A stretch of 64,000 nucleotides of DNA, taken from assembly GCF_003248355.1 (NCBI RefSeq), contig NZ_QKWY01000001.1, forward strand, positions 310,001-374,000. The letters are read 5' to 3'. Shown here one piece after another: positions 1 to 64,000 of the stretch. The translations under genes and the position numbers were made by a program. Under the pieces are notes generated by a model. It searched no databases and was not told the DNA's origin. It saw only the letters and a list, made by a program, of their open reading frames with translations. Numbering within the stretch: position 1 is the first letter of the stretch; each line of letters starts with the position of its first letter. Origin of the DNA: Streptomyces sp. AC1-42W (GTDB lineage Bacteria; Actinomycetota; Actinomycetes; Streptomycetales; Streptomycetaceae).

Positions 1-48
1 CTCCGCGAGCCCCTCCTCGCACTCCCGGCGCAACTTCCGCATGGACAT
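1..48 (-). CDS. 5' fragment of a small protein downstream of the EspR-like regulator (runs off the window)
   Basis: Only the first 16 codons are present. The ATG at 48 (a second ATG lies at 42) starts 3 nt after the stop of the upstream regulator, so the two are probably co-transcribed. The visible start, MSMRKLRRECEEG, is rich in Arg and Glu. In Streptomyces a helix-turn-helix protein of this type is often followed by a short toxin-like or IrrE-related protein. That identification is inference from gene order and the first residues only. Confidence 0.4.
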   Translation of the reverse strand, partial: MSMRKLRRECEEGLAE

Positions 49-51
49 GGG

Positions 52-498
52 TCAGTCCCGCTGCCCGCCGCCGGCCGGGGGCCTGCGGTCCTCGGCGTCC
101 CGGAGCAGGGACATCGCGAACTGCAGCAGCTCCGGCGGCAGCCCGTCCTCGGTCACGCCGCGACCGGCAAGCCCGCTGATCTCGCCGGTCCGCCGCTTGG
201 CCAGGAACTGCAGCCCGGCCACCACGTCGTCCACGACCTCCGACTCCTCCTTGAAGAACCGCCAGTCCACGCCGAAGCCCAGGCCGAGCGCCTTAAGGAT
301 CTCCTCGGACGGCTGGGTGACCTTGCCGGCCAGGATGTTGGAGAAGTAGCTGTGGGAGAGCGAGCCGCCCCGCTCCCTGACCAGGTCGGCGAAGAACCGT
401 CCCGAGATCCGGCGGCCGGGGAAGGTCTTCTCGACCATGTACTCGACCTTCTGGCGCAGCGTCCGCAGCTCCGGCGCGCGCTCTTCGCCGTTGTCCAT
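52..498 (-). CDS. EspR-like helix-turn-helix transcriptional regulator
   Basis: This 148-residue cytoplasmic protein has an XRE-type helix-turn-helix at about residues 20-75, including SHSYFSNILAGKVTQPSEE, where the recognition helix and following turn resemble mycobacterial EspR. A second helical segment (about 80-135, with DVVAGLQFLAKRRTG and LPPELLQFAMSLL) fits the C-terminal dimerisation region of that family. The ATG at 498 is preceded by a G-rich stretch suitable as a ribosome site. It is followed at once by the fragment at 1-48 and is divergent from the DEAD-box helicase. Its target is unknown. The family call rests on domain layout, not on a database search. Confidence 0.7.
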   Translation of the reverse strand: MDNGEERAPELRTLRQKVEYMVEKTFPGRRISGRFFADLVRERGGSLSHSYFSNILAGKVTQPSEEILKALGLGFGVDWRFFKEESEVVDDVVAGLQFLAKRRTGEISGLAGRGVTEDGLPPELLQFAMSLLRDAEDRRPPAGGGQRD

Positions 499-701
499 CC
501 GGCCCCCACGTTCACGTCCGCCGCAGACCCCTGTCCGGTTCCGGGGCGGCGCTCGATTCGGTCAACGGGCTCGTACTGTAACGAACGCCCGACCGCTGTC
601 TCATGGGCGGGAGACCGGAGATGGCGAGAAGTGGAACAGTCTCGTCGAGTGTCCGGAGCGGGCTTGCGCAAACACTCTACGTCACTGTTAACTCGAAAAA
701 A

Positions 702-739
702 CACGGGCAGGGGGCCACGAGGGGAGTCCCTTGCCCGTG
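702..739 (+). other. RNA hairpin in the helicase leader
   Basis: The arms CACGGGCA (702-709) and TGCCCGTG (732-739) are perfect complements and extend inward by four more pairs, one of them G-T, around a 14-nt loop. An A-rich run precedes the left arm (695-701) and follows the right arm. It may be the end of a short RNA or a leader structure of the helicase mRNA. Confidence 0.5.
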
Positions 740-780
740 AAAACGGTGCTGTGCCGCGGCCTCTTCCGCCGCACAGGGGT

Positions 781-816
781 GTAGCCCTTCACGACGGGGG
801 ATGCGTGAAGGGCTAC
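781..816 (+). other. Perfect 13-bp inverted repeat in the helicase leader
   Basis: GTAGCCCTTCACG (781-793) and CGTGAAGGGCTAC (804-816) are exact reverse complements around a 10-nt loop, and flanking GGG/CCC adds more pairing. It lies 350 bp before the helicase start. No T-run follows, as is usual for Streptomyces terminators. It could attenuate helicase expression or end a small RNA. Confidence 0.5.
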
Positions 817-1165
817 CCGTGCATTATGGCCCCTGCGCCCGGCAGTCATCAACTGACCGGCCGGTCAGTGTCCTTGCCCCGGCGCGCCACCGGTTGCCGG
901 TTCCCGGCAGACGAACCCGCCCGTTTCGGCCGCCCGCGACCCGTTGCCGCGCCCGCCGCCCCGGTTACCATCGAAAAGAGCCGCCCGACGCGGCACCCGG
1001 AGCCGGTCCCGTACGAAGCCCTGCGAAGGACTACGCAGGACACGGTCCGTGACCGCGCGACCGCACCCCTGCGTTCGGCTCCCTTCGACTTCGCTTCGGC
1101 TTCCTTCGACGGCGTACCGCACGCGCGACGGCACATCCCCTCGCCCCCAGACGAAAAGGTTCCGC

Positions 1166-2656
1166 TTGAACCGCGACCGCACACCCCGCTCCCACGACCG
1201 ATACTCCCGTACCCGAGGCCAGGGCGGTGCGGGCGCCGGCTCCCGAGCGGGCGGCGGCGGATTCCGTTCCCGGGGCGCGGGCCGCTCCGGCCAGGGCCGG
1301 CCGGGCCAGGGGGGCCGCCCCGGCGGCCGCACCCGCGGGCCCGTCGCCCGGCAGGGCGAGTTCGAGCTGCCGCAGACCGTCACGCCGCCGCTGCCCCCCG
1401 TCGCGGCCTTCGCCGACCTGGACCTGCCGGACGCCGTGCCGGCCGTGCTGGCCGCCCAGGGCGTCACCGAGCCGTTCCCGATCCAGGCGGCCACCCTGCC
1501 GAACTCGCTGGCCGGCCGCGACGTGCTGGGCCGGGGCCGCACCGGCTCCGGCAAGACCCTCGCCTTCGGCCTGGCCGTCCTCGCCCGCACGGCGGGCCGC
1601 CGCGCCGAGGCCCGGCACCCGCTGGCCCTGGTCCTGGTGCCCACCCGCGAGCTGGCCCAGCAGGTGACGGCCGCGCTGACCCCGTACGCGAAGCCGCTGC
1701 GGCTGCGGCTGGCCACCGTCGTCGGCGGCATGTCCATCGGCCGCCAGACGGCCGCGCTGCGCGGCGGCACGGACATCGTCGTGGCCACGCCGGGGCGCCT
1801 GAAGGACCTCATCGAGCGCGGCGACTGCTTCCTGGACCGGGTCGCGGTGACGGTACTGGACGAGGCGGACCAGATGGCCGACATGGGCTTCATGCCCCAG
1901 GTCACCCAGCTGCTCAACCAGGTCCCGCGGGACGGCCAGCGGATGCTGTTCTCGGCCACCCTGGACCGCAATGTGGACCTGCTCGTCCGCCGCTACCTGA
2001 ACGATCCGGTGGTCCACTCGGTGGACCCGGCGGCCGGTGCCGTGACGACGATGGAGCACCACGTGCTCTACGTACGCGGCTCCGACAAGTACGCCACCAC
2101 GACGGAGATCGCGGCGCGCGACGGCCGGGTGATCATGTTCCTGGACACCAAGCACGCCGTGGACGAGCTGACCGAGCACCTGCTGAACAGCGGCGTCCGG
2201 GCGGCGGCGCTGCACGGCGGGAAGTCCCAGCCGCAGCGCAACCGCACCCTGGAGCGCTTCAAGACCGGGCACGTCACGGTCCTGGTGGCGACCAACGTCG
2301 CGGCGCGCGGCATCCACATCGACAACCTGGACCTCGTCGTCAACGTCGATCCGCCCGGCGACCACAAGGACTACCTGCACCGGGGCGGGCGCACCGCGCG
2401 GGCCGGGGAGTCCGGCAGCGTCGTCACGCTGGTGCTGCCCAGCCAGCGCCGCGAGATGACCCGGCTGATGGCCGACGCGGGCATCACCCCGCACATCGCG
2501 GAGGTCCGCTCCGGCGGGGAGGAGCTGAGCCGGATCACCGGCGCGCAGGCGCCCTCCGGCGTGCCCGTCACCATCACCTCCCCGCCCTCCGAGCGCACCG
2601 GGCGCGGCTCCTCGCGGGGCGGCCGGGTCAGGTCCAGAGCGCCTCGGCGAGCGTGA
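1166..2656 (+). CDS. DEAD-box ATP-dependent RNA helicase
   Basis: This 496-residue SF2 helicase would unwind or remodel RNA using ATP. The N-terminus (about 1-65) is a Gly/Arg-rich disordered tail typical of RNA-binding extensions. The core motifs appear in order: Q-motif region, motif I GRTGSGKT, Ia PTRELAQQ, Ib TPGR, II DEAD, III SAT, V VATNVAARGIHI and VI HRGGRTARAG. Motifs V and VI are slight variants of the usual TDVAARG and HRxGRTGR. I place the start at TTG 1166 because AAAGG lies just upstream and the protein then begins MNRDRTPRS, as in related proteins; no upstream in-frame ATG has a good ribosome site. The 3' end overlaps the convergent crcB gene by 29 bp. Confidence 0.9.
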   Translation: MNRDRTPRSHDRYSRTRGQGGAGAGSRAGGGGFRSRGAGRSGQGRPGQGGRPGGRTRGPVARQGEFELPQTVTPPLPPVAAFADLDLPDAVPAVLAAQGVTEPFPIQAATLPNSLAGRDVLGRGRTGSGKTLAFGLAVLARTAGRRAEARHPLALVLVPTRELAQQVTAALTPYAKPLRLRLATVVGGMSIGRQTAALRGGTDIVVATPGRLKDLIERGDCFLDRVAVTVLDEADQMADMGFMPQVTQLLNQVPRDGQRMLFSATLDRNVDLLVRRYLNDPVVHSVDPAAGAVTTMEHHVLYVRGSDKYATTTEIAARDGRVIMFLDTKHAVDELTEHLLNSGVRAAALHGGKSQPQRNRTLERFKTGHVTVLVATNVAARGIHIDNLDLVVNVDPPGDHKDYLHRGGRTARAGESGSVVTLVLPSQRREMTRLMADAGITPHIAEVRSGGEELSRITGAQAPSGVPVTITSPPSERTGRGSSRGGRVRSRAPRRA

Positions 2657-3002
2657 CGCCCGCGAAGGCCGCGCCGAGCCCCACGGCCACGCTCGCCACG
2701 GCGTTGGCCGCCGCGTAGAGCCGGGCCCCGTCCTGCGCCAGCCGCAGCGTCTCGTAGCTGAACGTGGAGTACGTGCTCAGCGCCCCGCAGAACCCGGTGC
2801 CGAGCAGCAGCCGCAGCTGGGAGGAGGCGGCCCCGGCCGCCGCCGCGCCGGTCAGCAGCCCCAGCACCAGGCAGCCGGCCATGTTGACGGTGAACGTCCC
2901 CCACGGGAAGACGGTGTCGTGGCGGGACTGCACGGCCCGGTCGGTCAGATAGCGCAGCGGGGCGCCGACGGCCGCGCCGGCGATCACCAGGAGCCAGTTC
3001 AC
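2628..3002 (-). CDS. crcB: Fluoride channel subunit CrcB/Fluc (second copy of the operon)
   Basis: This 124-residue protein has four hydrophobic segments and the family signatures GAPLRY near the N-terminus, FPWGTFTVN in helix 2 and [15 protein letters not shown] in helix 3 with the Phe/Ser/Thr pore residues. CrcB/Fluc dimers export fluoride across the membrane. The GTG start at 3002 overlaps the stop of the DUF190 gene (GTGA), so translation is coupled. Gram-positive bacteria often encode two CrcB proteins that pair as a heterodimer; this copy and the one at 3385-3834 fit that pattern. The 3' end overlaps the end of the helicase gene on the other strand. Confidence 0.93.
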
Positions 3003-3388
3003 CGCCGCTCCTCCGGTATGCCGGGGGCCCCGGTGCGCACGATCTCGCAGGCGTCCAGCGTGACCGTGCGGCCGCCGGTCAGCTCCGCGATCCGCGGCAG
3101 GAACGCGCGTACGGCCGCCTCCGCGTCCACGATGACCACCGCCACCGGCAGGTCCTCGCTCAGCGAGAGCAGCCGCTGGGTGTGGATCATCGAGGAGGCG
3201 CCGAAGCCCTCGATGCCCCGGAACACGCTCGCCCCGGCAAGCCCGGCGGCATGCGCCCGGTGCACGATCTCCGTGTAGAGGGGCCGGTGGCGCCAGGTGG
3301 CGGACTCGCCGACGAGGACGGTCAGCCGCAGCCCCGGTCCGGTGGCCGGGGTTCCGTCTGTAGGGGGCATGTCCGCTGTGGTGGTCAT
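2999..3388 (-). CDS. DUF190 family protein (CrcB-associated)
   Basis: This 129-residue soluble protein has a ferredoxin-like/PII-like fold signature: RLTVLVGES, then [21 protein letters not shown], then [15 protein letters not shown], which is characteristic of DUF190. DUF190 genes are frequently found with or fused to crcB and are thought to regulate or assist fluoride export, but the biochemical role is unproven. The ATG at 3388 overlaps the stop of the upstream crcB (ATGA), and its own stop overlaps the next crcB (GTGA), so the three genes form a tightly coupled unit. An N-terminal extension of about 20 Thr/Pro-rich residues precedes the domain. Confidence 0.88.
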
Positions 3389-3834
3389 GTCTGCCTCCAC
3401 GCCAGTGCGCGGCGCGTCAGCCACACCGCGCTCCACACCGCCGCGAGGGCCGCGAGCAGCGTCACTCCCAGATAGGCCAGCCCGGTGCCGGCCCGCCCCT
3501 TCGCCACGAGGCGTTCGATGTCCACCGCGTACGTGGAGAAGGTGGTGAACCCGCCGAGCACCCCGGTCCCGAAGAACGGCCGCACCAGCCGGTGCGCCGC
3601 CCACGCCTCGGTGATCACCACCATGAACACGCCGATCACCGCGCAGCCGATCACATTGACGACGAGCGTCGCCCAGGGGAAGCCGCCGGCCCCGGTGGGC
3701 CACAGCAGGGACGCCCCGTACCTCGCGGACGCCCCGACCGCGCCGCCGAGCGCGACGACGGCGACGATCGCGGTCTGCGGGTTGCCGGTGCGGGGGCCGG
3801 TTCTCGTGCCGGTGCCGGTGCTGGTGCCGGGCAT
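3385..3834 (-). CDS. crcB: Fluoride channel subunit CrcB/Fluc (first copy of the operon)
   Basis: This 149-residue protein is longer than its partner because of an N-terminal Thr/Gly-rich tail of about 22 residues. It shows the CrcB hallmarks [24 protein letters not shown] and [15 protein letters not shown] across four membrane segments. The ATG at 3834 has AGGAG 4 nt upstream. It heads the crcB-DUF190-crcB operon. A charged tail with tandem Arg follows the last helix. I looked upstream for a fluoride riboswitch and saw no recognisable one. A CrcB heterodimer with the other copy is inferred from family knowledge. Confidence 0.92.
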
Positions 3835-4152
3835 ACGTCTCCTACCTGCCGGGGCGCCCGCCGGGCGCGGGCGCGCTTCTGCGCAAGTAGGGACCGTTGG
3901 CGGGCGCGTTTCGGCGTCCGCGGTTCGGGTACGGCGGGCCCCACCGCCGCGCAGCGGCCGCACGGGCCCCTGCTGCCCCCAGGATATCGCCGGGCCACGG
4001 AGGACCGGACCGCGGAGGACCGGGGCCACGCAGCGCCGGACCGCGCGGCCGCTGTCTTCCCCGGCGCACCGCCCTTATTCCGGCAGCGGCCCGTTTTCAC
4101 CCGATCGGCCACCTCGCCTGCGGGCCGGGCGGTGAAGCCGCAGGGTGGAGCC
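3835..4152. other. 318-bp divergent intergenic region, crcB operon / amidase
   Basis: The region is extremely GC-rich and has no ORF with a convincing start. It must hold the promoters of both flanking transcripts. I see no clear promoter hexamers, riboswitch or long inverted repeat. Confidence 0.5.
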
Positions 4153-4944
4153 ATGTGGCCCCACCGAATATGGCTGGGTGCCGCGGTCCTCCCGCTGGCC
4201 CTGCTGGTGCCGCGGGACGCCCCGGTGCCCCACATCCTGGCCGAGCCGCCCCGTACCGCTTCCCACCCGCGGGCGGCCGCCGCCCCGCAGCCCGTCGTCG
4301 TCAGCCGGGCGGCCTGGCACGCGGACGAGTCCATCGTCCGGGAGCACGCCTCCTACACGGGCGCCGTGCGGGCGGTCTTCATCCACCACACGGGCGAGAC
4401 CAGCGACTACGACTGCGCCGAGGCGCCCGAGCTGATCCGCAACGTCGAGGAGGCCCACATCAACGGCCGGGGCTGGGACGACATCGGCTACAACTTCCTG
4501 GTCGACCGCTGCGGCACGATCTACGAGGGCCGCGCGGGCGGCATCACCCGCTCCGTGCGCGGCGCGCACACCACCGGCTTCAACGCCGACAGCGTGGGCA
4601 TCGCGGTCCTCGGCGACTACCACGACGGGGAGAGGGTCCCGGCCGCCGTCGTCCGCTCGCTGGCCGCCCTCGCGGCCTGGAAGCTGCTGCCGGGCGAGGA
4701 CCCGCGCGGCAAGGTGCGCCTGCGCTCCACGAACGACGCGAGCCGCTACCCCAAGGGCGAGGTGGCCGTCCTGAACGTCATCTCCGGCCACCGCGACACG
4801 TACAGCACGCGCTGTCCCGGCCAGGCGCTGTACGACGAGCTGCCGGAGATCCGGTCGATGGCGGCGGCCATGCGCGAGGCGGCCGGGCGCGACGGGGAAG
4901 CGGCCACGGAGGACGCCGGCAACCGCCACGGCTCATCGCACTAG
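4153..4944 (+). CDS. Secreted N-acetylmuramoyl-L-alanine amidase, PGRP/Amidase_2 family
   Basis: This 263-residue protein has an N-terminal signal sequence (MWPHRIWLGAAVLPLALLV) followed by a PGRP domain. It would cleave the bond between muramic acid and the stem peptide outside the cell. Visible features are RAAWHADES, the first zinc ligand in VFIHHTGE, GWDDIGYNFLVDRCG with the conserved Tyr, YEGRAGG, and the later ligands in HTTGFN and SGHRDTYSTRCPG. Two Cys residues near SDYDC and DRC could form the small-loop disulfide found in PGRPs. ATG 4153 has GGTGGAG upstream. The C-terminal 30 residues are Ala/Glu-rich and probably disordered. There is no separate cell-wall-binding domain. Confidence 0.88.
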   Translation: MWPHRIWLGAAVLPLALLVPRDAPVPHILAEPPRTASHPRAAAAPQPVVVSRAAWHADESIVREHASYTGAVRAVFIHHTGETSDYDCAEAPELIRNVEEAHINGRGWDDIGYNFLVDRCGTIYEGRAGGITRSVRGAHTTGFNADSVGIAVLGDYHDGERVPAAVVRSLAALAAWKLLPGEDPRGKVRLRSTNDASRYPKGEVAVLNVISGHRDTYSTRCPGQALYDELPEIRSMAAAMREAAGRDGEAATEDAGNRHGSSH

Positions 4945-4956
4945 TGCGAAACTCAC

Positions 4957-4984
4957 TTGACGCTAGTGCATAGGCCGTTAGGCT
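4957..4984 (+). promoter_or_regulatory. Candidate promoter of the GNAT gene, leaderless type
   Basis: TTGACG (4957-4962) and TAGGCT (4979-4984) are spaced 16 bp apart and end 7 nt before the ATG at 4992, so transcription would begin at or next to the start codon. A direct repeat CTAGTGC (4941-4947, 4963-4969) flanks the -35 box. Confidence 0.6.
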
Positions 4985-4991
4985 TCCGGTC

Positions 4992-5573
4992 ATGCCCGCA
5001 AAGAGCCCGCACCCCGTGATCCTGACCGGCCGCCATGTCCGCCTGGAACCGCTCACCCCCGCCCACCTGGACGACCTCTTCGCCGCCGGCGGCAACGACG
5101 ACGACGTCTGGCGCTGGCTCGGCACCCCGGCCCCGCGCACCCCGCAGGACCTGGAAGCCACCCTGACCGCCCTGCTCGCGGACCCGGCCTACCTCCCCTT
5201 CGCCGTCATCCACCTGGAGACCGGGCGGGCGGTCGGCTGGACCACGTACATGGACATCGACGTGGCGAACGAGCGCCTGGAGATCGGCTGGACCTGGTAC
5301 GGGCGCGCGTACTGGCGGACCGCCGTCAACACGGAGACCAAGCTCCTGCTGCTGACCCACGCCTTCGAGGACCTGGCCATGGGCCGCGTCCAGCTCAAGA
5401 CGGACCACCTCAACCACCGCTCCCAGGCCGCGATCGCCCGCCTGGGCGCCCGCCGCGAGGGCACCCTCCGTCGGCACCGCCGCCGCCAGGACGGCACCTG
5501 GCGCGACACGGTGTACTTCTCGCTCCTCGCGGACGAGTGGCCGGCGGCGAAGGCGAACCTGGCCGCCCGATAA
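4992..5573 (+). CDS. GNAT family N-acetyltransferase (RimJ/RimL-like)
   Basis: This 193-residue single-domain acetyltransferase would transfer acetyl from acetyl-CoA to an amine. It begins with the RimJ/L pattern GRHVRLEPLTPAHLDDLF, has the central strand EIGWTWYGRAYWRT with the acetyl-CoA-binding turn just after it, and ends with HLNHRSQAAIARLGARREGTLRRHR, a hallmark of this branch. The substrate is not predictable. There is no ribosome site; the promoter boxes sit immediately upstream, so the mRNA is probably leaderless. It stands alone, downstream of the amidase. Confidence 0.85.
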   Translation: MPAKSPHPVILTGRHVRLEPLTPAHLDDLFAAGGNDDDVWRWLGTPAPRTPQDLEATLTALLADPAYLPFAVIHLETGRAVGWTTYMDIDVANERLEIGWTWYGRAYWRTAVNTETKLLLLTHAFEDLAMGRVQLKTDHLNHRSQAAIARLGARREGTLRRHRRRQDGTWRDTVYFSLLADEWPAAKANLAAR

Positions 5574-5612
5574 TGCGGTGATCGCGCGCGGCCGACCCGG
5601 CACACTGATCCG

Positions 5613-6392
5613 ATGCAGCCAGAGGAAGAGCCGTTGTCCGGCGGGAACGTCAGCCAGGGAGTCGTTCGCGTCGGAGACACCGTCCGGCGTCCTGCCGGAC
5701 CATGGACCCCGGCGGTCCACGCCCTGCTCACCCACCTGCACGAGGTGGGATTCCGGGCGGCACCCCGCCCGCTGGGCATCGACGACCAGGGGCGCGAGGT
5801 CCTGACCTTCATGCCGGGACACATGATCTGGCCCGACCGGTTCTCCCACCTGGACCCGGCTCCCCGGCTGGCCCGCGTCGCCCGGCTGATCCGGGAGTTC
5901 CACGACGCGGTCCAGGGCTTCAGCCCACCGCCCGACGCCCGCTGGCAGCAACTGATCCCCGCCGAGGGCGCCGACATCATCGCCCATCACGATCTGGCGC
6001 CGTGGAACCTCGTCATCGGGGACGACACCCAGTGGGCCTTCATCGACTGGGACTGCGCGGGCCCCGGCTCCCGCCTGTGGGACCTCGCCTACGCCATCCA
6101 CGGGTTCATACCGATGTCCGCAGACCCCGAGTGGCAGCGCCGGGACGCCGCGGACCGGCTCGCGGTCTTCGTCAACGCCTACGGCCTCGACGAAGCGGAA
6201 CGCCGCGAACTGGTCCCGCTGCTGGCCCGACGTACGCGTTCCATGCACGACTTCCTGCGCGACCAGGCGGCCCTGGGCACGCAGCCCTGGTCGAGACTCT
6301 GGGCAGAGGGCCACGGCGACGTCTGGCGCAACGACGCCGACTACATCGAACAACGCGCACACGAGTGGACCGAGGCCCTACTGACCTACTGA
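5613..6392 (+). CDS. Aminoglycoside/choline-kinase-type phosphotransferase (APH family)
   Basis: This 259-residue protein has the C-terminal lobe of the APH/choline kinase fold: catalytic loop AHHDLAPWNLVIG (HxDxxxxN) and metal-binding FIDWD. The N-lobe is short; GGNVSQGVVRVGDTVRRP looks like a reduced nucleotide-binding hairpin, and the usual invariant Lys is not obvious. This is common in small uncharacterised APH proteins of actinobacteria. A small-molecule kinase role is inferred and the substrate is unknown. ATG 5613 is the first in frame. The gene follows the acetyltransferase by 39 nt and may share its transcript. Confidence 0.82.
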   Translation: MQPEEEPLSGGNVSQGVVRVGDTVRRPAGPWTPAVHALLTHLHEVGFRAAPRPLGIDDQGREVLTFMPGHMIWPDRFSHLDPAPRLARVARLIREFHDAVQGFSPPPDARWQQLIPAEGADIIAHHDLAPWNLVIGDDTQWAFIDWDCAGPGSRLWDLAYAIHGFIPMSADPEWQRRDAADRLAVFVNAYGLDEAERRELVPLLARRTRSMHDFLRDQAALGTQPWSRLWAEGHGDVWRNDADYIEQRAHEWTEALLTY

Positions 6393-6414
6393 CCGACTGA
6401 GGGCCACCGGCCTC

Positions 6415-6633
6415 CTACCGCACGTCGAAACGTCCGGCGCCGGCGGCGGTGGCGAACGCGGACAGCGCGGTGCGGGCGAGCAGCAGCGCGGGCCCGTGCG
6501 GGTCCTTGCTGTCGCGGACGGCGACGGTTTCGTCATCGACGATGCCGCACTCGACGCACTGTGCACCGGTGTCGCTGTACGAGGACTTCCACCAGGTCAG
6601 GGGAAGGGCGGAGGCGTCGGGGGTGCTGCTCAT
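6415..6633 (-). CDS. DUF397 domain protein
   Basis: This 72-residue protein is a typical DUF397 domain: LTWWKSSYSDTGAQCVECG, then VAVRDSKDPHGPALL, then a short Ala-rich helix. DUF397 proteins are small partners encoded beside DUF5753-type helix-turn-helix regulators across Streptomyces and belong to the same regulatory circles as the WhiJ system. The ATG at 6633 overlaps the stop of the regulator (ATGA), so the two are co-translated. It probably acts as a protein-protein partner of that regulator. Confidence 0.93.
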   Translation of the reverse strand: MSSTPDASALPLTWWKSSYSDTGAQCVECGIVDDETVAVRDSKDPHGPALLLARTALSAFATAAGAGRFDVR

Positions 6634-7493
6634 GTGCTTTTCCTTATCTCTGTGATCAGTTTCATCGACGCCTCGACGGAGAGCGCAGCGGAAGTCAACC
6701 GCTGCCAGGCGTCCCGGTGCGCAGCCACCTTGTCACTCTCCTCGACGTAGAGGGCCGAGGTCAGGCCTTCGGTGTGGACGACGTCCAGGTCAGCATGCGC
6801 GCCGAAGCCGAGAATGGTGAAACTGCCCAACTGACCCACGTGCAAGGGTGCGTTCGAGGGAAGCACCTGTAGGTTGACATTCGGGCGCTTTCCCATGGTG
6901 AGTAGCCGTCCGAGCTGTTCATGCATCAGGCCCTCAACGCTCGATGAAGATCGCAGAGCACCCTCGGCGATGATCGCCCACAGGGCGAGTGGGTCCTCGC
7001 GAGTGAGAACCGCCTGCCGTGCGAGTCGTACTTCGACCAAGGCGTCAACGCGAGCCTCGATGGCTTCGGACATCGCCGTCGCGTGGATGATCTCGCGAGC
7101 GTACTCGGCGGTATGCAACAGGCCGGGAATGGCTCCTACGTTCCACGCCGAGACCGATTCGGCCTCGGCTTCGAGACTGATCAGGTCCTCGTATACCGGC
7201 GTGACAACGCCTCGGTACGAGTGCCACCAACCCCGCTGAGCCCCTTCCTTGGTCAGCATCAGCAGCGCCGCGCGCAGTTCGTCGGTCACCTCGCGCCCGA
7301 TCTCCGCGTACAGATCGAGCAGGGCGTCGATGTCCTTGGACTTGGCGGCGCTGCGAGCTGTCTCGATCCGCGACAGCTTCGAGTAGACGAACTGGCCCTT
7401 GGATCGCTCCGCGACCTCTTCGAGGGTGAGTTCACCGCGCAGCGCGCGCAACTTCGCACCGAGGCGCCGACGGCGCACTGTAGGCGCACTCAC
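6630..7493 (-). CDS. Helix-turn-helix regulator with DUF5753 domain (WhiJ-like)
   Basis: This 287-residue regulator has an XRE helix-turn-helix in residues 5-65 (LGAKLRALRGELTLEEVAE, then KLSRIE) and a C-terminal DUF5753 ligand-like domain containing GLLHTAEYAREII and EGALRSSSS. I chose GTG 7493, which has GGGGAGG 8 nt upstream, over longer in-frame openings that run into the divergent gene. It is coupled to the DUF397 gene and divergent from an RsbW-like ATPase, the classic three-gene arrangement in Streptomyces. These sets influence development and antibiotic onset in model species; the target here is unknown. Confidence 0.9.
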   Translation of the reverse strand: MSAPTVRRRRLGAKLRALRGELTLEEVAERSKGQFVYSKLSRIETARSAAKSKDIDALLDLYAEIGREVTDELRAALLMLTKEGAQRGWWHSYRGVVTPVYEDLISLEAEAESVSAWNVGAIPGLLHTAEYAREIIHATAMSEAIEARVDALVEVRLARQAVLTREDPLALWAIIAEGALRSSSSVEGLMHEQLGRLLTMGKRPNVNLQVLPSNAPLHVGQLGSFTILGFGAHADLDVVHTEGLTSALYVEESDKVAAHRDAWQRLTSAALSVEASMKLITEIRKST

Positions 7494-7736
7494 TTCTTTG
7501 CCCTCCCCTTTGGTGGCGTGCTCGACAGTCTGCCGCGATGGCTCATCGCCTGTCACCTGCGTACTTCGCACTGGTGTCCAACCTTCTATCCCTGAGTGTA
7601 AATTTCTATATTCTCGTGATTGTGCTTGCACGGAGAGTGCCGTGAAGAGCACTCTGGTGTGACGACAGATCGCAGCTTCTTGGAGTGTGCGACAGCACTT
7701 ACGCATGCTCTGACGCTCACCCGTGAGGGGATACGC

Positions 7737-8180
7737 ATGATCGAGCAATGGCGGGCCTCTACGTCCGCTCTCTGTGCACCTCCCGTTGGTCCGCCGCGCG
7801 TTCTGTTACTCGCTGGCGAGCCTCAATCGGCCAAGGCTGCAAGGGATTTCGCGCGTGAGTTCGTCTCGTACCACGTTCCGGGTGTATCCGGGGATTACGT
7901 CGAGACCGTCGTCCTGATCGCCTGCGAACTCGTCACCAACTCGATCCGCTACGGCACCGAACCCGGCGACTCCGTACGGGTCGTGCCCGACGCGGATGAC
8001 GCGCGTACGCGCATCGAGGTCCACGACCCCGTGCGCAGACATCCACGTCTCCGGCCCGTCTCCTGTGAACGGGAGCGAGGGCGTGGCCTGGTCCTTCTCG
8101 ACGCTCTGTGCCCCGGTGCCTGGGGGGTTTACGACATCCCGTTCGGCAAGTCCGTATGGGCGGAGGTGAAGGCGCCGTGA
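7737..8180 (+). CDS. RsbW-like ATP-binding regulatory protein (HATPase_c fold)
   Basis: This 147-residue protein resembles anti-sigma-factor kinases: after a variable N-terminus it has AARDFAREFVSYH, the N-box VVLIACELVTNSIRYG with the Mg-ligating Asn, and the G-box-like GRGLVLLDALCPGAWGV. The ATG at 7737 has GAGGGG 6 nt upstream. It is divergent from the HTH/DUF397 pair, and such ATPases are usually its functional companion. Whether it phosphorylates an antagonist or only binds a partner cannot be read from sequence. It is coupled by GTGA to the next gene. Confidence 0.88.
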   Translation: MIEQWRASTSALCAPPVGPPRVLLLAGEPQSAKAARDFAREFVSYHVPGVSGDYVETVVLIACELVTNSIRYGTEPGDSVRVVPDADDARTRIEVHDPVRRHPRLRPVSCERERGRGLVLLDALCPGAWGVYDIPFGKSVWAEVKAP

Positions 8181-8721
8181 TCACGCCGCACCCGCCGGCT
8201 TCGACGGCCGGGCTCGATGTGCCGCCCGGTCCCGGGTTCGTCGCATCAGTCGCGGCGGCGACCGGGATTCACCGGCGCGGGGACACGGGTGAGCTCGCGC
8301 AACTGCTCCTCACCCACCCAGGTGCCTGCCGCGCCAACGAGACGGACGGGACCGTTCAGGACGGGATGAGACGCCTCGCGGCATCCCTGGGGCTCGGACC
8401 CGGCGGCGCAACGCCGCCGGTGATCGGCGCCCGGATCACCGTCCATCGGGGGCGGGCGGCCCTCGACTACGGGCACGACCGGTACGTGATGGCGCTGCCC
8501 CGCCATCACGGGACTGGCTGGTCCTCCTCGGCACAGGCGCGCCGTGCCGCGTCTGCCTGGTGGCCGCGCCGCTCGCCCTCGGCGCCGACCGGTCGGCGAC
8601 CGACGCGCACCTGCGCGAGAGCCTGGCGGACGGCCTGGTGTTCTGGGGCACCGCCCACGCCGGCCGCAGGCACCGGAGCAGCCGGGTTCAGCATCCGCCG
8701 CCGAAACGGCCCAGTCCGTAG
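8177..8721 (+). pseudogene. Conserved-looking hypothetical gene broken by a frameshift
   Basis: GTG 8177 overlaps the stop of the ATPase gene (GTGA), so this is the second gene of that transcript. The first frame reads sensibly to about 8508 (ending DYGHDRYVMALPRHH). It then becomes low-complexity, while the -1 frame takes over with RDWLVLLGTGAPCRVCLVA and LADGLVFWGTAHAGRRHR and stops at 8721. The joined product would be about 180 residues. I do not recognise a domain. The break lies near 8500-8512 in a C/G-rich stretch. It may be a real mutation or a base-calling error. The end overlaps the convergent membrane-protein gene by 34 bp. Confidence 0.65.
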
Positions 8722-10313
8722 GCGGAGTCCAGGCGGTACGTGCCCGGCTTCCGGACCGTCAGGCGCGTCCACTCGCCGGACCGGCTCAGGCAGGCTCCGG
8801 CGGGGCCGTGGACGCGGAGCCAGGGGGAGTGCGCGATGCGGATGACGGTCGTGCCGGGGCGGGGCATGCGCAGGGTCAGGGTCGCGTCGTCGGCGGCGGT
8901 GACCGCGGCGGGCGGGGTGGTGAGCGGGGTGGCGTTCCGGACCCGGTAGACCGTCCAGCCGTCGTCCTGCCAGACCCGGTCCAGCCACGGCAGCCCGCCC
9001 GCCACCAGGGCCGCTTCGGCCTCCGCCGGGCCGTCCGGCCGGGCGTGCGGGACGGCGACGAGGCCCACCGCCCAGCGGTCGAGCCAGGCACGGTAGCGAG
9101 CCGGGGTCAGTTCGCCCTCGTAGAACAGCCGCCCGCGCTCGACGTCGAGCTGCCGGTTCCAGCCGCGCGCCAGGTTGACGTGCGGGGCGAGCACGGCCGC
9201 CTCGCGGTGGTTGCGCGCGGGCACGGCCTCCACGCGGACCCGGCCGGCGCCCAGCCGGTCCAGCGCGGCCGTGACGCCCTCGGTCCGGGCGGCCCAGGCC
9301 GGCACGGCGGTGGACACGCGCAGGTCGTCCACGGTCTTGTCGACGAGCCAGAGCCCGGTCAGCACGAGGACGGCGGCCAGCATCCCCGTACGGACCCGGG
9401 CCCCGGCCCGGCGCGTGTCGAGGGCCGCCGCGCACAGCACCGGCACCGCGACCAGGCCGAGCAGCCGCTCCACGTTCGTGCCGATGGGCGACGCCACGAG
9501 GAACGTGAGCAGCACCCCGGCCGCGTACACGGCGGTCCCGTACCGCGTCACCCGCCACTCCCGTGTGCGGGGCGCCGCCGCGACGAGCACCGCGCAGACC
9601 AGGAGCGGCACCCACAACCGGTTGGCGTGCATGGGCTGTTCGCCGGTGAACGGGAACAGCAGCGTGGTGGCCCCGACGACGGCGAAGAACGGGACGACGA
9701 GCACGGCACCCGTCCGCCACCGGCGGTCCAGCAGATACGCCGCGCCGACGACGACCAGGAACAGTCCGGCGACCGGGCTCGCCATCGTCGCGAGCGCCCC
9801 CGCCGCCGCGGCGACCGGGGCCCGGCCGGCGTACCGGCAGGCGACGAGCGCCAGGGCGACACCCAGGGCGAACGTCGTACGCCCCGAAGCGACGTCGCAC
9901 CACAGGGCGAACGCGCCGAGCAGCGCGGGCGCGAGCGCGTGGCGCATGCCCGTACGCACGAACAGGCGGGCCAGCAGCCAGGTGGCGGCGAGCCCGGACA
10001 CGACGGACACGGTCCGCACCCCGAACAGGGCCATGGCGTACGTGGAGAAGACGCTGTAGTTGGCGGTGTGCGTCCCGCCGTACCACGACAGGTTGTACGC
10101 CGAGCCCGGATGGCGCGCGGTGAACCCGGCCCACGCGTACTGCGCGGCGAGGTCGCCGCCCCCGGTGGCCAGGAACGCGGCCCACACCGCGTACAGCGGC
10201 ACGACGGCCGCGACGGAGACCAGCGGCACACGGTGGACCCGCCACCACGGCGCCCGTACCGCCCCGCGCGCCGAACCGTCCGCGTCCGCCCGTACCTCTT
10301 CACCCACCAGCAC
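8688..10313 (-). CDS. Polytopic integral membrane protein, function unknown
   Basis: This protein of about 541 residues has roughly ten hydrophobic segments in its first 340 residues (VPLYAVWAAFLATGGG, LLGAFALWCDVASGRTTFA, LLTFLVASPIGTNVERLLG) and a soluble C-terminal third of beta-rich character (VYRVRNATPL, TTVIRIAHSPWLRVHGPAG). The layout resembles GT-C-type or sugar/lipid-handling membrane proteins, but no catalytic motif is clear. I take GTG 10313, which has AGGG 8 nt upstream; an in-frame ATG at 10406 would add 31 Arg-rich residues. It is transcribed alone and is convergent with the frameshifted gene. Confidence 0.75.
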   Translation of the reverse strand: MLVGEEVRADADGSARGAVRAPWWRVHRVPLVSVAAVVPLYAVWAAFLATGGGDLAAQYAWAGFTARHPGSAYNLSWYGGTHTANYSVFSTYAMALFGVRTVSVVSGLAATWLLARLFVRTGMRHALAPALLGAFALWCDVASGRTTFALGVALALVACRYAGRAPVAAAAGALATMASPVAGLFLVVVGAAYLLDRRWRTGAVLVVPFFAVVGATTLLFPFTGEQPMHANRLWVPLLVCAVLVAAAPRTREWRVTRYGTAVYAAGVLLTFLVASPIGTNVERLLGLVAVPVLCAAALDTRRAGARVRTGMLAAVLVLTGLWLVDKTVDDLRVSTAVPAWAARTEGVTAALDRLGAGRVRVEAVPARNHREAAVLAPHVNLARGWNRQLDVERGRLFYEGELTPARYRAWLDRWAVGLVAVPHARPDGPAEAEAALVAGGLPWLDRVWQDDGWTVYRVRNATPLTTPPAAVTAADDATLTLRMPRPGTTVIRIAHSPWLRVHGPAGACLSRSGEWTRLTVRKPGTYRLDSAYGLGRFGGGC

Positions 10314-10476
10314 CCGGCACACCCTAGAAGCCCGTGACCCCACCGCCGTCCCGCCGACCGGGGCCCGTCTGCCCAACACGGCGTGTTCGCAAGGGGGCTG
10401 TGGCATCTTTCCGGCCAGGAGTGACGATCATGCGGCGGTTGACCCCGACCGCGTACGGGTGAACGGATGGAACGGC

Positions 10477-11427
10477 ATGACCAGCGAGAAGCCCCGACTG
10501 TACGAACCGCTCGACGACCGCTTCCGGACGGGCCGGTGCATGAACGGCGACGCGGACCTGGAGGTGCTGTACACGGGCTGCCGGTGGGCCGAGGGCCCGC
10601 TGTACGTGCCGGCCTGGCGGCAGGTGATCTGGAGCGACATCCCCAACGACCGGATGCTCCGCTGGGACGAGGAGACCGGGGCGGTCGGCGTCTTCCGCCG
10701 CTCGGCGGGGCACCCGAACGGCAACACCCTGGACCGGATGGGCCGGCTCATCACCTGCGAGCAGGGCAACCGCCGGGTGACGCGCACCGAACTCGACGGC
10801 ACGGTCACGGTGCTGGCCGACCACTGGCAGGGCAAGCGGCTGAACAGCCCGAACGACGCCGCCGTGAAGTCGGACGGCTCGATCTGGTTCTCCGACCCGG
10901 ACTTCGGGATCACCAGCGACTACGAGGGGCACCGCGCGCAGAGCGAGATCGGTGCCAACAACGTCTACCGGATCGACCCGGACACCGGGGAGGTGCGGCT
11001 CGTCGCGGACGGCCTCGGCGCGCCCAACGGGCTGGTGTTCTCGGCGGACGAACGGCAGTTGTTCGTCTCGGACACCAAGGCCGGCCTGATCCGCGTCTTC
11101 GACGTACGGGACGACGGCACCCTCTCCGAGGGGCGGGCCTTCGCCGAGGCGGGCGCCCGCCCGGGGGCCGGGTTCGACAACCTGCGCTTCGACGACGGCG
11201 GACGGCTCTGGGCCGCCGCCATGAACGACGGCGTGCACTGCTACCACCCGGACGGCACGCTGATCGGCCGGCTCAACGTGCCGGAGGCGGTGTCGAACAT
11301 TTCCTGGGGCGGCGCCAAGCGCAACCGCCTCTTCATCACGGCGGAGACGAGCCTCTACTCGGTGGTGATGGGGGTGACCGGAACCCATCCCATGGGCCGG
11401 GGACACCGCCCCTGGCTGGGCCGGTAG
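10477..11427 (+). CDS. SMP-30/gluconolactonase/LRE family lactonase
   Basis: This 316-residue six-bladed beta-propeller protein carries the family signatures CRWAEGPLYVP with the metal-binding Glu, GHPNGNTLD, LNSPNDAAVKSDGSIWFSDP with the Asn/Asp ligands, LGAPNGLVFSADER and PGAGFDNLRFDDGGRLW. Such enzymes hydrolyse sugar lactones in the cytoplasm using one divalent metal. The substrate is not predictable. I chose ATG 10477 because GGATGG lies 6 nt upstream; a GTG 18 nt earlier is possible. It is monocistronic and followed by a strong hairpin. Confidence 0.88.
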   Translation: MTSEKPRLYEPLDDRFRTGRCMNGDADLEVLYTGCRWAEGPLYVPAWRQVIWSDIPNDRMLRWDEETGAVGVFRRSAGHPNGNTLDRMGRLITCEQGNRRVTRTELDGTVTVLADHWQGKRLNSPNDAAVKSDGSIWFSDPDFGITSDYEGHRAQSEIGANNVYRIDPDTGEVRLVADGLGAPNGLVFSADERQLFVSDTKAGLIRVFDVRDDGTLSEGRAFAEAGARPGAGFDNLRFDDGGRLWAAAMNDGVHCYHPDGTLIGRLNVPEAVSNISWGGAKRNRLFITAETSLYSVVMGVTGTHPMGRGHRPWLGR

Positions 11428-11443
11428 GGCCACGACGGGGGCT

Positions 11444-11459
11444 CGAAACTTTCGAAACG
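11444..11459 (+). promoter_or_regulatory. CGAAA-box palindrome, xylanase-type operator
   Basis: The palindrome CGAAACTTTCG (11444-11454) is followed directly by another CGAAAC (through 11459), and further CGAAA half-sites occur near 11519 (reverse) and 11534. CGAAA boxes have been described in actinomycete xylanase promoters. Their presence upstream of a broken xylanase gene supports that assignment. Confidence 0.6.
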
Positions 11460-11502
11460 AGCGGTGGGCGGGTCACCGGAAGGGCCCGCCGCCGCTCGTT
11501 TC
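11454..11502. terminator. Strong hairpin after the lactonase gene
   Basis: GAAACGAGCGG at 11454 pairs with the complementary CCGCTCGTTTC ending at 11502; inner G/C runs extend the stem to about 18 bp with one interruption. It lies 26 nt after the lactonase stop and has no T-run. It overlaps the CGAAA operator. Confidence 0.6.
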
Positions 11503-11542
11503 ATGTCCGGGATCGACAGTTTCGCAACTCGTGCCGAAAGTA

Positions 11543-11570
11543 TTGACACCCCTGGGGGTGGTCCAACACT
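11543..11570 (+). promoter_or_regulatory. Promoter of the former xylanase gene
   Basis: TTGACA (11543-11548) and AACACT (11565-11570) with a 16-bp spacer lie 63 bp upstream of the ATG of the xylanase remnant and downstream of the CGAAA boxes. The -35 hexamer is a perfect consensus. Confidence 0.6.
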
Positions 11571-11633
11571 GAGCGCCGTCGGCAGGCGCCCGGCCGACGA
11601 CGACCTGGTCATGAGGACGAGAGGACTCCCCCC

Positions 11634-12342
11634 ATGCACGCAGCCCCCGCACATCCCATGAACCGCTACTACTACTCGTTCTGGACGGACAGCTCCGGCA
11701 CCGTCTCGATGAACCTCGGCTCCGGCGGCAGCTACAGCACGTCGTGGCGCAACACCGGGAACTTCGTCGCCGGAAAGGGCTGGAGCACGGGCGGCCGCCG
11801 CAGCGTCACGTACTCCGGCTCCTTCAACCCCTCCGGCAACGCCTACCTGGCGCTCTACGCAGTACTGGAGCGTCCGCCAGTCCAAGCGCACCGGCGGCAC
11901 CATCACCACCGGCAACCACTTCGACGCCTGGGCGTCGCACGGGATGAACCTCGGCAGCTTCAACTACATGATCATGGCCACCGAGGGCTACCAGAGCAGC
12001 GGCAGCTCCAGCATCACGCTGGGCAGCACCTCCGGCGGCGGCGACAACGGCGGCGGCGACACGGGCGGCGGCAACAACGGCTGCACCGCGACCCTCTCGG
12101 CCGGGCAGAAGTGGGGCGACCGCTACAACCTCAACGTCTCGGTCTCCGGCTCCTCCAACTGGACCGTGACGATGAACGTGCCGTCCCCGGAGAAGGTCAT
12201 CGCCACCTGGAACACCAGCGCGAGCTATCCGAGCGCCCAGGTGCTGACCGCCCGGCCCAACGGCAGCGGCAACAACTTCGGCGTCACCATCCAGACCAAC
12301 GGCACCTGGACCTGGCCCACGGTCTCCTGCGGCACGTTCTGA
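11634..12342 (+). pseudogene. Remnant of a GH11 endo-1,4-beta-xylanase with CBM2 domain
   Basis: Two blocks of GH11 sequence remain. The first (to about 11860) reads [20 protein letters not shown], then [12 protein letters not shown] and SGNAYLALY. It then jumps out of frame to [40 protein letters not shown], a Gly-rich linker and a C-terminal cellulose/xylan-binding domain of CBM2 type ending [11 protein letters not shown]. Compared with intact GH11 enzymes, the segment carrying the nucleophile Glu (PLVEYY) is missing, by a deletion of about 170 bp at 11860. The signal peptide and the first strands after it are also gone; only MHAAPAHPM precedes the fold. The second catalytic Glu (ATEGY) survives. 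The gene cannot make a secreted active enzyme. Confidence 0.85.
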
Positions 12343-12361
12343 CCCCGGGATTCCCCCCACG

Positions 12362-12397
12362 GGTGCTCCGGGGCGGCGCCGACCGTCCCGGAGCACC
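12362..12397. terminator. Bidirectional terminator hairpin
   Basis: GGTGCTCCGGG (12362-12372) and CCCGGAGCACC (12387-12397) are perfect 11-bp arms around a 14-nt loop, lying between the convergent xylanase remnant and the GT2 gene. Confidence 0.7.
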
Positions 12398-12414
12398 GCC
12401 CGTCCCCGGCCGCC

Positions 12415-13326
12415 CTACAGAATCGGCGGCCGCCCCAGCCGAGTCATGCGCCACACGGTCCCCCACCGCATCGGCGCCCGCCGGCCGGGCGAGGTGCGAA
12501 GCCCCTCGGCGAACCCGCCCCACCAGGCGCGCAACCCGGAGAGCGAGCGCATCCGCAGCATGGCCAGGGCGATCCATACGCCGAGGTAGACCGGGATCAG
12601 CGCGGCCGGCAGCCGCCGGCGGGCGAGCCAGACCCGGTTGCGGGCGGTGAACCGGTAGTAGACGGTGTGCCGGGCGGGCGAAGTCCTCGGGTGCTGGAGG
12701 ACGAGCGTCGGCACGTAGCGGATCTCCCAGCCCCCGTCGAGCGCCCGCCACGCGAGGTCGGACTCCTCGTGGCCGAAGAAGAACTCGGCGGGCCACAGTC
12801 CGATCTGCCGGAGCATCGGTACGGAGAAGGCGTGGCCGCCCCCGAGGAACGCCGTCACCGGTCCGCCGCGCATCGGATCGCCCGCCCGCAGCCTCGGCAC
12901 CCAGCGCCGCTCCGTGTGCCCGTGCTCGTCGGCGACCCGGAAGCCGATGATCCCCAGGGCCGGGTCGGCCGCGAACAGCCGCCCGATCTCGCGGAACACA
13001 TCCGCCGCGACGAGCAGCCCGTCATCGTCCAACTCCACGACGACGTCCACGTCGTCGCCGTCGCACAACATCCGGAGCCCGACGTTGCGCCCACCCGGGC
13101 AGCCCAGGTTCTCCGCGAGCGGCACCTTGGTCACGGCCGTCGCGCCGGGGACCCCGGCCGCGTCCAGGACATCGGTCGGCACGTCGTCGAGCGGGGTGGC
13201 GTTGCCCACCAGGACCACGCGCGCGGCCGGGACGTCCTGCTTCGCGACGGACACGAGCAGCGCCTCCAGCTCCTGGGGGCGCGTCCCCATGGTCACGATG
13301 ACGACCCCGATACGCGGCACGGTCAC
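12415..13326 (-). CDS. Family 2 glycosyltransferase with C-terminal membrane segment
   Basis: This 303-residue GT-A enzyme starts with the nucleotide-sugar fold strand [20 protein letters not shown], has [15 protein letters not shown], then the metal-binding motif [10 protein letters not shown], the acceptor-side [15 protein letters not shown] (an ED-type motif containing the likely base), and a hydrophobic helix near residue 240 ([15 protein letters not shown]). It would transfer a sugar to a wall or lipid acceptor at the inner membrane face; donor and acceptor are unknown. GTG 13326 has GGGGAG upstream. It is monocistronic. Confidence 0.88.
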
Positions 13327-13529
13327 GGCGGCTCACTCCCCTGATCGACAGGGCCCGATGGTAAGTCCTGGCGGGCCGGCGCAAATTGCGTCGCCGGAAC
13401 CACGGCGCTCCGCAACTCTGGGACGACATGCCCCCCGGCGCGGCGAACCCGCCCATGCGCGCATGGGCGGGGGCCGGGTGCGAGGGGGCGGGCGGCCGCT
13501 CGGTCGGGCGGCGTCGGCCTGGCGGCTTC

Positions 13530-13643
13530 CTACAGGCTGTGCGGGCTGATCAGGATCATGATGCAGCCGTAGTTCAGGTTCATCGCCCATGCCGCGAGGG
13601 CGGCCACTCCGAGAATTCCGGTGACCGCCTTGAGGGTGCGCAC
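13530..13643 (-). CDS. 37-residue hydrophobic peptide downstream of the SARP gene
   Basis: The GTG at 13643 with GGAAGGAAAG 8 nt upstream opens a frame reading MRTLKAVTGILGVAALAAWA followed by MNLNYGCIMILISPHSL and stop. It has a basic N-terminus, a hydrophobic core and a single Cys, like a short membrane peptide or an uncleaved signal. It lies 106 bp after the SARP regulator on the same strand, the position that afsS occupies relative to afsR in Streptomyces, although the sequence is not AfsS-like. The strong ribosome site and clean codon choice support a real gene. Its function is unknown. Confidence 0.6.
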   Translation of the reverse strand: MRTLKAVTGILGVAALAAWAMNLNYGCIMILISPHSL

Positions 13644-13748
13644 TTTTGGTTCTTTCCTTCCCACTCAGAAAAACCGTTCGAGTGGGGAAAGGTAACAGCC
13701 GTCGCGGACAATGGATATTTATGTCAATGGCATATACCAGATGAATAT

Positions 13749-16700
13749 TCAGTAATCATCGTCACCCTTGCGGGGGTGCTCATCAAACGTTTCTTCAAAT
13801 GCATGTTCGATGACTTCCCGATGGTTGTCGTCCGCCGCCCGCAGTACCGCCGCCAGCAGCGTTCGAGCGGCGGTCTCCTCCGCGACGTCGTCCGTCCGGG
13901 CGGCGACGGCCACCGCCATCCGGAGCCGGTCCGCCGCGTCGGTCAGCCGGCCGGCGGCGAAGTCCGCGCGGCCGAGCCGCCGCAGCGCCTGGACCTCGTG
14001 GTGAGCTGCCCCGATGTTCTGGGCGATCTTCAGCGCCTCCAGGAGCCGGCGACCGGATTCGTCGACCCGGCCCAGCCGCCAGTGCGCCTCGCCGATGCCG
14101 ACCAAGGTCTCCGCCTGACTCTTCCGGTCGCCCAGCGCGGCGAATTCCGTGAGCGCTTCGCCGAACATGAGGAGCGCGGTTTCCGAGTCGCCGGATTCCA
14201 TCACGGTCTCGGCAAGATTTCGCCGTACCGTCGTACGGTCATATCGATTGCCCCCGGCTTCCAGGAAGGTGAGGGATTCCTCGAATGAGCGGCGGGCCGC
14301 CGTCACGTCACCCGACTGCATCTGTAATTCACCGATGTTGTTCAGCGTCTTCGCGGAAGCGGTTCTGTCGTCGGCGTTACGGAAGCCTTCGAGGGCCTTG
14401 AGGAAATGGTGGAGGGCGCGTTCACGCTCCCCCAGGAACAGCATGGTGACGGCGATATTGTTCCGGCTGCGGGCCTGCTCCCACGTATCGCCCGTCCGTG
14501 ACACGAGGGCGAAGGATTTCTGGAGCAGGACGAGCGCCTTCCGGTTCTCGCCGAGGTGCCAGTTCAGCGAGCCGAGCACACGCAGCGCCGCCGCCTCGGC
14601 GGGCCTGTCGCGCAAGGTGCGGGCCAGGTCCAGGGCCCGTTCCCCGGCCTCTGCGGCCTCCTCGTAGTACCCGACGCTCGCGTCCGCCGCGCACAGGTCG
14701 ATCAGGGCGTGGCACAGCGCGGACGCGTCGCCGTCCGGCCGGTCCCAGACGGCGACGGCGTGCCCGAGCAGCTTGCGGGCGTCGTGCCAGTGGCACTCCG
14801 TCTGGAGGAACCCGGCCAGTACGCAGGCGAGTCGGGCGGCCTGCCCGGCGGCCCCGTTGCGGCGGGCGTACTCCTCGACGGCCAGCAGGTTGCCGCGCTC
14901 CGAGGCGAGCCAGGACCGCGCGCCGGCGGCGTCCCGCAGGAGCGGGCGCGGCTCCGGCCGGGCGGGCGCCGGTACGGCCGGCCGTACGCGGCGCGGGTAG
15001 GCCGCCCGGTCGGCCAGGTCGGCCGTGGCGACGTAGAAGTCGGTCAGCCGCTCCAGCGCACGGCGGCGCTCCTCCTCACCGTCCGCCGATTCGCTCAGCG
15101 AGCAGGCGTACTCCCGGAGCAGGTCGTGGTAGCGGTAGCGGTCCGGCACGGGCTCCCGCAGCAGATGGCAGGCCACCAGCCCTTCGAGCAGCCGCTCCGT
15201 CGTGTCGTACGGCAGATCCAGCAGCGCGGCCGCCGCAGGAGTGGTGAACTCCGGCCCCGGGTGCAGCCCGAGGCGGCGGAACGCCGTCCGCTGCTGCGCC
15301 GTGAGCCCCCGGTACGACAGGGCGAACGCGCGGGCCATCTCCTGCTCCTGATCCGCGCTGTGGATCTCCGCGAGCCGTTCGGGGCTCCGGGCGAGCCGCT
15401 CGGCGAGGACGCCCAGGGTCCAGGACGTGCGGGCGCGGAAGCGGTGCGCCACCAGCTCGATCGCGAGCGGCAGCAGGCCGCACATCCGCACGATGCGTGC
15501 GATCTGTCCGGTGTCCCGGGTCCGCGCCTCCCCGGCGAAGCGGCGGAACAGCTCGATGGCGTCCGCCTCCGGCAGCACGTCGAGCGCGACGGACAGCGCC
15601 TGCGGTATCCCGGTCAGATGCCGGCGGCTGGTGACGATCGTCAGGCAGGACTCACCGCTCGGCAGGAGCGGGCGGACCTGTGTCGGGCCGGTGGCGTCGT
15701 CCAGGACGATGACCGCACGGCGCCCGGCCAGCATGGTCCGCCACAGCGCGGTACGTCCTTCCAGCTCCACCGGGATGGAGAAGGCGGGCGCGCCGAGCAG
15801 CCGGAGCAGGGTGGCCAGCGCCGCCCTCGCGGTGAGCGGGTCCTCGGCGGGGGAGTGGCCGCGCAGATCGATGTACAGCTGCCCGTCCGGGTAGGCGTCG
15901 GCGAGCAGCTGGGCCGTGGCGACGGCCAGGGCGGTCTTGCCGACCCCGGCCATGCCGCTGACCGCCTCCACGGTGACGACGGAATCGCCCCGCGCCACCC
16001 GGTCGGCGATCATCGACGTCAGCGCCCGCAACTCCGACCGCCGGCCGACGAGGGGCGGCTGCTGGGGCAGATTGCGGCGGGGCGGTACGAGGGGTGCCGA
16101 TGCGGCGGACCCGGTCGCGGTGTTCGCCTCGGCCGGTTCGGAAGGCGTGGGCTCTGCGGCCGCCCCGGATTCGGCCGCCCCGGTCCCATCAGCCGCACCG
16201 GACGCCTCCGTCGCACCGGCCCCCTCACCCGCACCAGGTACGTCAGTCGCCCCGGCCGTTTCGGCTGTTTCGGCCGCCCCGGGCGCGGGAAGCACCGTGG
16301 CCGACGACCCTCCTGTACGTCTCGTATCGCCGCCGTGCGGCAGCTCATGCGCCGGTCTGCGTTCCAGCACCCCTTGATGGATGAGGTTCAACTCCGCGCC
16401 CGGCAGCGCCCCGTACTCCGACATCAATGACTGTCTGGCGCGCTGGTAGACGCGGAGCGCTTCCCCGTAACGGCCGCTGCCATGCAGGGACACCATCAGC
16501 AGCCCGATCAGGTTCTCGTCGTCGGGGTGCCGGTCGACGAGGGCCGTCAGCTCGCCGATCTGCTCGGCGAACCGGCCGAGCCGCAGCGCGGCCGCGATGC
16601 GCGCGGTGCTGGCGCTCAGCCGCGACTCCATCAGCGTCCGCCGCACGGTCGCCGCCCACAGACCGGGCAGCCCCGCCAGCGCGTCGCCCTGCCACAACTC

Positions 16701-17090
16701 CTCGGCGCGCGTCAGCAGTTCCACCGTACGGGCGTCGTCCGTCCCGGCGTACGCCGCGTCGACGCACGTCTGGAAGCGCTGGCGGTCCACCGAGCCGCGC
16801 GGGGTGCGCAGGGTGTAGGTGTGCGCCCCGGTGTCGATGAACGGCGCGTCCGGGCCGGTCCCGGCCTCCCGTAAGTACCGGCGGATGCGCGAGACGTACG
16901 AGTGCGTGTTGTTCCGCGCGCGGGCGGGCGGATCACCGTCCCACAGCCGGTTCATCAACTCGTCGATGGCGAGCGGCCGCCCCACGTCGAGAGCGAACGC
17001 CGCCAGCAGCACCCGTTCCTTGTCCGACCCGAGCTTCAGCCAGCGCCCGTCCAGCCGCAGTCCTACCGGTCCCAGAACCTGGAATTCCAC
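13749..17090 (-). CDS. SARP-family regulator with NB-ARC and TPR domains (AfsR-type)
   Basis: This protein of about 1113 residues has four parts: an OmpR-type winged helix (1-95, EFQVLGPVGLRLDG), a bacterial transcriptional activation domain (about 100-240), an Ala/Gly/Pro-rich linker (245-335), an NB-ARC ATPase with P-loop GMAGVGKT (379-386), Walker B VIVLDDA near 460 and CGLLPLAIELV, then TPR repeats to the end. AfsR-type SARPs bind direct repeats upstream of pathway genes and activate secondary metabolism, with the ATPase and TPR acting as a signal-dependent switch. I use GTG 17090, so that the protein begins at the winged helix; an in-frame ATG at 17153 exists. No biosynthetic cluster adjoins it, so its target is unclear. 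Confidence 0.88.
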   Translation of the reverse strand: MEFQVLGPVGLRLDGRWLKLGSDKERVLLAAFALDVGRPLAIDELMNRLWDGDPPARARNNTHSYVSRIRRYLREAGTGPDAPFIDTGAHTYTLRTPRGSVDRQRFQTCVDAAYAGTDDARTVELLTRAEELWQGDALAGLPGLWAATVRRTLMESRLSASTARIAAALRLGRFAEQIGELTALVDRHPDDENLIGLLMVSLHGSGRYGEALRVYQRARQSLMSEYGALPGAELNLIHQGVLERRPAHELPHGGDTRRTGGSSATVLPAPGAAETAETAGATDVPGAGEGAGATEASGAADGTGAAESGAAAEPTPSEPAEANTATGSAASAPLVPPRRNLPQQPPLVGRRSELRALTSMIADRVARGDSVVTVEAVSGMAGVGKTALAVATAQLLADAYPDGQLYIDLRGHSPAEDPLTARAALATLLRLLGAPAFSIPVELEGRTALWRTMLAGRRAVIVLDDATGPTQVRPLLPSGESCLTIVTSRRHLTGIPQALSVALDVLPEADAIELFRRFAGEARTRDTGQIARIVRMCGLLPLAIELVAHRFRARTSWTLGVLAERLARSPERLAEIHSADQEQEMARAFALSYRGLTAQQRTAFRRLGLHPGPEFTTPAAAALLDLPYDTTERLLEGLVACHLLREPVPDRYRYHDLLREYACSLSESADGEEERRRALERLTDFYVATADLADRAAYPRRVRPAVPAPARPEPRPLLRDAAGARSWLASERGNLLAVEEYARRNGAAGQAARLACVLAGFLQTECHWHDARKLLGHAVAVWDRPDGDASALCHALIDLCAADASVGYYEEAAEAGERALDLARTLRDRPAEAAALRVLGSLNWHLGENRKALVLLQKSFALVSRTGDTWEQARSRNNIAVTMLFLGERERALHHFLKALEGFRNADDRTASAKTLNNIGELQMQSGDVTAARRSFEESLTFLEAGGNRYDRTTVRRNLAETVMESGDSETALLMFGEALTEFAALGDRKSQAETLVGIGEAHWRLGRVDESGRRLLEALKIAQNIGAAHHEVQALRRLGRADFAAGRLTDAADRLRMAVAVAARTDDVAEETAARTLLAAVLRAADDNHREVIEHAFEETFDEHPRKGDDDY

Positions 17091-17269
17091 CAGCGCCCCC
17101 GCCGCTCCGATGGATGGTGCACGAGCATGACACCGCCCGCCGAATACCGCCATACAGCCTTCTCGGACTTGGCGCGATCCGTCGCGCTCCCGATGGTCAT
17201 TCGAAGTCGCGACGGGGTAGAACGCGAATACGGGCGGGCAGGCGTAATTGATCTCCGGGGGTGGGACGG

Positions 17270-19384
17270 ATGAATGACGCGAACGCGGTCGCGCGAGATC
17301 CGCACAGGAATGAGATCAGCGGCGACACGACGTTGAACGGACCCACGATCCAGGCCCGTGAAGTGCACGGGGGCGTGCATTTCCACTCGGCGCCCACCGC
17401 TCAGGGCCGCCCCGCGCCACCCCGCCAACTCCTGCCCGTACCCGCTCACTTCACCAATCGGATCAGTGACCTCCGGGCCCTGGACGAGTTACGCGGCAGG
17501 GGCTGCGGACCGATCGTCGTCAGCGGGCGGGCCGGAATCGGGAAGACGACCCTGGTGTCCAAATGGCTGCGCTCGCTGGCCCCCGAGTTCCCCGACGGAC
17601 AGCTGTACGCGGATCTGCGCGGTCACTCGGAGGGCGATCCGGTCGGCCCGGCGGAGGTGCTGGCCCAGTTCCTCCGCGCCCTGGGCGCCGGGGCCCCGTC
17701 CACCGACGCGGCCGAACTCGCCCCGCTGTGGCGGTCGCTCACCGCCGACCGCCGGATCGCGGTCATGCTCGACAACGCGTTCACCGCCGCCCAGATCAGA
17801 CCCCTGCTGGTCGCGGGGGCAGGCGGCCTCGTGGTCGTCACCAGCCGGCGCCGGCTGACCGGCCTGCGGATGCAGGGCGCCGGCTTCCACCAACTCGACG
17901 CGCTCGGCCCGGACGACGGCGTCGAACTCCTCACCCGCGGCATCGGCGCCGAACGTGTCGAGGGCGAACTCGGCTCCGTACGCAAGCTGGTGGACCTGTG
18001 CGGCGGGCTGCCGCTCGCCGTCTGCCTGGCGTCCGCGCGGCTCGCGACCCGGCCGCGCCAGTCGGTCGAGGCGTTCGTCGACGCGCTCGCACGGAACCCG
18101 GAGGGCGGCCGGCTGTCCGCCCTCGGAGTGGAAGGAGAGACCTCGGTGCGCAAGGCCCTGGACGCGTCGTACGCGGTGCTGAGTCCCGACTGTGCCCGCC
18201 TGTACCGCACGCTGGGCCTGCTGCCCGTGCGTACCTTCGACGCGACGATCGCGGCGGCCTCCTGCGGGGAGCCGCTGGACTGGGCGGAACGCGGCCTGGA
18301 CGAACTGGTCGAGGCGAATCTCGTCGAGGACGCCGGCCCCGACAGCTGCCGCCTGCACGACCTCTTACGGATTCACGCCCACGACCGCGCCATGGAGGAC
18401 GAGACGAGCGAATCCCGCGAGGAGGCGCTGAGACGATTCTGCGACTGGTGCCTGTACACCGCGACGGCCGCACAGCAGCGGTTGACCCCGGTCCAGTACA
18501 CCCTCCCGAGAACGTACGCCCACCCGCCCGGCCTCCCGCTCCCCTTCGCCGACGACACCGGCGCGCTCGACTGGCTCGACACGTACCGCACCCAGCTCCT
18601 CGGCGCGGTCGGGCTGGCCGCGGACAAGGGCTGGTACGACACGAGCTGGATGCTCGTGGACGCCATGTGGCCGCTCTTCCTGCGCCTGCGCCACTACGCG
18701 GACTGGATCGGCGCGCACCGGATCGGCCTGGAATCCGCCCGGCAGGCCGGAGACCGGACGGCGGAGCGCCAGATGCTCAACTCCGGCGCGATCGGCCTCA
18801 GCGCCGCCGGACAGACGGAGGAGGCCATCACCTGGTACGGCGAATCCCTGCACGCCGCGCGCGAGGCCGGGGACGTCAGGGACGAGGGGCAGGCGCTCCT
18901 CGGCCTCGGCACCTGCCACCGCGCGGCCGGCCGGCCCGCCGACGCCGTGGAGCTCCTGAACCGGGCGATCACCGTGTGGGAGGGCTGCGGCTACCCGCGC
19001 GGCGCGGCCCTCGCCCGCATCATCCTCGGCGAGATCGCGCTGGCGGCGGACGACCCCCGCGAGGCCGCCGACCTCTTCGGCCGGGCGCACACCGCCCTGG
19101 TGGCGGTGGACGACCCCCATGACGCGGCGCGGGCCCTGGTCCTGCTCGGCCGCGCCCGCACGCGCGCCGGGGCGTACGCGGAGGGCTTGGCGATGATGAG
19201 GGATGCGCTCGCGGTCTTCACCGGGTCCGGCGCGGCCTTCTGGCAGGCCCGCGCCCTGGAGCTGCTGGGGGAGACCGCCGGGGAGCAGGGCGACGAGGCC
19301 GGCGCGCGGGAGCTGCTGGGGCGGGCCCGCGCCCTGTTCGAGACGACGAGCCCGGCCGACGCGCGCCGCCTTGGGGGCGGGTGA
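17270..19384 (+). CDS. NB-ARC/TPR receptor-like protein with N-terminal amyloid-type (BASS3/RHIM-like) motif
   Basis: This 704-residue protein begins with a Gly/Asn-rich segment at residues 14-38 (NEISGDTTLNGPTIQAR, then EVHGGVHFH). It fits the pattern of bacterial amyloid signalling motif BASS3, related to RHIM and fungal PP motifs, in which an N-x-x-x-G...Q-x-R core templates the same motif in a partner. An NB-ARC ATPase follows: P-loop GRAGIGKTT (86-94), Walker B IAVMLDN (163-169), CGGLPLA (244-250). TPR-like helical pairs fill residues 480-700. There is no winged-helix DNA-binding domain, unlike the divergent SARP. ATG 17270 has a G-rich site upstream. The layout suggests a STAND/NLR-type sensor that recruits an effector by amyloid templating; the candidate partner is at 22949-23374. 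Confidence 0.8.
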   Translation: MNDANAVARDPHRNEISGDTTLNGPTIQAREVHGGVHFHSAPTAQGRPAPPRQLLPVPAHFTNRISDLRALDELRGRGCGPIVVSGRAGIGKTTLVSKWLRSLAPEFPDGQLYADLRGHSEGDPVGPAEVLAQFLRALGAGAPSTDAAELAPLWRSLTADRRIAVMLDNAFTAAQIRPLLVAGAGGLVVVTSRRRLTGLRMQGAGFHQLDALGPDDGVELLTRGIGAERVEGELGSVRKLVDLCGGLPLAVCLASARLATRPRQSVEAFVDALARNPEGGRLSALGVEGETSVRKALDASYAVLSPDCARLYRTLGLLPVRTFDATIAAASCGEPLDWAERGLDELVEANLVEDAGPDSCRLHDLLRIHAHDRAMEDETSESREEALRRFCDWCLYTATAAQQRLTPVQYTLPRTYAHPPGLPLPFADDTGALDWLDTYRTQLLGAVGLAADKGWYDTSWMLVDAMWPLFLRLRHYADWIGAHRIGLESARQAGDRTAERQMLNSGAIGLSAAGQTEEAITWYGESLHAAREAGDVRDEGQALLGLGTCHRAAGRPADAVELLNRAITVWEGCGYPRGAALARIILGEIALAADDPREAADLFGRAHTALVAVDDPHDAARALVLLGRARTRAGAYAEGLAMMRDALAVFTGSGAAFWQARALELLGETAGEQGDEAGARELLGRARALFETTSPADARRLGGG

Positions 19385-19402
19385 GGTGGCGGGGGGTTGG
19401 GT

Positions 19403-19448
19403 CCGGGTCCGGGCCGGGGCGTGAACGAACCGCCCCGCCCCGACCCGG
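19403..19448. terminator. Terminator hairpin after the NB-ARC/TPR gene
   Basis: A GC-rich imperfect inverted repeat (arms 19403-19421 and 19431-19448, loop TGAACGAAC) lies 19 nt after the stop, between convergent genes. Confidence 0.5.
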
Positions 19449-19470
19449 TGCGGCCGCGCCGCCGCGCTGA

Positions 19471-20039
19471 TCAGGCGGGCGTCGCGGCGCGGGCGTACGG
19501 CCATTCCCGCAGTGTCCGCCCCGCCACCAGCCAGGCATGCACGCAGGACGGCAGCAGGGACGGCTCCTGCGGCGCTCCGGCTGCCGCCCGCCCGTGGTGC
19601 GGGTCGTCCGGTACGAGCACCACGGACCGGTCGAACCCACTGGCGAGGGCCCAGCCGCCGGCACCCCCGGCCAGCGGCACCGCGGCCAGTCCGCAGCCCG
19701 GATACGCCGCGAGGAGCCGGGCCAGCCGCCGCAGCCCCCCGGCCACCGAGCACACCCGGCTGCCCTGGAGCACGTCCCCGCACCCCAGCAGCGAGGCGTC
19801 CCGGCAGGCGTCCACGTCGACGACCAGGTGCTCGTCGACGACCGGTGCGAGTGGCGAGGCCCATGCGACCGGTGTGGCCAGTGCGACCGGTGCGGTCAGC
19901 GCGACCGGTGTGGCCCGTGCGACCGGTGCGCGATGGGCCGGTCGCACGGGCCCGGGCGCACGCTGAACGACGTACCGTCCCAGCGGGCGCACAGCACGTC
20001 GGGGAAGGGGTCCGCCTCGACCACGACCAGCCGCTTCAC
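19471..20039 (-). pseudogene. Hypothetical gene with frameshift beside an 18-bp tandem repeat
   Basis: GTG 20039 overlaps the stop of the glycosyltransferase-like gene (GTGA) and starts MKRLVVVEADPFPDVLCARW. The frame continues to about 19940, then ends at 19896. A second frame carries on coherently through an Ala/Pro/Val repeat into VDEHLVVDVDACRDASLLG, SVAGGLRRLARLLAAYPGCG and SFDRSVVLVPDDP-like sequence (LASGFDRSVVLVPDD), stopping at 19471. The join must fall near 19935-19945, next to four 18-bp repeats. The combined product would be about 188 residues with no domain I recognise. It is the second gene of the leftward operon. Confidence 0.6.
19865..19936. repeat. Four tandem 18-bp repeats
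   Basis: Units of the form GCGACCGGTGYGGYCMGY start at 19865, 19883, 19901 and 19919; the last is diverged in its final third. Each unit encodes six residues of an Ala/Thr/Pro/Val repeat on the minus strand, so changes in copy number alone would keep the frame. Confidence 0.85.
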
Positions 20040-21361
20040 GCCAGCGCCTCCCCACGCCCAGGCGCCCACGCGGCCGGCGGCAGGGGCTCCGGCAGCGGCA
20101 CGGTCACCGGCTCGTGCGCGGGCTGGCCGATGCCCAGGAGCCCGTACATGAGCCGGCGCGTGTTCCGGTTGAACCGGCCCGGCTCCGAGGTGATGCGCGA
20201 TCTGATCGGCGCGTACTCCTCCACCCGGTACTCCCGCGACACATAGGCGAGTTGATCCACGAGCGGGTGGGTGGGCGACAGCCGGGGAGCCAGGGCGGCG
20301 AGGGTCGCGGCCGGTGAGGCGGGATTGATCTCGTGCTCCGGGGAGGCGGCCAGCAGGATCGGCGCCCCGGTGAGCGTGCCGTACAGCGTGACCGATCCGT
20401 GGTCGCCGATGATCCAGTCCGCCGCGATCAGCACGCTGCGCCAGTCCGCCTCCGGCGGCACGATCCCCATGCCCAGATGCACGCACCGCGACAGCCACGA
20501 CCGGACCTGATAGGCGCCGTGCCCGGCCCACACATTGGGGTGGACGAGCAGCGCCGTACGGTAGCGGGCCGCGGGTAACTCGCAGATGAGCCGCGGCAGC
20601 AGCGCGTCGAACCGGCCGAAGGAGGAATGGGCTCCCCAGGTCGAGACCGCGACGACGAGCTTCTGCCCCTCCGCGAGCCCGAGCGCCCTGCGGTACGCGG
20701 CCCGCAGCGGCAGGCTGGCCGTGATCCGGTCGTGCACCGGATCACCGAGTACATGGGCCAGCGGAAGCGCCTCCGGGCAGGTGTGGGCGAGTTCGCGCAG
20801 CTCGTCGTGGTGCGGCACGCCCACGGCCGCGGGGAGCCTGCCGCCGGGGGACAGGTCCTGCCTGCGCAGCCCCGCCACGCCGGAGTTCGCCCCCTCGCTC
20901 ACCCGCTTCAGATAGTTGGCCCCGTGCGGCAGGGTGATCAGGGGCGCGTTCACGTACTCCACGCCGCGCGGCCCGGCGGCCAGGGCGAGATCGAACGTCA
21001 TGCCCGTGGCCTGCTCCCACGGCAGCACCACGCTCCCGAGCCGGGCGAGGAAGGCGGGCACGCCGTCACCGAAGGCGTGCGGCGGCGCCGTGAAGAAGAT
21101 CTGGAGCCGGAAGTCGGCCTCCAGCAGCGCCAGGACGTCGAGCAGGCGCTTCCCGTACGTCACGGTGTGGACCACCGCCAGCACCCGTTTCCGTCCCACC
21201 AGCGTCAGCCACTGCCGTGTCTCCGGCCCCCTCGCCTCGACGGCGTCCGGTTCGAACCGGCCTGCCGCAGCCGTGCCCGCCCCGCCCGTACCCGTTCCGG
21301 TCGTACCCGCCCCGCTCGTGCCCGTTCCGGTCGTACTCAACGCCGACATGGCGTCCCCCAT
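20036..21361 (-). CDS. GT-B-like glycosyl/glycerophosphotransferase-type protein
   Basis: This 441-residue protein has a Gly/Thr-rich N-terminal 30 residues, then two Rossmann-like halves. The first has RVLAVVHTVTYGKRLLDVL and LITLPHGANYLKR; the second has KLVVAVSTWGAHSSFGRFD, LLVHPNVWAGHG and WIIGDHGSVTLYGTLTGAPIL. The last motif matches the donor-binding region of CDP-glycerol glycerophosphotransferase and related GT-B enzymes. A cell-wall polymer or glycan role is inferred; the substrate is unknown. ATG 21361 has a near-perfect GGAGGAG 5 nt upstream, which fixes the start. It heads a two-gene unit whose upstream region is interrupted by the ISL3 element. Confidence 0.72.
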   Translation of the reverse strand: MGDAMSALSTTGTGTSGAGTTGTGTGGAGTAAAGRFEPDAVEARGPETRQWLTLVGRKRVLAVVHTVTYGKRLLDVLALLEADFRLQIFFTAPPHAFGDGVPAFLARLGSVVLPWEQATGMTFDLALAAGPRGVEYVNAPLITLPHGANYLKRVSEGANSGVAGLRRQDLSPGGRLPAAVGVPHHDELRELAHTCPEALPLAHVLGDPVHDRITASLPLRAAYRRALGLAEGQKLVVAVSTWGAHSSFGRFDALLPRLICELPAARYRTALLVHPNVWAGHGAYQVRSWLSRCVHLGMGIVPPEADWRSVLIAADWIIGDHGSVTLYGTLTGAPILLAASPEHEINPASPAATLAALAPRLSPTHPLVDQLAYVSREYRVEEYAPIRSRITSEPGRFNRNTRRLMYGLLGIGQPAHEPVTVPLPEPLPPAAWAPGRGEALA

Positions 21362-21494
21362 TGATTCTCCTCCGTGTGCCACGAACTGCCTGTGTCGCTG
21401 GGATGCCCGGCAGATGGGACGGAACCCTGGCGGAAGCCTTGCGAGAACCTTGCGGCGTTCTGGCAAGGACGCCCTCCGGCAGGGCGCAGAGAGG

Positions 21495-21502
21495 TGAAAA
21501 GG
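21495..21502. repeat. Target-site duplication of the ISL3 element, left copy
   Basis: TGAAAAGG at 21495-21502 is repeated exactly at 22906-22913, flanking the element. Eight base pairs is the usual ISL3-family duplication. Confidence 0.9.
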
Positions 21503-22905
21503 GGCTCTCCTGTCGCTTCCGTGGGTCGCTGACCTGGGGGTATGCGCAGAACACGCCGCACCCGGAGTACGTTTCGACTGCTGAAGGTACGAAACGGAAG
21601 AACCAGGTACGGCGTGCGGAACACGAGGATATGGGCCAGGCTGCTCGATGTCGAAAAGACGGTGATCGAGCAGGTCGAGGCCGAGGAGGCCGACAGCGGC
21701 GACGATCTGGTGATCGTCGCTCATGCCCGTCCGGCTCGGGGACGGCGGCAGCGGTGCGGGGTGTGCGGCCGCAAGGCGGCGAAGTACGACGCCGGAGAGG
21801 GACGCCGTCGCTGGCGGGCCCTGGACGTCGGGGTACTCAAGGCGTTCATCGAGGCCGACGCGCCGCGGGTGTCCTGCCCCGAGCACGGGGTGACCGTGGC
21901 GGCGGTGCCCTGGGCCCGGCACCGGGCCGGCCACACCTACGCCTTCGACGCGCAGGCCGCCTGGCTGGCCACCTGCTGCTCGAAGACGGCCGTCACCCGG
22001 CTGATGCGGATCGGATGGCGCACGGTCGGCGCCGTGGTCGCCCGGGTCTGGTCGGATGCCGAGGCGCAGGCCGACCGGCTGGCCGGACTGCGGCGGATCG
22101 GGATCGACGAGATCAGCTACAAGAAGCGGCACAAGTACCTGACTGTCGTCGTGGACCATGATTCGGGCCGTCTGCTGTGGGCCGAACCCGGGCGGGACAG
22201 GGCCACCTTGAACAAGTTCTTCGACCTCCTCGGCCCTGAACGCTCCGCGGGGATCACGCATGTGTCGGCCGACGCGGCGGACTGGGTCACCGGCCCGGTT
22301 GCCGCACACTGCCCCGACGCTGTGCGCGTGATGGACCCCTTCCACACGGTGAAGTGGGCGACCGACGCCCTGGACGTCGTGCGCCGTGAGGTCTGGAACG
22401 CCGAGCGCAAGGGCAAGGGCCGGGCCACGCCGGGATCGAAGTCGCTGAAGAAGGCCCGCTTCGCGCTGTGGAAGAACCCCGAAGATCTCACGCAGTACCA
22501 GCGTTCCCAGCTGGAGTTCGTCGCCAAGGCCCATCCCGTCCTCCACCGCGCCTACCTCCTGAAGGAGGGACTCCGTCTCGCCCTGAAGTCCGGCACCGAC
22601 ACCCCCGAGGCTCTGTGGGACTGGGTGCTGTGGGCCCGCCGCTGCCGCATCGACGCCTTCGTCGACCTGCAACGCTCCATCGTCCGGCACTGGGACGCGA
22701 TCACCGCAGCGGCCGAGCACGGCCTGTCCAACGGACTCGTCGAATCGATGAACACCAAGATCCGGCTCATCACCCGCATCGCCTTCGGCTTCAAGAACCC
22801 CACCGCCCTCATCGCCCTCGCCATGCTCAGCCTCGGCGGACACCGACCCCACCTACCAGGACGTCAACCCGCGAACCGATGACCCACGGATCCGACAGGA
22901 GAGCC
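21503..22905 (+). mobile_element. ISL3-family insertion sequence, complete
   Basis: The 1403-bp element is bounded by 25-bp imperfect inverted repeats (left 21503-21527, starting GGCTCTCCTGTCG; right 22881-22905), with perfect 8-bp target duplications outside. It holds one intact transposase gene. It separates the start of the GT-B-like gene from the end of the small amyloid-motif gene and may have displaced the promoter of the former. Confidence 0.95.
21614..22882 (+). CDS. ISL3 family transposase
   Basis: This 422-residue DDE transposase has an N-terminal zinc-binding segment (RCGVCGRKAAKYD, then SCPEHG), a helix-turn-helix linker, and the catalytic core with IGIDEISYKKRHKYLTVVVD, HVSADAADWV and the C-terminal GLVESMNTKIRLITRIAFGFKN that defines the family. 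GTG 21614 is the first start after the left repeat that gives a normal-length protein. The gene ends one nucleotide into the right inverted repeat. Confidence 0.93.
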   Translation: MRNTRIWARLLDVEKTVIEQVEAEEADSGDDLVIVAHARPARGRRQRCGVCGRKAAKYDAGEGRRRWRALDVGVLKAFIEADAPRVSCPEHGVTVAAVPWARHRAGHTYAFDAQAAWLATCCSKTAVTRLMRIGWRTVGAVVARVWSDAEAQADRLAGLRRIGIDEISYKKRHKYLTVVVDHDSGRLLWAEPGRDRATLNKFFDLLGPERSAGITHVSADAADWVTGPVAAHCPDAVRVMDPFHTVKWATDALDVVRREVWNAERKGKGRATPGSKSLKKARFALWKNPEDLTQYQRSQLEFVAKAHPVLHRAYLLKEGLRLALKSGTDTPEALWDWVLWARRCRIDAFVDLQRSIVRHWDAITAAAEHGLSNGLVESMNTKIRLITRIAFGFKNPTALIALAMLSLGGHRPHLPGRQPANR

Positions 22906-22948
22906 TGAAAAGGGGGCGCGGAGAAGGGGCGTGCCCGGTGAGGCGCCG

Positions 22949-23374
22949 CTAGCGGTCGTCTTCGCGTTCGGGCAGGTTGAAGGTGATCTGCGAGAAGTCC
23001 CGGCCCTGGAGCAGGGGCGCGTTGTGCGTGCCTCCGCTGACGTTGTTGCTCACATCGCCGCCCGTTCCGCTCCGCGCTTCCCGCCACCACGTGTCGAGCA
23101 GGGCGCGGAACTCGCCGTCCAGCGCGGCCCGTACACCGAGTGCCGTCGCGAGGGCCTGGGCACGCAGCGGGTCGGCCGGATCGCGCTCCAGTTCCGCGGG
23201 TTCCCGCTCGCCGGAGCTGATCCCGGAATCCGTGGCGGAGTCGCCGTCCTCGGGCGAGGCACGCCGGAACGGGCGTCTGACCAGCGCGGTGAGCCCCTGC
23301 CATGCCTGGCGGCCGGCGTCCCCGCCGACACTGCCGGCCATGGCCGTGAGAGCGGCTGCCGTGATCGCGTCCAT
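22949..23374 (-). CDS. Small helical protein with C-terminal amyloid-type (BASS3-like) motif, putative effector
   Basis: This 141-residue protein starts with a hydrophobic helical segment (MDAITAAALTAMAGSVGGD, then AWQGLTALVRRPF), has an acidic linker (41-68), a second helical part (70-100), and ends with a Gly/Asn motif at residues 107-133: NNVSGGTHNAPLLQGRD then FSQITFN. The C-terminal motif resembles the one at the N-terminus of the NB-ARC protein (N-x-x-S-G...Q-x-R-[DE]). Small proteins with a membrane-active helical (Bell-type) domain and a C-terminal BASS motif are the expected effectors of such receptors. ATG 23374 has GGAGGAG 8 nt upstream. It is divergent from a lipoprotein gene. The family call is mine, from pattern, without a search. 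Confidence 0.72.
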   Translation of the reverse strand: MDAITAAALTAMAGSVGGDAGRQAWQGLTALVRRPFRRASPEDGDSATDSGISSGEREPAELERDPADPLRAQALATALGVRAALDGEFRALLDTWWREARSGTGGDVSNNVSGGTHNAPLLQGRDFSQITFNLPEREDDR

Positions 23375-23535
23375 ACCGGTCTCCTCCGGTTCGCCCGCCT
23401 TCGGGCCCAGCGTAGGTCGGCGACGTACGGCCACGCAGGGGTTCCGCCGGGTTCGGGGCGGTGGCGGACACGTCGACCGGCCGTGCCCGTACGCTGTCTT
23501 CGCCCGAATGTTCGGGCCAGGGGGCAGGGGGCGGC

Positions 23536-24867
23536 ATGACAACGCGTACGGGACAGGCATCGGGCCGGGAACGGGCAGGCCGGCGGAGAAGGGCACGCAC
23601 CCGACTCCTCGCGACGGCCGCCGCGCTCCTCGTCGCCGCGACCACCGGCTGCTCCGCCTTCGGGGGCTCGCTGAGCGTCGTCTGGGAGGCCCCGGCCGAC
23701 AACCTCGTCGAGGAACGGGGCAACGGCGCCTGGCTGGTCGGTGACACACTCGTCCGCAGCCGGTACGACAAGGTCACCGCCTTCGCCGCGGATACGGGGA
23801 AGGCACGCTGGGAGTACACCCCGCCCGGCCGGGAACGCGTCTGCGCGGTCAGCCGGAACGCGGTCGACTCCGTCGTACTGATCGCACGGGGCCGCAGCAC
23901 GCCCGAGGGCTGCACGACCGTCGCCGCGCTCGACCTCACGACCGGCCGCGAGCGCTGGCACACCGCCCGCACGGCGGGCGGCCGACTGACCGAGTCGCTC
24001 ACCGAGACGTTCACCGGGATGGTCGCCGCGGGCGGTGGGCTGGCCGTCCTGCGGGACGCCGACGACGACTGGGCGATCGACATGCGGCCCGGCATCCCAG
24101 GCGCGAAGGCCCTGCGCGCCTTCGACCTGCGGACCGGCGCCGAGCGCTGGACGGCGGCCGTTCCCGAGGGCTGCGTGCCCGAGCAGGTCGAGGCCGGGAA
24201 GCGGCAGGTCGTCGCCGTCCTCGCCTGCGACCGCACGGAACTGAGCCTTGCCGCGTTCGCCCCGGACGATGGCCGGCTGCGCTGGACCGCGCCGCTCGGC
24301 AGCCGCGCGGTGCCCGCGCCGGACGGACAACTGGCCCTGGTCTCCGCCGAACCGGCGATGGTGCGGACCGCCACGAGGGAGCTCGCGCCCGGCGCCTTCC
24401 TGGCCTTCGACGAGGCCGGGAAGACCACGGCCCGGATCGACTTCAAGGGCGACTACGGCGACCTGCGGGCCCACGTACCGGCCCTCGTGTCCGTCCGGGA
24501 CGGGCGCTTCTACGTCGGCGCCGAGGGCCTGTCCGGCAGGGCGTACCGGGGCCGCGTCGTCGCCTTCGACCTCAAGGACGGCCGCCGGCTCTGGCTGGAG
24601 AACGTGGCCGTCGCGGGCGGCCTGCGCGGCCTCGACGTGACCGGTGACCGGGTGACCGTCCTCTCCGACCAGGGCTCCCGCGAGGACGGCCACGAAGAGC
24701 TGCGGGTCCTCGACGCGGCCGACGGCGACGAGCGGGAGAAGATCGACACCGGCCTGGACATGATCCGCACGGACACCGAACTGGCAGCCCTGTTCACGTA
24801 CAAGGACCAACTCGTCACCGCCCGCCGCACCCCGGGCAGCCCGTTCACGATGTACACCCGCGACTGA
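23536..24867 (+). CDS. PQQ-like beta-propeller lipoprotein
   Basis: This 443-residue exported protein has a basic N-terminus, a hydrophobic segment (LLATAAALLVAATTG) and a lipobox TTGC, so it should be lipid-anchored outside the membrane. The rest is a beta-propeller with recurrent blades of the type AFAADTGKARWEY, ALDLTTGRERWHT, AFDLRTGAERWTA and AFDLKDGRRLWLE. Such propellers usually scaffold or bind ligands; most lack bound PQQ. ATG 23536 follows a G-rich site. It is divergent from the small amyloid-motif gene (161 bp between), so shared control is possible. Confidence 0.85.
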   Translation: MTTRTGQASGRERAGRRRRARTRLLATAAALLVAATTGCSAFGGSLSVVWEAPADNLVEERGNGAWLVGDTLVRSRYDKVTAFAADTGKARWEYTPPGRERVCAVSRNAVDSVVLIARGRSTPEGCTTVAALDLTTGRERWHTARTAGGRLTESLTETFTGMVAAGGGLAVLRDADDDWAIDMRPGIPGAKALRAFDLRTGAERWTAAVPEGCVPEQVEAGKRQVVAVLACDRTELSLAAFAPDDGRLRWTAPLGSRAVPAPDGQLALVSAEPAMVRTATRELAPGAFLAFDEAGKTTARIDFKGDYGDLRAHVPALVSVRDGRFYVGAEGLSGRAYRGRVVAFDLKDGRRLWLENVAVAGGLRGLDVTGDRVTVLSDQGSREDGHEELRVLDAADGDEREKIDTGLDMIRTDTELAALFTYKDQLVTARRTPGSPFTMYTRD

Positions 24868-24986
24868 CCCCACACTCAGCCCGGAGCGGGCATCCTGGGC
24901 GAAGGCGGCCTGCTCCGGGGTGACGAGGGTCCGTACGTCTCGGAGGGCTTCGGGAAGCGGAAGTGCTTACAGCCGCGGATCGGTAC

Positions 24987-27167
24987 TCACTTGTTCTCGG
25001 GCCCTGCCGGATGAAGGAGGTCGATCCCGCACAGGGCCGCCAACTCTTCGGCGGTGGAGGTCAGCGGTTCTCTGAGGTCGGCGAGTTGCGCGCGCATATC
25101 GGCGGCTCGGGACCAGAGTTGTTCGTGCTCAAGAGCGCTGCGTCCGGGCGGGCAAGTGTCCTCGTGTCGCCGGAGAGCGGAGTGCCACGTGGCCAGGAAC
25201 GGGCGCAGGTGCTGGTTGGCCAGGACAAACGCGATACGGGGGATGACCAGTGGGGGCGGGGACTCGGCCGCGACCCGGTGCAGCACTTCTCTGGTCGTGG
25301 CGAACAAGGAGTGCAGGGAGGTGAGGGCCTCCCTCAGCGAACCGTCCTCGGGGCCCAGGGGCTGGACCCCGACTCTGGTGACCAGTTCCACCTGGAGATC
25401 GAATGCGGCCGCGCGTTCCACTGGACCCGGCCCCGAACGAGGCAGGTCGAGAGGAGGGAAGGGCATGGGCGCGGGGCGGGGCGGCAGGCTGTCCCCGGAC
25501 GTTCTGGTGAGCGGCGCCGCGAGCGTATGAAGCAGTACCTGTCGCAGGTCCTCCTGACGGGCGGTGTCCTCGTCGTGCCGCCGAACCGCACGCGCCAGGA
25601 GAGCGTGGACGGTCCACGACCGGGGGACGATGGGATCGGGCAGCAGTGCGCCGGAGCCCAGCAGTGTGGCGAGGGCGTCGGAGACGGCCGGGCCGGCCTC
25701 CCAGGGGTCGTACGGGTCGACCGAGGCGACGGCGTTCTCCAGCACTGTTTGGGAGAGCGGCGTCGGGGATGCCAGGGCGAAAAAGCGCAGGACATCGTCC
25801 ACCGGACCCTTCCCACTCAGCGGTCGAGTGAGGAGCGTGGCGGCCAGAGCGATCCGTGTGTGTTCCGGCGTGCTGCTCCGTGCGAGTGGAGGCCCGGGAG
25901 AGACGAGTATGTCGGTGCCTGCGGCGTGCAGCCGGTTCCGCAGGCCCGAGAAATCGCTGGTATCGGCCAGGTCCGAGAGTAGATCGAGGGCGTGAGGATG
26001 CCCGCCCACGTCGTGGACCAGGGCGAGGGCCGTTGCCTTTTCGACATCGCTGCCCGGTGTACGGCGTGCGGTGATGAGCCGGTATCCGTCGGCGTCGGAG
26101 AGTGGTGGAACGTCGATGGCCTCGGCGGATGATCCGTAACGAAAGGACCGTGTGGTCAGCAGGGTGGAAGCGAGTAGATGGGGGCCATGGAGCAGTTGAA
26201 GTTCTTCCTGGTTCAGCCCGTCGGGAACCCCGTCAACGACCCACAGACAGGGCATTCCGTGTTCGCCGAGATGGATGGCGAGCCTGCTGAGGAGCCGAAC
26301 GAGGGATGTGCCATCCGTATGGTCCACGCCGAGCGCGTGGCAGACGACTGCCACCTGCTCCGCGTACACCTCCATGGCCGTCGTCGGGAGCGAGCTCTGG
26401 GTCCGGTGAAGGTCGAACCAGTACACACCGCCGGGGTAGGCGGAGCCGAACCGGAGGGCGTACTCCTGAGCCAGTACGGATTTGCCGATGCCGGGCATTC
26501 CGCGGAGCTGGGCCGTCCGGCCCGAACCGGAACCCGGCTGGGCGACGAGCGGAGCACGATGACGCACGAGTGCCGAATGGATGCGCCACTGCTCGGCCAG
26601 CCGGTCCGTGAAACGCACGGAACCGGACCGGGCTGGAGCGGGCAGCCACGGAGTCGATGCCGCCTCGCTTCCTGTCGCCGGCAGGCCGACCGAGCCGAGG
26701 GGCGATTCGACCCCTGTCACGTGGGCAGCCACCTGCTCGGCGAGCCGCCGGAGCGCATCCGGGACGGTGGGCCAGTTCCAGTGCCTGGCGTCGCGGAGCT
26801 CGACGGGCTGGACGTGATCGACAGAGCGCTCGGGGTTGATCACGAGGACACGGCTTCGTGGATCACCCTTGCGCTGGCCGGCCAGATAGGCATAGGTGAG
26901 TTCCCACTGGCAGGCCCGTCGGCGCGGGTAGTCGGCGGAGTAGAGAGCGAGGAGCACTTTCGAGCGGGCCAGAGCGTCGGAGATCGAGGCAGTGATCGAT
27001 GCGAAGTCGTCGACCGCCATATCGTCCAGGAACACGCGTAGCCCCCGGCTTCGCAACGCACGAGCGAGAGACCGGGCCTTGTCGGCATCGGTACGGCTGT
27101 AGCTCAGAAATACGTCCCACACGGCGACGGGTGCGGAGGCACAGTCGGACGCTGCCGGAGGGACCAT
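24987..27167 (-). CDS. TIR-NB-ARC protein with shared C-terminal helical module
   Basis: This 726-residue protein has an N-terminal TIR domain (16-150): WDVFLSYSRTDADKA, LRVFLDDM, and CQWELTYAYLAG, where Glu89 sits at the position of the NADase catalytic Glu. A STAND/NB-ARC ATPase follows (P-loop GMPGIGKS, 223-230; LWVVDGV near 308). From about 590 a helical module begins ELVTRVGVQPL, SLREALTSLHSLFATTREVL, then LRPFLATWHSAL and ADMRAQLADLREPL; the same module ends the neighbouring membrane protein. ATG 27167 has GGGAGGGAC upstream. TIR-STAND proteins in bacteria act in anti-phage defence by depleting NAD after sensing invasion; that role is inferred here. Confidence 0.85.
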   Translation of the reverse strand: MVPPAASDCASAPVAVWDVFLSYSRTDADKARSLARALRSRGLRVFLDDMAVDDFASITASISDALARSKVLLALYSADYPRRRACQWELTYAYLAGQRKGDPRSRVLVINPERSVDHVQPVELRDARHWNWPTVPDALRRLAEQVAAHVTGVESPLGSVGLPATGSEAASTPWLPAPARSGSVRFTDRLAEQWRIHSALVRHRAPLVAQPGSGSGRTAQLRGMPGIGKSVLAQEYALRFGSAYPGGVYWFDLHRTQSSLPTTAMEVYAEQVAVVCHALGVDHTDGTSLVRLLSRLAIHLGEHGMPCLWVVDGVPDGLNQEELQLLHGPHLLASTLLTTRSFRYGSSAEAIDVPPLSDADGYRLITARRTPGSDVEKATALALVHDVGGHPHALDLLSDLADTSDFSGLRNRLHAAGTDILVSPGPPLARSSTPEHTRIALAATLLTRPLSGKGPVDDVLRFFALASPTPLSQTVLENAVASVDPYDPWEAGPAVSDALATLLGSGALLPDPIVPRSWTVHALLARAVRRHDEDTARQEDLRQVLLHTLAAPLTRTSGDSLPPRPAPMPFPPLDLPRSGPGPVERAAAFDLQVELVTRVGVQPLGPEDGSLREALTSLHSLFATTREVLHRVAAESPPPLVIPRIAFVLANQHLRPFLATWHSALRRHEDTCPPGRSALEHEQLWSRAADMRAQLADLREPLTSTAEELAALCGIDLLHPAGPENK

Positions 27168-27230
27168 GCTCAGTCCCTCCCGCAGGAACTCATGCCTGCG
27201 CGCCAACATACCCGCTCAGCCCGAAAAACA

Positions 27231-27239
27231 GGGGGGGGG
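27231..27239. repeat. G9 homopolymer
   Basis: Nine consecutive G in the 187-bp gap between the TIR-NB-ARC gene and the two-TM gene. It is one of three long G tracts within 3.4 kb. Confidence 0.9.
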
Positions 27240-27354
27240 TGCTGTTTGCTCTTTTTCTCACGGACGCCCGCAGCGGCGGAACGGATCGGTCGGTCTGCAC
27301 CGTCTCATCATGCTTCATCACTGGAGGAAGGACATCGCTGGCCCGGCCGGAGAG

Positions 27355-28182
27355 TCAGCGGACGTCGGGCTCGGACTCCTGCTGGTGGGGGAGGGGCGGG
27401 CGGCCGGCCCCGGGACGCCAGTCCGGCGGGCGTAGATACTGCTCGGGATTCCGGATACCGGCCAGGTTTCCAAGCCCGATCACGTACGGCCGCAGGCGGT
27501 CCTGAAGCTCTTTGAGGTCGGCACGGAACGCGGCGTTACCGGGCCATGCCCTCTCGTCCGCGTTCTCGCCCTGCTCGGCGCTCCAGGCGTCCAGCCACGG
27601 GTGCCAGGCTTCGAGGAAGGGAGCGAGGTTGTGATTGATGATGGTGAGCACGAGCGCGTTGACGGAGTCGCCCGCAGGGGGTGGTGGTGGCGCGGTACCC
27701 GATTCCACCGGCTCCCGGTACAAGTCGACGAGTTTCCTGAGCGAGGCGAGTGCAGCCCGGAGGTTTCCACCCTCGTCGCTCAGGGGACGGGTGGCCACGC
27801 GCGTGGCCGCTTGGAAGAATAAGCGCTCGGCGGCTTGTCGTGTGTCCGTGGTGGGCGCGAAGGTCATCTCACCGACGGGCAAGGTGACCTTGACCTCGGT
27901 CAGCCGACCCGACTGGCGGTAGAACTGGGCTCCCAGTGCGAGCGCGACACCAGCCAGCCCGCCGACCACGATCGAGAGTGTCTGCCCCCCGGTCTGCGCG
28001 ATGGAGTACGCGGCGATGCCGACGGTCGAACCGACCAGTGCCGCGAGAACCACCCGTGCCGTTGCTCGTGCACCCGGTCCCCGTACGCGTGCGGAGTACG
28101 CCATGGTGAGAAACCCCTTCAGCCGTCCCTGTGTGTCGACGGCGCCGATTCCGATCGGATGTTCTCGATGCTCTTTTGACAT
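27355..28182 (-). CDS. Two-TM protein with the same C-terminal helical module as the TIR-NB-ARC protein
   Basis: This 275-residue protein has a short cytoplasmic N-terminus, two membrane helices (about 42-63 and 68-86), a link VKVTLPVGEMTFAP, and a soluble C-terminal domain with RVATRPL, NLRAALASLRKLVDLYREPV, INHNLAPFLEAWHPWLDAW and AAFRADLKELQDRLRPY. This aligns along its length with residues 590-715 of the TIR protein. ATG 28182 has GGTGA upstream; an in-frame GTG at 28212 overlaps the stop of the previous gene (GTGA) and would add 10 residues. The family is unnamed to me. It may anchor or receive signals from the TIR protein at the membrane. Confidence 0.75.
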   Translation of the reverse strand: MSKEHREHPIGIGAVDTQGRLKGFLTMAYSARVRGPGARATARVVLAALVGSTVGIAAYSIAQTGGQTLSIVVGGLAGVALALGAQFYRQSGRLTEVKVTLPVGEMTFAPTTDTRQAAERLFFQAATRVATRPLSDEGGNLRAALASLRKLVDLYREPVESGTAPPPPPAGDSVNALVLTIINHNLAPFLEAWHPWLDAWSAEQGENADERAWPGNAAFRADLKELQDRLRPYVIGLGNLAGIRNPEQYLRPPDWRPGAGRPPLPHQQESEPDVR

Positions 28183-28208
28183 GACTTCACCGATCACCGA
28201 CTTCGTCG

Positions 28209-29474
28209 TCACCGGCGCGGTCGCGTGATGAGCCATGTGCCACCGATGACGAGCAGGGCGAACAGTGCGTGGGCGACGCCCCATGCGCTGATGAGCATGA
28301 GCCGGTCGCGCAGGGTGAAGTTGCCGGTCAGTGTCACCTGCAGTGACCCGACTGCGAACGCGATGACGGACGAGAAGAGGGCGACGAGTTCTACGGATCG
28401 CACGTGGTTGGCCCGTGCCGACTCCTCGCTCGCGCGGAGGGCGCTGTTCAGGTGGACGTCGCGCCGTCGCATCTCCTCTTCCGCGCGAGCCCATCGCTCT
28501 TGCTGGGCAGCCTCCCGGTGGGCCAGCCTCTGCTCGTACGCGGCGTCCTGCGCGGTACGTTGCCGACCCTCGACGATCACCTCCCGCTTGGTGAGGTACT
28601 GCTCCTGGAGCAGCTTGTGACTGCCCCGGGAGCCGACGGCGGGCAGGAGGCGCAGCGCGGTATCGATGTTTCGCAGGGCGGCGTCGTGGTCGCCGGCCAT
28701 GTGCAGGCCGGTGGCGAGCCGAAAGTGGAACATGTGGTCGCCGGGGTGGTCCCGAACGGCCTCGGTCGCACGCTCGCGCAGCAGTTCTCCCTGCCCCTCG
28801 AAGAGGGTCGCGAACTGGATGCCGTTGAGGCAGATGTCGACGACGTGTCGGGTGCGGTCCGTGGAGCGCCATGCCTCGTCGAGGAGTCCGACGGCATGCT
28901 CGGTGGTGACGGTCCGACTGCCGAACGCCGCGAAGGAACGAAGCGCCGTGAACAGGGCGGACTGCCGGTGTGTACCGGCGGCGAGGGAAAGGAGCGAGGC
29001 GTCGAGGAACTGATGGAGCTCTTCGAAGAGGAAGTCGGAGCGCAGCTTCCCCGCGTGGTAGAGGGTCGCAAAGTAGGCGACATCCCCGGCCGGGGTGTCC
29101 CGGGAGACGATGTCCTCGATCCCCTGGGAAAGCTCGACGGCGGACTCGACACTGTCCTTGGTGATGAAGGCGTACCCGAGGGCCCACTTCTCCAGCACCT
29201 CGACTCGTGCTTCGCGGGACACGTGTGCGCCGATCCAGAGGGAACACACGGCGGCGGTCCGGATGCTCGGTCGTTCCAGAAATCTCAGCCGCCAGTAGCG
29301 GTCGGCGCAGATGAGATATGGATCCGCAGAGAAGTCCGAGGACGCCACGTCGAAGGGGGGTTCCACACCGTCCCGGTGCAGAGCCAGCGCGATCTCCTCG
29401 CACACGCGATCCAACTCCCGCGAGTCCGAGACGACAACCTGGTTCAGGCGTGCCGTGTACGCCCCCGAGTCCAT
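28209..29474 (-). CDS. Helical-repeat protein with coiled coil and C-terminal membrane hairpin
   Basis: This 421-residue protein has helical repeats over residues 50-300, including a clear TPR (HMFHFRLATGLHMAGDHDAALRNIDTALRLL). A charged coiled coil (about 315-370, YEQRLAHREAAQQERWAR onward) and two membrane helices follow (FSSVIAFAVGSLQVTL and WGVAHALFALLVIGGTWL). ATG 29474 has a GGGGGA site. It is the first gene of a leftward run with the two-TM and TIR-NB-ARC genes. Its topology suggests a membrane-tethered scaffold or sensor. I do not recognise a named family. Confidence 0.75.
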   Translation of the reverse strand: MDSGAYTARLNQVVVSDSRELDRVCEEIALALHRDGVEPPFDVASSDFSADPYLICADRYWRLRFLERPSIRTAAVCSLWIGAHVSREARVEVLEKWALGYAFITKDSVESAVELSQGIEDIVSRDTPAGDVAYFATLYHAGKLRSDFLFEELHQFLDASLLSLAAGTHRQSALFTALRSFAAFGSRTVTTEHAVGLLDEAWRSTDRTRHVVDICLNGIQFATLFEGQGELLRERATEAVRDHPGDHMFHFRLATGLHMAGDHDAALRNIDTALRLLPAVGSRGSHKLLQEQYLTKREVIVEGRQRTAQDAAYEQRLAHREAAQQERWARAEEEMRRRDVHLNSALRASEESARANHVRSVELVALFSSVIAFAVGSLQVTLTGNFTLRDRLMLISAWGVAHALFALLVIGGTWLITRPRR

Positions 29475-29542
29475 GCGTTCCCCCCTGCTGCTCGACCGTC
29501 CCGTAGACCTGCCTATCACGGCACAGCGGGAGGTGGGGTCCA

Positions 29543-29548
29543 TATGAT
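29543..29548 (+). promoter_or_regulatory. -10 box of a leaderless promoter
   Basis: TATGAT ends 6 nt before the ATG at 29555, so the GT2 mRNA probably starts at its first codon. No good -35 box is visible. Confidence 0.55.
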
Positions 29549-29554
29549 CGAACC

Positions 29555-30322
29555 ATGCAGGTAGACGTGGTGACAGCTGTGCACGCCTCGCATGCGGGCT
29601 TTCTTCCGGCGGTATGGCGATCACTGCTTTACCAGAGCCATACGCGATGGCGTTGGCTGATCCAGATCGATGGCCCGCCGAGCGAGGCGCGGGCGGTTCT
29701 CACCGCGTGCGCAGCCCTTGACGACCCAAGGGTCCTCGTCGCCTCCCACACCACCTCGGAAGGGCCGGCCGTTACCCGCAACGTGGCTCTGGGGCGCGCC
29801 TCCGCTCCGCTTGTCCAGAACGTCGACGCGGACGACGAGTTGGAGCCCGACGCACTGGCTGTCCTCGTCACCGCCCTGAACGACCACCCTGACGCCGGCT
29901 ACGCCGTGGGCCATGCCCGTGACCTGATGATTGACGGGCTAATGGTCGACCACCCCTTGCCGTTTCTGCCCGGCACTCTGCCCAGGGGGGCACTCCTGCC
30001 TGCCTGGAGGACGGACCCAGCCGACTACCGGGTGCCGGTTCACCCCGCGGGGGTGATGTGGAGGCGCTCTCTGCTTGTGGCGCTCGGCGGATGGTCCGCC
30101 CTCCAGGGGATGGAAGACACCGGCGTTCTCATGGCGGCCTCGGCGGCTGCCGAGGGAGTTCTGGTCGACGCGGCGACCCTTCGCTACCGCCGACACGTTG
30201 CTCAGCGGTCGAAGAGAACGTCAAAATTCGCCGGGGGGGGGGCGCAGATAGCGCTCATTCGGGAGCGGGCGGCGGTGCTGAGCTCGTTGCCGCCGTGGAG
30301 TCGAGACCCTGACCTCCCTTGA
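29555..30322 (+). CDS. Family 2 glycosyltransferase
   Basis: This 255-residue GT-A enzyme begins QVDVVTAVHASHAGFL, has the substrate strand WRWLIQIDGP, the motif GPAVTRNVALGRA, the metal-binding VQNVDADDELEPDAL, and an acceptor-side GGWSALQGMEDTGVLM with the probable catalytic acidic pair. There is no membrane segment. A tract of ten G at 30233-30242 encodes Gly-Gly-Gly near residue 227, so slippage would change the last 30 residues. It is divergent from the helical-repeat gene by 80 bp and has a leaderless promoter. The donor and acceptor are unknown. Confidence 0.85.
   Translation: MQVDVVTAVHASHAGFLPAVWRSLLYQSHTRWRWLIQIDGPPSEARAVLTACAALDDPRVLVASHTTSEGPAVTRNVALGRASAPLVQNVDADDELEPDALAVLVTALNDHPDAGYAVGHARDLMIDGLMVDHPLPFLPGTLPRGALLPAWRTDPADYRVPVHPAGVMWRRSLLVALGGWSALQGMEDTGVLMAASAAAEGVLVDAATLRYRRHVAQRSKRTSKFAGGGAQIALIRERAAVLSSLPPWSRDPDLP
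30233..30242. repeat. G10 homopolymer inside the GT2 gene
   Basis: Ten consecutive G near the 3' end of the coding region; a gain or loss of one base would alter the C-terminus. Confidence 0.9.
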
Positions 30323-30348
30323 GGATCGATCCCTGTGGTCCTGAGGGC

Positions 30349-30866
30349 TCACATAGGGCAGCGCCACCTCGGCCCTACGGCGAGACCCGTGGCCGAAGGC
30401 GGCCGGCAGCGCTGATGAGATCGACGCGACCTGTGCCAGGCAGGCGAGGGTGGCCCGTTCGGCGGACCGCTCTCTCGCAGTAGCCGTTCCCGGACCGAAG
30501 GTGCCTGGTCAAGGAGCCCTCCGACCTGCATTCCCTCTTGGCTCGGGTCGCCTTCGGCAGCGGGGGGGGGGGGGGGGAAGTAGTCGGGTACTACGTCCAG
30601 CCGGCTCACCACGGGATCTCCCGTACGCAGAGTGATCAGCGGTTCCCACGACACGTGATCGGGAACGCCAGGGCGGTGGGACAGGGTGTGCCACAAGGCC
30701 GGCCGCGGATAGTGGTTGCCGCCGGGCGCCGCATTCGCCCGCACCCACGTCAGGTCCGACCGCCGGCTCGGACCGAAATTCCCCCGCCCGCGACTCCAGC
30801 CAGCCTGAACAACGAGGCCGAATCGATGACCTTCACCTCGCGCGGCAGCGGCTGCTCAACATCCAT
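30349..30866 (-). pseudogene. Degenerate hypothetical gene with frameshift and G16 tract
   Basis: An ATG at 30866 opens a sensible frame (MDVEQPLPREVKVIDSAS, then LFRLAGVAGGG) that stops near 30750. An overlapping frame then continues with SDLTWVRANAAPGGNHYPRP, WHTLSHRPGVPDHVSWEPL and PVVSRLDVVPDYF, runs into a proline run encoded by 16 consecutive C (G on the plus strand) and loses coding character. I do not recognise the family. The most likely reading is a single gene decayed by a frameshift and by expansion of the homopolymer. Confidence 0.5.
30562..30577. repeat. G16 homopolymer
   Basis: Sixteen consecutive G, the longest single-base run in the window, within the degenerate gene. Confidence 0.9.
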
Positions 30867-31036
30867 CGCCCATGCTGCCAGGCGGCACCTTCCGCCGGGC
30901 GACCCAACCCAAAAGTCATTCCGTTGGGAGTTTCAAGAGGGCGAGGCCGGTGTGTCCAGGCATGAAGCGAGCGGTGACCGCGTCCCGCCCTCTGGACTCG
31001 GTAGACCGGAGGGGCTGAGCCCTCTCCAGCAAGGCA

Positions 31037-31060
31037 CGTACTTGACGTACTTGACGTACT
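31037..31060 (+). promoter_or_regulatory. Direct-repeat operator/promoter of the toxin-antitoxin pair
   Basis: CGTACTTGA occurs at 31037-31045 and 31046-31054, followed by CGTACT (31055-31060). Each copy creates a TTGACG -35-like box (31042-31047, 31051-31056), the second 17 bp before CATTCT (31074-31079). Repeats here suit autoregulation by the antitoxin. Confidence 0.6.
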
Positions 31061-31104
31061 CATTTGGGGGAGGCATTCTGATAGGGAACCCTGAGGAGAC
31101 CGCC

Positions 31105-31521
31105 ATGTCCGCAGTGCACTATGAGAGCTATACCGAGGCACGCACACACCTCAAGGATCTTCTCGACGCGGCCGGGGAGGGCCGGGTGGCGACAGTGCGC
31201 CGGGACACTGGCCGTGCTGCCGTCGTGGATGTCGACCGACTGCGCTACTACCTGTCACTGGTCTGCTCGGCCAAGGCGCAGGCTGTCGCGGAGTCCGGGG
31301 GCTGGTCGATCTTCATTCCTGGGCTTCCCGTGGCGGCGGACGGAGGGACCTTCGATGAGGCCATCACTGAAATGGTCGACGCTCTGCGCGAGTATGCCGA
31401 GGACTGGCAGGACCGCCTGCGCATGGCCCCTAATCACCAGGACAATTGGGGTTTGGTGCAGTTGATCGCTCTGAGCGATGACCAGCAGCTCGCCGACTGG
31501 CTGGCCGGAACAGGCCGGTGA
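31105..31521 (+). CDS. Phd/YefM-type antitoxin with HicB-like second half
   Basis: This 138-residue protein starts with a Phd/YefM-like DNA-binding domain (ESYTEARTHLKDLLDAAGEG, then VATVRRDTGRAAVVDVDRLRY). Its second half (SGGWSIFIPGLPVAADGG, FDEAITEMVDALREYAEDW) resembles the HicB-type fold, which often neutralises a toxin. The ATG at 31105 has GAGGAG 7 nt upstream. It overlaps the downstream toxin gene by GTGA. Antitoxins of this class also repress their own promoter, and the tandem repeats upstream fit that. Confidence 0.85.
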   Translation: MSAVHYESYTEARTHLKDLLDAAGEGRVATVRRDTGRAAVVDVDRLRYYLSLVCSAKAQAVAESGGWSIFIPGLPVAADGGTFDEAITEMVDALREYAEDWQDRLRMAPNHQDNWGLVQLIALSDDQQLADWLAGTGR

Positions 31522-31943
31522 ACCGGCCGCAGCCGGATCGTGAGCGCCATGAGAGATTCTGTGCCGTCGAAGAGTGGGAGCGGGTACGAGATGCGCGCGG
31601 GCGTACCGGTACTCACCACGTCACCTACGAGCTGACGCTGCACAACGCTCGGATCCTGCGCACGAGGATCTCCCACCCGGTGGACCGCACGGTCTACGGC
31701 GCGGGGATGTGGGGTCACATCTTGCGGGACCAGCTCGACGTTTCCGAGGACGAATTCTGGGACTGTGTACTTGACGGTCGGCTACCGGACCGGGGAGCCC
31801 CCGCAGTGCCGAAGGAGGTGCTGCCCACAGACCTGGTGTATCTGCTGATCCATCGTGTCGGCCTCGCAGAGGAGACGGTGGCCGAGCTGACCAAGGAGGA
31901 TGCGGTGGCTCGGCTCCATCAGTATTGGACCGAAGGGACCTGA
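31518..31943 (+). CDS. Putative toxin of a type II toxin-antitoxin pair
   Basis: This 141-residue protein is of the kind annotated in Streptomyces as a cytotoxic translational repressor: it starts MNRPQPDRERHERFCAVEEW, has GRTGTHHVTYELTLHNAR, then TRISHPVDRTVYGAGMW, HILRDQLDVSEDEFWDCV and a C-terminal KEDAVARLHQYW. The GTG at 31518 overlaps the antitoxin stop. No catalytic triad can be assigned from sequence. Order (antitoxin first, coupled toxin) supports the role. It is intact although surrounded by decayed genes. Confidence 0.78.
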   Translation: MNRPQPDRERHERFCAVEEWERVRDARGRTGTHHVTYELTLHNARILRTRISHPVDRTVYGAGMWGHILRDQLDVSEDEFWDCVLDGRLPDRGAPAVPKEVLPTDLVYLLIHRVGLAEETVAELTKEDAVARLHQYWTEGT

Positions 31944-32002
31944 GCGCGGGCCGGCGGTCTGCGCTGCGATCCCCCACGCTTGTCCGGCGCAGAGTGCTGT
32001 TG

Positions 32003-32265
32003 ATGGCCCGCGCCCTTGAATGTGGTCCAGACAAGAGGAACCGCTACATCGACAGCGAGGTGGAAGAGCCTCCGTCCGAGCCCATCGCGGCCTACGTGGC
32101 CGCGTTGCTTGAGCGCTGGCGTGACCCACCGAGGACGAGGAGGACACCTCGCCCCGGTCAACAGGGCCGCTGATCGGCGAGACGGGCGGTCCGCTGATCT
32201 ACTTCCCCATGCGGTGGAGCATGGCCGAGGAGCTGTCGGCGTACGGGGCGGCCGTGGCGGAGTCC
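32003..32265 (+). pseudogene. Remnant of a small hypothetical protein gene
   Basis: An ATG at 32003 reads MARALECGPDKRNRYIDSEV, EEPPSEPIAAYVAALLERW and then loses frame near 32125-32160. The following coding sequence sits in the next frame: GPLIGETGGPLIYFPMRWSM, AEELSAYGAAVAESMG. Together they resemble one family of small acidic actinobacterial proteins, with the middle (an acidic segment before GPLIGE) out of frame. Downstream, DAAYQQLHEIRHARINE in a third frame looks like the tail of another lost gene. Confidence 0.55.
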
Positions 32266-32439
32266 ATGGGGCCGATCCGTGGGATGCCGCGTACCAGCAG
32301 CTCCATGAGATCCGTCATGCGCGGATCAACGAGCGATCACACCATAAGGAACACGTGCCCGGGCAGTGCAGGTGCGGGCACAGGTTTCTGAACCTCCGGC
32401 GAACTCGGGCCGGGGTGAGCCGGTCGGGCTCGGCGGGCT

Positions 32440-33435
32440 TCTCCCACGGTCGCCGCACATCCTTCAGCGCCTCGGCATACGCCTGGACCCACTGCTGCCG
32501 AAGCGGCTCCGGCCTGCGGAAACGACGGTCCGGCGGCTGCTGGCCCGTATCGACGGTGACGCGCTGGACCGGGCGGTCGGACGCTGGCTCGCCGACCGCC
32601 GCCCGAAGGCGACCGGGCTGCGCGGCCTCGCGGTGGACGGCAAGGGCCTGCGCGGCGCGGCCAAAGCGATGGGTCGCAAGATCCATCTGCTCGCCGCGCT
32701 GGAGCACGCCACCGGCCTGGTCCTGGCCCAGCTGGACGTCGGTGAGAAGACGAATGAGATCACCTGCTTCCAGCCGCTGCTGGACACCGTCGGCGACCTG
32801 GCGGGAACCGTCGTCACCAGCGACGCGATGCACACCCAGCGCGAGCACGCCGACTACCTCCTCGGCCGGGGCGCCCACTACATCGTGATCGTCAAGGGCA
32901 ACCAGAAGAAGCTGCGCCGTCAGCTCAAGTCCCTTCCCTGGAAGGACATCCCGCTTCAGTCACGCACCCGGGGCATCGGCCACGGCCGCGCGGAGATCCG
33001 CCGGATCAAGGCCGCAACCGTGAACAGCCTCCTCTTCCCCGGAGCCCGCCAAGCCGTCCAGATCAAGCGTCGGCGCACCGACCGCAAGACCGGCAAGACC
33101 ACCGTCAAGACGGTCTACGCCGTCACCAGCCTGACCGCCGAGCAGGCCACCGCCGCCCAACTCGGCGAACTCGTACGCGACCACTGGAAGATCGAGGCCC
33201 CGCACCATGTCCGCGACACCACCTTCGCCGAAGACGCCTCCCAGCTGCGGACCGGCAACGCGCCCCGCGCGATGGCCACCTGGCGCAACCTCGCCATCGG
33301 AGCCCTCCGCACGGCCGGAGTCAAGAACATCGCGGCCGGCCTCCGCCGCAACGCCCGCGACCCTCGCCGCCCCCTCGCACTCCTGGGCCTCGGATGATCA
33401 CGAACCGGACGTCATGCGACTACGCCGAAGCCCTG
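32440..33435 (+). mobile_element. 5'-truncated ISAs1-family element
   Basis: The right end is recognisable: the plus strand ends GCCGAAGCCCTG at 33435, that is CAGGGCTTCGGC reading inward. The left end and the beginning of the transposase are missing; sequence before about 32440 belongs to other remnants. No target duplication can be found. Confidence 0.7.
32447..33397 (+). pseudogene. ISAs1 family transposase, N-terminal part lost
   Basis: The frame encodes the DDE core and C-terminus of an ISAs1 transposase: [34 protein letters not shown] with the first Asp, [51 protein letters not shown] with the catalytic Glu, and [16 protein letters not shown]. Intact family members have about 60-100 more residues in front (the usual DPRD...GVRH region), which is absent. 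An open frame reaches back to 32366 but without homology. It is probably inactive. Confidence 0.8.
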
Positions 33436-33558
33436 GCCCGCCCCAGCCGCCGGAGGTGTGTCTCTCCCGCTTCACGCCTGCAGACGCGGAGCGGTCGCAG
33501 TGAGGAACATGGCTGTCGACCACTGATGGGCGCGGCCGACGGCCATGCTCGAGGGTTG

Positions 33559-33888
33559 TCACGCCGATGTGGTGGCCTCGCGCCCTCTGCGCGTTCGGCG
33601 GTGGAGGACCTCGTCGAAGGTGGTGCGGGCGCCTGTGGGGTCGATGTAGTGCATGGCCAGGAGAGCGGCGATGACGGCGCCGACCAGGTCGTTCTGGACC
33701 TCGGACCAGGTGTGGTCGTCGTCGCAGGTGGTGAGGCCCTTCAGGCCGTGGAGGGCGTGCATGGCTTCGCCGGCCTCTTCGGCGACCTTGCCGACCTGGA
33801 GGGCTTTGAGTTCCTCGTCGGGGAGGTGGGCGCCTGCCGCACAGCAGACGGCGGAGAGCTTCTCGATGTTGTCCCACAGGGTGTCCAC
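33559..33888 (-). CDS. MazG-like nucleotide pyrophosphohydrolase-family protein
   Basis: This 109-residue all-alpha protein begins MDTLWDNIEKLSAVC and has the MazG-type helical pattern with KVAEEAGEAMHALHG, in which the E-E-x-x-E acidic cluster would bind Mg, and a later NDLVGAVIAALLAMHYID helix with another Asp. Such proteins hydrolyse nucleoside triphosphates or clean up modified nucleotides; the substrate is unknown. GTG 33888 has GGAGG 6 nt upstream. It is the last gene of a leftward run with the UDP-glucose dehydrogenase (26 nt between). Confidence 0.82.
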   Translation of the reverse strand: MDTLWDNIEKLSAVCCAAGAHLPDEELKALQVGKVAEEAGEAMHALHGLKGLTTCDDDHTWSEVQNDLVGAVIAALLAMHYIDPTGARTTFDEVLHRRTRRGREATTSA

Positions 33889-33914
33889 GTCGGACCTCCG
33901 ATCGATGGGTTCGG

Positions 33915-35237
33915 TTATTCCTGTGCGGGGCGTCCGAGCTGGCGTACGGTCCATCCGGCCATGCGCCAGGCGTCGGCGTCGATGAGGTTGCGGAGGTCGA
34001 GGAGGACCGGGGCCGCGACCAGTGGGGCGAGAGCCTTGGGGTCGGCTTCGCGGAAGTGGGGCCATTCCGTGGCCAGGACGATCAGTTCGGCGTCCTGGAC
34101 GGAGGCGTCGAGGGTGTCGGCGTAGTCGAGTTCGGGGTTGCGGCGCAGCGCACTGGGTACGGCGTGCGGGTCGTGGACCGTGACCGTCGCGCCGCGCTGG
34201 TGCATCAAAGCTGCGATCGCCAGGGCCGGGGATTCGCGTACGTCGTTGGTGCCGGCCTTGAAGGAGGCGCCCCAGACGGTGACGCGTACGCCGTCCACCG
34301 GGCGGCCGAGGGTCTGCTCGATGAGCTTCAGCGCGGCGGCGGGCCGTGATTCGTTGACCTTCTCCGCCGCGCGTAGCAGGGTCGCGGCCTCGGCGGCGCC
34401 CAAGGTGCGGGCGGAAGCGGTGAAGGCGCGGACGTCCTTGGGGAGGCAGCCGCCGCCGTAACCCGGCCCGGCGTTCAGGCCGCCGCGGCCGATGCGCGGG
34501 TCGACGCCGATGGCCTCGGTCAGCTGCTGGACGTCGGCCCCCGCCGCGGCGCACATGTCGGCGACGCCGTTGATGAACGAGATCTTCATGCCGAGGTACG
34601 CGTTCGCGGCGCCCTTGATCAGCTCGGCGGTAGCCGGGTCCGTGACGAACAGCGGGATGCCGTCGGCCAGGAGCGGCGCGTACACCTCGCGTACGACGTC
34701 CTCCGCGCGGGCCGAGGGGACGCCGACCACGATCCGGTCGGGGCGCAGGGTGTCATCGATGGCGTGGCCCTCGCGCAGGAACTCCGGGTTCCAGACGACC
34801 TCCACGTCCTCACCGGCCGGGGAGAGCCGGGCGAGAAGTGCGCCGAGATCGCGGGAGGTGCCGACGGTGACCGTTGACTTGCCGATGATCACCGTCGGGC
34901 GGGTCAGGTGCGGCGCCAGAGCGCGGGCGGCGCCGAAGACCTGCCCGGTGTCGTAACTCCGGCCGCCCGCATCGATTGGCGTGCCCACGGCGAGGAAGTG
35001 GACGTCCGCGAACTCGCCCACCTCGGCGAGGCTGGTCGTGAACCGCAGCCGTCCGGACGCGGTGTGCGTAGCAAGGAGTTCCGGCAGGCCCTCCTCATAG
35101 ATCGGGCATTCGCCTGCGTTGAGGCGGTCGATCTTGGCCTGGTCCAGGTCCACGCCGATGACCTCGTGGCCGATCTCGGCCATGGCGGCGGCGTGCGGGA
35201 TGCCCAGGTGGCCGCAGCCGATGACGGATACGCGCAT
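33915..35237 (-). CDS. ugd: UDP-glucose 6-dehydrogenase
   Basis: This 440-residue cytoplasmic enzyme would oxidise UDP-glucose to UDP-glucuronate with two NAD. Features are the N-terminal Rossmann motif VIGCGHLGIPHA, GTPID, the central KGAANAYLGMKISFIN with the catalytic Lys, the active-site Cys in GYGGGCLPKD, and GASFKAGTNDVRESPAL in the C-terminal domain. The length is normal. ATG 35237 has GGAAAGGAG upstream. Nucleotide-sugar dehydrogenases usually feed capsule or exopolysaccharide synthesis, but no such genes adjoin; the neighbours are SIR2-like and MazG-like genes. Confidence 0.93.
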   Translation of the reverse strand: MRVSVIGCGHLGIPHAAAMAEIGHEVIGVDLDQAKIDRLNAGECPIYEEGLPELLATHTASGRLRFTTSLAEVGEFADVHFLAVGTPIDAGGRSYDTGQVFGAARALAPHLTRPTVIIGKSTVTVGTSRDLGALLARLSPAGEDVEVVWNPEFLREGHAIDDTLRPDRIVVGVPSARAEDVVREVYAPLLADGIPLFVTDPATAELIKGAANAYLGMKISFINGVADMCAAAGADVQQLTEAIGVDPRIGRGGLNAGPGYGGGCLPKDVRAFTASARTLGAAEAATLLRAAEKVNESRPAAALKLIEQTLGRPVDGVRVTVWGASFKAGTNDVRESPALAIAALMHQRGATVTVHDPHAVPSALRRNPELDYADTLDASVQDAELIVLATEWPHFREADPKALAPLVAAPVLLDLRNLIDADAWRMAGWTVRQLGRPAQE

Positions 35238-35341
35238 GGTCGACGCTCCTTTCCCTGTACTCGCCCGCCCGTTGAGTCCGGGCCGGCCGAGTGCGCCGCG
35301 CTAGCGCCCCCACCCGGCGCGACCCTCTTCGTGCAGGCGGG

Positions 35342-36550
35342 TCAACCTCGCTGCTGCTTCAGGACGTTGACGAGAGCGGGCAGCGCTTCTGCGGCGGTGG
35401 CCCGGCACACCAGGTCCCCGTCCTGGGGCCCTTCCAGCGGGTGCGGCATGAACTCGCCGTCGTGCCAGAAGCCCTCCGGGTCGAGATAGACGACCTGCAT
35501 GCCCCGCTCGCGGGCGCGAGCCTGCACCTTGCGTCGGTCGGCATGCAGACCAACGACGAGGAGGGCCTTGGCGCCGTCGACCCATTCGACATCGGGCACC
35601 GCCTGGTCGTACCGGCGCATGAAGCACTCGTCGAGCCCGGCACGGGCGGTGACCGGAACGACGAGGTGGCCGGCGTCCTTCAGCTCCTTGAGCGCTCGCA
35701 TCGCCGGGGTGGGCTCGGCCAGGAAGCAGGCGCGGAACATCTCGACGAACTCCGCCGCTTTCTCCTCCGGCTCGGTCAGTACCTCGTGGAGGAGCGAGTC
35801 AGCCGTCGGCGAGAGCGTGAAGCGGTGTTCCCGCGGTTCGTGCCCCTGGCGGTCGGTGACCCGATAGATCTCGTGGAGCCGGTGCAGGGGCGGGATGCCC
35901 GCCTCCACTGACGTACCGCAGCCGATCTCCACCTGGAACGGTCGCAGGTCCGCCAGCACGGACAGGTCCGGGATGCGCGTCGGCGTGCCTGGGCGGTCTT
36001 TGCGTCGGATACCGGTGGACAGCACGTTCCACGGGAGTTGCCGGACTGCGGGCGGAGGGGCATAGGCCACTGAGGCGATCTGTACGTCCAGGCTCTGGTA
36101 GCCAGGGGGCAGCGTGCGGCCGACAGCCGCGTCCTGGGGGTGGACGTCGTGTTCGGTGATGCGGCACTTCAGGTCCCGGCGGGTCCATAAGAAGCCGCCA
36201 GGTGCTTCTCTCCAACCGCCGACGGCGAGCGAGTCCATGAGCGCGTCATGGTGCGCGTCGATCTCGTCGGCCGGGGCGGACGTGGAGTGGTAGAGGTACA
36301 GGTCGGTCAAGCCGATGGCCGGTGCCGCTGTGGTGGGCACCAGGCCGTACCGGTAACGGTAGTGAATGATCCGCCGCCGGGCGTCGTCGGAGGTCGCCCA
36401 GCCGGACTGGCCGGCGGTGTCCTTCTCCTGGGTGCGGCGCCAGATGCCCTCCTCGATGTAGCGTCGGCGGTCGGCGTCACCGAAGTAGGTGTTCCAGACT
36501 CGCTGCTGCTCGGGGACGAGCTGGTCGATGACGATGTACGGGATGTCCAC
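35342..36550 (-). CDS. Protein with C-terminal SIR2-like NAD-binding domain
   Basis: This 402-residue protein has an N-terminal domain of about 195 residues that I do not recognise (YIVIDQLVPEQQRVWNTYF, RRRIIHYRYRYGLVPTT) and a C-terminal SIR2-like fold: FQVEIGCGTSVEAGIPPLHR (G-x-G-T-S...G-I-P), later KALLVVGLHADRRKVQARA and VVYLDPEGFW. The NID motif and the His of deacetylase sirtuins are not evident, so it may bind or split NAD rather than deacetylate. GTG 36550 has GGGAGG 4 nt upstream. It follows a one-TM protein by 17 nt and precedes the UDP-glucose dehydrogenase. Confidence 0.72.
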   Translation of the reverse strand: MDIPYIVIDQLVPEQQRVWNTYFGDADRRRYIEEGIWRRTQEKDTAGQSGWATSDDARRRIIHYRYRYGLVPTTAAPAIGLTDLYLYHSTSAPADEIDAHHDALMDSLAVGGWREAPGGFLWTRRDLKCRITEHDVHPQDAAVGRTLPPGYQSLDVQIASVAYAPPPAVRQLPWNVLSTGIRRKDRPGTPTRIPDLSVLADLRPFQVEIGCGTSVEAGIPPLHRLHEIYRVTDRQGHEPREHRFTLSPTADSLLHEVLTEPEEKAAEFVEMFRACFLAEPTPAMRALKELKDAGHLVVPVTARAGLDECFMRRYDQAVPDVEWVDGAKALLVVGLHADRRKVQARARERGMQVVYLDPEGFWHDGEFMPHPLEGPQDGDLVCRATAAEALPALVNVLKQQRG

Positions 36551-36567
36551 GATTCCTCCCTGAAGAA

Positions 36568-36855
36568 TCACGCGTGGATGTTCCAGATGGCTGACGGGGT
36601 GCGGTTGCGCGGCGGACCGATCGCGCTGGATCCGGAGCGGCCGCAGCGGTCCGAGGACGGACTCGCGTCCGCTGCGATGGCAGAGGGGCGGTGGCCGGCG
36701 CCGTCGAAAAGCGGAGTGGCCTGCTCGTGCAGCGCCCATGCCGGACCGACCAGGCCGACGACGGCCAGGAACACGAGCGCGAGCCGGTCCCCGCCGTCGG
36801 GCCGTGGGGTGATGGATGCAGCGCTTCGGGCGCGGCGGTGTCGAGCCCCGGTCAC
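36568..36855 (-). CDS. Small single-TM protein, hypothetical
   Basis: This 95-residue protein has an Arg-rich N-terminus, one hydrophobic helix (LALVFLAVVGLVGPAWALH) and a Ser/Pro-rich tail. GTG 36855 overlaps the stop of the preceding gene (GTGA). The orientation should leave the tail outside the membrane. I do not recognise it. It lies in the middle of the leftward run that ends with the MazG-like gene. Confidence 0.6.
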   Translation of the reverse strand: MTGARHRRARSAASITPRPDGGDRLALVFLAVVGLVGPAWALHEQATPLFDGAGHRPSAIAADASPSSDRCGRSGSSAIGPPRNRTPSAIWNIHA

Positions 36856-37298
36856 GGGGTGCCGCCGAGAGCGCGTTCGTGCGCCTCCAGGAGGCGGCTG
36901 GTCTGCGCGTACAGCTGCTCCAGCTCCGCCGTGGTGAGGATGAGTGCGCTGTCTAGGGTCGAGCCGTCGTCGAAGTGGAACTCGACGGGGACCGACCCCT
37001 GCCGGGCCCTCCGGTCGTAGACCGCTTTCCCGCCCGCAAGCAGCGTGGCATGCGTGGCCTTCGCCGGCACGGGCCTGAGCGTCGTCCCGTCGGCGGGCGC
37101 GGACCACTGGGTTCCGCCTCCGGGCGGGCGCAAGTGGTAGGTCGTGGCGGAGCCCTCACCGGGGAGGGCGACCACGACACCGACACGACCCTCACGGGCG
37201 CTGTCGGTGGCGCGGTCGCCGAGCCGCGGAACGAAGGGGGATGCCGTACCTAACTCGGCTCCCTGCGCAGGAAGATGAGGAGAGGCTTGTCGCGTCAT
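36852..37298 (-). CDS. Hypothetical protein, first gene of the SIR2/UGDH/MazG run
   Basis: This 148-residue soluble protein has a basic start, a beta-rich middle (RVGVVVALPGEGSATTYHLR, AVYDRRARQGSVPVEFHFDDG) and a C-terminal helix (ILTTAELEQLYAQTSRLLEAH). No family is recognised. The ATG at 37298 has no ribosome site, but TAACTT sits 6 nt upstream, so the transcript is probably leaderless and begins here. Confidence 0.65.
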   Translation of the reverse strand: MTRQASPHLPAQGAELGTASPFVPRLGDRATDSAREGRVGVVVALPGEGSATTYHLRPPGGGTQWSAPADGTTLRPVPAKATHATLLAGGKAVYDRRARQGSVPVEFHFDDGSTLDSALILTTAELEQLYAQTSRLLEAHERALGGTP

Positions 37299-37304
37299 GC
37301 TCTG

Positions 37305-37310
37305 AAGTTA
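37305..37310 (-). promoter_or_regulatory. -10 box of a leaderless promoter for the SIR2/UGDH/MazG run
   Basis: On the minus strand TAACTT ends 6 nt before the ATG at 37298. It marks the likely start of the five-gene leftward transcript. Confidence 0.5.
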
Positions 37311-37353
37311 GGGACACGACGACCCTCGAATATGAGCCGGAGGAATACGACCC

Positions 37354-38583
37354 CTATCCGTCCAGGTGGAAGCGGTCGGACACGCGCCGCAACTTCTCCC
37401 GTGTCACTGCTCGTTCCGCGTAGACGATGCTGCGCAGCGTCGAACGGGCGATGGGATGATTCCGCACGAGCTGGGGCGCGATCCGCTCGGCTGCCTCCAG
37501 CTCGGCCAGGGCCTTTATCCGGTTCCCGTCCCACAGCCAGGCTCGCGCGATATCCATGTGGTGGTGTCCCTGACGGGAGTTGGGCAGCGACCCGACCAGG
37601 TCTGGGCTGGTACGACGGTTTATCTCAAGGGCCTTGCCCTGCTTGCCCATCTCCAGAGCCACGCTGATGGCGTGGATCTGCACGTTCCCGGCGGAGAAGG
37701 TCAGCGAATGCCGGTCGTACACCGGCGCTCCGACGTACGCGTCCATGCGTTCGGCAGCAGCTTTCGCGTGACCGATCCGGTCCTCGGCCTCCGAGGCGCG
37801 GCCGGCTCGGGCGGCGGAGACCGCAGCTCGCAGCTGCAGCGTGCCCCAGGCTCGTACGGCCAGCGGTTCGCCACGGTCGTACTCCTCCTCCACCGAGGTG
37901 ATCGCCTTGTCCGAGAGCGTCAGGGCGTCGGTCCAATCAGCCGTCGCCCACATGTCCCAGACCCGCGTCCAGTCGGCGACGGCGGGCAAGACGGGGTCCC
38001 CCGACAGCCTGGCCGACCACGCGGCCCGCTCGCACGCCATGGCGACCAGTTCGGGATGCCCGAGGGCATGGGCGGCTGTGTGCGCGCACTTGCAGCACAC
38101 GGCGTAGACGGCGTACGCCTCCTCCCGCTCGTGACCCTCCGACTCCTCTGCCAGGGCACGCGCCTCGCGGAACAGGTCGGGGAGAACCCGGAGAATCGCC
38201 ACGTTGGAAGCGGTGTCCCGCAGGCGGTGCAGCCGGGTCACCTCACGCCACAGCTGCGACGAGGGTCGCGGAGTCCCATCGAAGACGGGGACGAGGTCGT
38301 AACGGCGCAGTTCGCGCACAATCGATGAGGCGGCGACCTGCCACTGGTTGTCGTTGGGGGAGTTGCTGTACGGGTGCCCGATCAGGTCGTTCGGGTGGAC
38401 GTGCAGCTCGGCGGCCACCTGGTTGAGGAGCCCGACCCGGTCCAGCTCGATCAGGCCACGCTCCATCTTCGACACCCAGCCCTGGGACTTCCCGAGGGCT
38501 GTCGCCAGGTCGGCCTGCGGCATGCCCAGCCGCAGCCTCGCCCGGCGAGCGCGCTTGCCGATCTCTGCGGCTTCCTCCAGCAT
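37354..38583 (-). CDS. XRE-family helix-turn-helix regulator with TPR-like C-terminus
   Basis: This 409-residue protein has an XRE domain (residues 8-65: ARLRLGMPQADLATALGKSQ, GWVSKMERGLIELDR) and a long helical-repeat region (VARSTL-type pairs, for example EAYAVYAVCCKCAHTAAHAL and NRIKALAELEAAERIAPQL). ATG 38583 has GAGGTG 5 nt upstream; earlier in-frame starts run into the divergent promoter. Regulators of this build in Streptomyces often control adjacent genes and may sense a peptide or partner through the repeats. It ends 55 bp before the leaderless start of the SIR2 run and is divergent from a reductase gene. Confidence 0.85.
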   Translation of the reverse strand: MLEEAAEIGKRARRARLRLGMPQADLATALGKSQGWVSKMERGLIELDRVGLLNQVAAELHVHPNDLIGHPYSNSPNDNQWQVAASSIVRELRRYDLVPVFDGTPRPSSQLWREVTRLHRLRDTASNVAILRVLPDLFREARALAEESEGHEREEAYAVYAVCCKCAHTAAHALGHPELVAMACERAAWSARLSGDPVLPAVADWTRVWDMWATADWTDALTLSDKAITSVEEEYDRGEPLAVRAWGTLQLRAAVSAARAGRASEAEDRIGHAKAAAERMDAYVGAPVYDRHSLTFSAGNVQIHAISVALEMGKQGKALEINRRTSPDLVGSLPNSRQGHHHMDIARAWLWDGNRIKALAELEAAERIAPQLVRNHPIARSTLRSIVYAERAVTREKLRRVSDRFHLDG

Positions 38584-38803
38584 CTGGACACCTCTAGGCC
38601 GCCGGACGTTCCGGCGCGACCGCCGGTCTGTCCGTACAGAGTTCGTCTCCTGCACGGTACCCATGACGCGGCCTGTGCGTGAGAGAGAACTCGTGCCGTA
38701 CCGGCGACCGATCGCTCGTCCGAAGCAGGCGCCGAGTCCTCTGCCGTGCTGCACTACGGCAGAGGATCATGAGACCCACTCATCACATTCCGCCGGAGGC
38801 CCA

Positions 38804-39565
38804 GTGACCGTTGTGACCGTCTTGCACCCTGGAGCCATGGGTGCGGCGGTCAGCGCCGAGCTGGTCGGCGGCGGCCACGAGGTGTTGTGGGTGCCGAAGG
38901 AGCGCAGCGCGGAGACGCGGCGCCGTGCGAGGGAGGCCCGCGCCGCAGCCTGCGATTCGCTTGCGGAAGCTCTGTCCCGTAGCGCGGTCGTTCTCTCGGT
39001 CTGCCCACCGCAGGCGGCGGAGGACGTGGCCGCGGCGGTAGCTGCGCACGGTTTCGACGGGGTGTACGTCGATGTGAACGCCATCAGCCCTCAGCGCGTA
39101 CAGCGGATCGCCGAGGGCATCCGCCCCGGCTCCGCCGTCGACCTGGTCGCGTCGTTGTTCACGGACACCGCCCTGCACGTGTGTCGGGTCGGTGACGCGG
39201 TCGGTTCCGCTTCCGCTCTGAAGATGGCCTTTGCCAGTTACCAGAAGGCCGCTCGTACGCTCGCCGGCGTCGCGCACGCGCTCGCCGACGCCCATGGGGT
39301 CGGCGAGCAGCTGACGGCCGAGGCGGAGGTCATGGTCTCCGCGATCCTCTCCGATCCGGAGTACCTGCCGAGCGTGGCGGCCCGGGCCTGGCGGTGGGCA
39401 CCCGAGATGGAGGAGGTCGCCGATGCGCTTCGGGCCGTCGGACTGCCCGCGGACATGGCCGAGGCGGCGGGCCGGGTTCTTTCGCTCTGGGAAATGGACC
39501 GGGACCGGTACGAAACACCTGTCGCGGATACCCTGTCGCGGCTCCGTACCCGGACGACTGAATGA
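38804..39565 (+). CDS. NAD(P)-dependent reductase, 6-phosphogluconate/beta-hydroxyacid dehydrogenase type
   Basis: This 253-residue protein has an N-terminal Rossmann start TVVTVLHPGAMGAAVSAELV, the loop LSVCPPQAAEDVAAAV, VYVDVNAISP, and a helical C-terminal domain (SALKMAFASYQKAARTL, with the Lys at the position of the catalytic residue) of DUF1932 type. It should reduce or oxidise a small hydroxyacid or imine; the substrate is unknown. GTG 38804 has GGAGG 5 nt upstream. Its stop codon lies at the foot of a terminator that is split by the IS30 element. Confidence 0.85.
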   Translation: MTVVTVLHPGAMGAAVSAELVGGGHEVLWVPKERSAETRRRAREARAAACDSLAEALSRSAVVLSVCPPQAAEDVAAAVAAHGFDGVYVDVNAISPQRVQRIAEGIRPGSAVDLVASLFTDTALHVCRVGDAVGSASALKMAFASYQKAARTLAGVAHALADAHGVGEQLTAEAEVMVSAILSDPEYLPSVAARAWRWAPEMEEVADALRAVGLPADMAEAAGRVLSLWEMDRDRYETPVADTLSRLRTRTTE

Positions 39566-39579
39566 GAAAGGCCCCGGTC
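39565..39579. terminator. Left arm of a terminator split by IS30 copy 1
   Basis: AGAAAGGCCCCGGTC (39565-39579) is the exact reverse complement of 42706-42720. Before the insertions the arms would have been a few bases apart, forming a 15-bp intrinsic terminator after the reductase gene. Confidence 0.85.
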
Positions 39580-39596
39580 GGTGCTTCAGTTCTAGT

Positions 39597-41372
39597 CCCG
39601 TACTTCGCGGGTCGTTGATTCGTATGGTGTGACCGGTCTGGGAGTGTCCCGGGCCGGTCGTATGGCGTTGGTCCGGATGTGTCGATGACTTCCCGGTCCC
39701 CGCGGCCACGATCTGAGCGTCAGCGCCTTGAAGTGGTGGTGACGTCCGTGGTGGAGAAGCGTCTGGGCGCTCTGCCTGTCGCTGCCGAGTTTCTGCGCCG
39801 GCTGGACGTCGCGGGGATCGTCGACGAAGTGTGTCCAGGCGGTGCGAGCGCCCATCTGACGCACGGGCAGGTCATCGAGGCACTGGTGGCCAACCGGCTG
39901 ACCTCGCCCGCACCACTGGTGCGCGTCGGGGACTGGGCGAGGACCTGGGCGGTGGAGGAGGTCTTCGGTATCACGCCGGACCTCCTCAATGATGACCGCC
40001 TGGCCCGCGCCCTGGACGCGATCGCTCCGAAGCTGGAGGTCATCGCGGGCACGGTCGGCGCTCGGGCGATCACCGAGTTCGGGATCGATGTCTCGCGGCT
40101 GCACTGGGACATGACCAGCATGTCCGTCCATGGCGCTTTCCCTGCCGAGGAGCAGGACGAGCGGTACCCGCTCATCGCCTGCAACGGGCATCCAAAGGAC
40201 CGGCGCGTGGATCTGAAACAGATCCAGTCCGGGCTCGCGGTCTCGGCCGACGGCGGTATCCCCGTCCACTCCCGGGTCTTCGACGGCGCCGCGGCCGAGG
40301 CCAGCCAGGTCGTCGGGGCGATGAAAGACCTGCGGTCGATGGCCGGCACCCACGAGTTTCTGATGGTCGCCGACTCCAAACTGGTGTCCTACTCCAACAT
40401 CACCGCCCTGCTTGAGGCCGGTGTGGAGTTCATCGCGCCCGTCCCGGCCGCGCAGATCAAGGACGAGGTCTACGCGGTCCTGGATCCCCAGCAGGCGCAG
40501 GCCGTCGACTGGGTGCCCGGGCGGGACGAGAGGAAACCGGAGACGGAACGGGAGACCTACCGAGTCCTGGAGGACATTCACACGCTGACCGGGCGCCGCA
40601 AAAGCGACCCGTCGCTGACGGTGCGCCGGATCCTGGTGCATTCCACCGCCGTCGCGGCCGGCCAGCGGGCGGCCCGGGCCAAGCGACTGGCCAAGGCCGC
40701 CGAAGACCTCGACAAGCTCGCCGGTGCGGCAGGCGGACGGCACTACAAGACCCGGGAGAAGATCGTCGCCCGGATCGGCGTCGTCACCGCCAAGCGCCGT
40801 GTCACCTCCTGCCTGCGCTGGCAGATCACCGCCGACGAGCAGGGCACCCCGGGCCTCACCTGGCACTTCGACCAGGACGTGCTGGAAGCCGAAGCCGCCG
40901 TTGACGGCTGGTGGGCGCTGATCACCAGCGTCCCGGCCGAGAAGGCCGGACCCGCCCACGTCCTGATTCAGTACAAGGGCCAGGGCACCGTCGAGCGGCG
41001 CTACCACGACTTCAAGGGCCCCCTCGCGGTCGCACCGGTCTTCGTGCAGCACAACCGGCGCGTCGCCGCGCTCATCCAGGTCATCTGCCTGGCCCTGCTC
41101 GTCTTCTGTCTGATTGAGCGGCAGGTCAGACGCGCTCTGGGCCCCGACGAGACCATGGCCGGCCTCTACCCGGACAACCGACGGGTCCGCCCTACCGGCC
41201 GCATGATCCTCTACCACCTCGGCGAACTCACCCTCCGGATCGGAAACGTCACCGACCCGCCAACCGTCCAGATCAACCGCGGCGTCCAACTCCACCTCCT
41301 CGACCTCCTCGACACCGACATCGGACAAACCCGCTGGCCACAGACCTGAAACGGTCACCCGCGAAGTACGGG
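39597..41372 (+). mobile_element. IS1634-type (IS4 superfamily) insertion sequence
   Basis: The 1776-bp element has perfect 16-bp terminal inverted repeats (CCCGTACTTCGCGGGT at 39597-39612 and its complement at 41357-41372). It is flanked by a 6-bp duplication TCTAGT (39591-39596 and 41373-41378). It is inserted 12-13 bp inside the left end of the IS30 copy. Confidence 0.93.
39679..41349 (+). CDS. IS1634 family transposase with DUF4277 domain
   Basis: This protein of about 556 residues has an N-terminal DUF4277 region (LPVAAEFLRRLDVAGIVDEV) and a DDE core with LHWDMTSMSVHGAF, FLMVADSKLVS and the C-terminal VERRYHDFKGPLAVAPVFVQ (catalytic Glu), followed by a helical HNRRVAALIQVICLALLVFCLIE. 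It is full length. GTG 39679 is the first start; ATG 39685 is an alternative. Confidence 0.92.
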   Translation: MSMTSRSPRPRSERQRLEVVVTSVVEKRLGALPVAAEFLRRLDVAGIVDEVCPGGASAHLTHGQVIEALVANRLTSPAPLVRVGDWARTWAVEEVFGITPDLLNDDRLARALDAIAPKLEVIAGTVGARAITEFGIDVSRLHWDMTSMSVHGAFPAEEQDERYPLIACNGHPKDRRVDLKQIQSGLAVSADGGIPVHSRVFDGAAAEASQVVGAMKDLRSMAGTHEFLMVADSKLVSYSNITALLEAGVEFIAPVPAAQIKDEVYAVLDPQQAQAVDWVPGRDERKPETERETYRVLEDIHTLTGRRKSDPSLTVRRILVHSTAVAAGQRAARAKRLAKAAEDLDKLAGAAGGRHYKTREKIVARIGVVTAKRRVTSCLRWQITADEQGTPGLTWHFDQDVLEAEAAVDGWWALITSVPAEKAGPAHVLIQYKGQGTVERRYHDFKGPLAVAPVFVQHNRRVAALIQVICLALLVFCLIERQVRRALGPDETMAGLYPDNRRVRPTGRMILYHLGELTLRIGNVTDPPTVQINRGVQLHLLDLLDTDIGQTRWPQT

Positions 41373-41410
41373 TCTAGTGGTCGTCGCAACACCCCAGTTC
41401 AAGGGGTGTC

Positions 41411-42670
41411 ATGGACTTCGAAATCCGCAAGGACAGGAACCGGCAGGGGCGCAAGCCGTTGACCCGGGAACGGGCCGCATACTTCCAGCTCATGGAGCAG
41501 GGTTACAGCACCCGGGAAGCGGCCCGGATCGTCGGCATCGACCGCCGCACGGGCAAGAAGTGGCGCAACGGTCACAAGAGGGGCCGCAAGGCAGTTCCTC
41601 CGATCTACCCGCAGCACGGGCACGGGTCCGTGGCTGCGGGAGATCTGGAGGCGCCGTCTTGCGGCCCCTCGCGGTTTCTCCAGGAGCGCGACCGCATCCA
41701 CATTGCCGACCGGCTGCGCGAGAGGGCGTCCATCCGGCAGATCGCCGCCGAGCTGGGCCGCAGCCCGTCCACCATCAGCCGCGAGATACGCCGCAACCGG
41801 CGGACCATGCCCAAGGGAGGCTGGTACTACCGGCCTCACACCGCCCAGGCCCGCGCGGACGCCCGCCGGCCCCGCCCGAAGACCGGCAAGATCGGCCACA
41901 ACCCCGAACTGCGGGACTTCATCCAGGACCACCTCACGATGCGGTGGAGCCCTGAGCAGATCTGCCAGGCTCTGCGGGCACGCTTCCCCGACCGGCCGGA
42001 GATGCACGTGACCCACGAGACGATCTACCAGGCCCTCTACGTCCAGGGCCGCGGAGAACTCCGCCGGGAGCTGACCAAGTCCCTGCGCACGGGCCGGGCC
42101 CGCCGGCGTCCGCGGCGCCAGGCCCACAAGCGCACCTCCCGCCCCATCAAGGACATGGTCCTGATCAGTGAACGCCCTGCCGAAGCCGCTGACAGGGCCG
42201 TCCCCGGTCACTGGGAAGGCGACCTCATCATCGGCAAGGACGGCCGCTCCGCCATCGGCACCCTCGTCGAGCGGGCCACCCGCTACGTGATGCTCGTGCA
42301 CCTGCCGATCGGGCACAGTGCTGTCGCGACCCGCAACGCGCTCGCCGCCACTGTCCAGGCCCTGCCGCCGCATCTATGGCGTTCCCTGACCTGGGACCAG
42401 GGCTCGGAGATGGCCGCCCACAAAGCCTTCACCGTGGCCACGAACATCCCCGTCTACTTCTGCGACCCGGCCAGTCCCTGGCAGCGGGGATCGAACGAGA
42501 ACACCAACGGCCTGCTGCGGCAGTACTTCCCCAAGGGCACCGACCTGAGCGCTCACACCCCCGACCACCTGGAGCTCGTGGCCGCCGAACTCAACAGCCG
42601 CCCACGCAAAACGCTCGGCTGGGAAACCCCAGCCGAGCGCCTCGCTAAGCTACTGGACCTAGCCAGCTGA
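41411..42670 (+). CDS. IS30 family transposase, copy 1
   Basis: This 419-residue transposase has two N-terminal helix-turn-helix parts (STREAARIVGIDRRTGKKW; IRQIAAELGRSPSTISREIR) and a DDE core: GHWEGDLIIGKDG, SLTWDQGSEMAAH, and SPWQRGSNENTNGLLRQYFP with the catalytic Glu. The ATG at 41411 follows GGGGTGTC. The protein is identical to copy 2, while the leader differs at two positions, which indicates recent duplication. Confidence 0.95.
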   Translation: MDFEIRKDRNRQGRKPLTRERAAYFQLMEQGYSTREAARIVGIDRRTGKKWRNGHKRGRKAVPPIYPQHGHGSVAAGDLEAPSCGPSRFLQERDRIHIADRLRERASIRQIAAELGRSPSTISREIRRNRRTMPKGGWYYRPHTAQARADARRPRPKTGKIGHNPELRDFIQDHLTMRWSPEQICQALRARFPDRPEMHVTHETIYQALYVQGRGELRRELTKSLRTGRARRRPRRQAHKRTSRPIKDMVLISERPAEAADRAVPGHWEGDLIIGKDGRSAIGTLVERATRYVMLVHLPIGHSAVATRNALAATVQALPPHLWRSLTWDQGSEMAAHKAFTVATNIPVYFCDPASPWQRGSNENTNGLLRQYFPKGTDLSAHTPDHLELVAAELNSRPRKTLGWETPAERLAKLLDLAS

Positions 42671-42705
42671 CCAGCAGTGTTGCAACGACCCCTCGAATTC
42701 GCCGT

Positions 42706-42720
42706 GACCGGGGCCTTTCT
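42706..42720. terminator. Right arm of the terminator split by IS30 copy 1
   Basis: GACCGGGGCCTTTCT (42706-42720) is the exact complement of 39565-39579. It lies 7 bp from the 3' end of the minus-strand tRNA-Gly, so it once served both flanking transcripts. Confidence 0.85.
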
Positions 42721-42726
42721 TTCAAG

Positions 42727-42797
42727 AGCGGGTGACGAGAATCGAACTCGCGCTCTGAGCTTGGGAAGCTCATGTTCTACCATTAAACTACACCCGC
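42727..42797 (-). tRNA. tRNA-Gly, anticodon CCC
   Basis: The minus strand folds as a 71-nt tRNA: acceptor GCGGGTG/CACCCGC, anticodon arm GAGC-TTCCCAA-GCTC with CCC at positions 34-36, and a TψC loop with GTTCGATTC. It reads GGG codons. CCA is not encoded. No integrase or partial duplicate of its 3' end is visible nearby. Confidence 0.93.
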
Positions 42798-42973
42798 GAA
42801 AAATTCGGACGCTCTTTTCGGGGAGCATCCTCGGACACTGTACCCCATCTCGATCGCGTCGCGTGGGCGGGAGTTGGGGGCGTAGCGTGGGTGGCGGAGT
42901 GCCGCGTGGAGCGGCGTCCCGTTCATCCCCTAATGTGGCGGTCTCGTCCACGTCTTGATGGGGAAGGGACTTG

Positions 42974-43147
42974 ATGGACTCCATGGAGCGCACCGTCGTC
43001 CGCTGTGCCGAAGGGCACGTTTTCGCTACCAGCACGTTTCCGATGCAGCAGCTCGGGGCAGGGCGCATCGGGCCCGGCCGACTGATCAGGTGTCCCCGAT
43101 GTGCGCGGTTGCGGCATGCCGTGCCCGTGGTGCTCGAGCGGCGGTAA
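42974..43147 (+). CDS. 57-residue zinc-ribbon-like protein
   Basis: The small protein starts MDSMERTVVRCAEGHVFATS and has RCAEGH near the N-terminus and IRCPRCARLRH near residue 42, giving a C-x3-H...C-x2-C arrangement that could bind one zinc. It has the look of a conserved Streptomyces small protein. ATG 42974 has GGGAAGGGA upstream. Its stop codon overlaps the left end of the IS5 element: the insertion at TA changed an original TAG into TAA without altering the product. Confidence 0.75.
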   Translation: MDSMERTVVRCAEGHVFATSTFPMQQLGAGRIGPGRLIRCPRCARLRHAVPVVLERR

Positions 43148-44024
43148 GGGTTGTCCCGTAACTGCTGGTCACGGGTGAGATGATCTTGGTGTGGCTGGTG
43201 TGATCACGGCGTCGGAGCCGTCCTGGATAGCCCCGTTCACCGGGCTGAGCCCGCGCGCTTTCGGGAAGCTGGTGTCCGTGCTGCGGCGCGAGGGTGCGGA
43301 CGCGGTCCGCAGGGGTCGGCCGTGGAGTCTTCCGCTGGAGGACCGGGCCTTGCTGGTCGCGGCGTACTGGCGCACAAACCTGACGATGCGGCAGCTCGCA
43401 CCGCTGTTCGGGGTGTCCAAGTCGGCAGCGGACCGGATTATTGATCACCTCGGGCCGATGCTCGCGCTCCAGCCCCGCAAGCGGTTCGCCAAGGACATCG
43501 TGCTCATCGTGGACGGCACCCTGGTCCCCACCCGCGACCACACCATCGCCGAGCAGTCGAAGAACTACCGGTACTCCACCAACCACCAGGTCGTCATCGA
43601 CGCCGACACCCGCCTGGTCGTCGTGGTCGGCCGGCCGCTCGCCGGGAACCGCAACGACTGCAAGGCATGGGAGGAATCCGGCGCCAAAGCCGCCGTCGGC
43701 AACACGCTGACGATCGCCGATGGCGGCTACCCGGGCACCGGACTCGTCATGCCCCATCGTCGACGAAAGGGCGAAGACCTGCCCGAGTGGAAACAGGCGC
43801 ACAACAAGTCCCACAAGCAGGTCCGGGCCCGCGTCGAGCACGTCTTCGCCCGCATGAAGACCTGGAAGATCCTCCGCGACTGCCGCCTTAAAGGCGACGG
43901 CATCCATCACGCCATGCTCGGCATCGCCCGGATGCACAACCTCGCCCTCGCCGGATAGGCCAGCGAGCCGTACGTCAGTCCGCCATGCCCGAGACGAGTC
44001 GAAGATCATTTACGGGACAGCCCT
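43147..44024 (+). mobile_element. IS5-family insertion sequence
   Basis: The 878-bp element has terminal inverted repeats AGGGTTGTCCCGTAA (43147-43161) and the complement of AGGGCTGTCCCGTAA at the right end (44010-44024), differing at one position. It is flanked by TA on each side (43145-43146, 44025-44026), which fits a 2-bp target duplication. Confidence 0.88.
43191..43958 (+). CDS. IS5 family transposase
   Basis: This 255-residue transposase has an N-terminal helix-turn-helix (LTMRQLAPLFGVSKSAADRI) and a compact DDE core: DIVLIVDGTLVPTRDH, TIADGGYPGTGLVMP, and KQVRARVEHVFARMKTWKIL with the catalytic Glu and the family R-x-x-x-E...R motif. It is encoded in a single frame without the frameshift seen in many IS5 members. 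GTG 43191 is chosen from a plausible upstream GGTGAGATGA region. Confidence 0.93.
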   Translation: MAGVITASEPSWIAPFTGLSPRAFGKLVSVLRREGADAVRRGRPWSLPLEDRALLVAAYWRTNLTMRQLAPLFGVSKSAADRIIDHLGPMLALQPRKRFAKDIVLIVDGTLVPTRDHTIAEQSKNYRYSTNHQVVIDADTRLVVVVGRPLAGNRNDCKAWEESGAKAAVGNTLTIADGGYPGTGLVMPHRRRKGEDLPEWKQAHNKSHKQVRARVEHVFARMKTWKILRDCRLKGDGIHHAMLGIARMHNLALAG

Positions 44025-44084
44025 TAGCCAGGCGGGTGACAGGCGCGCGGGCGGCCCGATGGGGGCGGGCCCGCGCGTTCTGCG

Positions 44085-44090
44085 TATCCT
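44085..44090 (+). promoter_or_regulatory. -10 box of a leaderless promoter for dcd
   Basis: TATCCT ends 6 nt before the GTG at 44097. It lies 60 bp beyond the right end of the IS5 element. Confidence 0.5.
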
Positions 44091-44096
44091 CGGTGG

Positions 44097-44672
44097 GTGC
44101 TTCTCTCAGACAAGGACATCCGCGCCGAGATCGACGCCGGACGCGTACGTATTGATCCATTCGACGCGTCGATGGTGCAGCCCTCGAGCATCGATGTGCG
44201 GCTCGACCGCTACTTCCGGGTGTTCGAGAACCACCGGTACCCGCACATCGACCCGGCCGTCGAACAGGTGGACCTCACCCGGACCGTCGAGCCGGAGGGG
44301 GACGACGCGTTCATCCTGCACCCCGGTGAGTTCGTGCTGGCGTCCACGTACGAGGTCATTTCACTGCCCAACGATCTCGCGTCCCGGCTGGAGGGCAAGA
44401 GTTCCCTCGGCCGGCTCGGGCTGGTCACGCATTCCACCGCCGGGTTCATCGACCCCGGTTTCTCCGGGCACGTGACCCTGGAGCTGTCGAATCTGGCGAC
44501 GCTGCCGATAAAGTTGTGGCCGGGAATGAAGATCGGCCAGCTATGCATGTTCCGGCTGAGTTCGCCTTCGGAGTTCCCTTACGGCTCCGAGCGGTACGGG
44601 TCGCGTTATCAGGGGCAGCGCGGTCCCACCGCTTCGCGCTCCTTCCTGAATTTCCACCGGACGCAGGTGTGA
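44097..44672 (+). CDS. dcd: dCTP deaminase
   Basis: This 191-residue cytoplasmic enzyme deaminates dCTP to dUTP for thymidylate synthesis. It has the dUTPase-like fold with [28 protein letters not shown], the nucleotide-binding [10 protein letters not shown] and the active site [19 protein letters not shown] containing the catalytic Glu, then [15 protein letters not shown] at the C-terminus. The length is normal. The GTG start has no ribosome site and a -10 box directly upstream, so the mRNA is probably leaderless. The phosphoribosyltransferase gene follows after 7 nt. Confidence 0.96.
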
Positions 44673-44679
44673 GGGCTCG

Positions 44680-45180
44680 ATGACTGACGATGTGCGGGAG
44701 AACCTGACGTACGACGGCTTCGGCCACGTCGTACGCGAGCTGGCGCAGACCGTGGCCGACGACGGGTACGAGCCGGACGTGGTGCTGAGCATCGCGCGCG
44801 GCGGGGTGTTCGTCGCGGGTGGTCTGGCGTACGCGCTGGACTGCAAGAACATCCACCTGGTGAACGTCGAGTTCTACACGGGTGTGGGCACCACGCTGGA
44901 AATGCCGGTCATGCTGGCGCCCGTGCCCAACGTCATCGACTTCTCGGACAAGAAGGTCCTGATCGCCGACGACGTCGCCGACACCGGCAAGACGCTCAAG
45001 CTGGTGCGCGACTTCTGCATCGACCATGTGGCCGAGGTGCGTTCCGCGGTCATCTACGAGAAGTCGCACTCGCTCGTGAAGTGCGAGTACGTGTGGAAGA
45101 AGACCGATCGCTGGATCAACTTCCCGTGGAGCGTGGAGAAGCCCGTCGTGCGGCGCAGTGGGCAGGTTCTCGACGCGTAA
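44680..45180 (+). CDS. Phosphoribosyltransferase family protein
   Basis: This 166-residue protein has a type I PRTase fold: VVLSIARGGVFVAGGLAYAL early and the PRPP loop KKVLIADDVADTGKTLKLV, then YEKSHSLVKCEYVW. It resembles the xanthine/hypoxanthine-type enzymes (Gpt/YdaR-like), which salvage purines, but the base cannot be assigned. ATG 44680 has GAGGG upstream. It is probably co-transcribed with dcd, which links both genes to nucleotide metabolism. A terminator after it is split by IS30 copy 2. Confidence 0.88.
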   Translation: MTDDVRENLTYDGFGHVVRELAQTVADDGYEPDVVLSIARGGVFVAGGLAYALDCKNIHLVNVEFYTGVGTTLEMPVMLAPVPNVIDFSDKKVLIADDVADTGKTLKLVRDFCIDHVAEVRSAVIYEKSHSLVKCEYVWKKTDRWINFPWSVEKPVVRRSGQVLDA

Positions 45181-45209
45181 CAGCGGCACGCACGGGCCTC
45201 ATGGCGTGT

Positions 45210-45222
45210 GAAAGGGCCCCGG
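45210..45222. terminator. Left arm of a terminator split by IS30 copy 2
   Basis: GAAAGGGCCCCGG (45210-45222) is the exact complement of 46571-46583. Together they would form a 13-bp bidirectional terminator between the phosphoribosyltransferase gene and the convergent Yip1-like gene. Confidence 0.85.
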
Positions 45223-45227
45223 CAGCG

Positions 45228-46565
45228 CTTCAGTTCTAGTGGTCGTTGCAACACCCCAGCTCAAGGGGTGTCATGGACTTCGAAATCCGCAAGGACAGGA
45301 ACCGGCAGGGGCGCAAGCCGTTGACCCGGGAACGGGCCGCATACTTCCAGCTCATGGAGCAGGGTTACAGCACCCGGGAAGCGGCCCGGATCGTCGGCAT
45401 CGACCGCCGCACGGGCAAGAAGTGGCGCAACGGTCACAAGAGGGGCCGCAAGGCAGTTCCTCCGATCTACCCGCAGCACGGGCACGGGTCCGTGGCTGCG
45501 GGAGATCTGGAGGCGCCGTCTTGCGGCCCCTCGCGGTTTCTCCAGGAGCGCGACCGCATCCACATTGCCGACCGGCTGCGCGAGAGGGCGTCCATCCGGC
45601 AGATCGCCGCCGAGCTGGGCCGCAGCCCGTCCACCATCAGCCGCGAGATACGCCGCAACCGGCGGACCATGCCCAAGGGAGGCTGGTACTACCGGCCTCA
45701 CACCGCCCAGGCCCGCGCGGACGCCCGCCGGCCCCGCCCGAAGACCGGCAAGATCGGCCACAACCCCGAACTGCGGGACTTCATCCAGGACCACCTCACG
45801 ATGCGGTGGAGCCCTGAGCAGATCTGCCAGGCTCTGCGGGCACGCTTCCCCGACCGGCCGGAGATGCACGTGACCCACGAGACGATCTACCAGGCCCTCT
45901 ACGTCCAGGGCCGCGGAGAACTCCGCCGGGAGCTGACCAAGTCCCTGCGCACGGGCCGGGCCCGCCGGCGTCCGCGGCGCCAGGCCCACAAGCGCACCTC
46001 CCGCCCCATCAAGGACATGGTCCTGATCAGTGAACGCCCTGCCGAAGCCGCTGACAGGGCCGTCCCCGGTCACTGGGAAGGCGACCTCATCATCGGCAAG
46101 GACGGCCGCTCCGCCATCGGCACCCTCGTCGAGCGGGCCACCCGCTACGTGATGCTCGTGCACCTGCCGATCGGGCACAGTGCTGTCGCGACCCGCAACG
46201 CGCTCGCCGCCACTGTCCAGGCCCTGCCGCCGCATCTATGGCGTTCCCTGACCTGGGACCAGGGCTCGGAGATGGCCGCCCACAAAGCCTTCACCGTGGC
46301 CACGAACATCCCCGTCTACTTCTGCGACCCGGCCAGTCCCTGGCAGCGGGGATCGAACGAGAACACCAACGGCCTGCTGCGGCAGTACTTCCCCAAGGGC
46401 ACCGACCTGAGCGCTCACACCCCCGACCACCTGGAGCTCGTGGCCGCCGAACTCAACAGCCGCCCACGCAAAACGCTCGGCTGGGAAACCCCAGCCGAGC
46501 GCCTCGCTAAGCTACTGGACCTAGCCAGCTGACCAGCAGTGTTGCAACGACCCCTCGAATTCGCC
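45228..46565 (+). mobile_element. IS30-family element, copy 2, intact
   Basis: The element is about 1.34 kb with imperfect 26-bp terminal repeats sharing GGTCGTTGCAACAC. The shared outer limits were set by comparison with copy 1: both begin near GCTTCAGTTC and end near GAATTCGCC, then the flanks diverge. It is inserted in the loop of a terminator. Confidence 0.88.
45273..46532 (+). CDS. IS30 family transposase, copy 2
   Basis: The 419-residue protein is identical to copy 1 and has the same DDE residues (GDLIIG, TWDQGSE, GSNENTNG). Both ends of this copy are intact, so it is the copy able to transpose and could also act on the broken one. ATG 45273 is chosen by identity with copy 1; a frame open from 45246 extends into the terminal repeat. 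Confidence 0.95.
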   Translation: MDFEIRKDRNRQGRKPLTRERAAYFQLMEQGYSTREAARIVGIDRRTGKKWRNGHKRGRKAVPPIYPQHGHGSVAAGDLEAPSCGPSRFLQERDRIHIADRLRERASIRQIAAELGRSPSTISREIRRNRRTMPKGGWYYRPHTAQARADARRPRPKTGKIGHNPELRDFIQDHLTMRWSPEQICQALRARFPDRPEMHVTHETIYQALYVQGRGELRRELTKSLRTGRARRRPRRQAHKRTSRPIKDMVLISERPAEAADRAVPGHWEGDLIIGKDGRSAIGTLVERATRYVMLVHLPIGHSAVATRNALAATVQALPPHLWRSLTWDQGSEMAAHKAFTVATNIPVYFCDPASPWQRGSNENTNGLLRQYFPKGTDLSAHTPDHLELVAAELNSRPRKTLGWETPAERLAKLLDLAS

Positions 46566-46570
46566 ATTCC

Positions 46571-46583
46571 CCGGGGCCCTTTC
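46571..46583. terminator. Right arm of the terminator split by IS30 copy 2
   Basis: CCGGGGCCCTTTC (46571-46583), the exact complement of 45210-45222, lies 25 bp from the end of the Yip1-like gene. Confidence 0.85.
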
Positions 46584-46608
46584 GCGTACGCGTCGTGCGC
46601 CGGTGTCG

Positions 46609-47604
46609 TCAGATCGTGCCGAGCTTCAGGATCGACACCAGGGCCAGCAGCTGGATCGCCGACGCGCCCAGCGCCTTCGGCCACGGCAGGTCGTGCGACT
46701 TGCTCACCATCGAGGTCAGCAGCGCCGCCGCGGCCAGCCAGGTGACCCAGCCGAGTATGACGACCAGCGAGTTCTCGCCGCCCAGGAACATCGCGAAGAC
46801 CAGGCGCGGCACGTCCGTGATGGACATGATCAGCATGGACAGGCCCACCGTCGGCTGCCAGGAGCCGTCGCCGCCGAGCTGGCGGGCCAGCGTGTGCGTG
46901 ACCGCGCCCAGCACCAGGCCGCCGAGCACGAAGCAGACGCCCGTGATGATGACGAAGGGGACGGCGCTGGAGACCGGGGCGTGGATCGCGTCCTCGCGGG
47001 CCTGGTCGAAGCCGAAGAGGGCCAGCAGGCCGTAGAGGAACGTCACGGTCAGGGCCGGGCCCCAGACCGCGTAGTCGCGCATCTGCCAGAACGTCGGGCC
47101 CGGGCGCGTCACGATGCCGGTGAGCAGCTGCTTCCAGTGCAGGCGCGGCCCCATCGGCGCGGCGGGCGCGTGGCCGGCCCGGTAGGCGTTGCCGTCGCTG
47201 TACGGCTCCTCGTCGATGCGGAACGCCTGCGTGTGGCCGGGGTTGTTCGCGTACGGGTCGCCGGGGTTCGGCCCCTGCGGGTACGGGTAGGGGGCCGGTT
47301 CGCCGAAGTACTCCGGCTCGTCCGGGCCGCCGGCGTAACCGCCCTGGTGCCCGGAGTTCCCGTAGTGCCCGCCGCCGTGTCCGGGGCCGCCGTGTCCGGG
47401 GCCCCCGTGTCCGGGACCGCCGGGTCCGGGCCCTCCCTGGTAGCCCGGTCCGCCGGGCTGCGGCCCGCCCGTGGGCGGCCACGGCTGCTGTCCGTACGGC
47501 GGCTGCGGTGCCGCCTGGTTGCCGTACGGCTGCTGCCGCGGTTGCTGTTGCCCTTGCTGCGGGGTGCGGTTGTCCCGGCCGCGTCCGATCCTGAATCCAG
47601 CCAC
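46609..47604 (-). CDS. Yip1-family integral membrane protein with Pro/Gly/Gln-rich N-terminus
   Basis: This 331-residue protein has a disordered N-terminal half rich in Gln, Pro and Gly, including a GGPGH repeat (three tandem copies, encoded by 15-bp units), and a membrane domain with five to six helices in residues 165-331 (FVIITGVCFVLGGLVLGAV, LVVILGWVTWLAAAALLTS). The pattern matches bacterial Yip1/DUF1282 proteins, whose role is unknown. The GTG at 47604 has no ribosome site; TACGTT lies 7 nt upstream, so the mRNA is probably leaderless. It is convergent with the phosphoribosyltransferase gene. Confidence 0.8.
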   Translation of the reverse strand: MAGFRIGRGRDNRTPQQGQQQPRQQPYGNQAAPQPPYGQQPWPPTGGPQPGGPGYQGGPGPGGPGHGGPGHGGPGHGGGHYGNSGHQGGYAGGPDEPEYFGEPAPYPYPQGPNPGDPYANNPGHTQAFRIDEEPYSDGNAYRAGHAPAAPMGPRLHWKQLLTGIVTRPGPTFWQMRDYAVWGPALTVTFLYGLLALFGFDQAREDAIHAPVSSAVPFVIITGVCFVLGGLVLGAVTHTLARQLGGDGSWQPTVGLSMLIMSITDVPRLVFAMFLGGENSLVVILGWVTWLAAAALLTSMVSKSHDLPWPKALGASAIQLLALVSILKLGTI

Positions 47605-47611
47605 GTTGTCG

Positions 47612-47617
47612 AACGTA
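47612..47617 (-). promoter_or_regulatory. -10 box of a leaderless promoter for the Yip1-like gene
   Basis: On the minus strand TACGTT lies 7 nt before the GTG at 47604. Confidence 0.45.
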
Positions 47618-47765
47618 CCCGGTTCGCCGGGGGCGGGGGCCCGGGGCCGGGGAAGTACCGGCCTTTGACGCGTAGATGTGACATCCCCTAGGGGACCCCC
47701 ATGGGGCTGTCCCCCGTACCGGGCCGTACCGGGCCGACCGCCCCCGTGCCGGGCCGGGAAAGGCG

Positions 47766-47806
47766 GAAGCGGCCGGTCCTGCCCCCGAGGCAGGTCCGGC
47801 CGCTTC
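47766..47806. terminator. Terminator after the EtfD-like gene
   Basis: GAAGCGGCCGG-T-CCTGCC (47766-47783) pairs with GGCAGG-T-CCGGCCGCTTC (47789-47806): 17 pairs with one T-T mismatch and a 5-nt loop, 37 nt after the stop on the minus strand. Confidence 0.85.
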
Positions 47807-47842
47807 ATCGCGCCGCGGCGCGGTCCGTTTCGCTCAGCGCGC

Positions 47843-50125
47843 CTACTTCGCCGGTTCCGGCTCCGGCTCGTCCGCCGACTCCGCCTCGCCCGCCGGGTCG
47901 GCCGGGGTCTTCACGGAGTCGAGCAGCAACTGGGACACGTCCACCACCTGGACGGACTCCTTCGCCTTGCCCTCGTTCTTCTTGCCGTTGACCGAGTCGG
48001 TCAGCATGACGAGGCAGAACGGGCAGGCCGTGGAGACGATGTCCGGGTCGATGGCGAGGGCTTCGTCGACGCGCTCGTTGTTGATGCGCTTGCCGATCCG
48101 CTCCTCCATCCACATCCGGGCCCCGCCGGCGCCGCAGCAGAAGCCGCGCTCCTTGTGGCGGTGCATCTCCTCGTTCCGCAGACCCGGGACCTTGGCGATG
48201 ATCTCGCGCGGGGGCGTGTAGATCTTGTTGTGCCGGCCCAGGTAGCAGGGGTCGTGGTACGTGATCAGGCCCTCGACCGGGGTCACCGGGATCAGCCTGC
48301 CCTCGTCCACGAGGTGCTGGAGCAGCTGCGTGTGGTGGATGACCTCGTACTCGCCGCCGAGCTGCGGGTACTCGTTGGCGATGGTGTTGAAGCAGTGCGG
48401 GCAGGTCGCGACGATCTTCTTCGCGGCCTTGGCCTTCTTCGTCGAGTCGTCCACGCCCCCGTCCTCGTTGAGGGACTCGCCGAAGGCCATGTTCAGCATC
48501 GCGACGTTCTCCGCGCCGAGCTGCTGGAACAGCGGCTCGTTGCCGAGCCGGCGGGCCGAGTCGCCGGTGCACTTCTCGTCGCCGCCCATGATCGCGAACT
48601 TGACGCCCGCGATGTGCAGCAGCTCCGCGAAGGCCTTGGTGGTCTTCTTGGCGCGGTCCTCCAGGGCGCCGGCGCAGCCGACCCAGTAGAGGTAGTCGAC
48701 CTCGGTGAGGTCCTCGACGTCCTTGCCGACGATCGGAACCTCGAAGTCCACCTCCTTGGTCCACTCGACGCGCTGCTTCTTGGCGAGCCCCCAGGGGTTG
48801 CCCTTCTTCTCCAGGTTCTTGAGCATGGTCCCCGCCTCGGACGGGAACGCCGACTCGATCATCACCTGGTAGCGGCGCATGTCGACGATGTGGTCGATGT
48901 GCTCGATGTCGACCGGGCACTGCTCCACGCACGCACCGCAGGTGGTGCAGGACCACAGGACGTCCGGGTCGATGACGCCGTTCTCCTCGACCGTGCCGAT
49001 CAGCGGGCGCTCGGCCTCGGCGAGGGCGGACGCGGGCACGTCCTTCAGCTGCTCGGCGGTCGCCTTCTCCTCGCCCTCCATGTCCTTGCCGCCGCCGGCC
49101 AGCAGGTACGGGGCCTTGGCGTGCGCGTGGTCGCGAAGGGACATGATCAGGAGCTTCGGCGAGAGCGGCTTGCCGGTGTTCCAGGCGGGGCACTGCGACT
49201 GGCAGCGGCCGCACTCGGTGCAGGTGGAGAAGTCGAGGATGCCCTTCCAGGAGAACTGCTCGACCTGGGAGACGCCGAAGACGGCGTCGTCGGCCGGGTC
49301 CTCCCAGTCGATCTCCTTGCCGCCCGTGGTCATCGGCTGCAGCGCGCCCAGCGCGACCGCGCCGTCGGCGTTCCGCTTGAACCAGATGTTCGGGAAGCCG
49401 AGGAAGCGGTGCCAGGCGACACCCATGTTGGTGTTGAGCGAGACGGTGATCATCCAGATCAGCGAGGTGCCGATCTTGATCATCGCGACGAAGTAGATGA
49501 GGTTCTGCAGCGTGCCGAGGGCCAGCCCCTTGAAGGCGAGGACCAGCGGGTACGACACGAAGTACGCGGCCTCGTAGCCGTCGACGTGGTGGATCGCGCC
49601 TTCCAGCCCGCGCAGGGTCAGGATCGCGAGGCCGATGACGAGGATGACGTATTCGACGAAGTACGCCTGCCACGCGACCGAGCCCGTGAAGCGGGACTTG
49701 CGGCCGGCGCGGGAGGGCAGGTTCAGCAGCCGGATGGCGATCAGCACCAGAATGCCGACCGTCGTCATCAGGCCGATGAACTCGACGTACAGCTCGAACG
49801 GCAGCCAGCCGCCGATGATCGGCAGCACCCAGTCGGCCTGGAAGAGCTGCCCGTACGCCTGGAGCAGCGTCGGCGGCAGGGTCAGGAAGCCGATGGCGAC
49901 GAACCAGTGCGCGAAGCCGACGATCCCCCACCGGTTCATCCGGGTGTGGCCGAGGAATTCCCTGACCAGGGTGATCGTGCGCTGCTTCGGATTGTCGGTA
50001 CGGCTGCCGGCCGGAACCGGCTGTCCGAGCGTGACGAACCGGTAGATCTGCGCGACGGCTCGGGCGATGAGCGCAACGCCGACCACGGTCAGCACCAGCG
50101 ACACGATGATCGCGGCGAGTTGCAT
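47843..50125 (-). CDS. Membrane Fe-S oxidoreductase, EtfD-like (CCG-domain protein)
   Basis: This 760-residue protein has about five to six membrane helices in residues 1-235, two ferredoxin-type 4Fe-4S motifs (Cys302/305/308/312 in CTECGRCQSQC; Cys393/396/399/403 in CTTCGACVEQC), and two CCG domains (VGCAGALEDR with CPHCFNT; CYLGRHN, ERGFCCGAGGARMWMEE, CPFCLVM). This is the arrangement of HdrD/GlpC-type proteins and of mycobacterial EtfD (Rv0338c), which takes electrons from electron-transfer flavoprotein during fatty-acid oxidation and passes them to the quinone pool. Rv0338c also lies close to dnaK in M. tuberculosis. ATG 50125 has GAGGAGC upstream. A C-terminal acidic tail follows. Confidence 0.85.
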   Translation of the reverse strand: MQLAAIIVSLVLTVVGVALIARAVAQIYRFVTLGQPVPAGSRTDNPKQRTITLVREFLGHTRMNRWGIVGFAHWFVAIGFLTLPPTLLQAYGQLFQADWVLPIIGGWLPFELYVEFIGLMTTVGILVLIAIRLLNLPSRAGRKSRFTGSVAWQAYFVEYVILVIGLAILTLRGLEGAIHHVDGYEAAYFVSYPLVLAFKGLALGTLQNLIYFVAMIKIGTSLIWMITVSLNTNMGVAWHRFLGFPNIWFKRNADGAVALGALQPMTTGGKEIDWEDPADDAVFGVSQVEQFSWKGILDFSTCTECGRCQSQCPAWNTGKPLSPKLLIMSLRDHAHAKAPYLLAGGGKDMEGEEKATAEQLKDVPASALAEAERPLIGTVEENGVIDPDVLWSCTTCGACVEQCPVDIEHIDHIVDMRRYQVMIESAFPSEAGTMLKNLEKKGNPWGLAKKQRVEWTKEVDFEVPIVGKDVEDLTEVDYLYWVGCAGALEDRAKKTTKAFAELLHIAGVKFAIMGGDEKCTGDSARRLGNEPLFQQLGAENVAMLNMAFGESLNEDGGVDDSTKKAKAAKKIVATCPHCFNTIANEYPQLGGEYEVIHHTQLLQHLVDEGRLIPVTPVEGLITYHDPCYLGRHNKIYTPPREIIAKVPGLRNEEMHRHKERGFCCGAGGARMWMEERIGKRINNERVDEALAIDPDIVSTACPFCLVMLTDSVNGKKNEGKAKESVQVVDVSQLLLDSVKTPADPAGEAESADEPEPEPAK

Positions 50126-50168
50126 TGGGGGCTCCTCGGGCCTGCGAGGGTGGGATCGATCCAGTGTC

Positions 50169-50180
50169 TACTAGCGAGTA
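50169..50180. promoter_or_regulatory. Near-palindrome upstream of the EtfD-like gene
   Basis: TACTAGCGAGTA matches its own complement at 10 of 12 positions and lies 44 bp before the start codon, a position suited to a TetR-type repressor. The assignment is speculative. Confidence 0.35.
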
Positions 50181-50239
50181 CAGCGTCTTCCAGTAACCAC
50201 GTGGACTACGAGTATCGCTACTACTAAGCAGTAACTTAA

Positions 50240-50842
50240 TCAGTCCGGGCCGACACTACCCACTTCTTCCGCCGTCCTGTAGCCGGGCAGGCGGTGATCT
50301 GTGTCGCTCAGGCGTGCCTTGCCGCCCCGTCGCAGGGCTTGCGCCGCCCCGCGCAGGGGTACGCGGACGGCCTCGGCGAGCACCGCCAGGTCGAGGCGGA
50401 GGCTCTGGTGCTCGGCGTAGTGCTGGTCGAGCAGTTCCGCCTCGTCCCACGGCATCGGCGAGCGGCGCCGCACCTGGGCGAGGCCGGTGAGGCCGGGTTT
50501 CACCGCCGTCCGCCAGGGGAACGCGCCGCCTGCCGCGTTGCGTACGTCGCCGGGGGCGAGCGGCTCCGGCCCTACGAGGCTCAGCTCGCCCCGTACCACG
50601 TGGTGCAGCCGCGAAACCGCGTCCAGCCCGAGCCGCCGGGTGTTCAGCGAGCGCAGGACGAAGGGGGCGCCGTGCAGCCCGGTGCGCGGGGAGCGCGTCG
50701 TGGGGCGGCGGCCCCGTACGGCGAGGGCCAGGGCGGCGGCGGCCAGCGCGGGGGCGGCGAGGAGCAGCAGGACCGCGCCGAGAGTCAGGTCGAGGGGGCG
50801 CTTCCAGCGTCCCTGGGTACGGGGCCGTCCCTGTGTACGCAT
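50240..50842 (-). CDS. Bacterial sugar transferase (initiating glycosyltransferase type)
   Basis: This 200-residue protein has one N-terminal membrane helix (LDLTLGAVLLLLAAPALAA) preceded by KRPLD, and the catalytic domain of the WcaJ/WbaP/Bac_transf family: HHVVRGELSLVGPEPL, VKPGLTGLAQV and a C-terminal LDLAVLAEAV. Such enzymes attach the first sugar phosphate to undecaprenyl phosphate. It is short for the family and some usual residues in the central part are altered, so activity is uncertain. I use ATG 50842 (AGGTG 6 nt upstream); GTG 50851 is possible. It is divergent from dnaK. Confidence 0.78.
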   Translation of the reverse strand: MRTQGRPRTQGRWKRPLDLTLGAVLLLLAAPALAAAALALAVRGRRPTTRSPRTGLHGAPFVLRSLNTRRLGLDAVSRLHHVVRGELSLVGPEPLAPGDVRNAAGGAFPWRTAVKPGLTGLAQVRRRSPMPWDEAELLDQHYAEHQSLRLDLAVLAEAVRVPLRGAAQALRRGGKARLSDTDHRLPGYRTAEEVGSVGPD

Positions 50843-50975
50843 CGTTCGCACCTGCCTGGTTTGCGCTGCTCACGGCATTTTGTGACAGAACGATCCCATG
50901 TGGCCATGATGGGAGAGGGGTGCGCGGCGCACGGGGCGCCAGGTGTCGCCGATGGCGCGGGGTGAATGCACTTAA

Positions 50976-50996
50976 GTTGAGTCGGGGTGGCTCAGG
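50976..50996. promoter_or_regulatory. Degenerate HAIR operator upstream of dnaK
   Basis: GTTGAGT-N7-GCTCAGG matches the HspR site CTTGAGT-N7-ACTCAAG at 11 of 14 positions. It lies about 95 bp before the dnaK start. Confidence 0.6.
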
Positions 50997-51000
50997 TCTG

Positions 51001-51029
51001 TTGACTCCCGGAGGGGAGTCGTGCATCCT
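51001..51029 (+). promoter_or_regulatory. dnaK promoter
   Basis: TTGACT (51001-51006) and CATCCT (51024-51029) with a 17-bp spacer. The -10 end overlaps the perfect HAIR site, so bound HspR would block initiation. Confidence 0.65.
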
Positions 51030-51048
51030 TGAGTCAGATCCACTCAAG
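51028..51048. promoter_or_regulatory. Perfect HAIR operator (HspR site) of the dnaK operon
   Basis: CTTGAGT (51028-51034), 7 bp, ACTCAAG (51042-51048): an exact match to the HspR consensus, 22 bp before the dnaK start. Confidence 0.93.
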
Positions 51049-51070
51049 TAGTCATGTTGGAGGAATCGAA

Positions 51071-52930
51071 ATGGCACGTGCGGTCGGCATCGACCTGGGC
51101 ACGACTAACTCCGTCGTCAGCGTTCTGGAAGGCGGCGAGCCCACCGTCATCACCAACGCAGAGGGCGCCAGGACCACGCCGTCCGTCGTCGCCTTCGCGA
51201 AGAACGGCGAGGTGCTGGTCGGCGAGGTCGCCAAGCGCCAGGCTGTGACCAACGTCGACAGGACCATCCGCTCCGTCAAGCGCCACATGGGTACGGACTG
51301 GAAGATCGACCTCGACGGCAAGAGCTTCAACCCGCAGCAGATGAGCGCCTTCATCCTGCAGAAGCTGAAGCGGGACGCCGAGTCCTACCTGGGCGAGAAG
51401 GTCACCGACGCGGTGATCACCGTCCCGGCGTACTTCAACGACTCCGAGCGCCAGGCCACCAAGGAGGCCGGCGAGATCGCGGGCCTGAACGTCCTGCGCA
51501 TCGTCAACGAGCCGACCGCCGCCGCGCTGGCGTACGGGCTCGACAAGGACGACCAGACGATCCTCGTCTTCGACCTCGGTGGCGGCACCTTCGACGTGTC
51601 GCTCCTGGAGATCGGCGACGGCGTCGTCGAGGTGAAGGCCACCAACGGTGACAACCAGCTCGGTGGTGACGACTGGGACCAGCGCGTCGTCGACTACCTG
51701 GTGAAGCAGTTCGCCAACGGCCACGGCGTGGACCTGTCCAAGGACAAGATGGCTCTCCAGCGTCTCCGCGAGGCCGCGGAGAAGGCGAAGATCGAGCTGT
51801 CCTCCTCGACGGAGACCACGATCAACCTGCCGTACATCACGGCGTCGGCCGAGGGCCCGCTGCACCTGGACGAGAAGCTCACGCGCTCGCAGTTCCAGCA
51901 GCTCACCGCGGACCTCCTGGACCGCTGCAAGACCCCGTTCCACAACGTCGTCAAGGACGCGGGCATCCAGCTCTCCGAGATCGACCACGTCGTTCTCGTC
52001 GGTGGCTCCACCCGCATGCCGGCCGTCGCCGAGCTCGTCAAGGAGCTGACCGGCGGCCAGGAGGCCAACAAGAGCGTGAACCCGGACGAGGTCGTCGCCA
52101 TCGGCGCCTCGCTCCAGGCCGGTGTCCTCAAGGGCGAGGTCAAGGACGTCCTGCTCCTCGACGTCACCCCGCTGTCCCTCGGTATCGAGACCAAGGGCGG
52201 CATCATGACCAAGCTGATCGAGCGCAACACCACGATCCCGACCAAGCGCTCCGAGATCTTCACGACGGCCGAGGACAACCAGCCGTCCGTGCAGATCCAG
52301 GTCTACCAGGGCGAGCGCGAGATCGCGGCGTACAACAAGAAGCTCGGGATGTTCGAGCTGACCGGTCTGCCGCCGGCCCCGCGCGGGGTCCCGCAGATCG
52401 AGGTCTCCTTCGACATCGACGCCAACGGCATCATGCACGTCACGGCCAAGGACCTCGGCACCGGCAAGGAGCAGAAGATGACCGTCACCGGCGGCTCCTC
52501 GCTGCCGAAGGACGAGGTCAACCGGATGCGTGAGGAGGCCGAGAAGTACGCGGAGGAGGACCACGCCCGCCGCGAGGCCGCCGAGTCGCGCAACCAGGGC
52601 GAGCAGCTCGTCTACCAGACGGAGAAGTTCCTCAAGGACAACGAGGACAAGGTTCCGGCCGACGTGAAGACGGAGGTGGAGACCGCCGTCACCGAGCTGA
52701 AGGAGAAGCTCAAGGGCGAGGACTCCGCCGAGATCCGCACGGCCACCGAGAAGGTCGCGGCCGTCTCCCAGAAGCTGGGCCAGGCGATGTACGCCAACGC
52801 CCCGGGCGAGGGCGGCCCGCAGGCCGACGGCCAGCCGGGTGCCGGCCAGGCCCAGGGCGACGCCCAGGACGACGTCGTGGACGCCGAGATCGTCGACGAC
52901 GAGAAGGACTCCAAGGGCGGTGCGGCGTGA
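51071..52930 (+). CDS. dnaK: Hsp70 chaperone DnaK
   Basis: This 619-residue ATP-dependent chaperone binds exposed hydrophobic segments of clients together with DnaJ and GrpE. The ATPase domain has [55 protein letters not shown] and [17 protein letters not shown]; the linker [19 protein letters not shown] leads to the substrate domain with the [12 protein letters not shown] loop. The C-terminus ends in an acidic tail. ATG 51071 has GGAGGAATC upstream. It is the first gene of the HspR-controlled operon; its stop overlaps the grpE start. Confidence 0.99.
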
Positions 52931-53577
52931 CCGAGGAGACTCCGGGCTTCGAGGAGGAGCCCGACGTCCCCTCCGGCGCCACCTCTGACGAGGCCGAGTC
53001 GAAGGACGCCGCCCCCTCCGAGGAGGAGGCGGCGGCCCCGGCCGGGGACGCGAACGAGAAGACGGCCCTGACCGCCCAGCTGGACCAGGCGCGCACGGCG
53101 CTCAACGAGCGCACCGGCGACCTCCAGCGGCTTCAGGCCGAGTACCAGAACTACCGCCGCCGTGTGGAGCGGGACCGGGTCGCGGTCAAGGAGGTCGCCT
53201 CCGCGAACCTCCTGTCCGAGCTGCTGCCCGTGCTCGACGACATCGGCCGGGCCCGCGAGCACGGCGAGCTGGTGGGCGGGTTCAAGTCGGTGGCCGAATC
53301 GCTGGAGACGGTCGTCGCGAAGCTGGGCCTCCAGCAGTTCGGCAAGGAGGGCGAGCCCTTCGACCCGACGATCCACGAGGCCCTGATGCACAGCTATGCG
53401 CCGGACGTCACCGAGACGACCTGCGTGGCGATTCTGCAGCCCGGCTACCGGATCGGTGAGCGCACCATCCGGCCCGCACGGGTCGCGGTCGCCGAGCCCC
53501 AGCCGGGGGCGGCCCCCGCGGCCGCGAAGGAAGAGAAGGCAGACGACGAGGAGAGCGGTGGCGGCGAGGAGGTCTGA
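52927..53577 (+). CDS. grpE: Nucleotide exchange factor GrpE
   Basis: This 216-residue partner of DnaK releases ADP from the chaperone. An acidic, poorly conserved N-terminus (about 1-50) leads to a long dimerising helix ([34 protein letters not shown]) and the beta domain ([36 protein letters not shown]). The GTG at 52927 overlaps the dnaK stop (GTGA). The C-terminal tail is Ala/Glu-rich, as in other streptomycetes. Confidence 0.98.
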
Positions 53578-53709
53578 CATTCCGTCCGATCACCTGGCAG
53601 CACACCGCCCGGCCACCAGGGCCTCCCGTCCGGCCGGTGCCAGGGGCTCGCGCCCCGGCGCCGCCCGGACGGGGGGCTCCCGGCCGGTCGTCCGGAAGGA
53701 GGGACGTCG

Positions 53710-54891
53710 ATGAGTACGAAGGACTTCGTCGAGAAGGACTACTACAAGGTTCTCGGCGTCCCCAAGGACGCCACCGACGCCGAGATCAAGAAGGCGTACC
53801 GGAAGCTCGCCCGCGAGTACCACCCGGACGCGAACAAGGGCGACGACAAGGCGGAGGAGCGCTTCAAGGAGATCTCCGAGGCGAATGACGTCCTCGGCGA
53901 CACGAAGAAGCGCAAGGAGTACGACGAGGCGCGCGCCCTCTTCGGCAACGGCGGCTTCCGGGCCGGGCCGGGCGGCGCCCAGGGCAACTTCAACTTCGAC
54001 CTGGGGGACCTCTTCGGAGGCGCTCCGGGCGGCGGCCAGAGCGGCGCCGGCGGTTTCGGCGGCGGCCTGGGCGATGTGTTCGGCGGCCTCTTCAACCGCG
54101 GCGGCGGCGCCGGTACGCGGGTGCAGCCGAGGCGCGGCCAGGACATCGAGTCCGAGGTGACCCTCAGCTTCACCGAGGCGGTCGACGGGGCCACGGTCCC
54201 GCTCCGCATGTCCAGCCAGGCCCCCTGCAAGGCGTGCTCCGGCACCGGCGACAAGAACGGCACCCCCAGGGTCTGCCCGACCTGCGTCGGCACCGGTCAG
54301 GTCTCGCGCGGCAGCGGCGGCGGCTTCTCGCTCACCGACCCGTGCGTCGACTGCAAGGGCCGAGGGCTGATCGCCCAGGACCCCTGCGACGTCTGCAAGG
54401 GCAGCGGCCGGGCCCGCTCCTCGCGGACCATGCAGGTGCGCATTCCGGCGGGCGTCTCGGACGGGCAGCGCATCCGGCTGCGCGGCAAGGGCGCGCCGGG
54501 CGAGCGCGGCGGACCGGCCGGCGACCTGTACGTCGTGGTCCACGTCGACGCCCACCCGGTCTTCGGCCGCAAGGGCGACAACCTCACGGTCACCGTGCCC
54601 GTCACCTTCCCGGAGGCGGCCCTCGGCGGCGAGGTGAAGGTGCCGACGCTCGGCGGGCCCGCCGTGACCCTGAAGCTGCCGGCCGGTACGCCGAATGGGC
54701 GTACGATGCGGGCCCGCGGCAAGGGCGCGGTCCGCAAGGACGGCACGCGGGGCGACCTCCTGGTCACCGTCGAGGTGGCCGTGCCCACCGACCTGGGCAC
54801 CGAGGCCGCGGACGCGCTGGAGGCGTACCGGAAGGCGACCGCGGGCCAGGACCCGCGGGCGGAGCTGTTCCAGGCGGCGAAGGGAGCTTGA
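53710..54891 (+). CDS. dnaJ: Co-chaperone DnaJ (Hsp40)
   Basis: This 393-residue co-chaperone delivers clients to DnaK and stimulates its ATPase. The N-terminal J domain has the HPD motif in YHPDANKG, followed by a Gly/Phe-rich region with many GGG blocks, the zinc domain with four repeats ([32 protein letters not shown]) and the C-terminal substrate domain. ATG 53710 has GGAAGGAGG upstream. It follows grpE by 132 bp and is followed by hspR after 1 nt. Confidence 0.98.
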
Positions 54892-54892
54892 G

Positions 54893-55339
54893 GTGGACGG
54901 CCGACGGCGTAACCCGTACGAACTGACCGACGAGTCCCCGGTGTACGTGATCTCGATCGCGGCCCAGCTTTCGGGCCTGCATCCGCAGACACTGCGCCAG
55001 TACGACCGCCTCGGCCTGGTCTCCCCGGACCGGACGGCCGGACGCGGCCGGCGCTACTCGGCCCGCGACATCGAGCTGCTGCGCACGGTGCAGCAGCTGT
55101 CGCAGGACGAGGGCATCAACCTCGCCGGCATCAAGCGCATCATCGAGCTGGAGAACCAGGTCGCGGCGCTCCAGCAGCGCGTCGCCGAACTCTCGGCGGC
55201 CGTGGACGGAGCCGCGGCGGCGATGCGGCAGCGCGAGGCCCAGGTCCACGCCTCGTACCGGCGCGACCTGGTCCCGTACCAGGACGTCCAGCAGGCGAGC
55301 GCCCTGGTGGTCTGGCGCCCGAAGCGCCCCAAGGACTGA
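54893..55339 (+). CDS. hspR: MerR-family heat-shock repressor HspR
   Basis: This 148-residue repressor has a MerR-type winged helix near residues 17-85 (VISIAAQLSGLHPQTLRQYD, RLGLVSPDRTAGRGRRYSAR) and a coiled-coil region (ENQVAALQQRVAELSAAVDG). HspR binds HAIR sites with DnaK as co-repressor, so the operon senses free DnaK. GTG 54893 follows the dnaJ stop by 1 nt with its ribosome site inside dnaJ. HAIR sites occur upstream of dnaK (51028) and clpB (59815, 59865). Confidence 0.97.
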   Translation: MDGRRRNPYELTDESPVYVISIAAQLSGLHPQTLRQYDRLGLVSPDRTAGRGRRYSARDIELLRTVQQLSQDEGINLAGIKRIIELENQVAALQQRVAELSAAVDGAAAAMRQREAQVHASYRRDLVPYQDVQQASALVVWRPKRPKD

Positions 55340-55351
55340 CCCCGCGTCCAC

Positions 55352-55390
55352 GCGGCCCGTCACCCCGGAACCCCGGGCGTGCCGGGCCGC
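55352..55390. terminator. Terminator after the dnaK operon
   Basis: GCGGCCCG (55352-55359) and CGGGCCGC (55383-55390) with an inner CCCCGG/CCGGGG-type fold lie 13 nt after hspR and 25 bp before the end of the convergent regulator. Confidence 0.6.
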
Positions 55391-55414
55391 TTCGGCGTGC
55401 GCGCCGGACGGCGG

Positions 55415-56371
55415 CTACACGATGCCGGACCGGATGAGCAGGGCGCCGAGGTGGGTGCGGCTGGTGGCGTCGAGGGTGTGCGTGAGTTTGGCGATGTGGG
55501 CGCGGCAGGTGCGGACGCTGATGCCGAGCTTCTCGGCGGTCTCCTGGTCGGTGCAGCCGTCGGTGAGAAGCCGGGCGATGGTGCGCTGGACGGCGGTCAC
55601 GGGGGTGCCGGGGGCGGTGGTGGGCAGCGGTTCGCTGAACGGTGTGGCACGGTCCCAGAGGACGTCGTACAGCTGCGCCAGATAGCGGACGACCTCTTGG
55701 TGCCGGACCTCCAGGGCGGCACTGCGGTCGGGGGTGGCCGGCAGGTAGGCGACGCGCCGGTCGAAGATGATGAGGCGGTCGACTGCCTGCTCGGCCGTAC
55801 GGACCTGCAGGAGGTCGTCCGGCAGCTGGTTGAAGTAGGACTTGAGGTCGGGGCTGTAGCGCGCGGAGTGCTGGTAGATGTGGCGTACGCGCACGCCCCG
55901 TTCTGCCGTGGGCAGCGTTCCGGCCAAGGCCACCTCGAGGTGCTCGCGCGGGCGCGTGCTGCCGGGCTGGATGGTCAGGATCTCTTCCCCCACCTCGCGC
56001 GCGGAGGCGTTGATGGATGCCTGAATCGTCGATCGTCCCTCCAGCGTGCGGATGGCGGGAGGGGGAGGTTCGTGGTCTGCGGAGGCGAGAGGGACGAGGA
56101 CCCTGGCCAGGGAGTCGATCGCGCGCACCTGTTCCAGGATCTGGCGGGCGAGCGGGTGCAGCAGCTGGGCCAGGGCCGCCGAGGGCGGCAGGGGACGCAG
56201 CCAGAGGCTGTCGCGGGGGTCGGGCGAGAGCAGTGCGCTGTCGGTGAGGCAGGGCGCCGGCACGGCGGCGGACCGGGCGATGCCGCCCTGGTGAAGCGCC
56301 TGGGTGTAGAGACTGACGGCCTTGTCGCACAGTTCGTGGTCGCCGTGGCCGTGTCCGGACGGGGCAGACAT
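55415..56371 (-). CDS. TrmB/LuxR-type regulator, paralogue 1 of 3
   Basis: This 318-residue protein belongs to the same family as the next two genes. It has an N-terminal helical domain (ELCDKAVSLYTQALHQGG, then LRPLPPSAALAQLLHP), a middle PLD-like/TrmB sensor region (EILTIQPGSTRPREHLEVAL, RGVRVRHIYQHSAR, EQAVDRLIIFDRRVAYLPA) and a C-terminal LuxR helix-turn-helix (QETAEKLGISVRTCRAHIAK, LTHTLDATSRTHLGALLI). The ATG at 56371 overlaps the stop of the preceding paralogue (TGATG), so translation is coupled. The ligand is unknown. It is the last gene of the leftward triplet. Confidence 0.8.
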   Translation of the reverse strand: MSAPSGHGHGDHELCDKAVSLYTQALHQGGIARSAAVPAPCLTDSALLSPDPRDSLWLRPLPPSAALAQLLHPLARQILEQVRAIDSLARVLVPLASADHEPPPPAIRTLEGRSTIQASINASAREVGEEILTIQPGSTRPREHLEVALAGTLPTAERGVRVRHIYQHSARYSPDLKSYFNQLPDDLLQVRTAEQAVDRLIIFDRRVAYLPATPDRSAALEVRHQEVVRYLAQLYDVLWDRATPFSEPLPTTAPGTPVTAVQRTIARLLTDGCTDQETAEKLGISVRTCRAHIAKLTHTLDATSRTHLGALLIRSGIV

Positions 56372-57339
56372 CACCGCTCCCATCCCACGATGCCGGACTG
56401 CACGAGCAGCGCACCGAGGTGGGTGCGGCTGGTGGCTTCGAGGGTGTGGGTGAGCTTGGCGATGTGGGCGCGGCAGGTGCGGACGCTGATGCCGAGCTTA
56501 CGGGCCACGATCTGGTCGCTGTCGCCCTCGACGAGCAGACGGGCGATGCTCGCCTGGACAGCGGTGACGGCGGCGGGAGTCGGGGACGGGGCAGTGAGCG
56601 GCTTGGCCTGTGCCCACAGCACCTCGTACGCCTGGCTCAGGTAGCGAACGATCGCGGGATGGCGGATCTCCAGGGCGACGTCGCGTCGGCCGTCGGCCGG
56701 GACGAAGGCCACGGTGTGGTCGAAGACGAAGAGGCGTTCGGCCGTCTGCTCGATGGTGCGCACCTCGATGTGGCCCGGGGGCACATCGGCCAGGTACGCC
56801 TTGATGGCCGGGCTGTGGCGGGCGGGATGCTGATAGATGTGCCGTAGTGTCACGCCGCGCTCCGTCATGTCCAGGGCACGAGCCAGCGCCTTCCTGAGCT
56901 GCTCCACGGGGTGGCTGCCGACGGGCTGGAGGGTCAGGACCTCCTCCCGTGCTCCTTCGGTGGCGTTCTGGATGGCGGCGTCGATCAGCGGGAGGCCCTC
57001 CAGGACCGTGATGGCCAGGTTGGGATCGGTGCTGGCGACGGAGGCCAGCGGAGCCAGCGAGTCGGCGAGGGCGGCGGAGAGCCTGATGCGGTCGTGGATC
57101 TCGCGCGTGACAGGCTGGAGCAGATGGGCGAGAGCTGCGGAGGGCGGCACGGGACGCATCCAGCCGTCGTCCTGGGGGTCGGGGTGTACGAGCGCCAACT
57201 CGACGAGGCAGGGCGCGGGTGCGAGAGCGGAGCGGGGTATGCGGCCTGCCCTCAGCGCCTCGGTGTACGTCCTGACGCCGATGTCGCACAGTTCGAGAGC
57301 ACCGTGCGGGTGGTGCGTTTTGCCCTCGTCATTGCCCAT
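56371..57339 (-). CDS. TrmB/LuxR-type regulator, paralogue 2 of 3
   Basis: The 322-residue protein has the same three-part layout: ELCDIGVRTYTEALRAGRI and HPDPQDDGWMRPVPPSAALA; the sensor region with EEVLTLQPVGSHPVEQLRKA, RGVTLRHIYQHPARHSP and RLFVFDHTVAFVPA; and the helix-turn-helix DQIVARKLGISVRTCRAHIA. It is very similar to paralogue 1 in the C-terminal 70 residues. ATG 57339 has a G-run 6 nt upstream. A 183-bp gap with a long inverted repeat (57391-57398 / 57425-57432) separates it from paralogue 3. Confidence 0.8.
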   Translation of the reverse strand: MGNDEGKTHHPHGALELCDIGVRTYTEALRAGRIPRSALAPAPCLVELALVHPDPQDDGWMRPVPPSAALAHLLQPVTREIHDRIRLSAALADSLAPLASVASTDPNLAITVLEGLPLIDAAIQNATEGAREEVLTLQPVGSHPVEQLRKALARALDMTERGVTLRHIYQHPARHSPAIKAYLADVPPGHIEVRTIEQTAERLFVFDHTVAFVPADGRRDVALEIRHPAIVRYLSQAYEVLWAQAKPLTAPSPTPAAVTAVQASIARLLVEGDSDQIVARKLGISVRTCRAHIAKLTHTLEATSRTHLGALLVQSGIVGWER

Positions 57340-57390
57340 TCGTGACCCCCCACTTTTGGCAATGCAGCAAGATGACGGTGGTGGAAGCCT

Positions 57391-57432
57391 AGTTCCCGCG
57401 ACAGGGTGGACCTGCCGGGGGAGCCGGGAACT
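57391..57432. promoter_or_regulatory. Inverted repeat between paralogues 2 and 3
   Basis: AGTTCCCG (57391-57398) and CGGGAACT (57425-57432) are perfect complements, 26 bp apart, lying 52-93 bp upstream of the paralogue 2 start. Its arms share GTTCC/GGAAC with the site at 58522-58541, so it may be a second operator or a hairpin. Confidence 0.45.
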
Positions 57433-57522
57433 CCCCCGACTGATCAAGGGCGTTGCCATGCTCTCCCCCTTGCGTGGCGCGCCCGCCCGGCCCGGGGGTG
57501 GGGAACTTTGGGGCCGACCCGG

Positions 57523-58506
57523 TCAGGAGTCCTGATCCAGGATTCCTGACCGGGCGATCAGATAGCCGAGCTGGGCGCGGCTGGTGCTGCCGAGCGCGGC
57601 GGACAGCTTGGCCACGTGGGACCGGCAGGTGCGGACGTTCATGCCCAGGCGGCGGGCTATGGCCTCGTCCACGTGCCCCTCTACGAGAAGTTGCGCGATG
57701 GAGCGCTGAACACCGCTGATGCCCTTGGGAGCTGGATCGTACGGCAGCTCGCCCAAGAGGGGGGACGCGCGGCTCCAGAGTTGTTCGAAGACCTTGATCA
57801 AGTACATGACGAGCCCGGGATGGCGCAGTTCCAGGGCTACTTGGTCGTCGCTGCTCGCGGGGATGAACGCGACCGTCCGGTCGAAGACGATCAGTCGGGC
57901 TATGAGCTCTTCAAGGGTGCGTATCTCCACCTTCCCGTCGGCCAGCCGTTCCGCGTAGGCGAGTGTTCCCTGGCTGTGCCGGACGGTGTGCTGGTAGAGC
58001 GTGCGCATGCCGACACCCCGATGGACCACCAGGAGGGCTCGCTCCAGTCCTTCCCGGAGCCGGTCCTCTCCGCGATCGCCCCCCGGCTGGACGGTGAGAA
58101 CCTCCGTGCGGCACTCAGCGGTGGCCAGATCGAGCGCGGCATTGATCCGGTGCTTCCCTTCCAGCACCGTGATGGCGTGTGTGGTGGGAGGGACCTGCGC
58201 GCTGATGTCCATGAATGGCTCGAACGAATCGGCCAGTTCGAGGGAGCGGCGACGGCGTTCCTGGATCTCGCGTTCGATGGGGTGAAGACGCTGGGCCAGC
58301 GCTGCGGCCGGAGGGAGCGGGCGGAGCCAATCGGCGTCGTCGGGGTCCGGGTGCAGAAGGGCGAAGTCCATCAGACAGGGGGCGGAGCTTGCCTCCGCTC
58401 GAGAGATGCGACCGGAGCGCAATGCGCTGGCGTAAAGACGCTGCCCGTCGTCGCAGAGTTCGGTGATCCCATGGCGATGTGTCTCTTCTGAGTCACTTGT
58501 GACCAT
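57523..58506 (-). CDS. TrmB/LuxR-type regulator, paralogue 3 of 3
   Basis: The 327-residue protein shares the layout of paralogues 1 and 2: ELCDDGQRLYASALRSGRIS and LRPLPPAAALAQRLHP; sensor region with TEVLTVQPGGDRGEDRLREG, RGVGMRTLYQHTVRHSQ and RLIVFDRTVAFIPASSDDQ; helix-turn-helix DEAIARRLGMNVRTCRSHVA. ATG 58506 has GGGGGG upstream; an in-frame ATG at 58533 lies inside the inverted repeat of the divergent promoter and is less likely. It is divergent from the GEISW peptide gene by 111 bp and is the best candidate to control it. Confidence 0.8.
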   Translation of the reverse strand: MVTSDSEETHRHGITELCDDGQRLYASALRSGRISRAEASSAPCLMDFALLHPDPDDADWLRPLPPAAALAQRLHPIEREIQERRRRSLELADSFEPFMDISAQVPPTTHAITVLEGKHRINAALDLATAECRTEVLTVQPGGDRGEDRLREGLERALLVVHRGVGMRTLYQHTVRHSQGTLAYAERLADGKVEIRTLEELIARLIVFDRTVAFIPASSDDQVALELRHPGLVMYLIKVFEQLWSRASPLLGELPYDPAPKGISGVQRSIAQLLVEGHVDEAIARRLGMNVRTCRSHVAKLSAALGSTSRAQLGYLIARSGILDQDS

Positions 58507-58521
58507 ATCGGCACCCCCCAG

Positions 58522-58541
58522 GTTCCTGAACATACAGGAAC
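58522..58541. promoter_or_regulatory. Inverted repeat in the divergent promoter of the GEISW peptide gene
   Basis: GTTCCTG (58522-58528), 6 bp, CAGGAAC (58535-58541): perfect 7-bp arms between paralogue 3 and the peptide gene. The size and symmetry suit a dimeric regulator. Confidence 0.65.
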
Positions 58542-58617
58542 ATGATGCATCGACTCAGTGGTGTTCGTGTGCCCAGGTGAGACATCGTCTTAGGAGCGGG
58601 GGAGAAGAATTCCACAA

Positions 58618-58875
58618 GTGAGGACGAAGCTGACTATGTATAAGCGAATGCTTCGCTCGGCGCTTGCCGCCTCGTTCGTCGCTGGCCTGGGCTACGGCGT
58701 GCTGGGTAGCGTCGGCGGGATCAGTACGGGTGCGGAGGCTGCCTCCAGCCTCGGCGAGATCAGCTGGAGCACGCAGGCTGTCAAGCCGGCCGGCGAGATC
58801 AGCTGGCTCTCCCCCGCATTGGCCACACCGGGTGAGATCAGCTGGAACTCGGTGCCGACCCTCGCGGGTGCCTGA
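58618..58875 (+). CDS. Secreted peptide with three GEISW repeats
   Basis: The 85-residue product (79 from the ATG at 58636) has a Sec-type signal: basic MYKRMLRS, a hydrophobic core, and a likely cleavage site after STGAEA (residue 41). The mature part of about 44 residues is almost wholly three units of 13-14 residues, each starting GEISW (residues 46-50, 59-63, 72-76): GEISWSTQAVKPA, GEISWLSPALATP, GEISWNSVPTLAGA. The GEISW codons are nearly identical at DNA level. There is no Cys. The small protein at 58877 follows after 1 nt. Neither start has an ideal ribosome site: GTG 58618 has GGGGGAG 13 nt upstream, ATG 58636 has GAGG 12 nt upstream. The pattern resembles precursors that yield several copies of one signal or core peptide. 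Confidence 0.82.
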   Translation: MRTKLTMYKRMLRSALAASFVAGLGYGVLGSVGGISTGAEAASSLGEISWSTQAVKPAGEISWLSPALATPGEISWNSVPTLAGA

Positions 58876-58876
58876 C

Positions 58877-59197
58877 ATGACCACCCCGCCGGACGACCGG
58901 ACCTTCCGGCGTGAGATGGCGACCGCCTACCGGTCAGGGTGGCATTTCATCGACCTCGTCACGGCTCTGCCCCACCGTGGTGACTCGTTGATGGTCACCC
59001 TGTTCGGCGACCCGGTCGTCGTCGCCCGCGAGGACGACGGAGAGGTCCGTGCCTACCGTTGCCTCCGCAAGCCGCGGGGAGCGCCGCAGCCGGTGCGCTG
59101 CGCCATCCGCTACGACATGATCTTTGTGAATCTCGCACAGCGTGACCACCAGCTGTTCGAACCAGAAGCCATTTCCGCCACCCCCCGCAGTGCCTGA
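58877..59197 (+). CDS. Rieske-fold-like small protein lacking the cluster ligands
   Basis: This 106-residue cytoplasmic protein aligns by eye with the N-terminal part of ring-hydroxylating oxygenase alpha subunits: GWHFIDLVTALPHRGDSLMV, LFGDPVVVAREDDGEVRAYR, and IFVNLAQRDHQLFEP. At the places where the two C-x-H pairs should stand it has CLRKPRG and CAIRYD, so no [2Fe-2S] cluster can be ligated in the normal way. ATG 58877 is 1 nt after the stop of the GEISW peptide gene, so the two are co-translated. It may bind the peptide or a modifying partner. The resemblance is from pattern reading only. Confidence 0.7.
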   Translation: MTTPPDDRTFRREMATAYRSGWHFIDLVTALPHRGDSLMVTLFGDPVVVAREDDGEVRAYRCLRKPRGAPQPVRCAIRYDMIFVNLAQRDHQLFEPEAISATPRSA

Positions 59198-59240
59198 GCG
59201 ATCCCCCGTCGTTCCACGTCGCTCAGACACTTCCCCCACA

Positions 59241-59279
59241 CAACGGCGCCACCGTGACCTGAACACGGTGGCGCCGTTG
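59241..59279. terminator. Terminator after the GEISW operon
   Basis: CAACGGCGCCACCGTG (59241-59256) and its exact complement (59264-59279) give a perfect 16-bp stem with a 7-nt loop, 44 nt after the stop and 40 bp before the convergent PPOX gene. Confidence 0.9.
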
Positions 59280-59319
59280 TGCTGTGCCGGGACGGGAGCG
59301 CCGCGCGCGGCCCGCCCGC

Positions 59320-59724
59320 TCAGGCGCGGCCGAGCGCCCGGTCCAGGGTGATCTCGATGACGACCCGGTCCGGATTGGGCGAGGGCACCCGGTCGTACCG
59401 CTCGGTGTGACGGCGTACGGCCTCCGCGACCCGCTCCGGGTCGGTGCTGATCCGGGCCACGCCCTCCAGCGTCGCCCAGCGGCGCCGGTTCACCTGGCAC
59501 GCCGCGACCCGGGCACCGTCCGGTCCGGCGGCCAGGATGTTGGCGACCTTGCGGCTGTGCTTGTTGGTGATCACGCGGGCGAGGCCGGCTTCGGGGTCGT
59601 ACGTCACGCAGACCGGCACCACGTGCGGGGTGCCGTCGGGGCGGGTCGTGGTGAGCGTGCAGACGTGGTTCTCCCGCCAGAAGGCGAGGTACTCGGGGCC
59701 GGGCTGGTGTACGTCGACTGCCAT
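59320..59724 (-). CDS. PPOX-class flavin/F420-dependent oxidoreductase-like protein
   Basis: This 134-residue split-barrel protein has YLAFWRENHVCTLTTTRPDG, TPHVVPVCVTYDPEAGLARV, ITNKHSRKVANI with the cofactor-phosphate-binding Lys, and RRRWATLEGVARIS. This is the layout of small PNPOx-like proteins (TIGR03618 type), which in actinobacteria often use F420 or FMN. The substrate is unknown. ATG 59724 follows a weak site. It is monocistronic between the GEISW operon terminator and the clpB promoter. Confidence 0.85.
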   Translation of the reverse strand: MAVDVHQPGPEYLAFWRENHVCTLTTTRPDGTPHVVPVCVTYDPEAGLARVITNKHSRKVANILAAGPDGARVAACQVNRRRWATLEGVARISTDPERVAEAVRRHTERYDRVPSPNPDRVVIEITLDRALGRA

Positions 59725-59814
59725 GGGCCCAGCGTAGGCGGGGCGCTTCCGGCTGCGGTGGCGGGTGTCCGGGCCGGGCGCTTCACTCGGAGGAGGGGCG
59801 GAACGCGGTTCCGC

Positions 59815-59835
59815 CTTGAGCTGAGGAGACTCAAC
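59815..59835. promoter_or_regulatory. HAIR operator 1 of clpB
   Basis: CTTGAGC-N7-ACTCAAC matches the HspR consensus at 12 of 14 arm positions. Confidence 0.85.
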
Positions 59836-59864
59836 TCCGACCCGTCGCGGGGGTCCGAAACAGC

Positions 59865-59885
59865 CTTGAGTGGAATAGACTCAAC
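59865..59885. promoter_or_regulatory. HAIR operator 2 of clpB
   Basis: CTTGAGT-N7-ACTCAAC matches the HspR consensus at 13 of 14 arm positions and lies exactly 50 bp after operator 1. A further GTTGAGT half-site follows near 59914. Confidence 0.9.
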
Positions 59886-59966
59886 TTTGTGCACGTTGTT
59901 CGTGTCAGTAGTTGAGTACGGACCAGTCGAGTACGGACCCGCCATCGCAAGGAGGAGACAGCGCAC

Positions 59967-62561
59967 GTGGACGCCGAGCTGACCAACAGGAGCCGGGACG
60001 CCATCAACGCGGCCACCAGCCGTGCCGTGAAGGACGGACACCCGGATCTCACCCCGGGGCATCTGCTGCTCGCGCTGCTCGCGGGTGAGGACAACGAGAA
60101 CCTGGTCGATCTGCTGGCCGCCGTCGAGGCCGACCAGATCGCCGTACGCACCGAGACGGAACGGCTCCTCGCCGCGCAGCCCAGCGTGACCGGGTCCACC
60201 GTCGCCCCGCCCCAGCCCAACCGCGAGCTGCTGGCCGTCATCGCGGACGCCGCGCAGCGCGCCAAGGACCTGGGCGACGACTACGTCTCCACCGAGCACC
60301 TGCTGATCGGGATCGCCGCGAAGGGCGGCCGGGCCGGTGAGATCCTCGCGGGACAGGGTGCCGGTGCGAAGAAGCTGCTGGACGCGTTCGAGAAGAGCAG
60401 GGGAGGGCGCCGGGTGACCACTCCGGACCCGGAGGGCCAGTACAAGGCGCTGGAGAAGTTCGGTACGGACTTCACCGCCGCGGCCCGCGAGGGCAAGCTC
60501 GACCCGGTCATCGGCCGGGACCAGGAGATCCGCCGCGTCGTCCAGGTCCTCTCGAGGCGCACCAAGAACAACCCGGTGCTCATCGGTGAGCCCGGCGTCG
60601 GCAAGACCGCCGTCGTCGAGGGGCTCGCCCAGCGCATCGTCAAGGGCGACGTGCCCGAGTCCCTCAAGGACAAGCGGCTCGTCTCGCTGGACCTGGGCGC
60701 GATGGTCGCGGGCGCGAAGTACCGCGGCGAGTTCGAGGAGCGCCTGAAGACCGTCCTCTCCGAGATCAAGGAGAGTGACGGCCGGATCATCACGTTCATC
60801 GACGAGCTGCACACCGTCGTCGGCGCGGGCGCCGGCGGCGACTCCGCGATGGACGCGGGCAACATGCTCAAGCCGATGCTGGCCCGCGGCGAGCTGCGGA
60901 TGGTCGGCGCCACCACGCTGGACGAGTACCGCGAGCGGATCGAGAAGGACCCCGCCCTGGAGCGCCGCTTCCAGCAGGTGCTCGTGGCGGAGCCGTCCGT
61001 CGAGGACACCATCGCGATCCTGCGCGGGCTCAAGGGCCGTTACGAGGCCCACCACAAGGTGCAGATCGCGGACGCCTCCCTGGTCGCCGCCGCCACCCTG
61101 TCCGACCGGTACATCACCTCCCGGTTCCTGCCGGACAAGGCGATCGACCTGGTGGACGAGGCGGCCTCCCGGCTGCGCATGGAGATCGACTCCTCGCCCG
61201 TCGAGATCGACGAACTCCAGCGCTCCGTGGACCGGCTGCGCATGGAGGAGCTGGCCCTCCGCAACGAGACCGACCCCGCCTCCAAGCAGCGTCTGGAGAA
61301 GCTGCGCCGCGACCTCGCCGACAAGGAGGAGGAGCTGCGCGGCCTCAACGCCCGCTGGGAGAAGGAGAAGCAGGGCCTCAACCGCGTCGGTGAGCTGAAG
61401 GAGCGCCTGGACGAGCTGCGCGGCCAGGCCGAGCGCGCCCAGCGCGACGGCGACTTCGACACCGCGTCCAAGCTGCTCTACGGGGAGATCCCCGGCCTGG
61501 AACGCGAGCTGGCCGAGGCCGACGAGGCCGAGCAGGAGGCCGCCCGCGAGCCCAAGGAGACCCTGGTCAAGGAGGAGGTCGGACCGGACGACATCGCCGA
61601 CGTGGTGGGCGCCTGGACCGGTATCCCGGCCGGCCGCCTGCTGGAGGGCGAGACGCAGAAGCTGCTCCGCATGGAGTCCGAGCTGGGCAAGCGCCTGATC
61701 GGGCAGACCGAGGCCGTGCAGGCCGTCTCGGACGCGGTGCGCCGCACCCGGGCCGGCATCGCCGACCCCGACCGCCCCACCGGCTCGTTCCTCTTCCTCG
61801 GACCGACCGGTGTCGGCAAGACCGAGCTGGCGAAGGCGCTGGCGGACTTCCTCTTCGACGACGAGCGGGCCATGGTCCGCATCGACATGAGCGAGTACAG
61901 CGAGAAGCACAGCGTCGCCCGCCTGGTCGGCGCCCCGCCCGGTTACGTCGGCTACGAGGAGGGCGGCCAGCTCACGGAGGCGGTCCGCCGCCGTCCGTAC
62001 ACCGTCGTCCTGCTGGACGAGGTCGAGAAGGCCCACCCCGAGGTCTTCGACATCCTGCTCCAGGTCCTGGACGACGGCCGGCTCACGGACGGGCAGGGCC
62101 GGACGGTGGACTTCCGGAACACCATCCTGATCCTGACGTCCAACCTCGGCAGCCAGTACCTGACCGATCCGCTGAGCAAGCCGGAGGAGAAGAAGCGGCA
62201 GGTCCTGGAGGTCGTGCGGGCCTCCTTCAAGCCGGAGTTCCTGAACCGGCTGGACGACCTCGTGGTGTTCTCCGCCCTGTCCGGCGACGAGCTGGCGCAC
62301 ATCGCGGGCCTCCAGATCGACCGGCTCGCCAAGCGCCTGGCCGACCGCAGGCTCACCCTGGACGTCACGCCGGAGGCCCTGGCCTGGCTGGCGGAAGAGG
62401 GCAACGACCCGGCCTACGGTGCCCGGCCGCTGCGCCGCCTCATCCAGACGGCGATCGGCGACCGGCTGGCGAAGGAGATCCTGGCCGGCGACATCCAGGA
62501 CGGCGACACGGTCCGGGTGGACCGCTTCGAGGACAGCCTGATCGTCGGCGCGGCGACCTGA
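59967..62561 (+). CDS. clpB: Disaggregase chaperone ClpB
   Basis: This 864-residue AAA+ hexamer pulls proteins out of aggregates with the help of DnaK. It has an N-terminal Clp_N double repeat (1-150), NBD1 with Walker [16 protein letters not shown] near residue 207 and [12 protein letters not shown], the middle coiled-coil domain (about 400-525, [20 protein letters not shown]), and NBD2 with [15 protein letters not shown] near residue 611 and [15 protein letters not shown] 59967 has AAGGAGGAGA upstream. Two HAIR sites place it under HspR. The C-terminal part is normal in length. Confidence 0.98.
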
Positions 62562-62575
62562 GCGGCCCGGCCGGC

Positions 62576-62620
62576 GCGGGGGAATATGACACCCGGGAGG
62601 CGGTTGTCATATTCCCCCGC
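62576..62620. terminator. Terminator after clpB
   Basis: GCGGGGGAATATGAC (62576-62590) and its exact complement (62606-62620) form a 15-bp stem, 14 nt after the clpB stop. Confidence 0.85.
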
Positions 62621-62844
62621 CGGTCAATTCTCGGCATCGGAATCGAGCCAAACATTCCATCCGGCACTCGGTGCCGCGACCTCCGCCCGGAAGCGGTTGC
62701 GGCCCGTGCGCACCGCCTCTGGCAAGGGAGTTCGGGATGCGCGGCCGGGCCGCCCGGCCCCGGCTGTGCACGTAAACAGGACACCGTGCTTCACCTGCGG
62801 CAACCCGCCTGCGACGGGGGTTAGAAGTCGCAAAGACAGGCCGG

Positions 62845-62850
62845 TAGCGT
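62845..62850 (+). promoter_or_regulatory. -10 box of a leaderless promoter for the MFS gene
   Basis: TAGCGT ends 6 nt before the ATG at 62857; no ribosome site is present. The 236 bp between the clpB terminator and this start hold no clear gene. Confidence 0.5.
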
Positions 62851-62856
62851 GCCCGT

Positions 62857-64000
62857 ATGAACGAGCGGATAGGCGATGAGATAAATAACGGGCCCAAGAA
62901 GCCCGGCTCGGACAATCTCTTTCAGCTCGGTGAATTCCGTACCCTTTGGGCCGCTTATGCTCAGTCGATCCTGGGCGACCAGCTGGCTCGTGTGGCGCTG
63001 TCGTTGCTTGTCTTCGAGCGCACGGATTCACCGGGATGGACCGCGGCGACCTATGCCCTGACCACACTGCCCGCCCTCCTCTCCGGGGTGCTGCTCTCCG
63101 GTCTGGCGGACCGGTTCCCCCGGCGCACGGTCATGGTGAGCTGCGACCTGACCCGGATGGCGCTGGTCGGGCTGATGGCGCTGCCGGGGATGCCGCTGCC
63201 GCTCCTGGCCGGACTGCTGGTGCTGGCGCAACTGGCCGAGGCGCCCTTCGGCGCCGCCCAGGGCGCGCTGCTGCCCACCGTGCTCGGCGCCGACCGCTAC
63301 GAGCGGGGCCAGCGGATCATGCAGATCACCCACCAGGTCGGCCAGCTGGTCGGCTTCGCCGGGGGCGGGCTGCTCGCCGCCTGGCTGGGCAGCAACCGCT
63401 CGCTGGCGGTGAACGCGGCGACCTTCCTGCTCTCCGCGGCCCTCATCCGGCTCGGGGTGAAGGCCCGCCCGGTGACGAGCGACGCGGCCCGTACGGCGAA
63501 GCTCGGCGCCCGCGTCGGCGACGCCGCCGCGCTGATCTGGTCGGACCGCAGACTGCGTTCGCTGCTCCTGCTGGGCTGGCTCGCGGGCTTCATCGTCCTG
63601 CCGGAGGGGCTGGCCGCCCCGTTCGCGGACGAGGCCGGCGGCGGGGCGTACGCGGTGGGGCTGCTGCTCGCCTCGCATCCGGCGGGCATGGTGCTGGGAG
63701 CGGCCGTGCTGGGGCGGTCCGAGGTCGGCGACGAGAACCGGCGCCGGCTGCTCGGCCCCCTGGCGGTCGCCGCGAATGTGCCGCTCGTCGCCTATCTGCT
63801 CGATCCCAGCGCGGAAGTGGCGATGCTTCTGCTGTTCCTCGTCGGGGTCTGCTCGGCGTACCAGATCACCGCCGGGGCCACCTTCGTCCTGCTGACCCCG
63901 GCCGACCGGCGGGGCCAGGCACTGGGCCTCGCCCGGTCCGGGATGATCGCCATGCAGGGCATCGGCGTGGCGTCCGGGGGTGCGATCACGGAGCTGACCG
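62857..64000 (+). CDS. MFS transporter, 5' part (runs off the window)
   Basis: The open frame starts at ATG 62857 and is unbroken to the window edge (381 codons visible). After a polar N-terminus it reads LGEFRTLWAAYAQSILGDQL, RVALSLLVFERTDSPGWTAA, then LLSGVLLSGLADRFPRRTVM, which is the loop between helices 2 and 3 with the MFS A-like motif (G-x-L-A-D-R...R-R). At least ten hydrophobic helices follow. It resembles exporters of the MFS_3/Bcr type. The substrate is unknown. Confidence 0.88.
   Translation, partial: MNERIGDEINNGPKKPGSDNLFQLGEFRTLWAAYAQSILGDQLARVALSLLVFERTDSPGWTAATYALTTLPALLSGVLLSGLADRFPRRTVMVSCDLTRMALVGLMALPGMPLPLLAGLLVLAQLAEAPFGAAQGALLPTVLGADRYERGQRIMQITHQVGQLVGFAGGGLLAAWLGSNRSLAVNAATFLLSAALIRLGVKARPVTSDAARTAKLGARVGDAAALIWSDRRLRSLLLLGWLAGFIVLPEGLAAPFADEAGGGAYAVGLLLASHPAGMVLGAAVLGRSEVGDENRRRLLGPLAVAANVPLVAYLLDPSAEVAMLLLFLVGVCSAYQITAGATFVLLTPADRRGQALGLARSGMIAMQGIGVASGGAITELT

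Follow-up and report, generated by a model that had tools for sequence, protein, structure and literature searches.

Organization and spread of the cassette

Within the window, the 64,000-nucleotide stretch of DNA that was analyzed, a cassette was found between hspR and clpB of a Streptomyces genome. Its invariant core comprises (i) the regulator reg3; (ii) a leader-bearing precursor; and (iii) a small protein of degenerate Rieske fold. The regulators reg1 and reg2, which complete the set of three tandem paralogues reported in the first-pass annotation, are present as optional parts (Table 1). The heat-shock genes were found to adjoin the cassette as far as the contigs reach (25 loci), and the locus marker gene was detected in 256 of 295 sampled Streptomyces genomes. 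The comparative set was based on 155 rows selected by the Rieske-like gene or the precursor, which after merging of identical ones represented 131 distinct loci; with four divergent loci the set numbers 135. A co-occurrence of regulator and precursor/Rieske-like gene had been proposed as a check, and it was borne out, as a reg3-type regulator was present in all 155 rows read and 14 of 18 tested genomes without a good Rieske-like match were also without reg3 (E 1e-60). In each of the 131 distinct loci the reg3 match started 88 to 154 nt from the precursor ATG on the opposite strand. The Rieske-like gene was detected in none of the four other genera of the order sample (E 1e-8).

Table 1. Features of the cassette, numbered from the first nucleotide of the window
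Feature	Position	Strand
reg1, paralogous regulator, optional	55415-56383	-
reg2, paralogous regulator, optional	56371-57459	-
reg3, 327 aa; predicted receptor/transcription factor with TrmB-like/PLD-like sensor and C-terminal LuxR-type HTH	57523-58506	-
Predicted operator, inverted repeat GTTCCTG-N6-CAGGAAC	58522-58541	
Precursor gene, 79 aa; basic n-region, hydrophobic leader, mature part with three EISW units	58636-58875	+
Predicted signal copy 1, EISWS	58756-58770	+
Predicted signal copy 2, EISWL	58795-58809	+
Predicted signal copy 3, EISWN	58834-58848	+
Small co-translated protein, 106 aa; degenerate Rieske fold, no [2Fe-2S] ligands	58877-59197	+
Perfect hairpin, predicted terminator without T run	59239-59281	

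The precursor and its repeated core

The precursor had at first been read from a GTG at 58618 (85 aa), a start that is replaced here by the most likely one, the ATG at 58636 (79 aa). A conserved GTGAGGAC/T box was present in 103 of the 131 loci; in three of these the GTG and the ATG lie in different frames, which makes the box a probable ribosome-binding region. All 131 precursors show a hydrophobic stretch preceded by a basic n-region; their median length is 73 aa (range 53 to 150), and 15 repeat-rich ones exceed 100 aa. No meaningful match to any Pfam or NCBIfam family was obtained.

The GEISW repeat was recovered in three copies (58753, 58792, and 58831) spaced by 39 and 39 nt, corresponding to 13-residue units, with the codons of EISW identical in all copies and the spacers differing. 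The unit itself had to be redefined from GEISW to the tetrapeptide [DEN]xxW with roughly one further residue, which occurs in 1 to 11 copies per precursor. One guessed codon spelling of GEISW gave no match in the genome of origin, in which the real codons differ. Homologues were found to keep the motif throughout, in 131 of 131 distinct loci as well as in all four divergent loci, where the leaders are different and the precursors end in DPTWG or DPAWD. Among the 105 precursors with two or more copies, 99 use a single dipeptide throughout and six mix dipeptides; the middle dipeptide agrees in 737 of 747 within-precursor copy pairs, compared with 5.2% of random between-precursor draws. Between precursors this dipeptide differs, giving 36 core types among the 131 loci. 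At least two identical [DEN]xxW cores were present in 101 precursors of this set, versus 0.1 expected when the mature residues were shuffled.

Tandem units of homogenized sequence would also suit a repeat protein that is secreted for a structural or adhesive role, with the regulators merely controlling its expression; we consider this extremely improbable. Copies within one precursor agree at the two free positions of the core with an identity of 0.98 and 0.97, compared with 0.38 just before the core and 0.70, then 0.38, after it, such that conservation ends at the borders of the four residues. Furthermore, 26 of the 131 precursors carry a single copy, which forms the last five residues in 16 and is internal in 10, and the core type follows the sensor of the regulator, as described below.

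The Rieske-like partner protein

As claimed at first pass, the small open reading frame begins 1 nt after the precursor stop; across the 131 loci, a 4-nt overlap of the two frames is seen in 73 and a 1-nt gap in 36. The 106-aa product is similar to the N-terminal part of the alpha subunits of ring-hydroxylating dioxygenases (3NT oxygenase 5xbp, E 2e-5), and by Foldseek its best E was 1.5e-3, with none under 0.001. The CxH...CxxH cluster ligands were found in none of the 131 homologues, and a Rieske redox enzyme was rejected on this ground. Compared with the Rieske ring-hydroxylating oxygenase alpha subunits, with which its sequence aligns at their N-terminal region, the partner has neither cluster ligands nor a catalytic domain, and it would instead be a non-redox accessory.

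Leader-core precursors bearing repeats exist among RiPPs, and a gene co-translated with such a precursor might encode its modifying enzyme, with the regulators serving a RiPP pathway whose product is perhaps antimicrobial. This interpretation is highly improbable given the lack of ligands, a length too short for a catalytic domain, and the occurrence of Cys in only 11 of the 131 precursors. The cassette consists only of the regulators, the precursor, and the degenerate Rieske-like protein, with no other modifying enzyme or transporter, and nothing in it points to RiPP-type modification.

Regulators and promoter elements

The start of reg3 is most likely the ATG at 58506 rather than 58533, because a conserved element overlaps the latter. 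By Foldseek, the predicted fold preceding the LuxR HTH matched TrmBL2 (5bpd, E 4e-14), with TrmBL2 chains as the top eight matches, and also the TrmB sugar-binding domain (2f5t, E 3e-6, rank 20); the PLD family was likewise among the folds. The model has a pTM of 0.49, and its domain arrangement is uncertain. Pfam matches to DUF7436 (two of the three regulators) and TbsP_N were under the cut-off. The C-terminal GerE HTH was above the cut-off in reg1 and reg2, and scored 18.9 bits against a cut-off of 23.5 at the corresponding position of reg3. No TPR family was detected in reg3 by Pfam at E values up to 1.

The perfect 7-6-7 inverted repeat noted in the shared promoter was confirmed at exactly 58522-58541. 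Its right half extends to a conserved CAGGAACATGATG; the promoter element is near-constant across loci, and the inverted repeat is a predicted operator. The sequence occurs once in the genome, with one further site at three mismatches, and so the operator search brought no regulon into sight. The terminator described as perfect was found to have perfect 18-nt arms around a 7-nt loop, between convergent 3′ ends, but no T run follows; it is retained as a predicted terminator.

Core type covaries with the sensor of reg3

The core type was found to track the TrmB-like sensor of reg3 far more than the HTH, the Rieske-like protein, or the genome. The partial Mantel correlation of reg3 with the motif, given clpB, was 0.617 (0 of 500 permutations as high), and by domain it was 0.628 for the sensor and 0.225 for the HTH. 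Along reg3 the correlation peaked at windows 141-160, 201-220, and 241-260, with no peak over 21-60, and the first 20 residues were also correlated (partial 0.43). Similarly, the motif changes needed numbered 37 on the reg3 tree, compared with 53 for the reg3 HTH, 65 for clpB, and 66 for the Rieske-like protein plus PPOX. For genomes differing by less than 3% in clpB, reg3 differed by 4% when the motif was the same (20 pairs) and by 23.8% when it was different (31 pairs), while the Rieske-like protein differed by 1.4% and 2.3%, respectively.

Receptor residue 136 was found to nearly predict signal residue 2, with the pairings I-V (37/37), S-M (36/36), P-L (21/21), T-V (20/21), L-V (8/8), and V-V (5/5), though signal position 2 follows deep clades and a control column reached 0.83 normalized information versus 0.97 for residue 136. 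The S/T contrasts at this residue ran in the same direction in all seven supported independent cases. In a scan of 142 variable columns of reg3, no column other than residue 136 passed five of the seven contrasts. Mean z values for sensor versus HTH columns were 1.79 and -0.01 at signal position 1, 1.44 and 0.67 at position 3, and almost equal at position 2 (0.85 and 0.70). Residue groups at 146, 151, and 219 were picked after the data were seen.

Part of the correlation between reg3 and the motif is due to co-inheritance, because the precursor and reg3 are neighbors. Taken further, the cassette might move between strains as one linked unit for unrelated reasons, with the co-evolution only apparent, as the divergent placement of the two genes and the near-identical genomes with different reg3-precursor alleles and nearly the same Rieske-like protein would allow. 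We regard this as very unlikely, since the signal follows the sensor above the HTH, residues 1-20 notwithstanding, and residue 136 is the sole column to change with signal position 2 in seven of seven contrasts.

The same covariation would be obtained if the peptide controlled reg3 within the producing cell or at the membrane, as an anti- or co-regulator or a cleaved envelope-stress sensor, with no passage between cells. The leader could then act as a membrane anchor, and the adjoining heat-shock genes would be in keeping with such a role. Multiple copies of one short core together with free C-terminal copies are better suited to a released peptide, and the core type switches between near-identical genomes, a change typical of intercellular pherotypes. 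Adding the five loci, all from a single other family, in which AxA immediately precedes the core (see below), we judge intracellular or membrane control to be unlikely.

The suggestion that the peptide is read by one or more of the three regulators is supported for reg3, with the other two being optional paralogues. Receptor function of all three was not supported: reg2 tracked the motif weakly (distance 0.157 for the same motif and 0.200 for different motifs; 6 and 9 pairs) compared with reg3 (0.074 and 0.223).

Candidate peptides beside paralogous regulators

Candidate small DxxW peptides were found to adjoin some paralogues of these regulators in this genome (3 of 6), in other Streptomyces (14 of 29), and in a class sample (6 of 20) that includes one other family, compared with 1 of 111 control pieces. 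By these counting criteria no candidate was present at the remaining 3, 15, and 14 loci, respectively, and none was found adjoining the distant paralogues L162 to L164. A looser pattern gave four more likely candidates (L212, L216, L222, and L225) among 15 misses, with L223 ambiguous and other open reading frames judged to be chance; none of these was counted. Five loci of the other family have the core immediately after an AxA sequence, by a criterion set after the peptides were seen and controlled on Streptomyces DNA only. AxA is typical of signal-peptidase cleavage. The optional paralogues of the cassette would represent receptors whose local peptide has been lost or never existed.

A proposed peptide signal and its relation to known systems

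Because the core residues covary with the sensor of the neighboring regulator, we favor a system like Phr/Rap, in which the peptide from a core-repeating precursor would be exported, cut, and read inside cells by reg3; on the sequence comparisons we hold this to be probable by a good margin of confidence. The earlier guess of a multi-copy signaling peptide was likewise strengthened, as it survived the refutation tests that were run (motif kept, regulator co-occurring, no known family). The precursor would be exported via its hydrophobic leader and proteolysis would occur at the alanine/proline-rich spacers to give a peptide of about five residues, which would be taken up again and bind the TrmB/PLD-like sensor inside cells. 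Specificity positions would include residue 136, perhaps 146 and 151, and reg3 would autoregulate through 58522-58541. A secreted signal that is specific to the species is the likely product, and a reg3-type regulator would read it.

We infer from gene order and gene lengths, rather than from the SCO3664 sequence, that SCO3664 is the Streptomyces coelicolor orthologue of reg3. Disruption of SCO3664 in S. coelicolor reportedly raises actinorhodin more than 50-fold in the account of one paper; given this orthology, a reg3-type regulator would therefore restrain actinorhodin production, and the signal possibly restrains antibiotic production. More broadly, we see an even chance that the cassette belongs to an actinomycete-wide family of peptide pheromone systems whose receptors join a TrmB/PLD-fold sensor to a LuxR-type HTH, a class for which peptide ligands are not known; that one species-specific [DEN]xxW pentapeptide is encoded at a core Streptomyces locus beside dnaK-hspR-clpB, with several paralogous channels per genome; and that the core channel, acting through SCO3664 in S. 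coelicolor, restrains the biosynthesis of antibiotics.

If so, peptide logic like that of Bacillota would here be built of unrelated components, and the marker gene of the locus is present in most of the sampled Streptomyces genomes. The 36 predicted core types can be read straight from genome sequence, and signal residue 2 versus receptor residue 136 is offered as a specificity code. The system bears on the old question of how a Streptomyces colony senses its own kind and times antibiotic making; if it is true, antibiotic production might be turned on or off in one species at a time by means of short synthetic peptides.

Among the matches listed in the open-access literature no description of such a system was found, with subscription papers mostly outside the search. 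Phr and PapR are short linear signals, often at the propeptide C-terminus, with allelic diversity matched to the receptor. The cassette resembles these RRNPP systems of Bacillota (Rap-Phr, PlcR-PapR, NprR-NprX, Rgg-SHP, and AimR-AimP) in its small leader-bearing propeptide beside a receptor of 250 to 500 aa, its predicted short linear signal, and its receptor-matched allelic diversity, but differs in its TrmB/PLD-like sensor with LuxR-type HTH and no TPR match, its hosts (Actinomycetota), and its predicted signal ([DEN]xxW). Five RRNPP criteria are given in PMC10075063 (propeptide of 10 to 100 aa, Sec-type signal, receptor of 250 to 500 aa, TPR, and gene adjacency); the cassette shows the small propeptide, the receptor size (327 aa), and the adjacency but not the TPR, and with a predicted TrmB/PLD-like fold it was not assigned to RRNPP. 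The same source describes Actinomycetota signals as typically enzyme-made small molecules, and treats linear peptides that are encoded by genes and read by intracellular receptors as a theme of Bacillota (PMC10075063); cyclic or modified peptides in actinobacteria are also spoken of (PMC4748050).

Archaeal TrmB/TrmBL regulators share the predicted fold that precedes the LuxR HTH, whereas the main DNA-binding domain of reg3 is this C-terminal LuxR-type HTH and its predicted ligand, from covariation alone, is a peptide. The known ligands of TrmB/TrmBL are sugars. The structure 2f5t is itself titled as a sugar-binding domain. Gamma-butyrolactone systems pair an enzyme-made lactone with a TetR-family receptor, in contrast to the gene-encoded peptide and TrmB-LuxR receptor of the cassette. 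Signaling of this ScbR/ArpA type is described as widespread in Streptomyces and linked to antibiotic production (PMC13220807). The several signal copies with spacers also recall yeast alpha-factor, to which no homology is claimed. Its precursor holds several copies of one signal from which the intervening spacers are trimmed off, whereas the core of the present cassette is only four to five residues long.

Cassette organization and conservation

The window lies in a genome of 7.65 Mb whose relatives are Streptomyces, and the cassette is flanked by grpE-dnaJ-hspR on one side and clpB on the other. This synteny was kept in 25 loci of named Streptomyces contigs found via precursor alignment (one, L012, is a short contig covering only the clpB side), and in the wider set clpB adjoined 128 of 131 distinct loci. 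The precursor and Rieske-like open reading frames overlapped by 4 nt in 73 and were separated by 1 nt in 36 of the 131 loci. Conservation of the Rieske-like protein, of which SVEN_3427 of S. venezuelae is a homologue, was far above that of the precursor, yet all of its cluster ligands are missing. The first-pass annotation had proposed a GEISW-repeat peptide with three tandem regulators. While reg3, the predicted receptor, belongs to the invariant core, the number of regulators varied: among 24 loci (L001-L025 minus L012; copies included if aligning to reg3 over >150 residues), one was present in 11, two in 8, three in 2, four in 2, and five in 1.

Coordinates of cassette genes, sequence features and related peptide genes (numbered loci have their own coordinates)
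Feature	Location	Strand	Remark
reg3	window 57523-58506	-	invariant core
GAACAT direct repeat	window 58528-58543		within inverted repeat
Precursor	window 58636-58875	+	invariant core
GGIST	window 58714-58728		aligns with GEISW copy of relatives
Rieske-like ORF	window 58877-59197	+	invariant core
L159 peptide ORF	2691-2891	+	own genome; end DDRWGV
L160 peptide ORF	1264-1461	+	own genome; end DLGWQ
L161 peptide ORF	1058-822	-	own genome; end DFGWQ
L222 looser relative	2749-3006		beside paralogous regulator
L225 looser relative	2751-2936		beside paralogous regulator
L212 looser relative	666-508		beside paralogous regulator
L216 looser relative	811-602		beside paralogous regulator

At E 1e-3, 256 of 295 Streptomyces genomes had a match to the Rieske-like ORF, a few of these matches being weak; in an order-level sample it was present in 83 of 119 genomes, all from one genus out of five. 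The loci examined were the better-scoring among the matches listed (113 of the 256 genomes) together with the 25 named contigs, giving 155 rows with 17 genomes represented twice; collapsing rows in which both precursor and reg3 were identical gave 131 distinct loci, and four divergent loci were then added. Co-loss was assessed in 18 genomes, comprising 13 of the 39 that had no Rieske-like match at all and 5 that matched poorly. In 14 of the 18, reg3 was also absent at E 1e-60, which bears out the anticipated co-occurrence with the regulator; the remaining four were the divergent loci.

Upstream of the precursor, the CAGGAACATGATG element was present in 129 and the inverted repeat TCCTG-N6-CAGGA in 95 of the 131 loci, with 98 such repeats in total across 1.18 Mb of loci DNA. 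The longer inverted-repeat form occurs once in the organism's own genome, plus one site at three mismatches. We infer that the repeat is an autoregulatory operator. Within it in the window, two GAACAT copies stand in direct repeat at a distance of 10 bp, one helical turn, and may be where the regulator really binds.

Precursor and predicted signal core

The core [DEN]xxW was found in all 131 distinct precursors at 1 to 11 copies each, and each precursor had a basic n-region and a hydrophobic segment 15 residues or more in length. Two or more copies were present in 105 precursors, with the middle dipeptide uniform throughout in 99 of these; the dipeptide agreed in 737 of 747 within-precursor copy pairs compared with 5.2% of random between-precursor draws. 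Two identical cores occurred in 101 precursors, against 0.1 after shuffling of the mature residues. There were 36 dominant cores, including DIGW, EISW, EPSW, DSTW, DTVW, DSKW, DITW, and NSSW. Within-precursor identity was 0.38 just ahead of the core (position -4), then 1.00, 0.98, 0.97, and 1.00 across the core (its outer two residues being constrained by the search pattern and the middle two free); it fell to 0.70 one residue further on and to 0.38 thereafter. The motif is thus kept among homologues, but the G of the proposed GEISW unit lies outside it by this positional identity and is found in 36%. In the 26 single-copy precursors the pentamer formed the last five residues (16) or was internal (10), and the four divergent loci, though differing in their leaders, still end in DPTWG or DPAWD. 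In the window, GGIST is apparently a decayed first repeat that has lost its Trp.

Co-variation of the predicted signal and receptor

The AlphaFold model of reg3 had a mean pLDDT of 82 but a pTM of 0.49; its domains are therefore credible, while their arrangement is not. By Foldseek, the predicted structure of the region ahead of the C-terminal HTH groups with TrmBL2, TrmB, and phospholipase-D-family proteins. Pfam GerE scored above cut-off in both optional paralogues, reg1 and reg2, but only weakly in reg3 itself.

Among 113 loci having all four genes, motif distance correlated with reg3 distance after removal of clpB, the genome-background control (partial correlation 0.617; 0/500 permutations), and did so much more strongly for the sensor part (0.628) than for the HTH (0.225). 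Once reg3 was removed, no correlation was left with clpB (-0.09) or the Rieske-like protein (-0.08). Along reg3, partial correlation peaked at residues 141-160, 201-220, and 241-260; it was 0.43 for residues 1-20, lay between 0.25 and 0.29 over residues 21-60, and was 0.03-0.05 over 281-320. In pairs with clpB differing by <3%, reg3 differed by 4% if the motif was the same (20 pairs) and 23.8% if different (31 pairs), compared with 1.4% and 2.3% for the Rieske-like protein. The L023/L034 pair (DIGW versus DLAW) differed by 0.4% in clpB, 0% in the Rieske-like protein, and 32% in reg3; the L034 precursor is mixed, with DLAW and DVGW. Mapping of the 31 motif states (minimum possible, 30 changes) required 37 changes on the reg3 tree, 53 on that of its HTH, 65 on clpB, and 66 on Rieske-like+PPOX.

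At the residue level, signal residue 2 paired with receptor residue 136 across 128 loci as I/V (37/37), S/M (36/36), P/L (21/21), T/V (20/21), L/V (8/8), and V/V (5/5), with normalized information of 0.97 against a maximum of 0.83 among 107 control columns (clpB, Rieske-like). For this residue, however, mean z was nearly equal in HTH and sensor columns (0.70 and 0.85), which is a clade effect and counts against the receptor reading. An independent-contrast test takes out this effect for residue 136: signal residue 2 undergoes 19 changes of its S/T state on the genome tree, and residue 136 moved in the same direction in 7/7 supported contrasts (p 0.016), being the only one of 142 variable reg3 columns to exceed 5 of 7 (best HTH column, 3.15). 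The other signal residues favored the sensor over the HTH in mean z (1.79 versus -0.01 for residue 1; 1.44 versus 0.67 for residue 3). For signal residue 1, the normalized information of column 151 was 0.72, with controls reaching at most 0.34; this column has R in 6/7 EISW receptors and S in 28/31 DIxW receptors. In contrasts of E versus not-E at the first signal residue, columns 146, 151, and 219 agreed in about 9.9, 9, and 7.8 of 10 and never took the opposite direction; these counts are descriptive, as the residue groups were picked after the data were seen.

Wider family and putative S. coelicolor counterpart

Six further regulators of the reg3 kind (27-40% identity) lie outside the cassette in the same genome, three adjoining a small leader-bearing ORF (L159, L160, and L161). 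The L160 regulator matched 36 of 81 Streptomyces genomes at E 1e-50; such an ORF was present in 14 of 29 loci retrieved with it, and in 13 of these 14 its product ends in WQ. At E 1e-12, reg3 matched 49 of 148 genomes of a class-level sample, representing 22 of 81 genera, and 6 of 20 loci (L241-L260) carried a candidate peptide, five in one non-Streptomyces family (f28) and one in Streptomyces; the same peptide criteria matched 1 of 111 pieces of control Streptomyces DNA. In the five f28 loci (L242, L243, L244, L245, and L249), AxA immediately precedes the DxxW core, which would let signal peptidase form the N-terminus of the predicted signal. Looser relatives beside paralogous regulators include a repeated SINWD (first residue S) as well as SMGWQ and DLTWGG, both C-terminal.

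The S. coelicolor gene numbers are SCO3661 for clpB and SCO3668 for hspR (PMC2631018, available part); SCO3665 is listed as a 327-aa and SCO3666 as a 394-aa LuxR-family protein (PMC3282765, available part). Locus L133, which encodes a Rieske-like protein with 99% identity to its S. violaceoruber counterpart, reads from the clpB side as reg3, a same-strand 327-aa regulator, and an opposite-strand 394-aa regulator; because this order and these lengths fit, we take reg3 to be SCO3664. According to the available passages of PMC6585502, an SCO3664 transposon insertion was among mutants with >50-fold increased actinorhodin; an SCO3664 complementation plasmid is listed and 12 of 16 mutants were complemented, SCO3664 not being named among them in those passages. 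SCO2686, a 338-aa LuxR-family protein (PMC3282765, available part), is also given in PMC6585502 as an actinorhodin downmodulator. The L133 precursor has one C-terminal DSKWD, a sequence from L133 and not from S. coelicolor itself.

Proposed mechanism and comparison with known systems

The divergent promoter would drive transcription, with the precursor and then the Rieske-like protein translated by coupling, as the gene layout suggests. The leader is predicted to export the precursor, which secreted peptidases may cut at alanine/proline-rich spacers; the peptide would re-enter the cell, perhaps through an oligopeptide permease, and, as co-variation predicts, bind the reg3 sensor, so that reg3 would bind DNA differently, both at the operator and at targets linked to antibiotics.

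For Streptomyces, the available part of a 2026 review names gamma-butyrolactones (PMC13220807). The working proposed for the cassette is similar to that of Rap-Phr and PlcR-PapR; however, no TPR, a feature of RRNPP receptors according to the accessible text of PMC10075063, was detected in reg3. The cassette is therefore not classed with the Rap-Phr/PlcR-PapR type. To our knowledge, the combination of signal motif, receptor fold, and phylum is unlike that of any known peptide signalling system, and on this basis we rate the cassette, with the claim hinging on the predicted peptide binding by reg3, as a putative new kind of peptide signalling.
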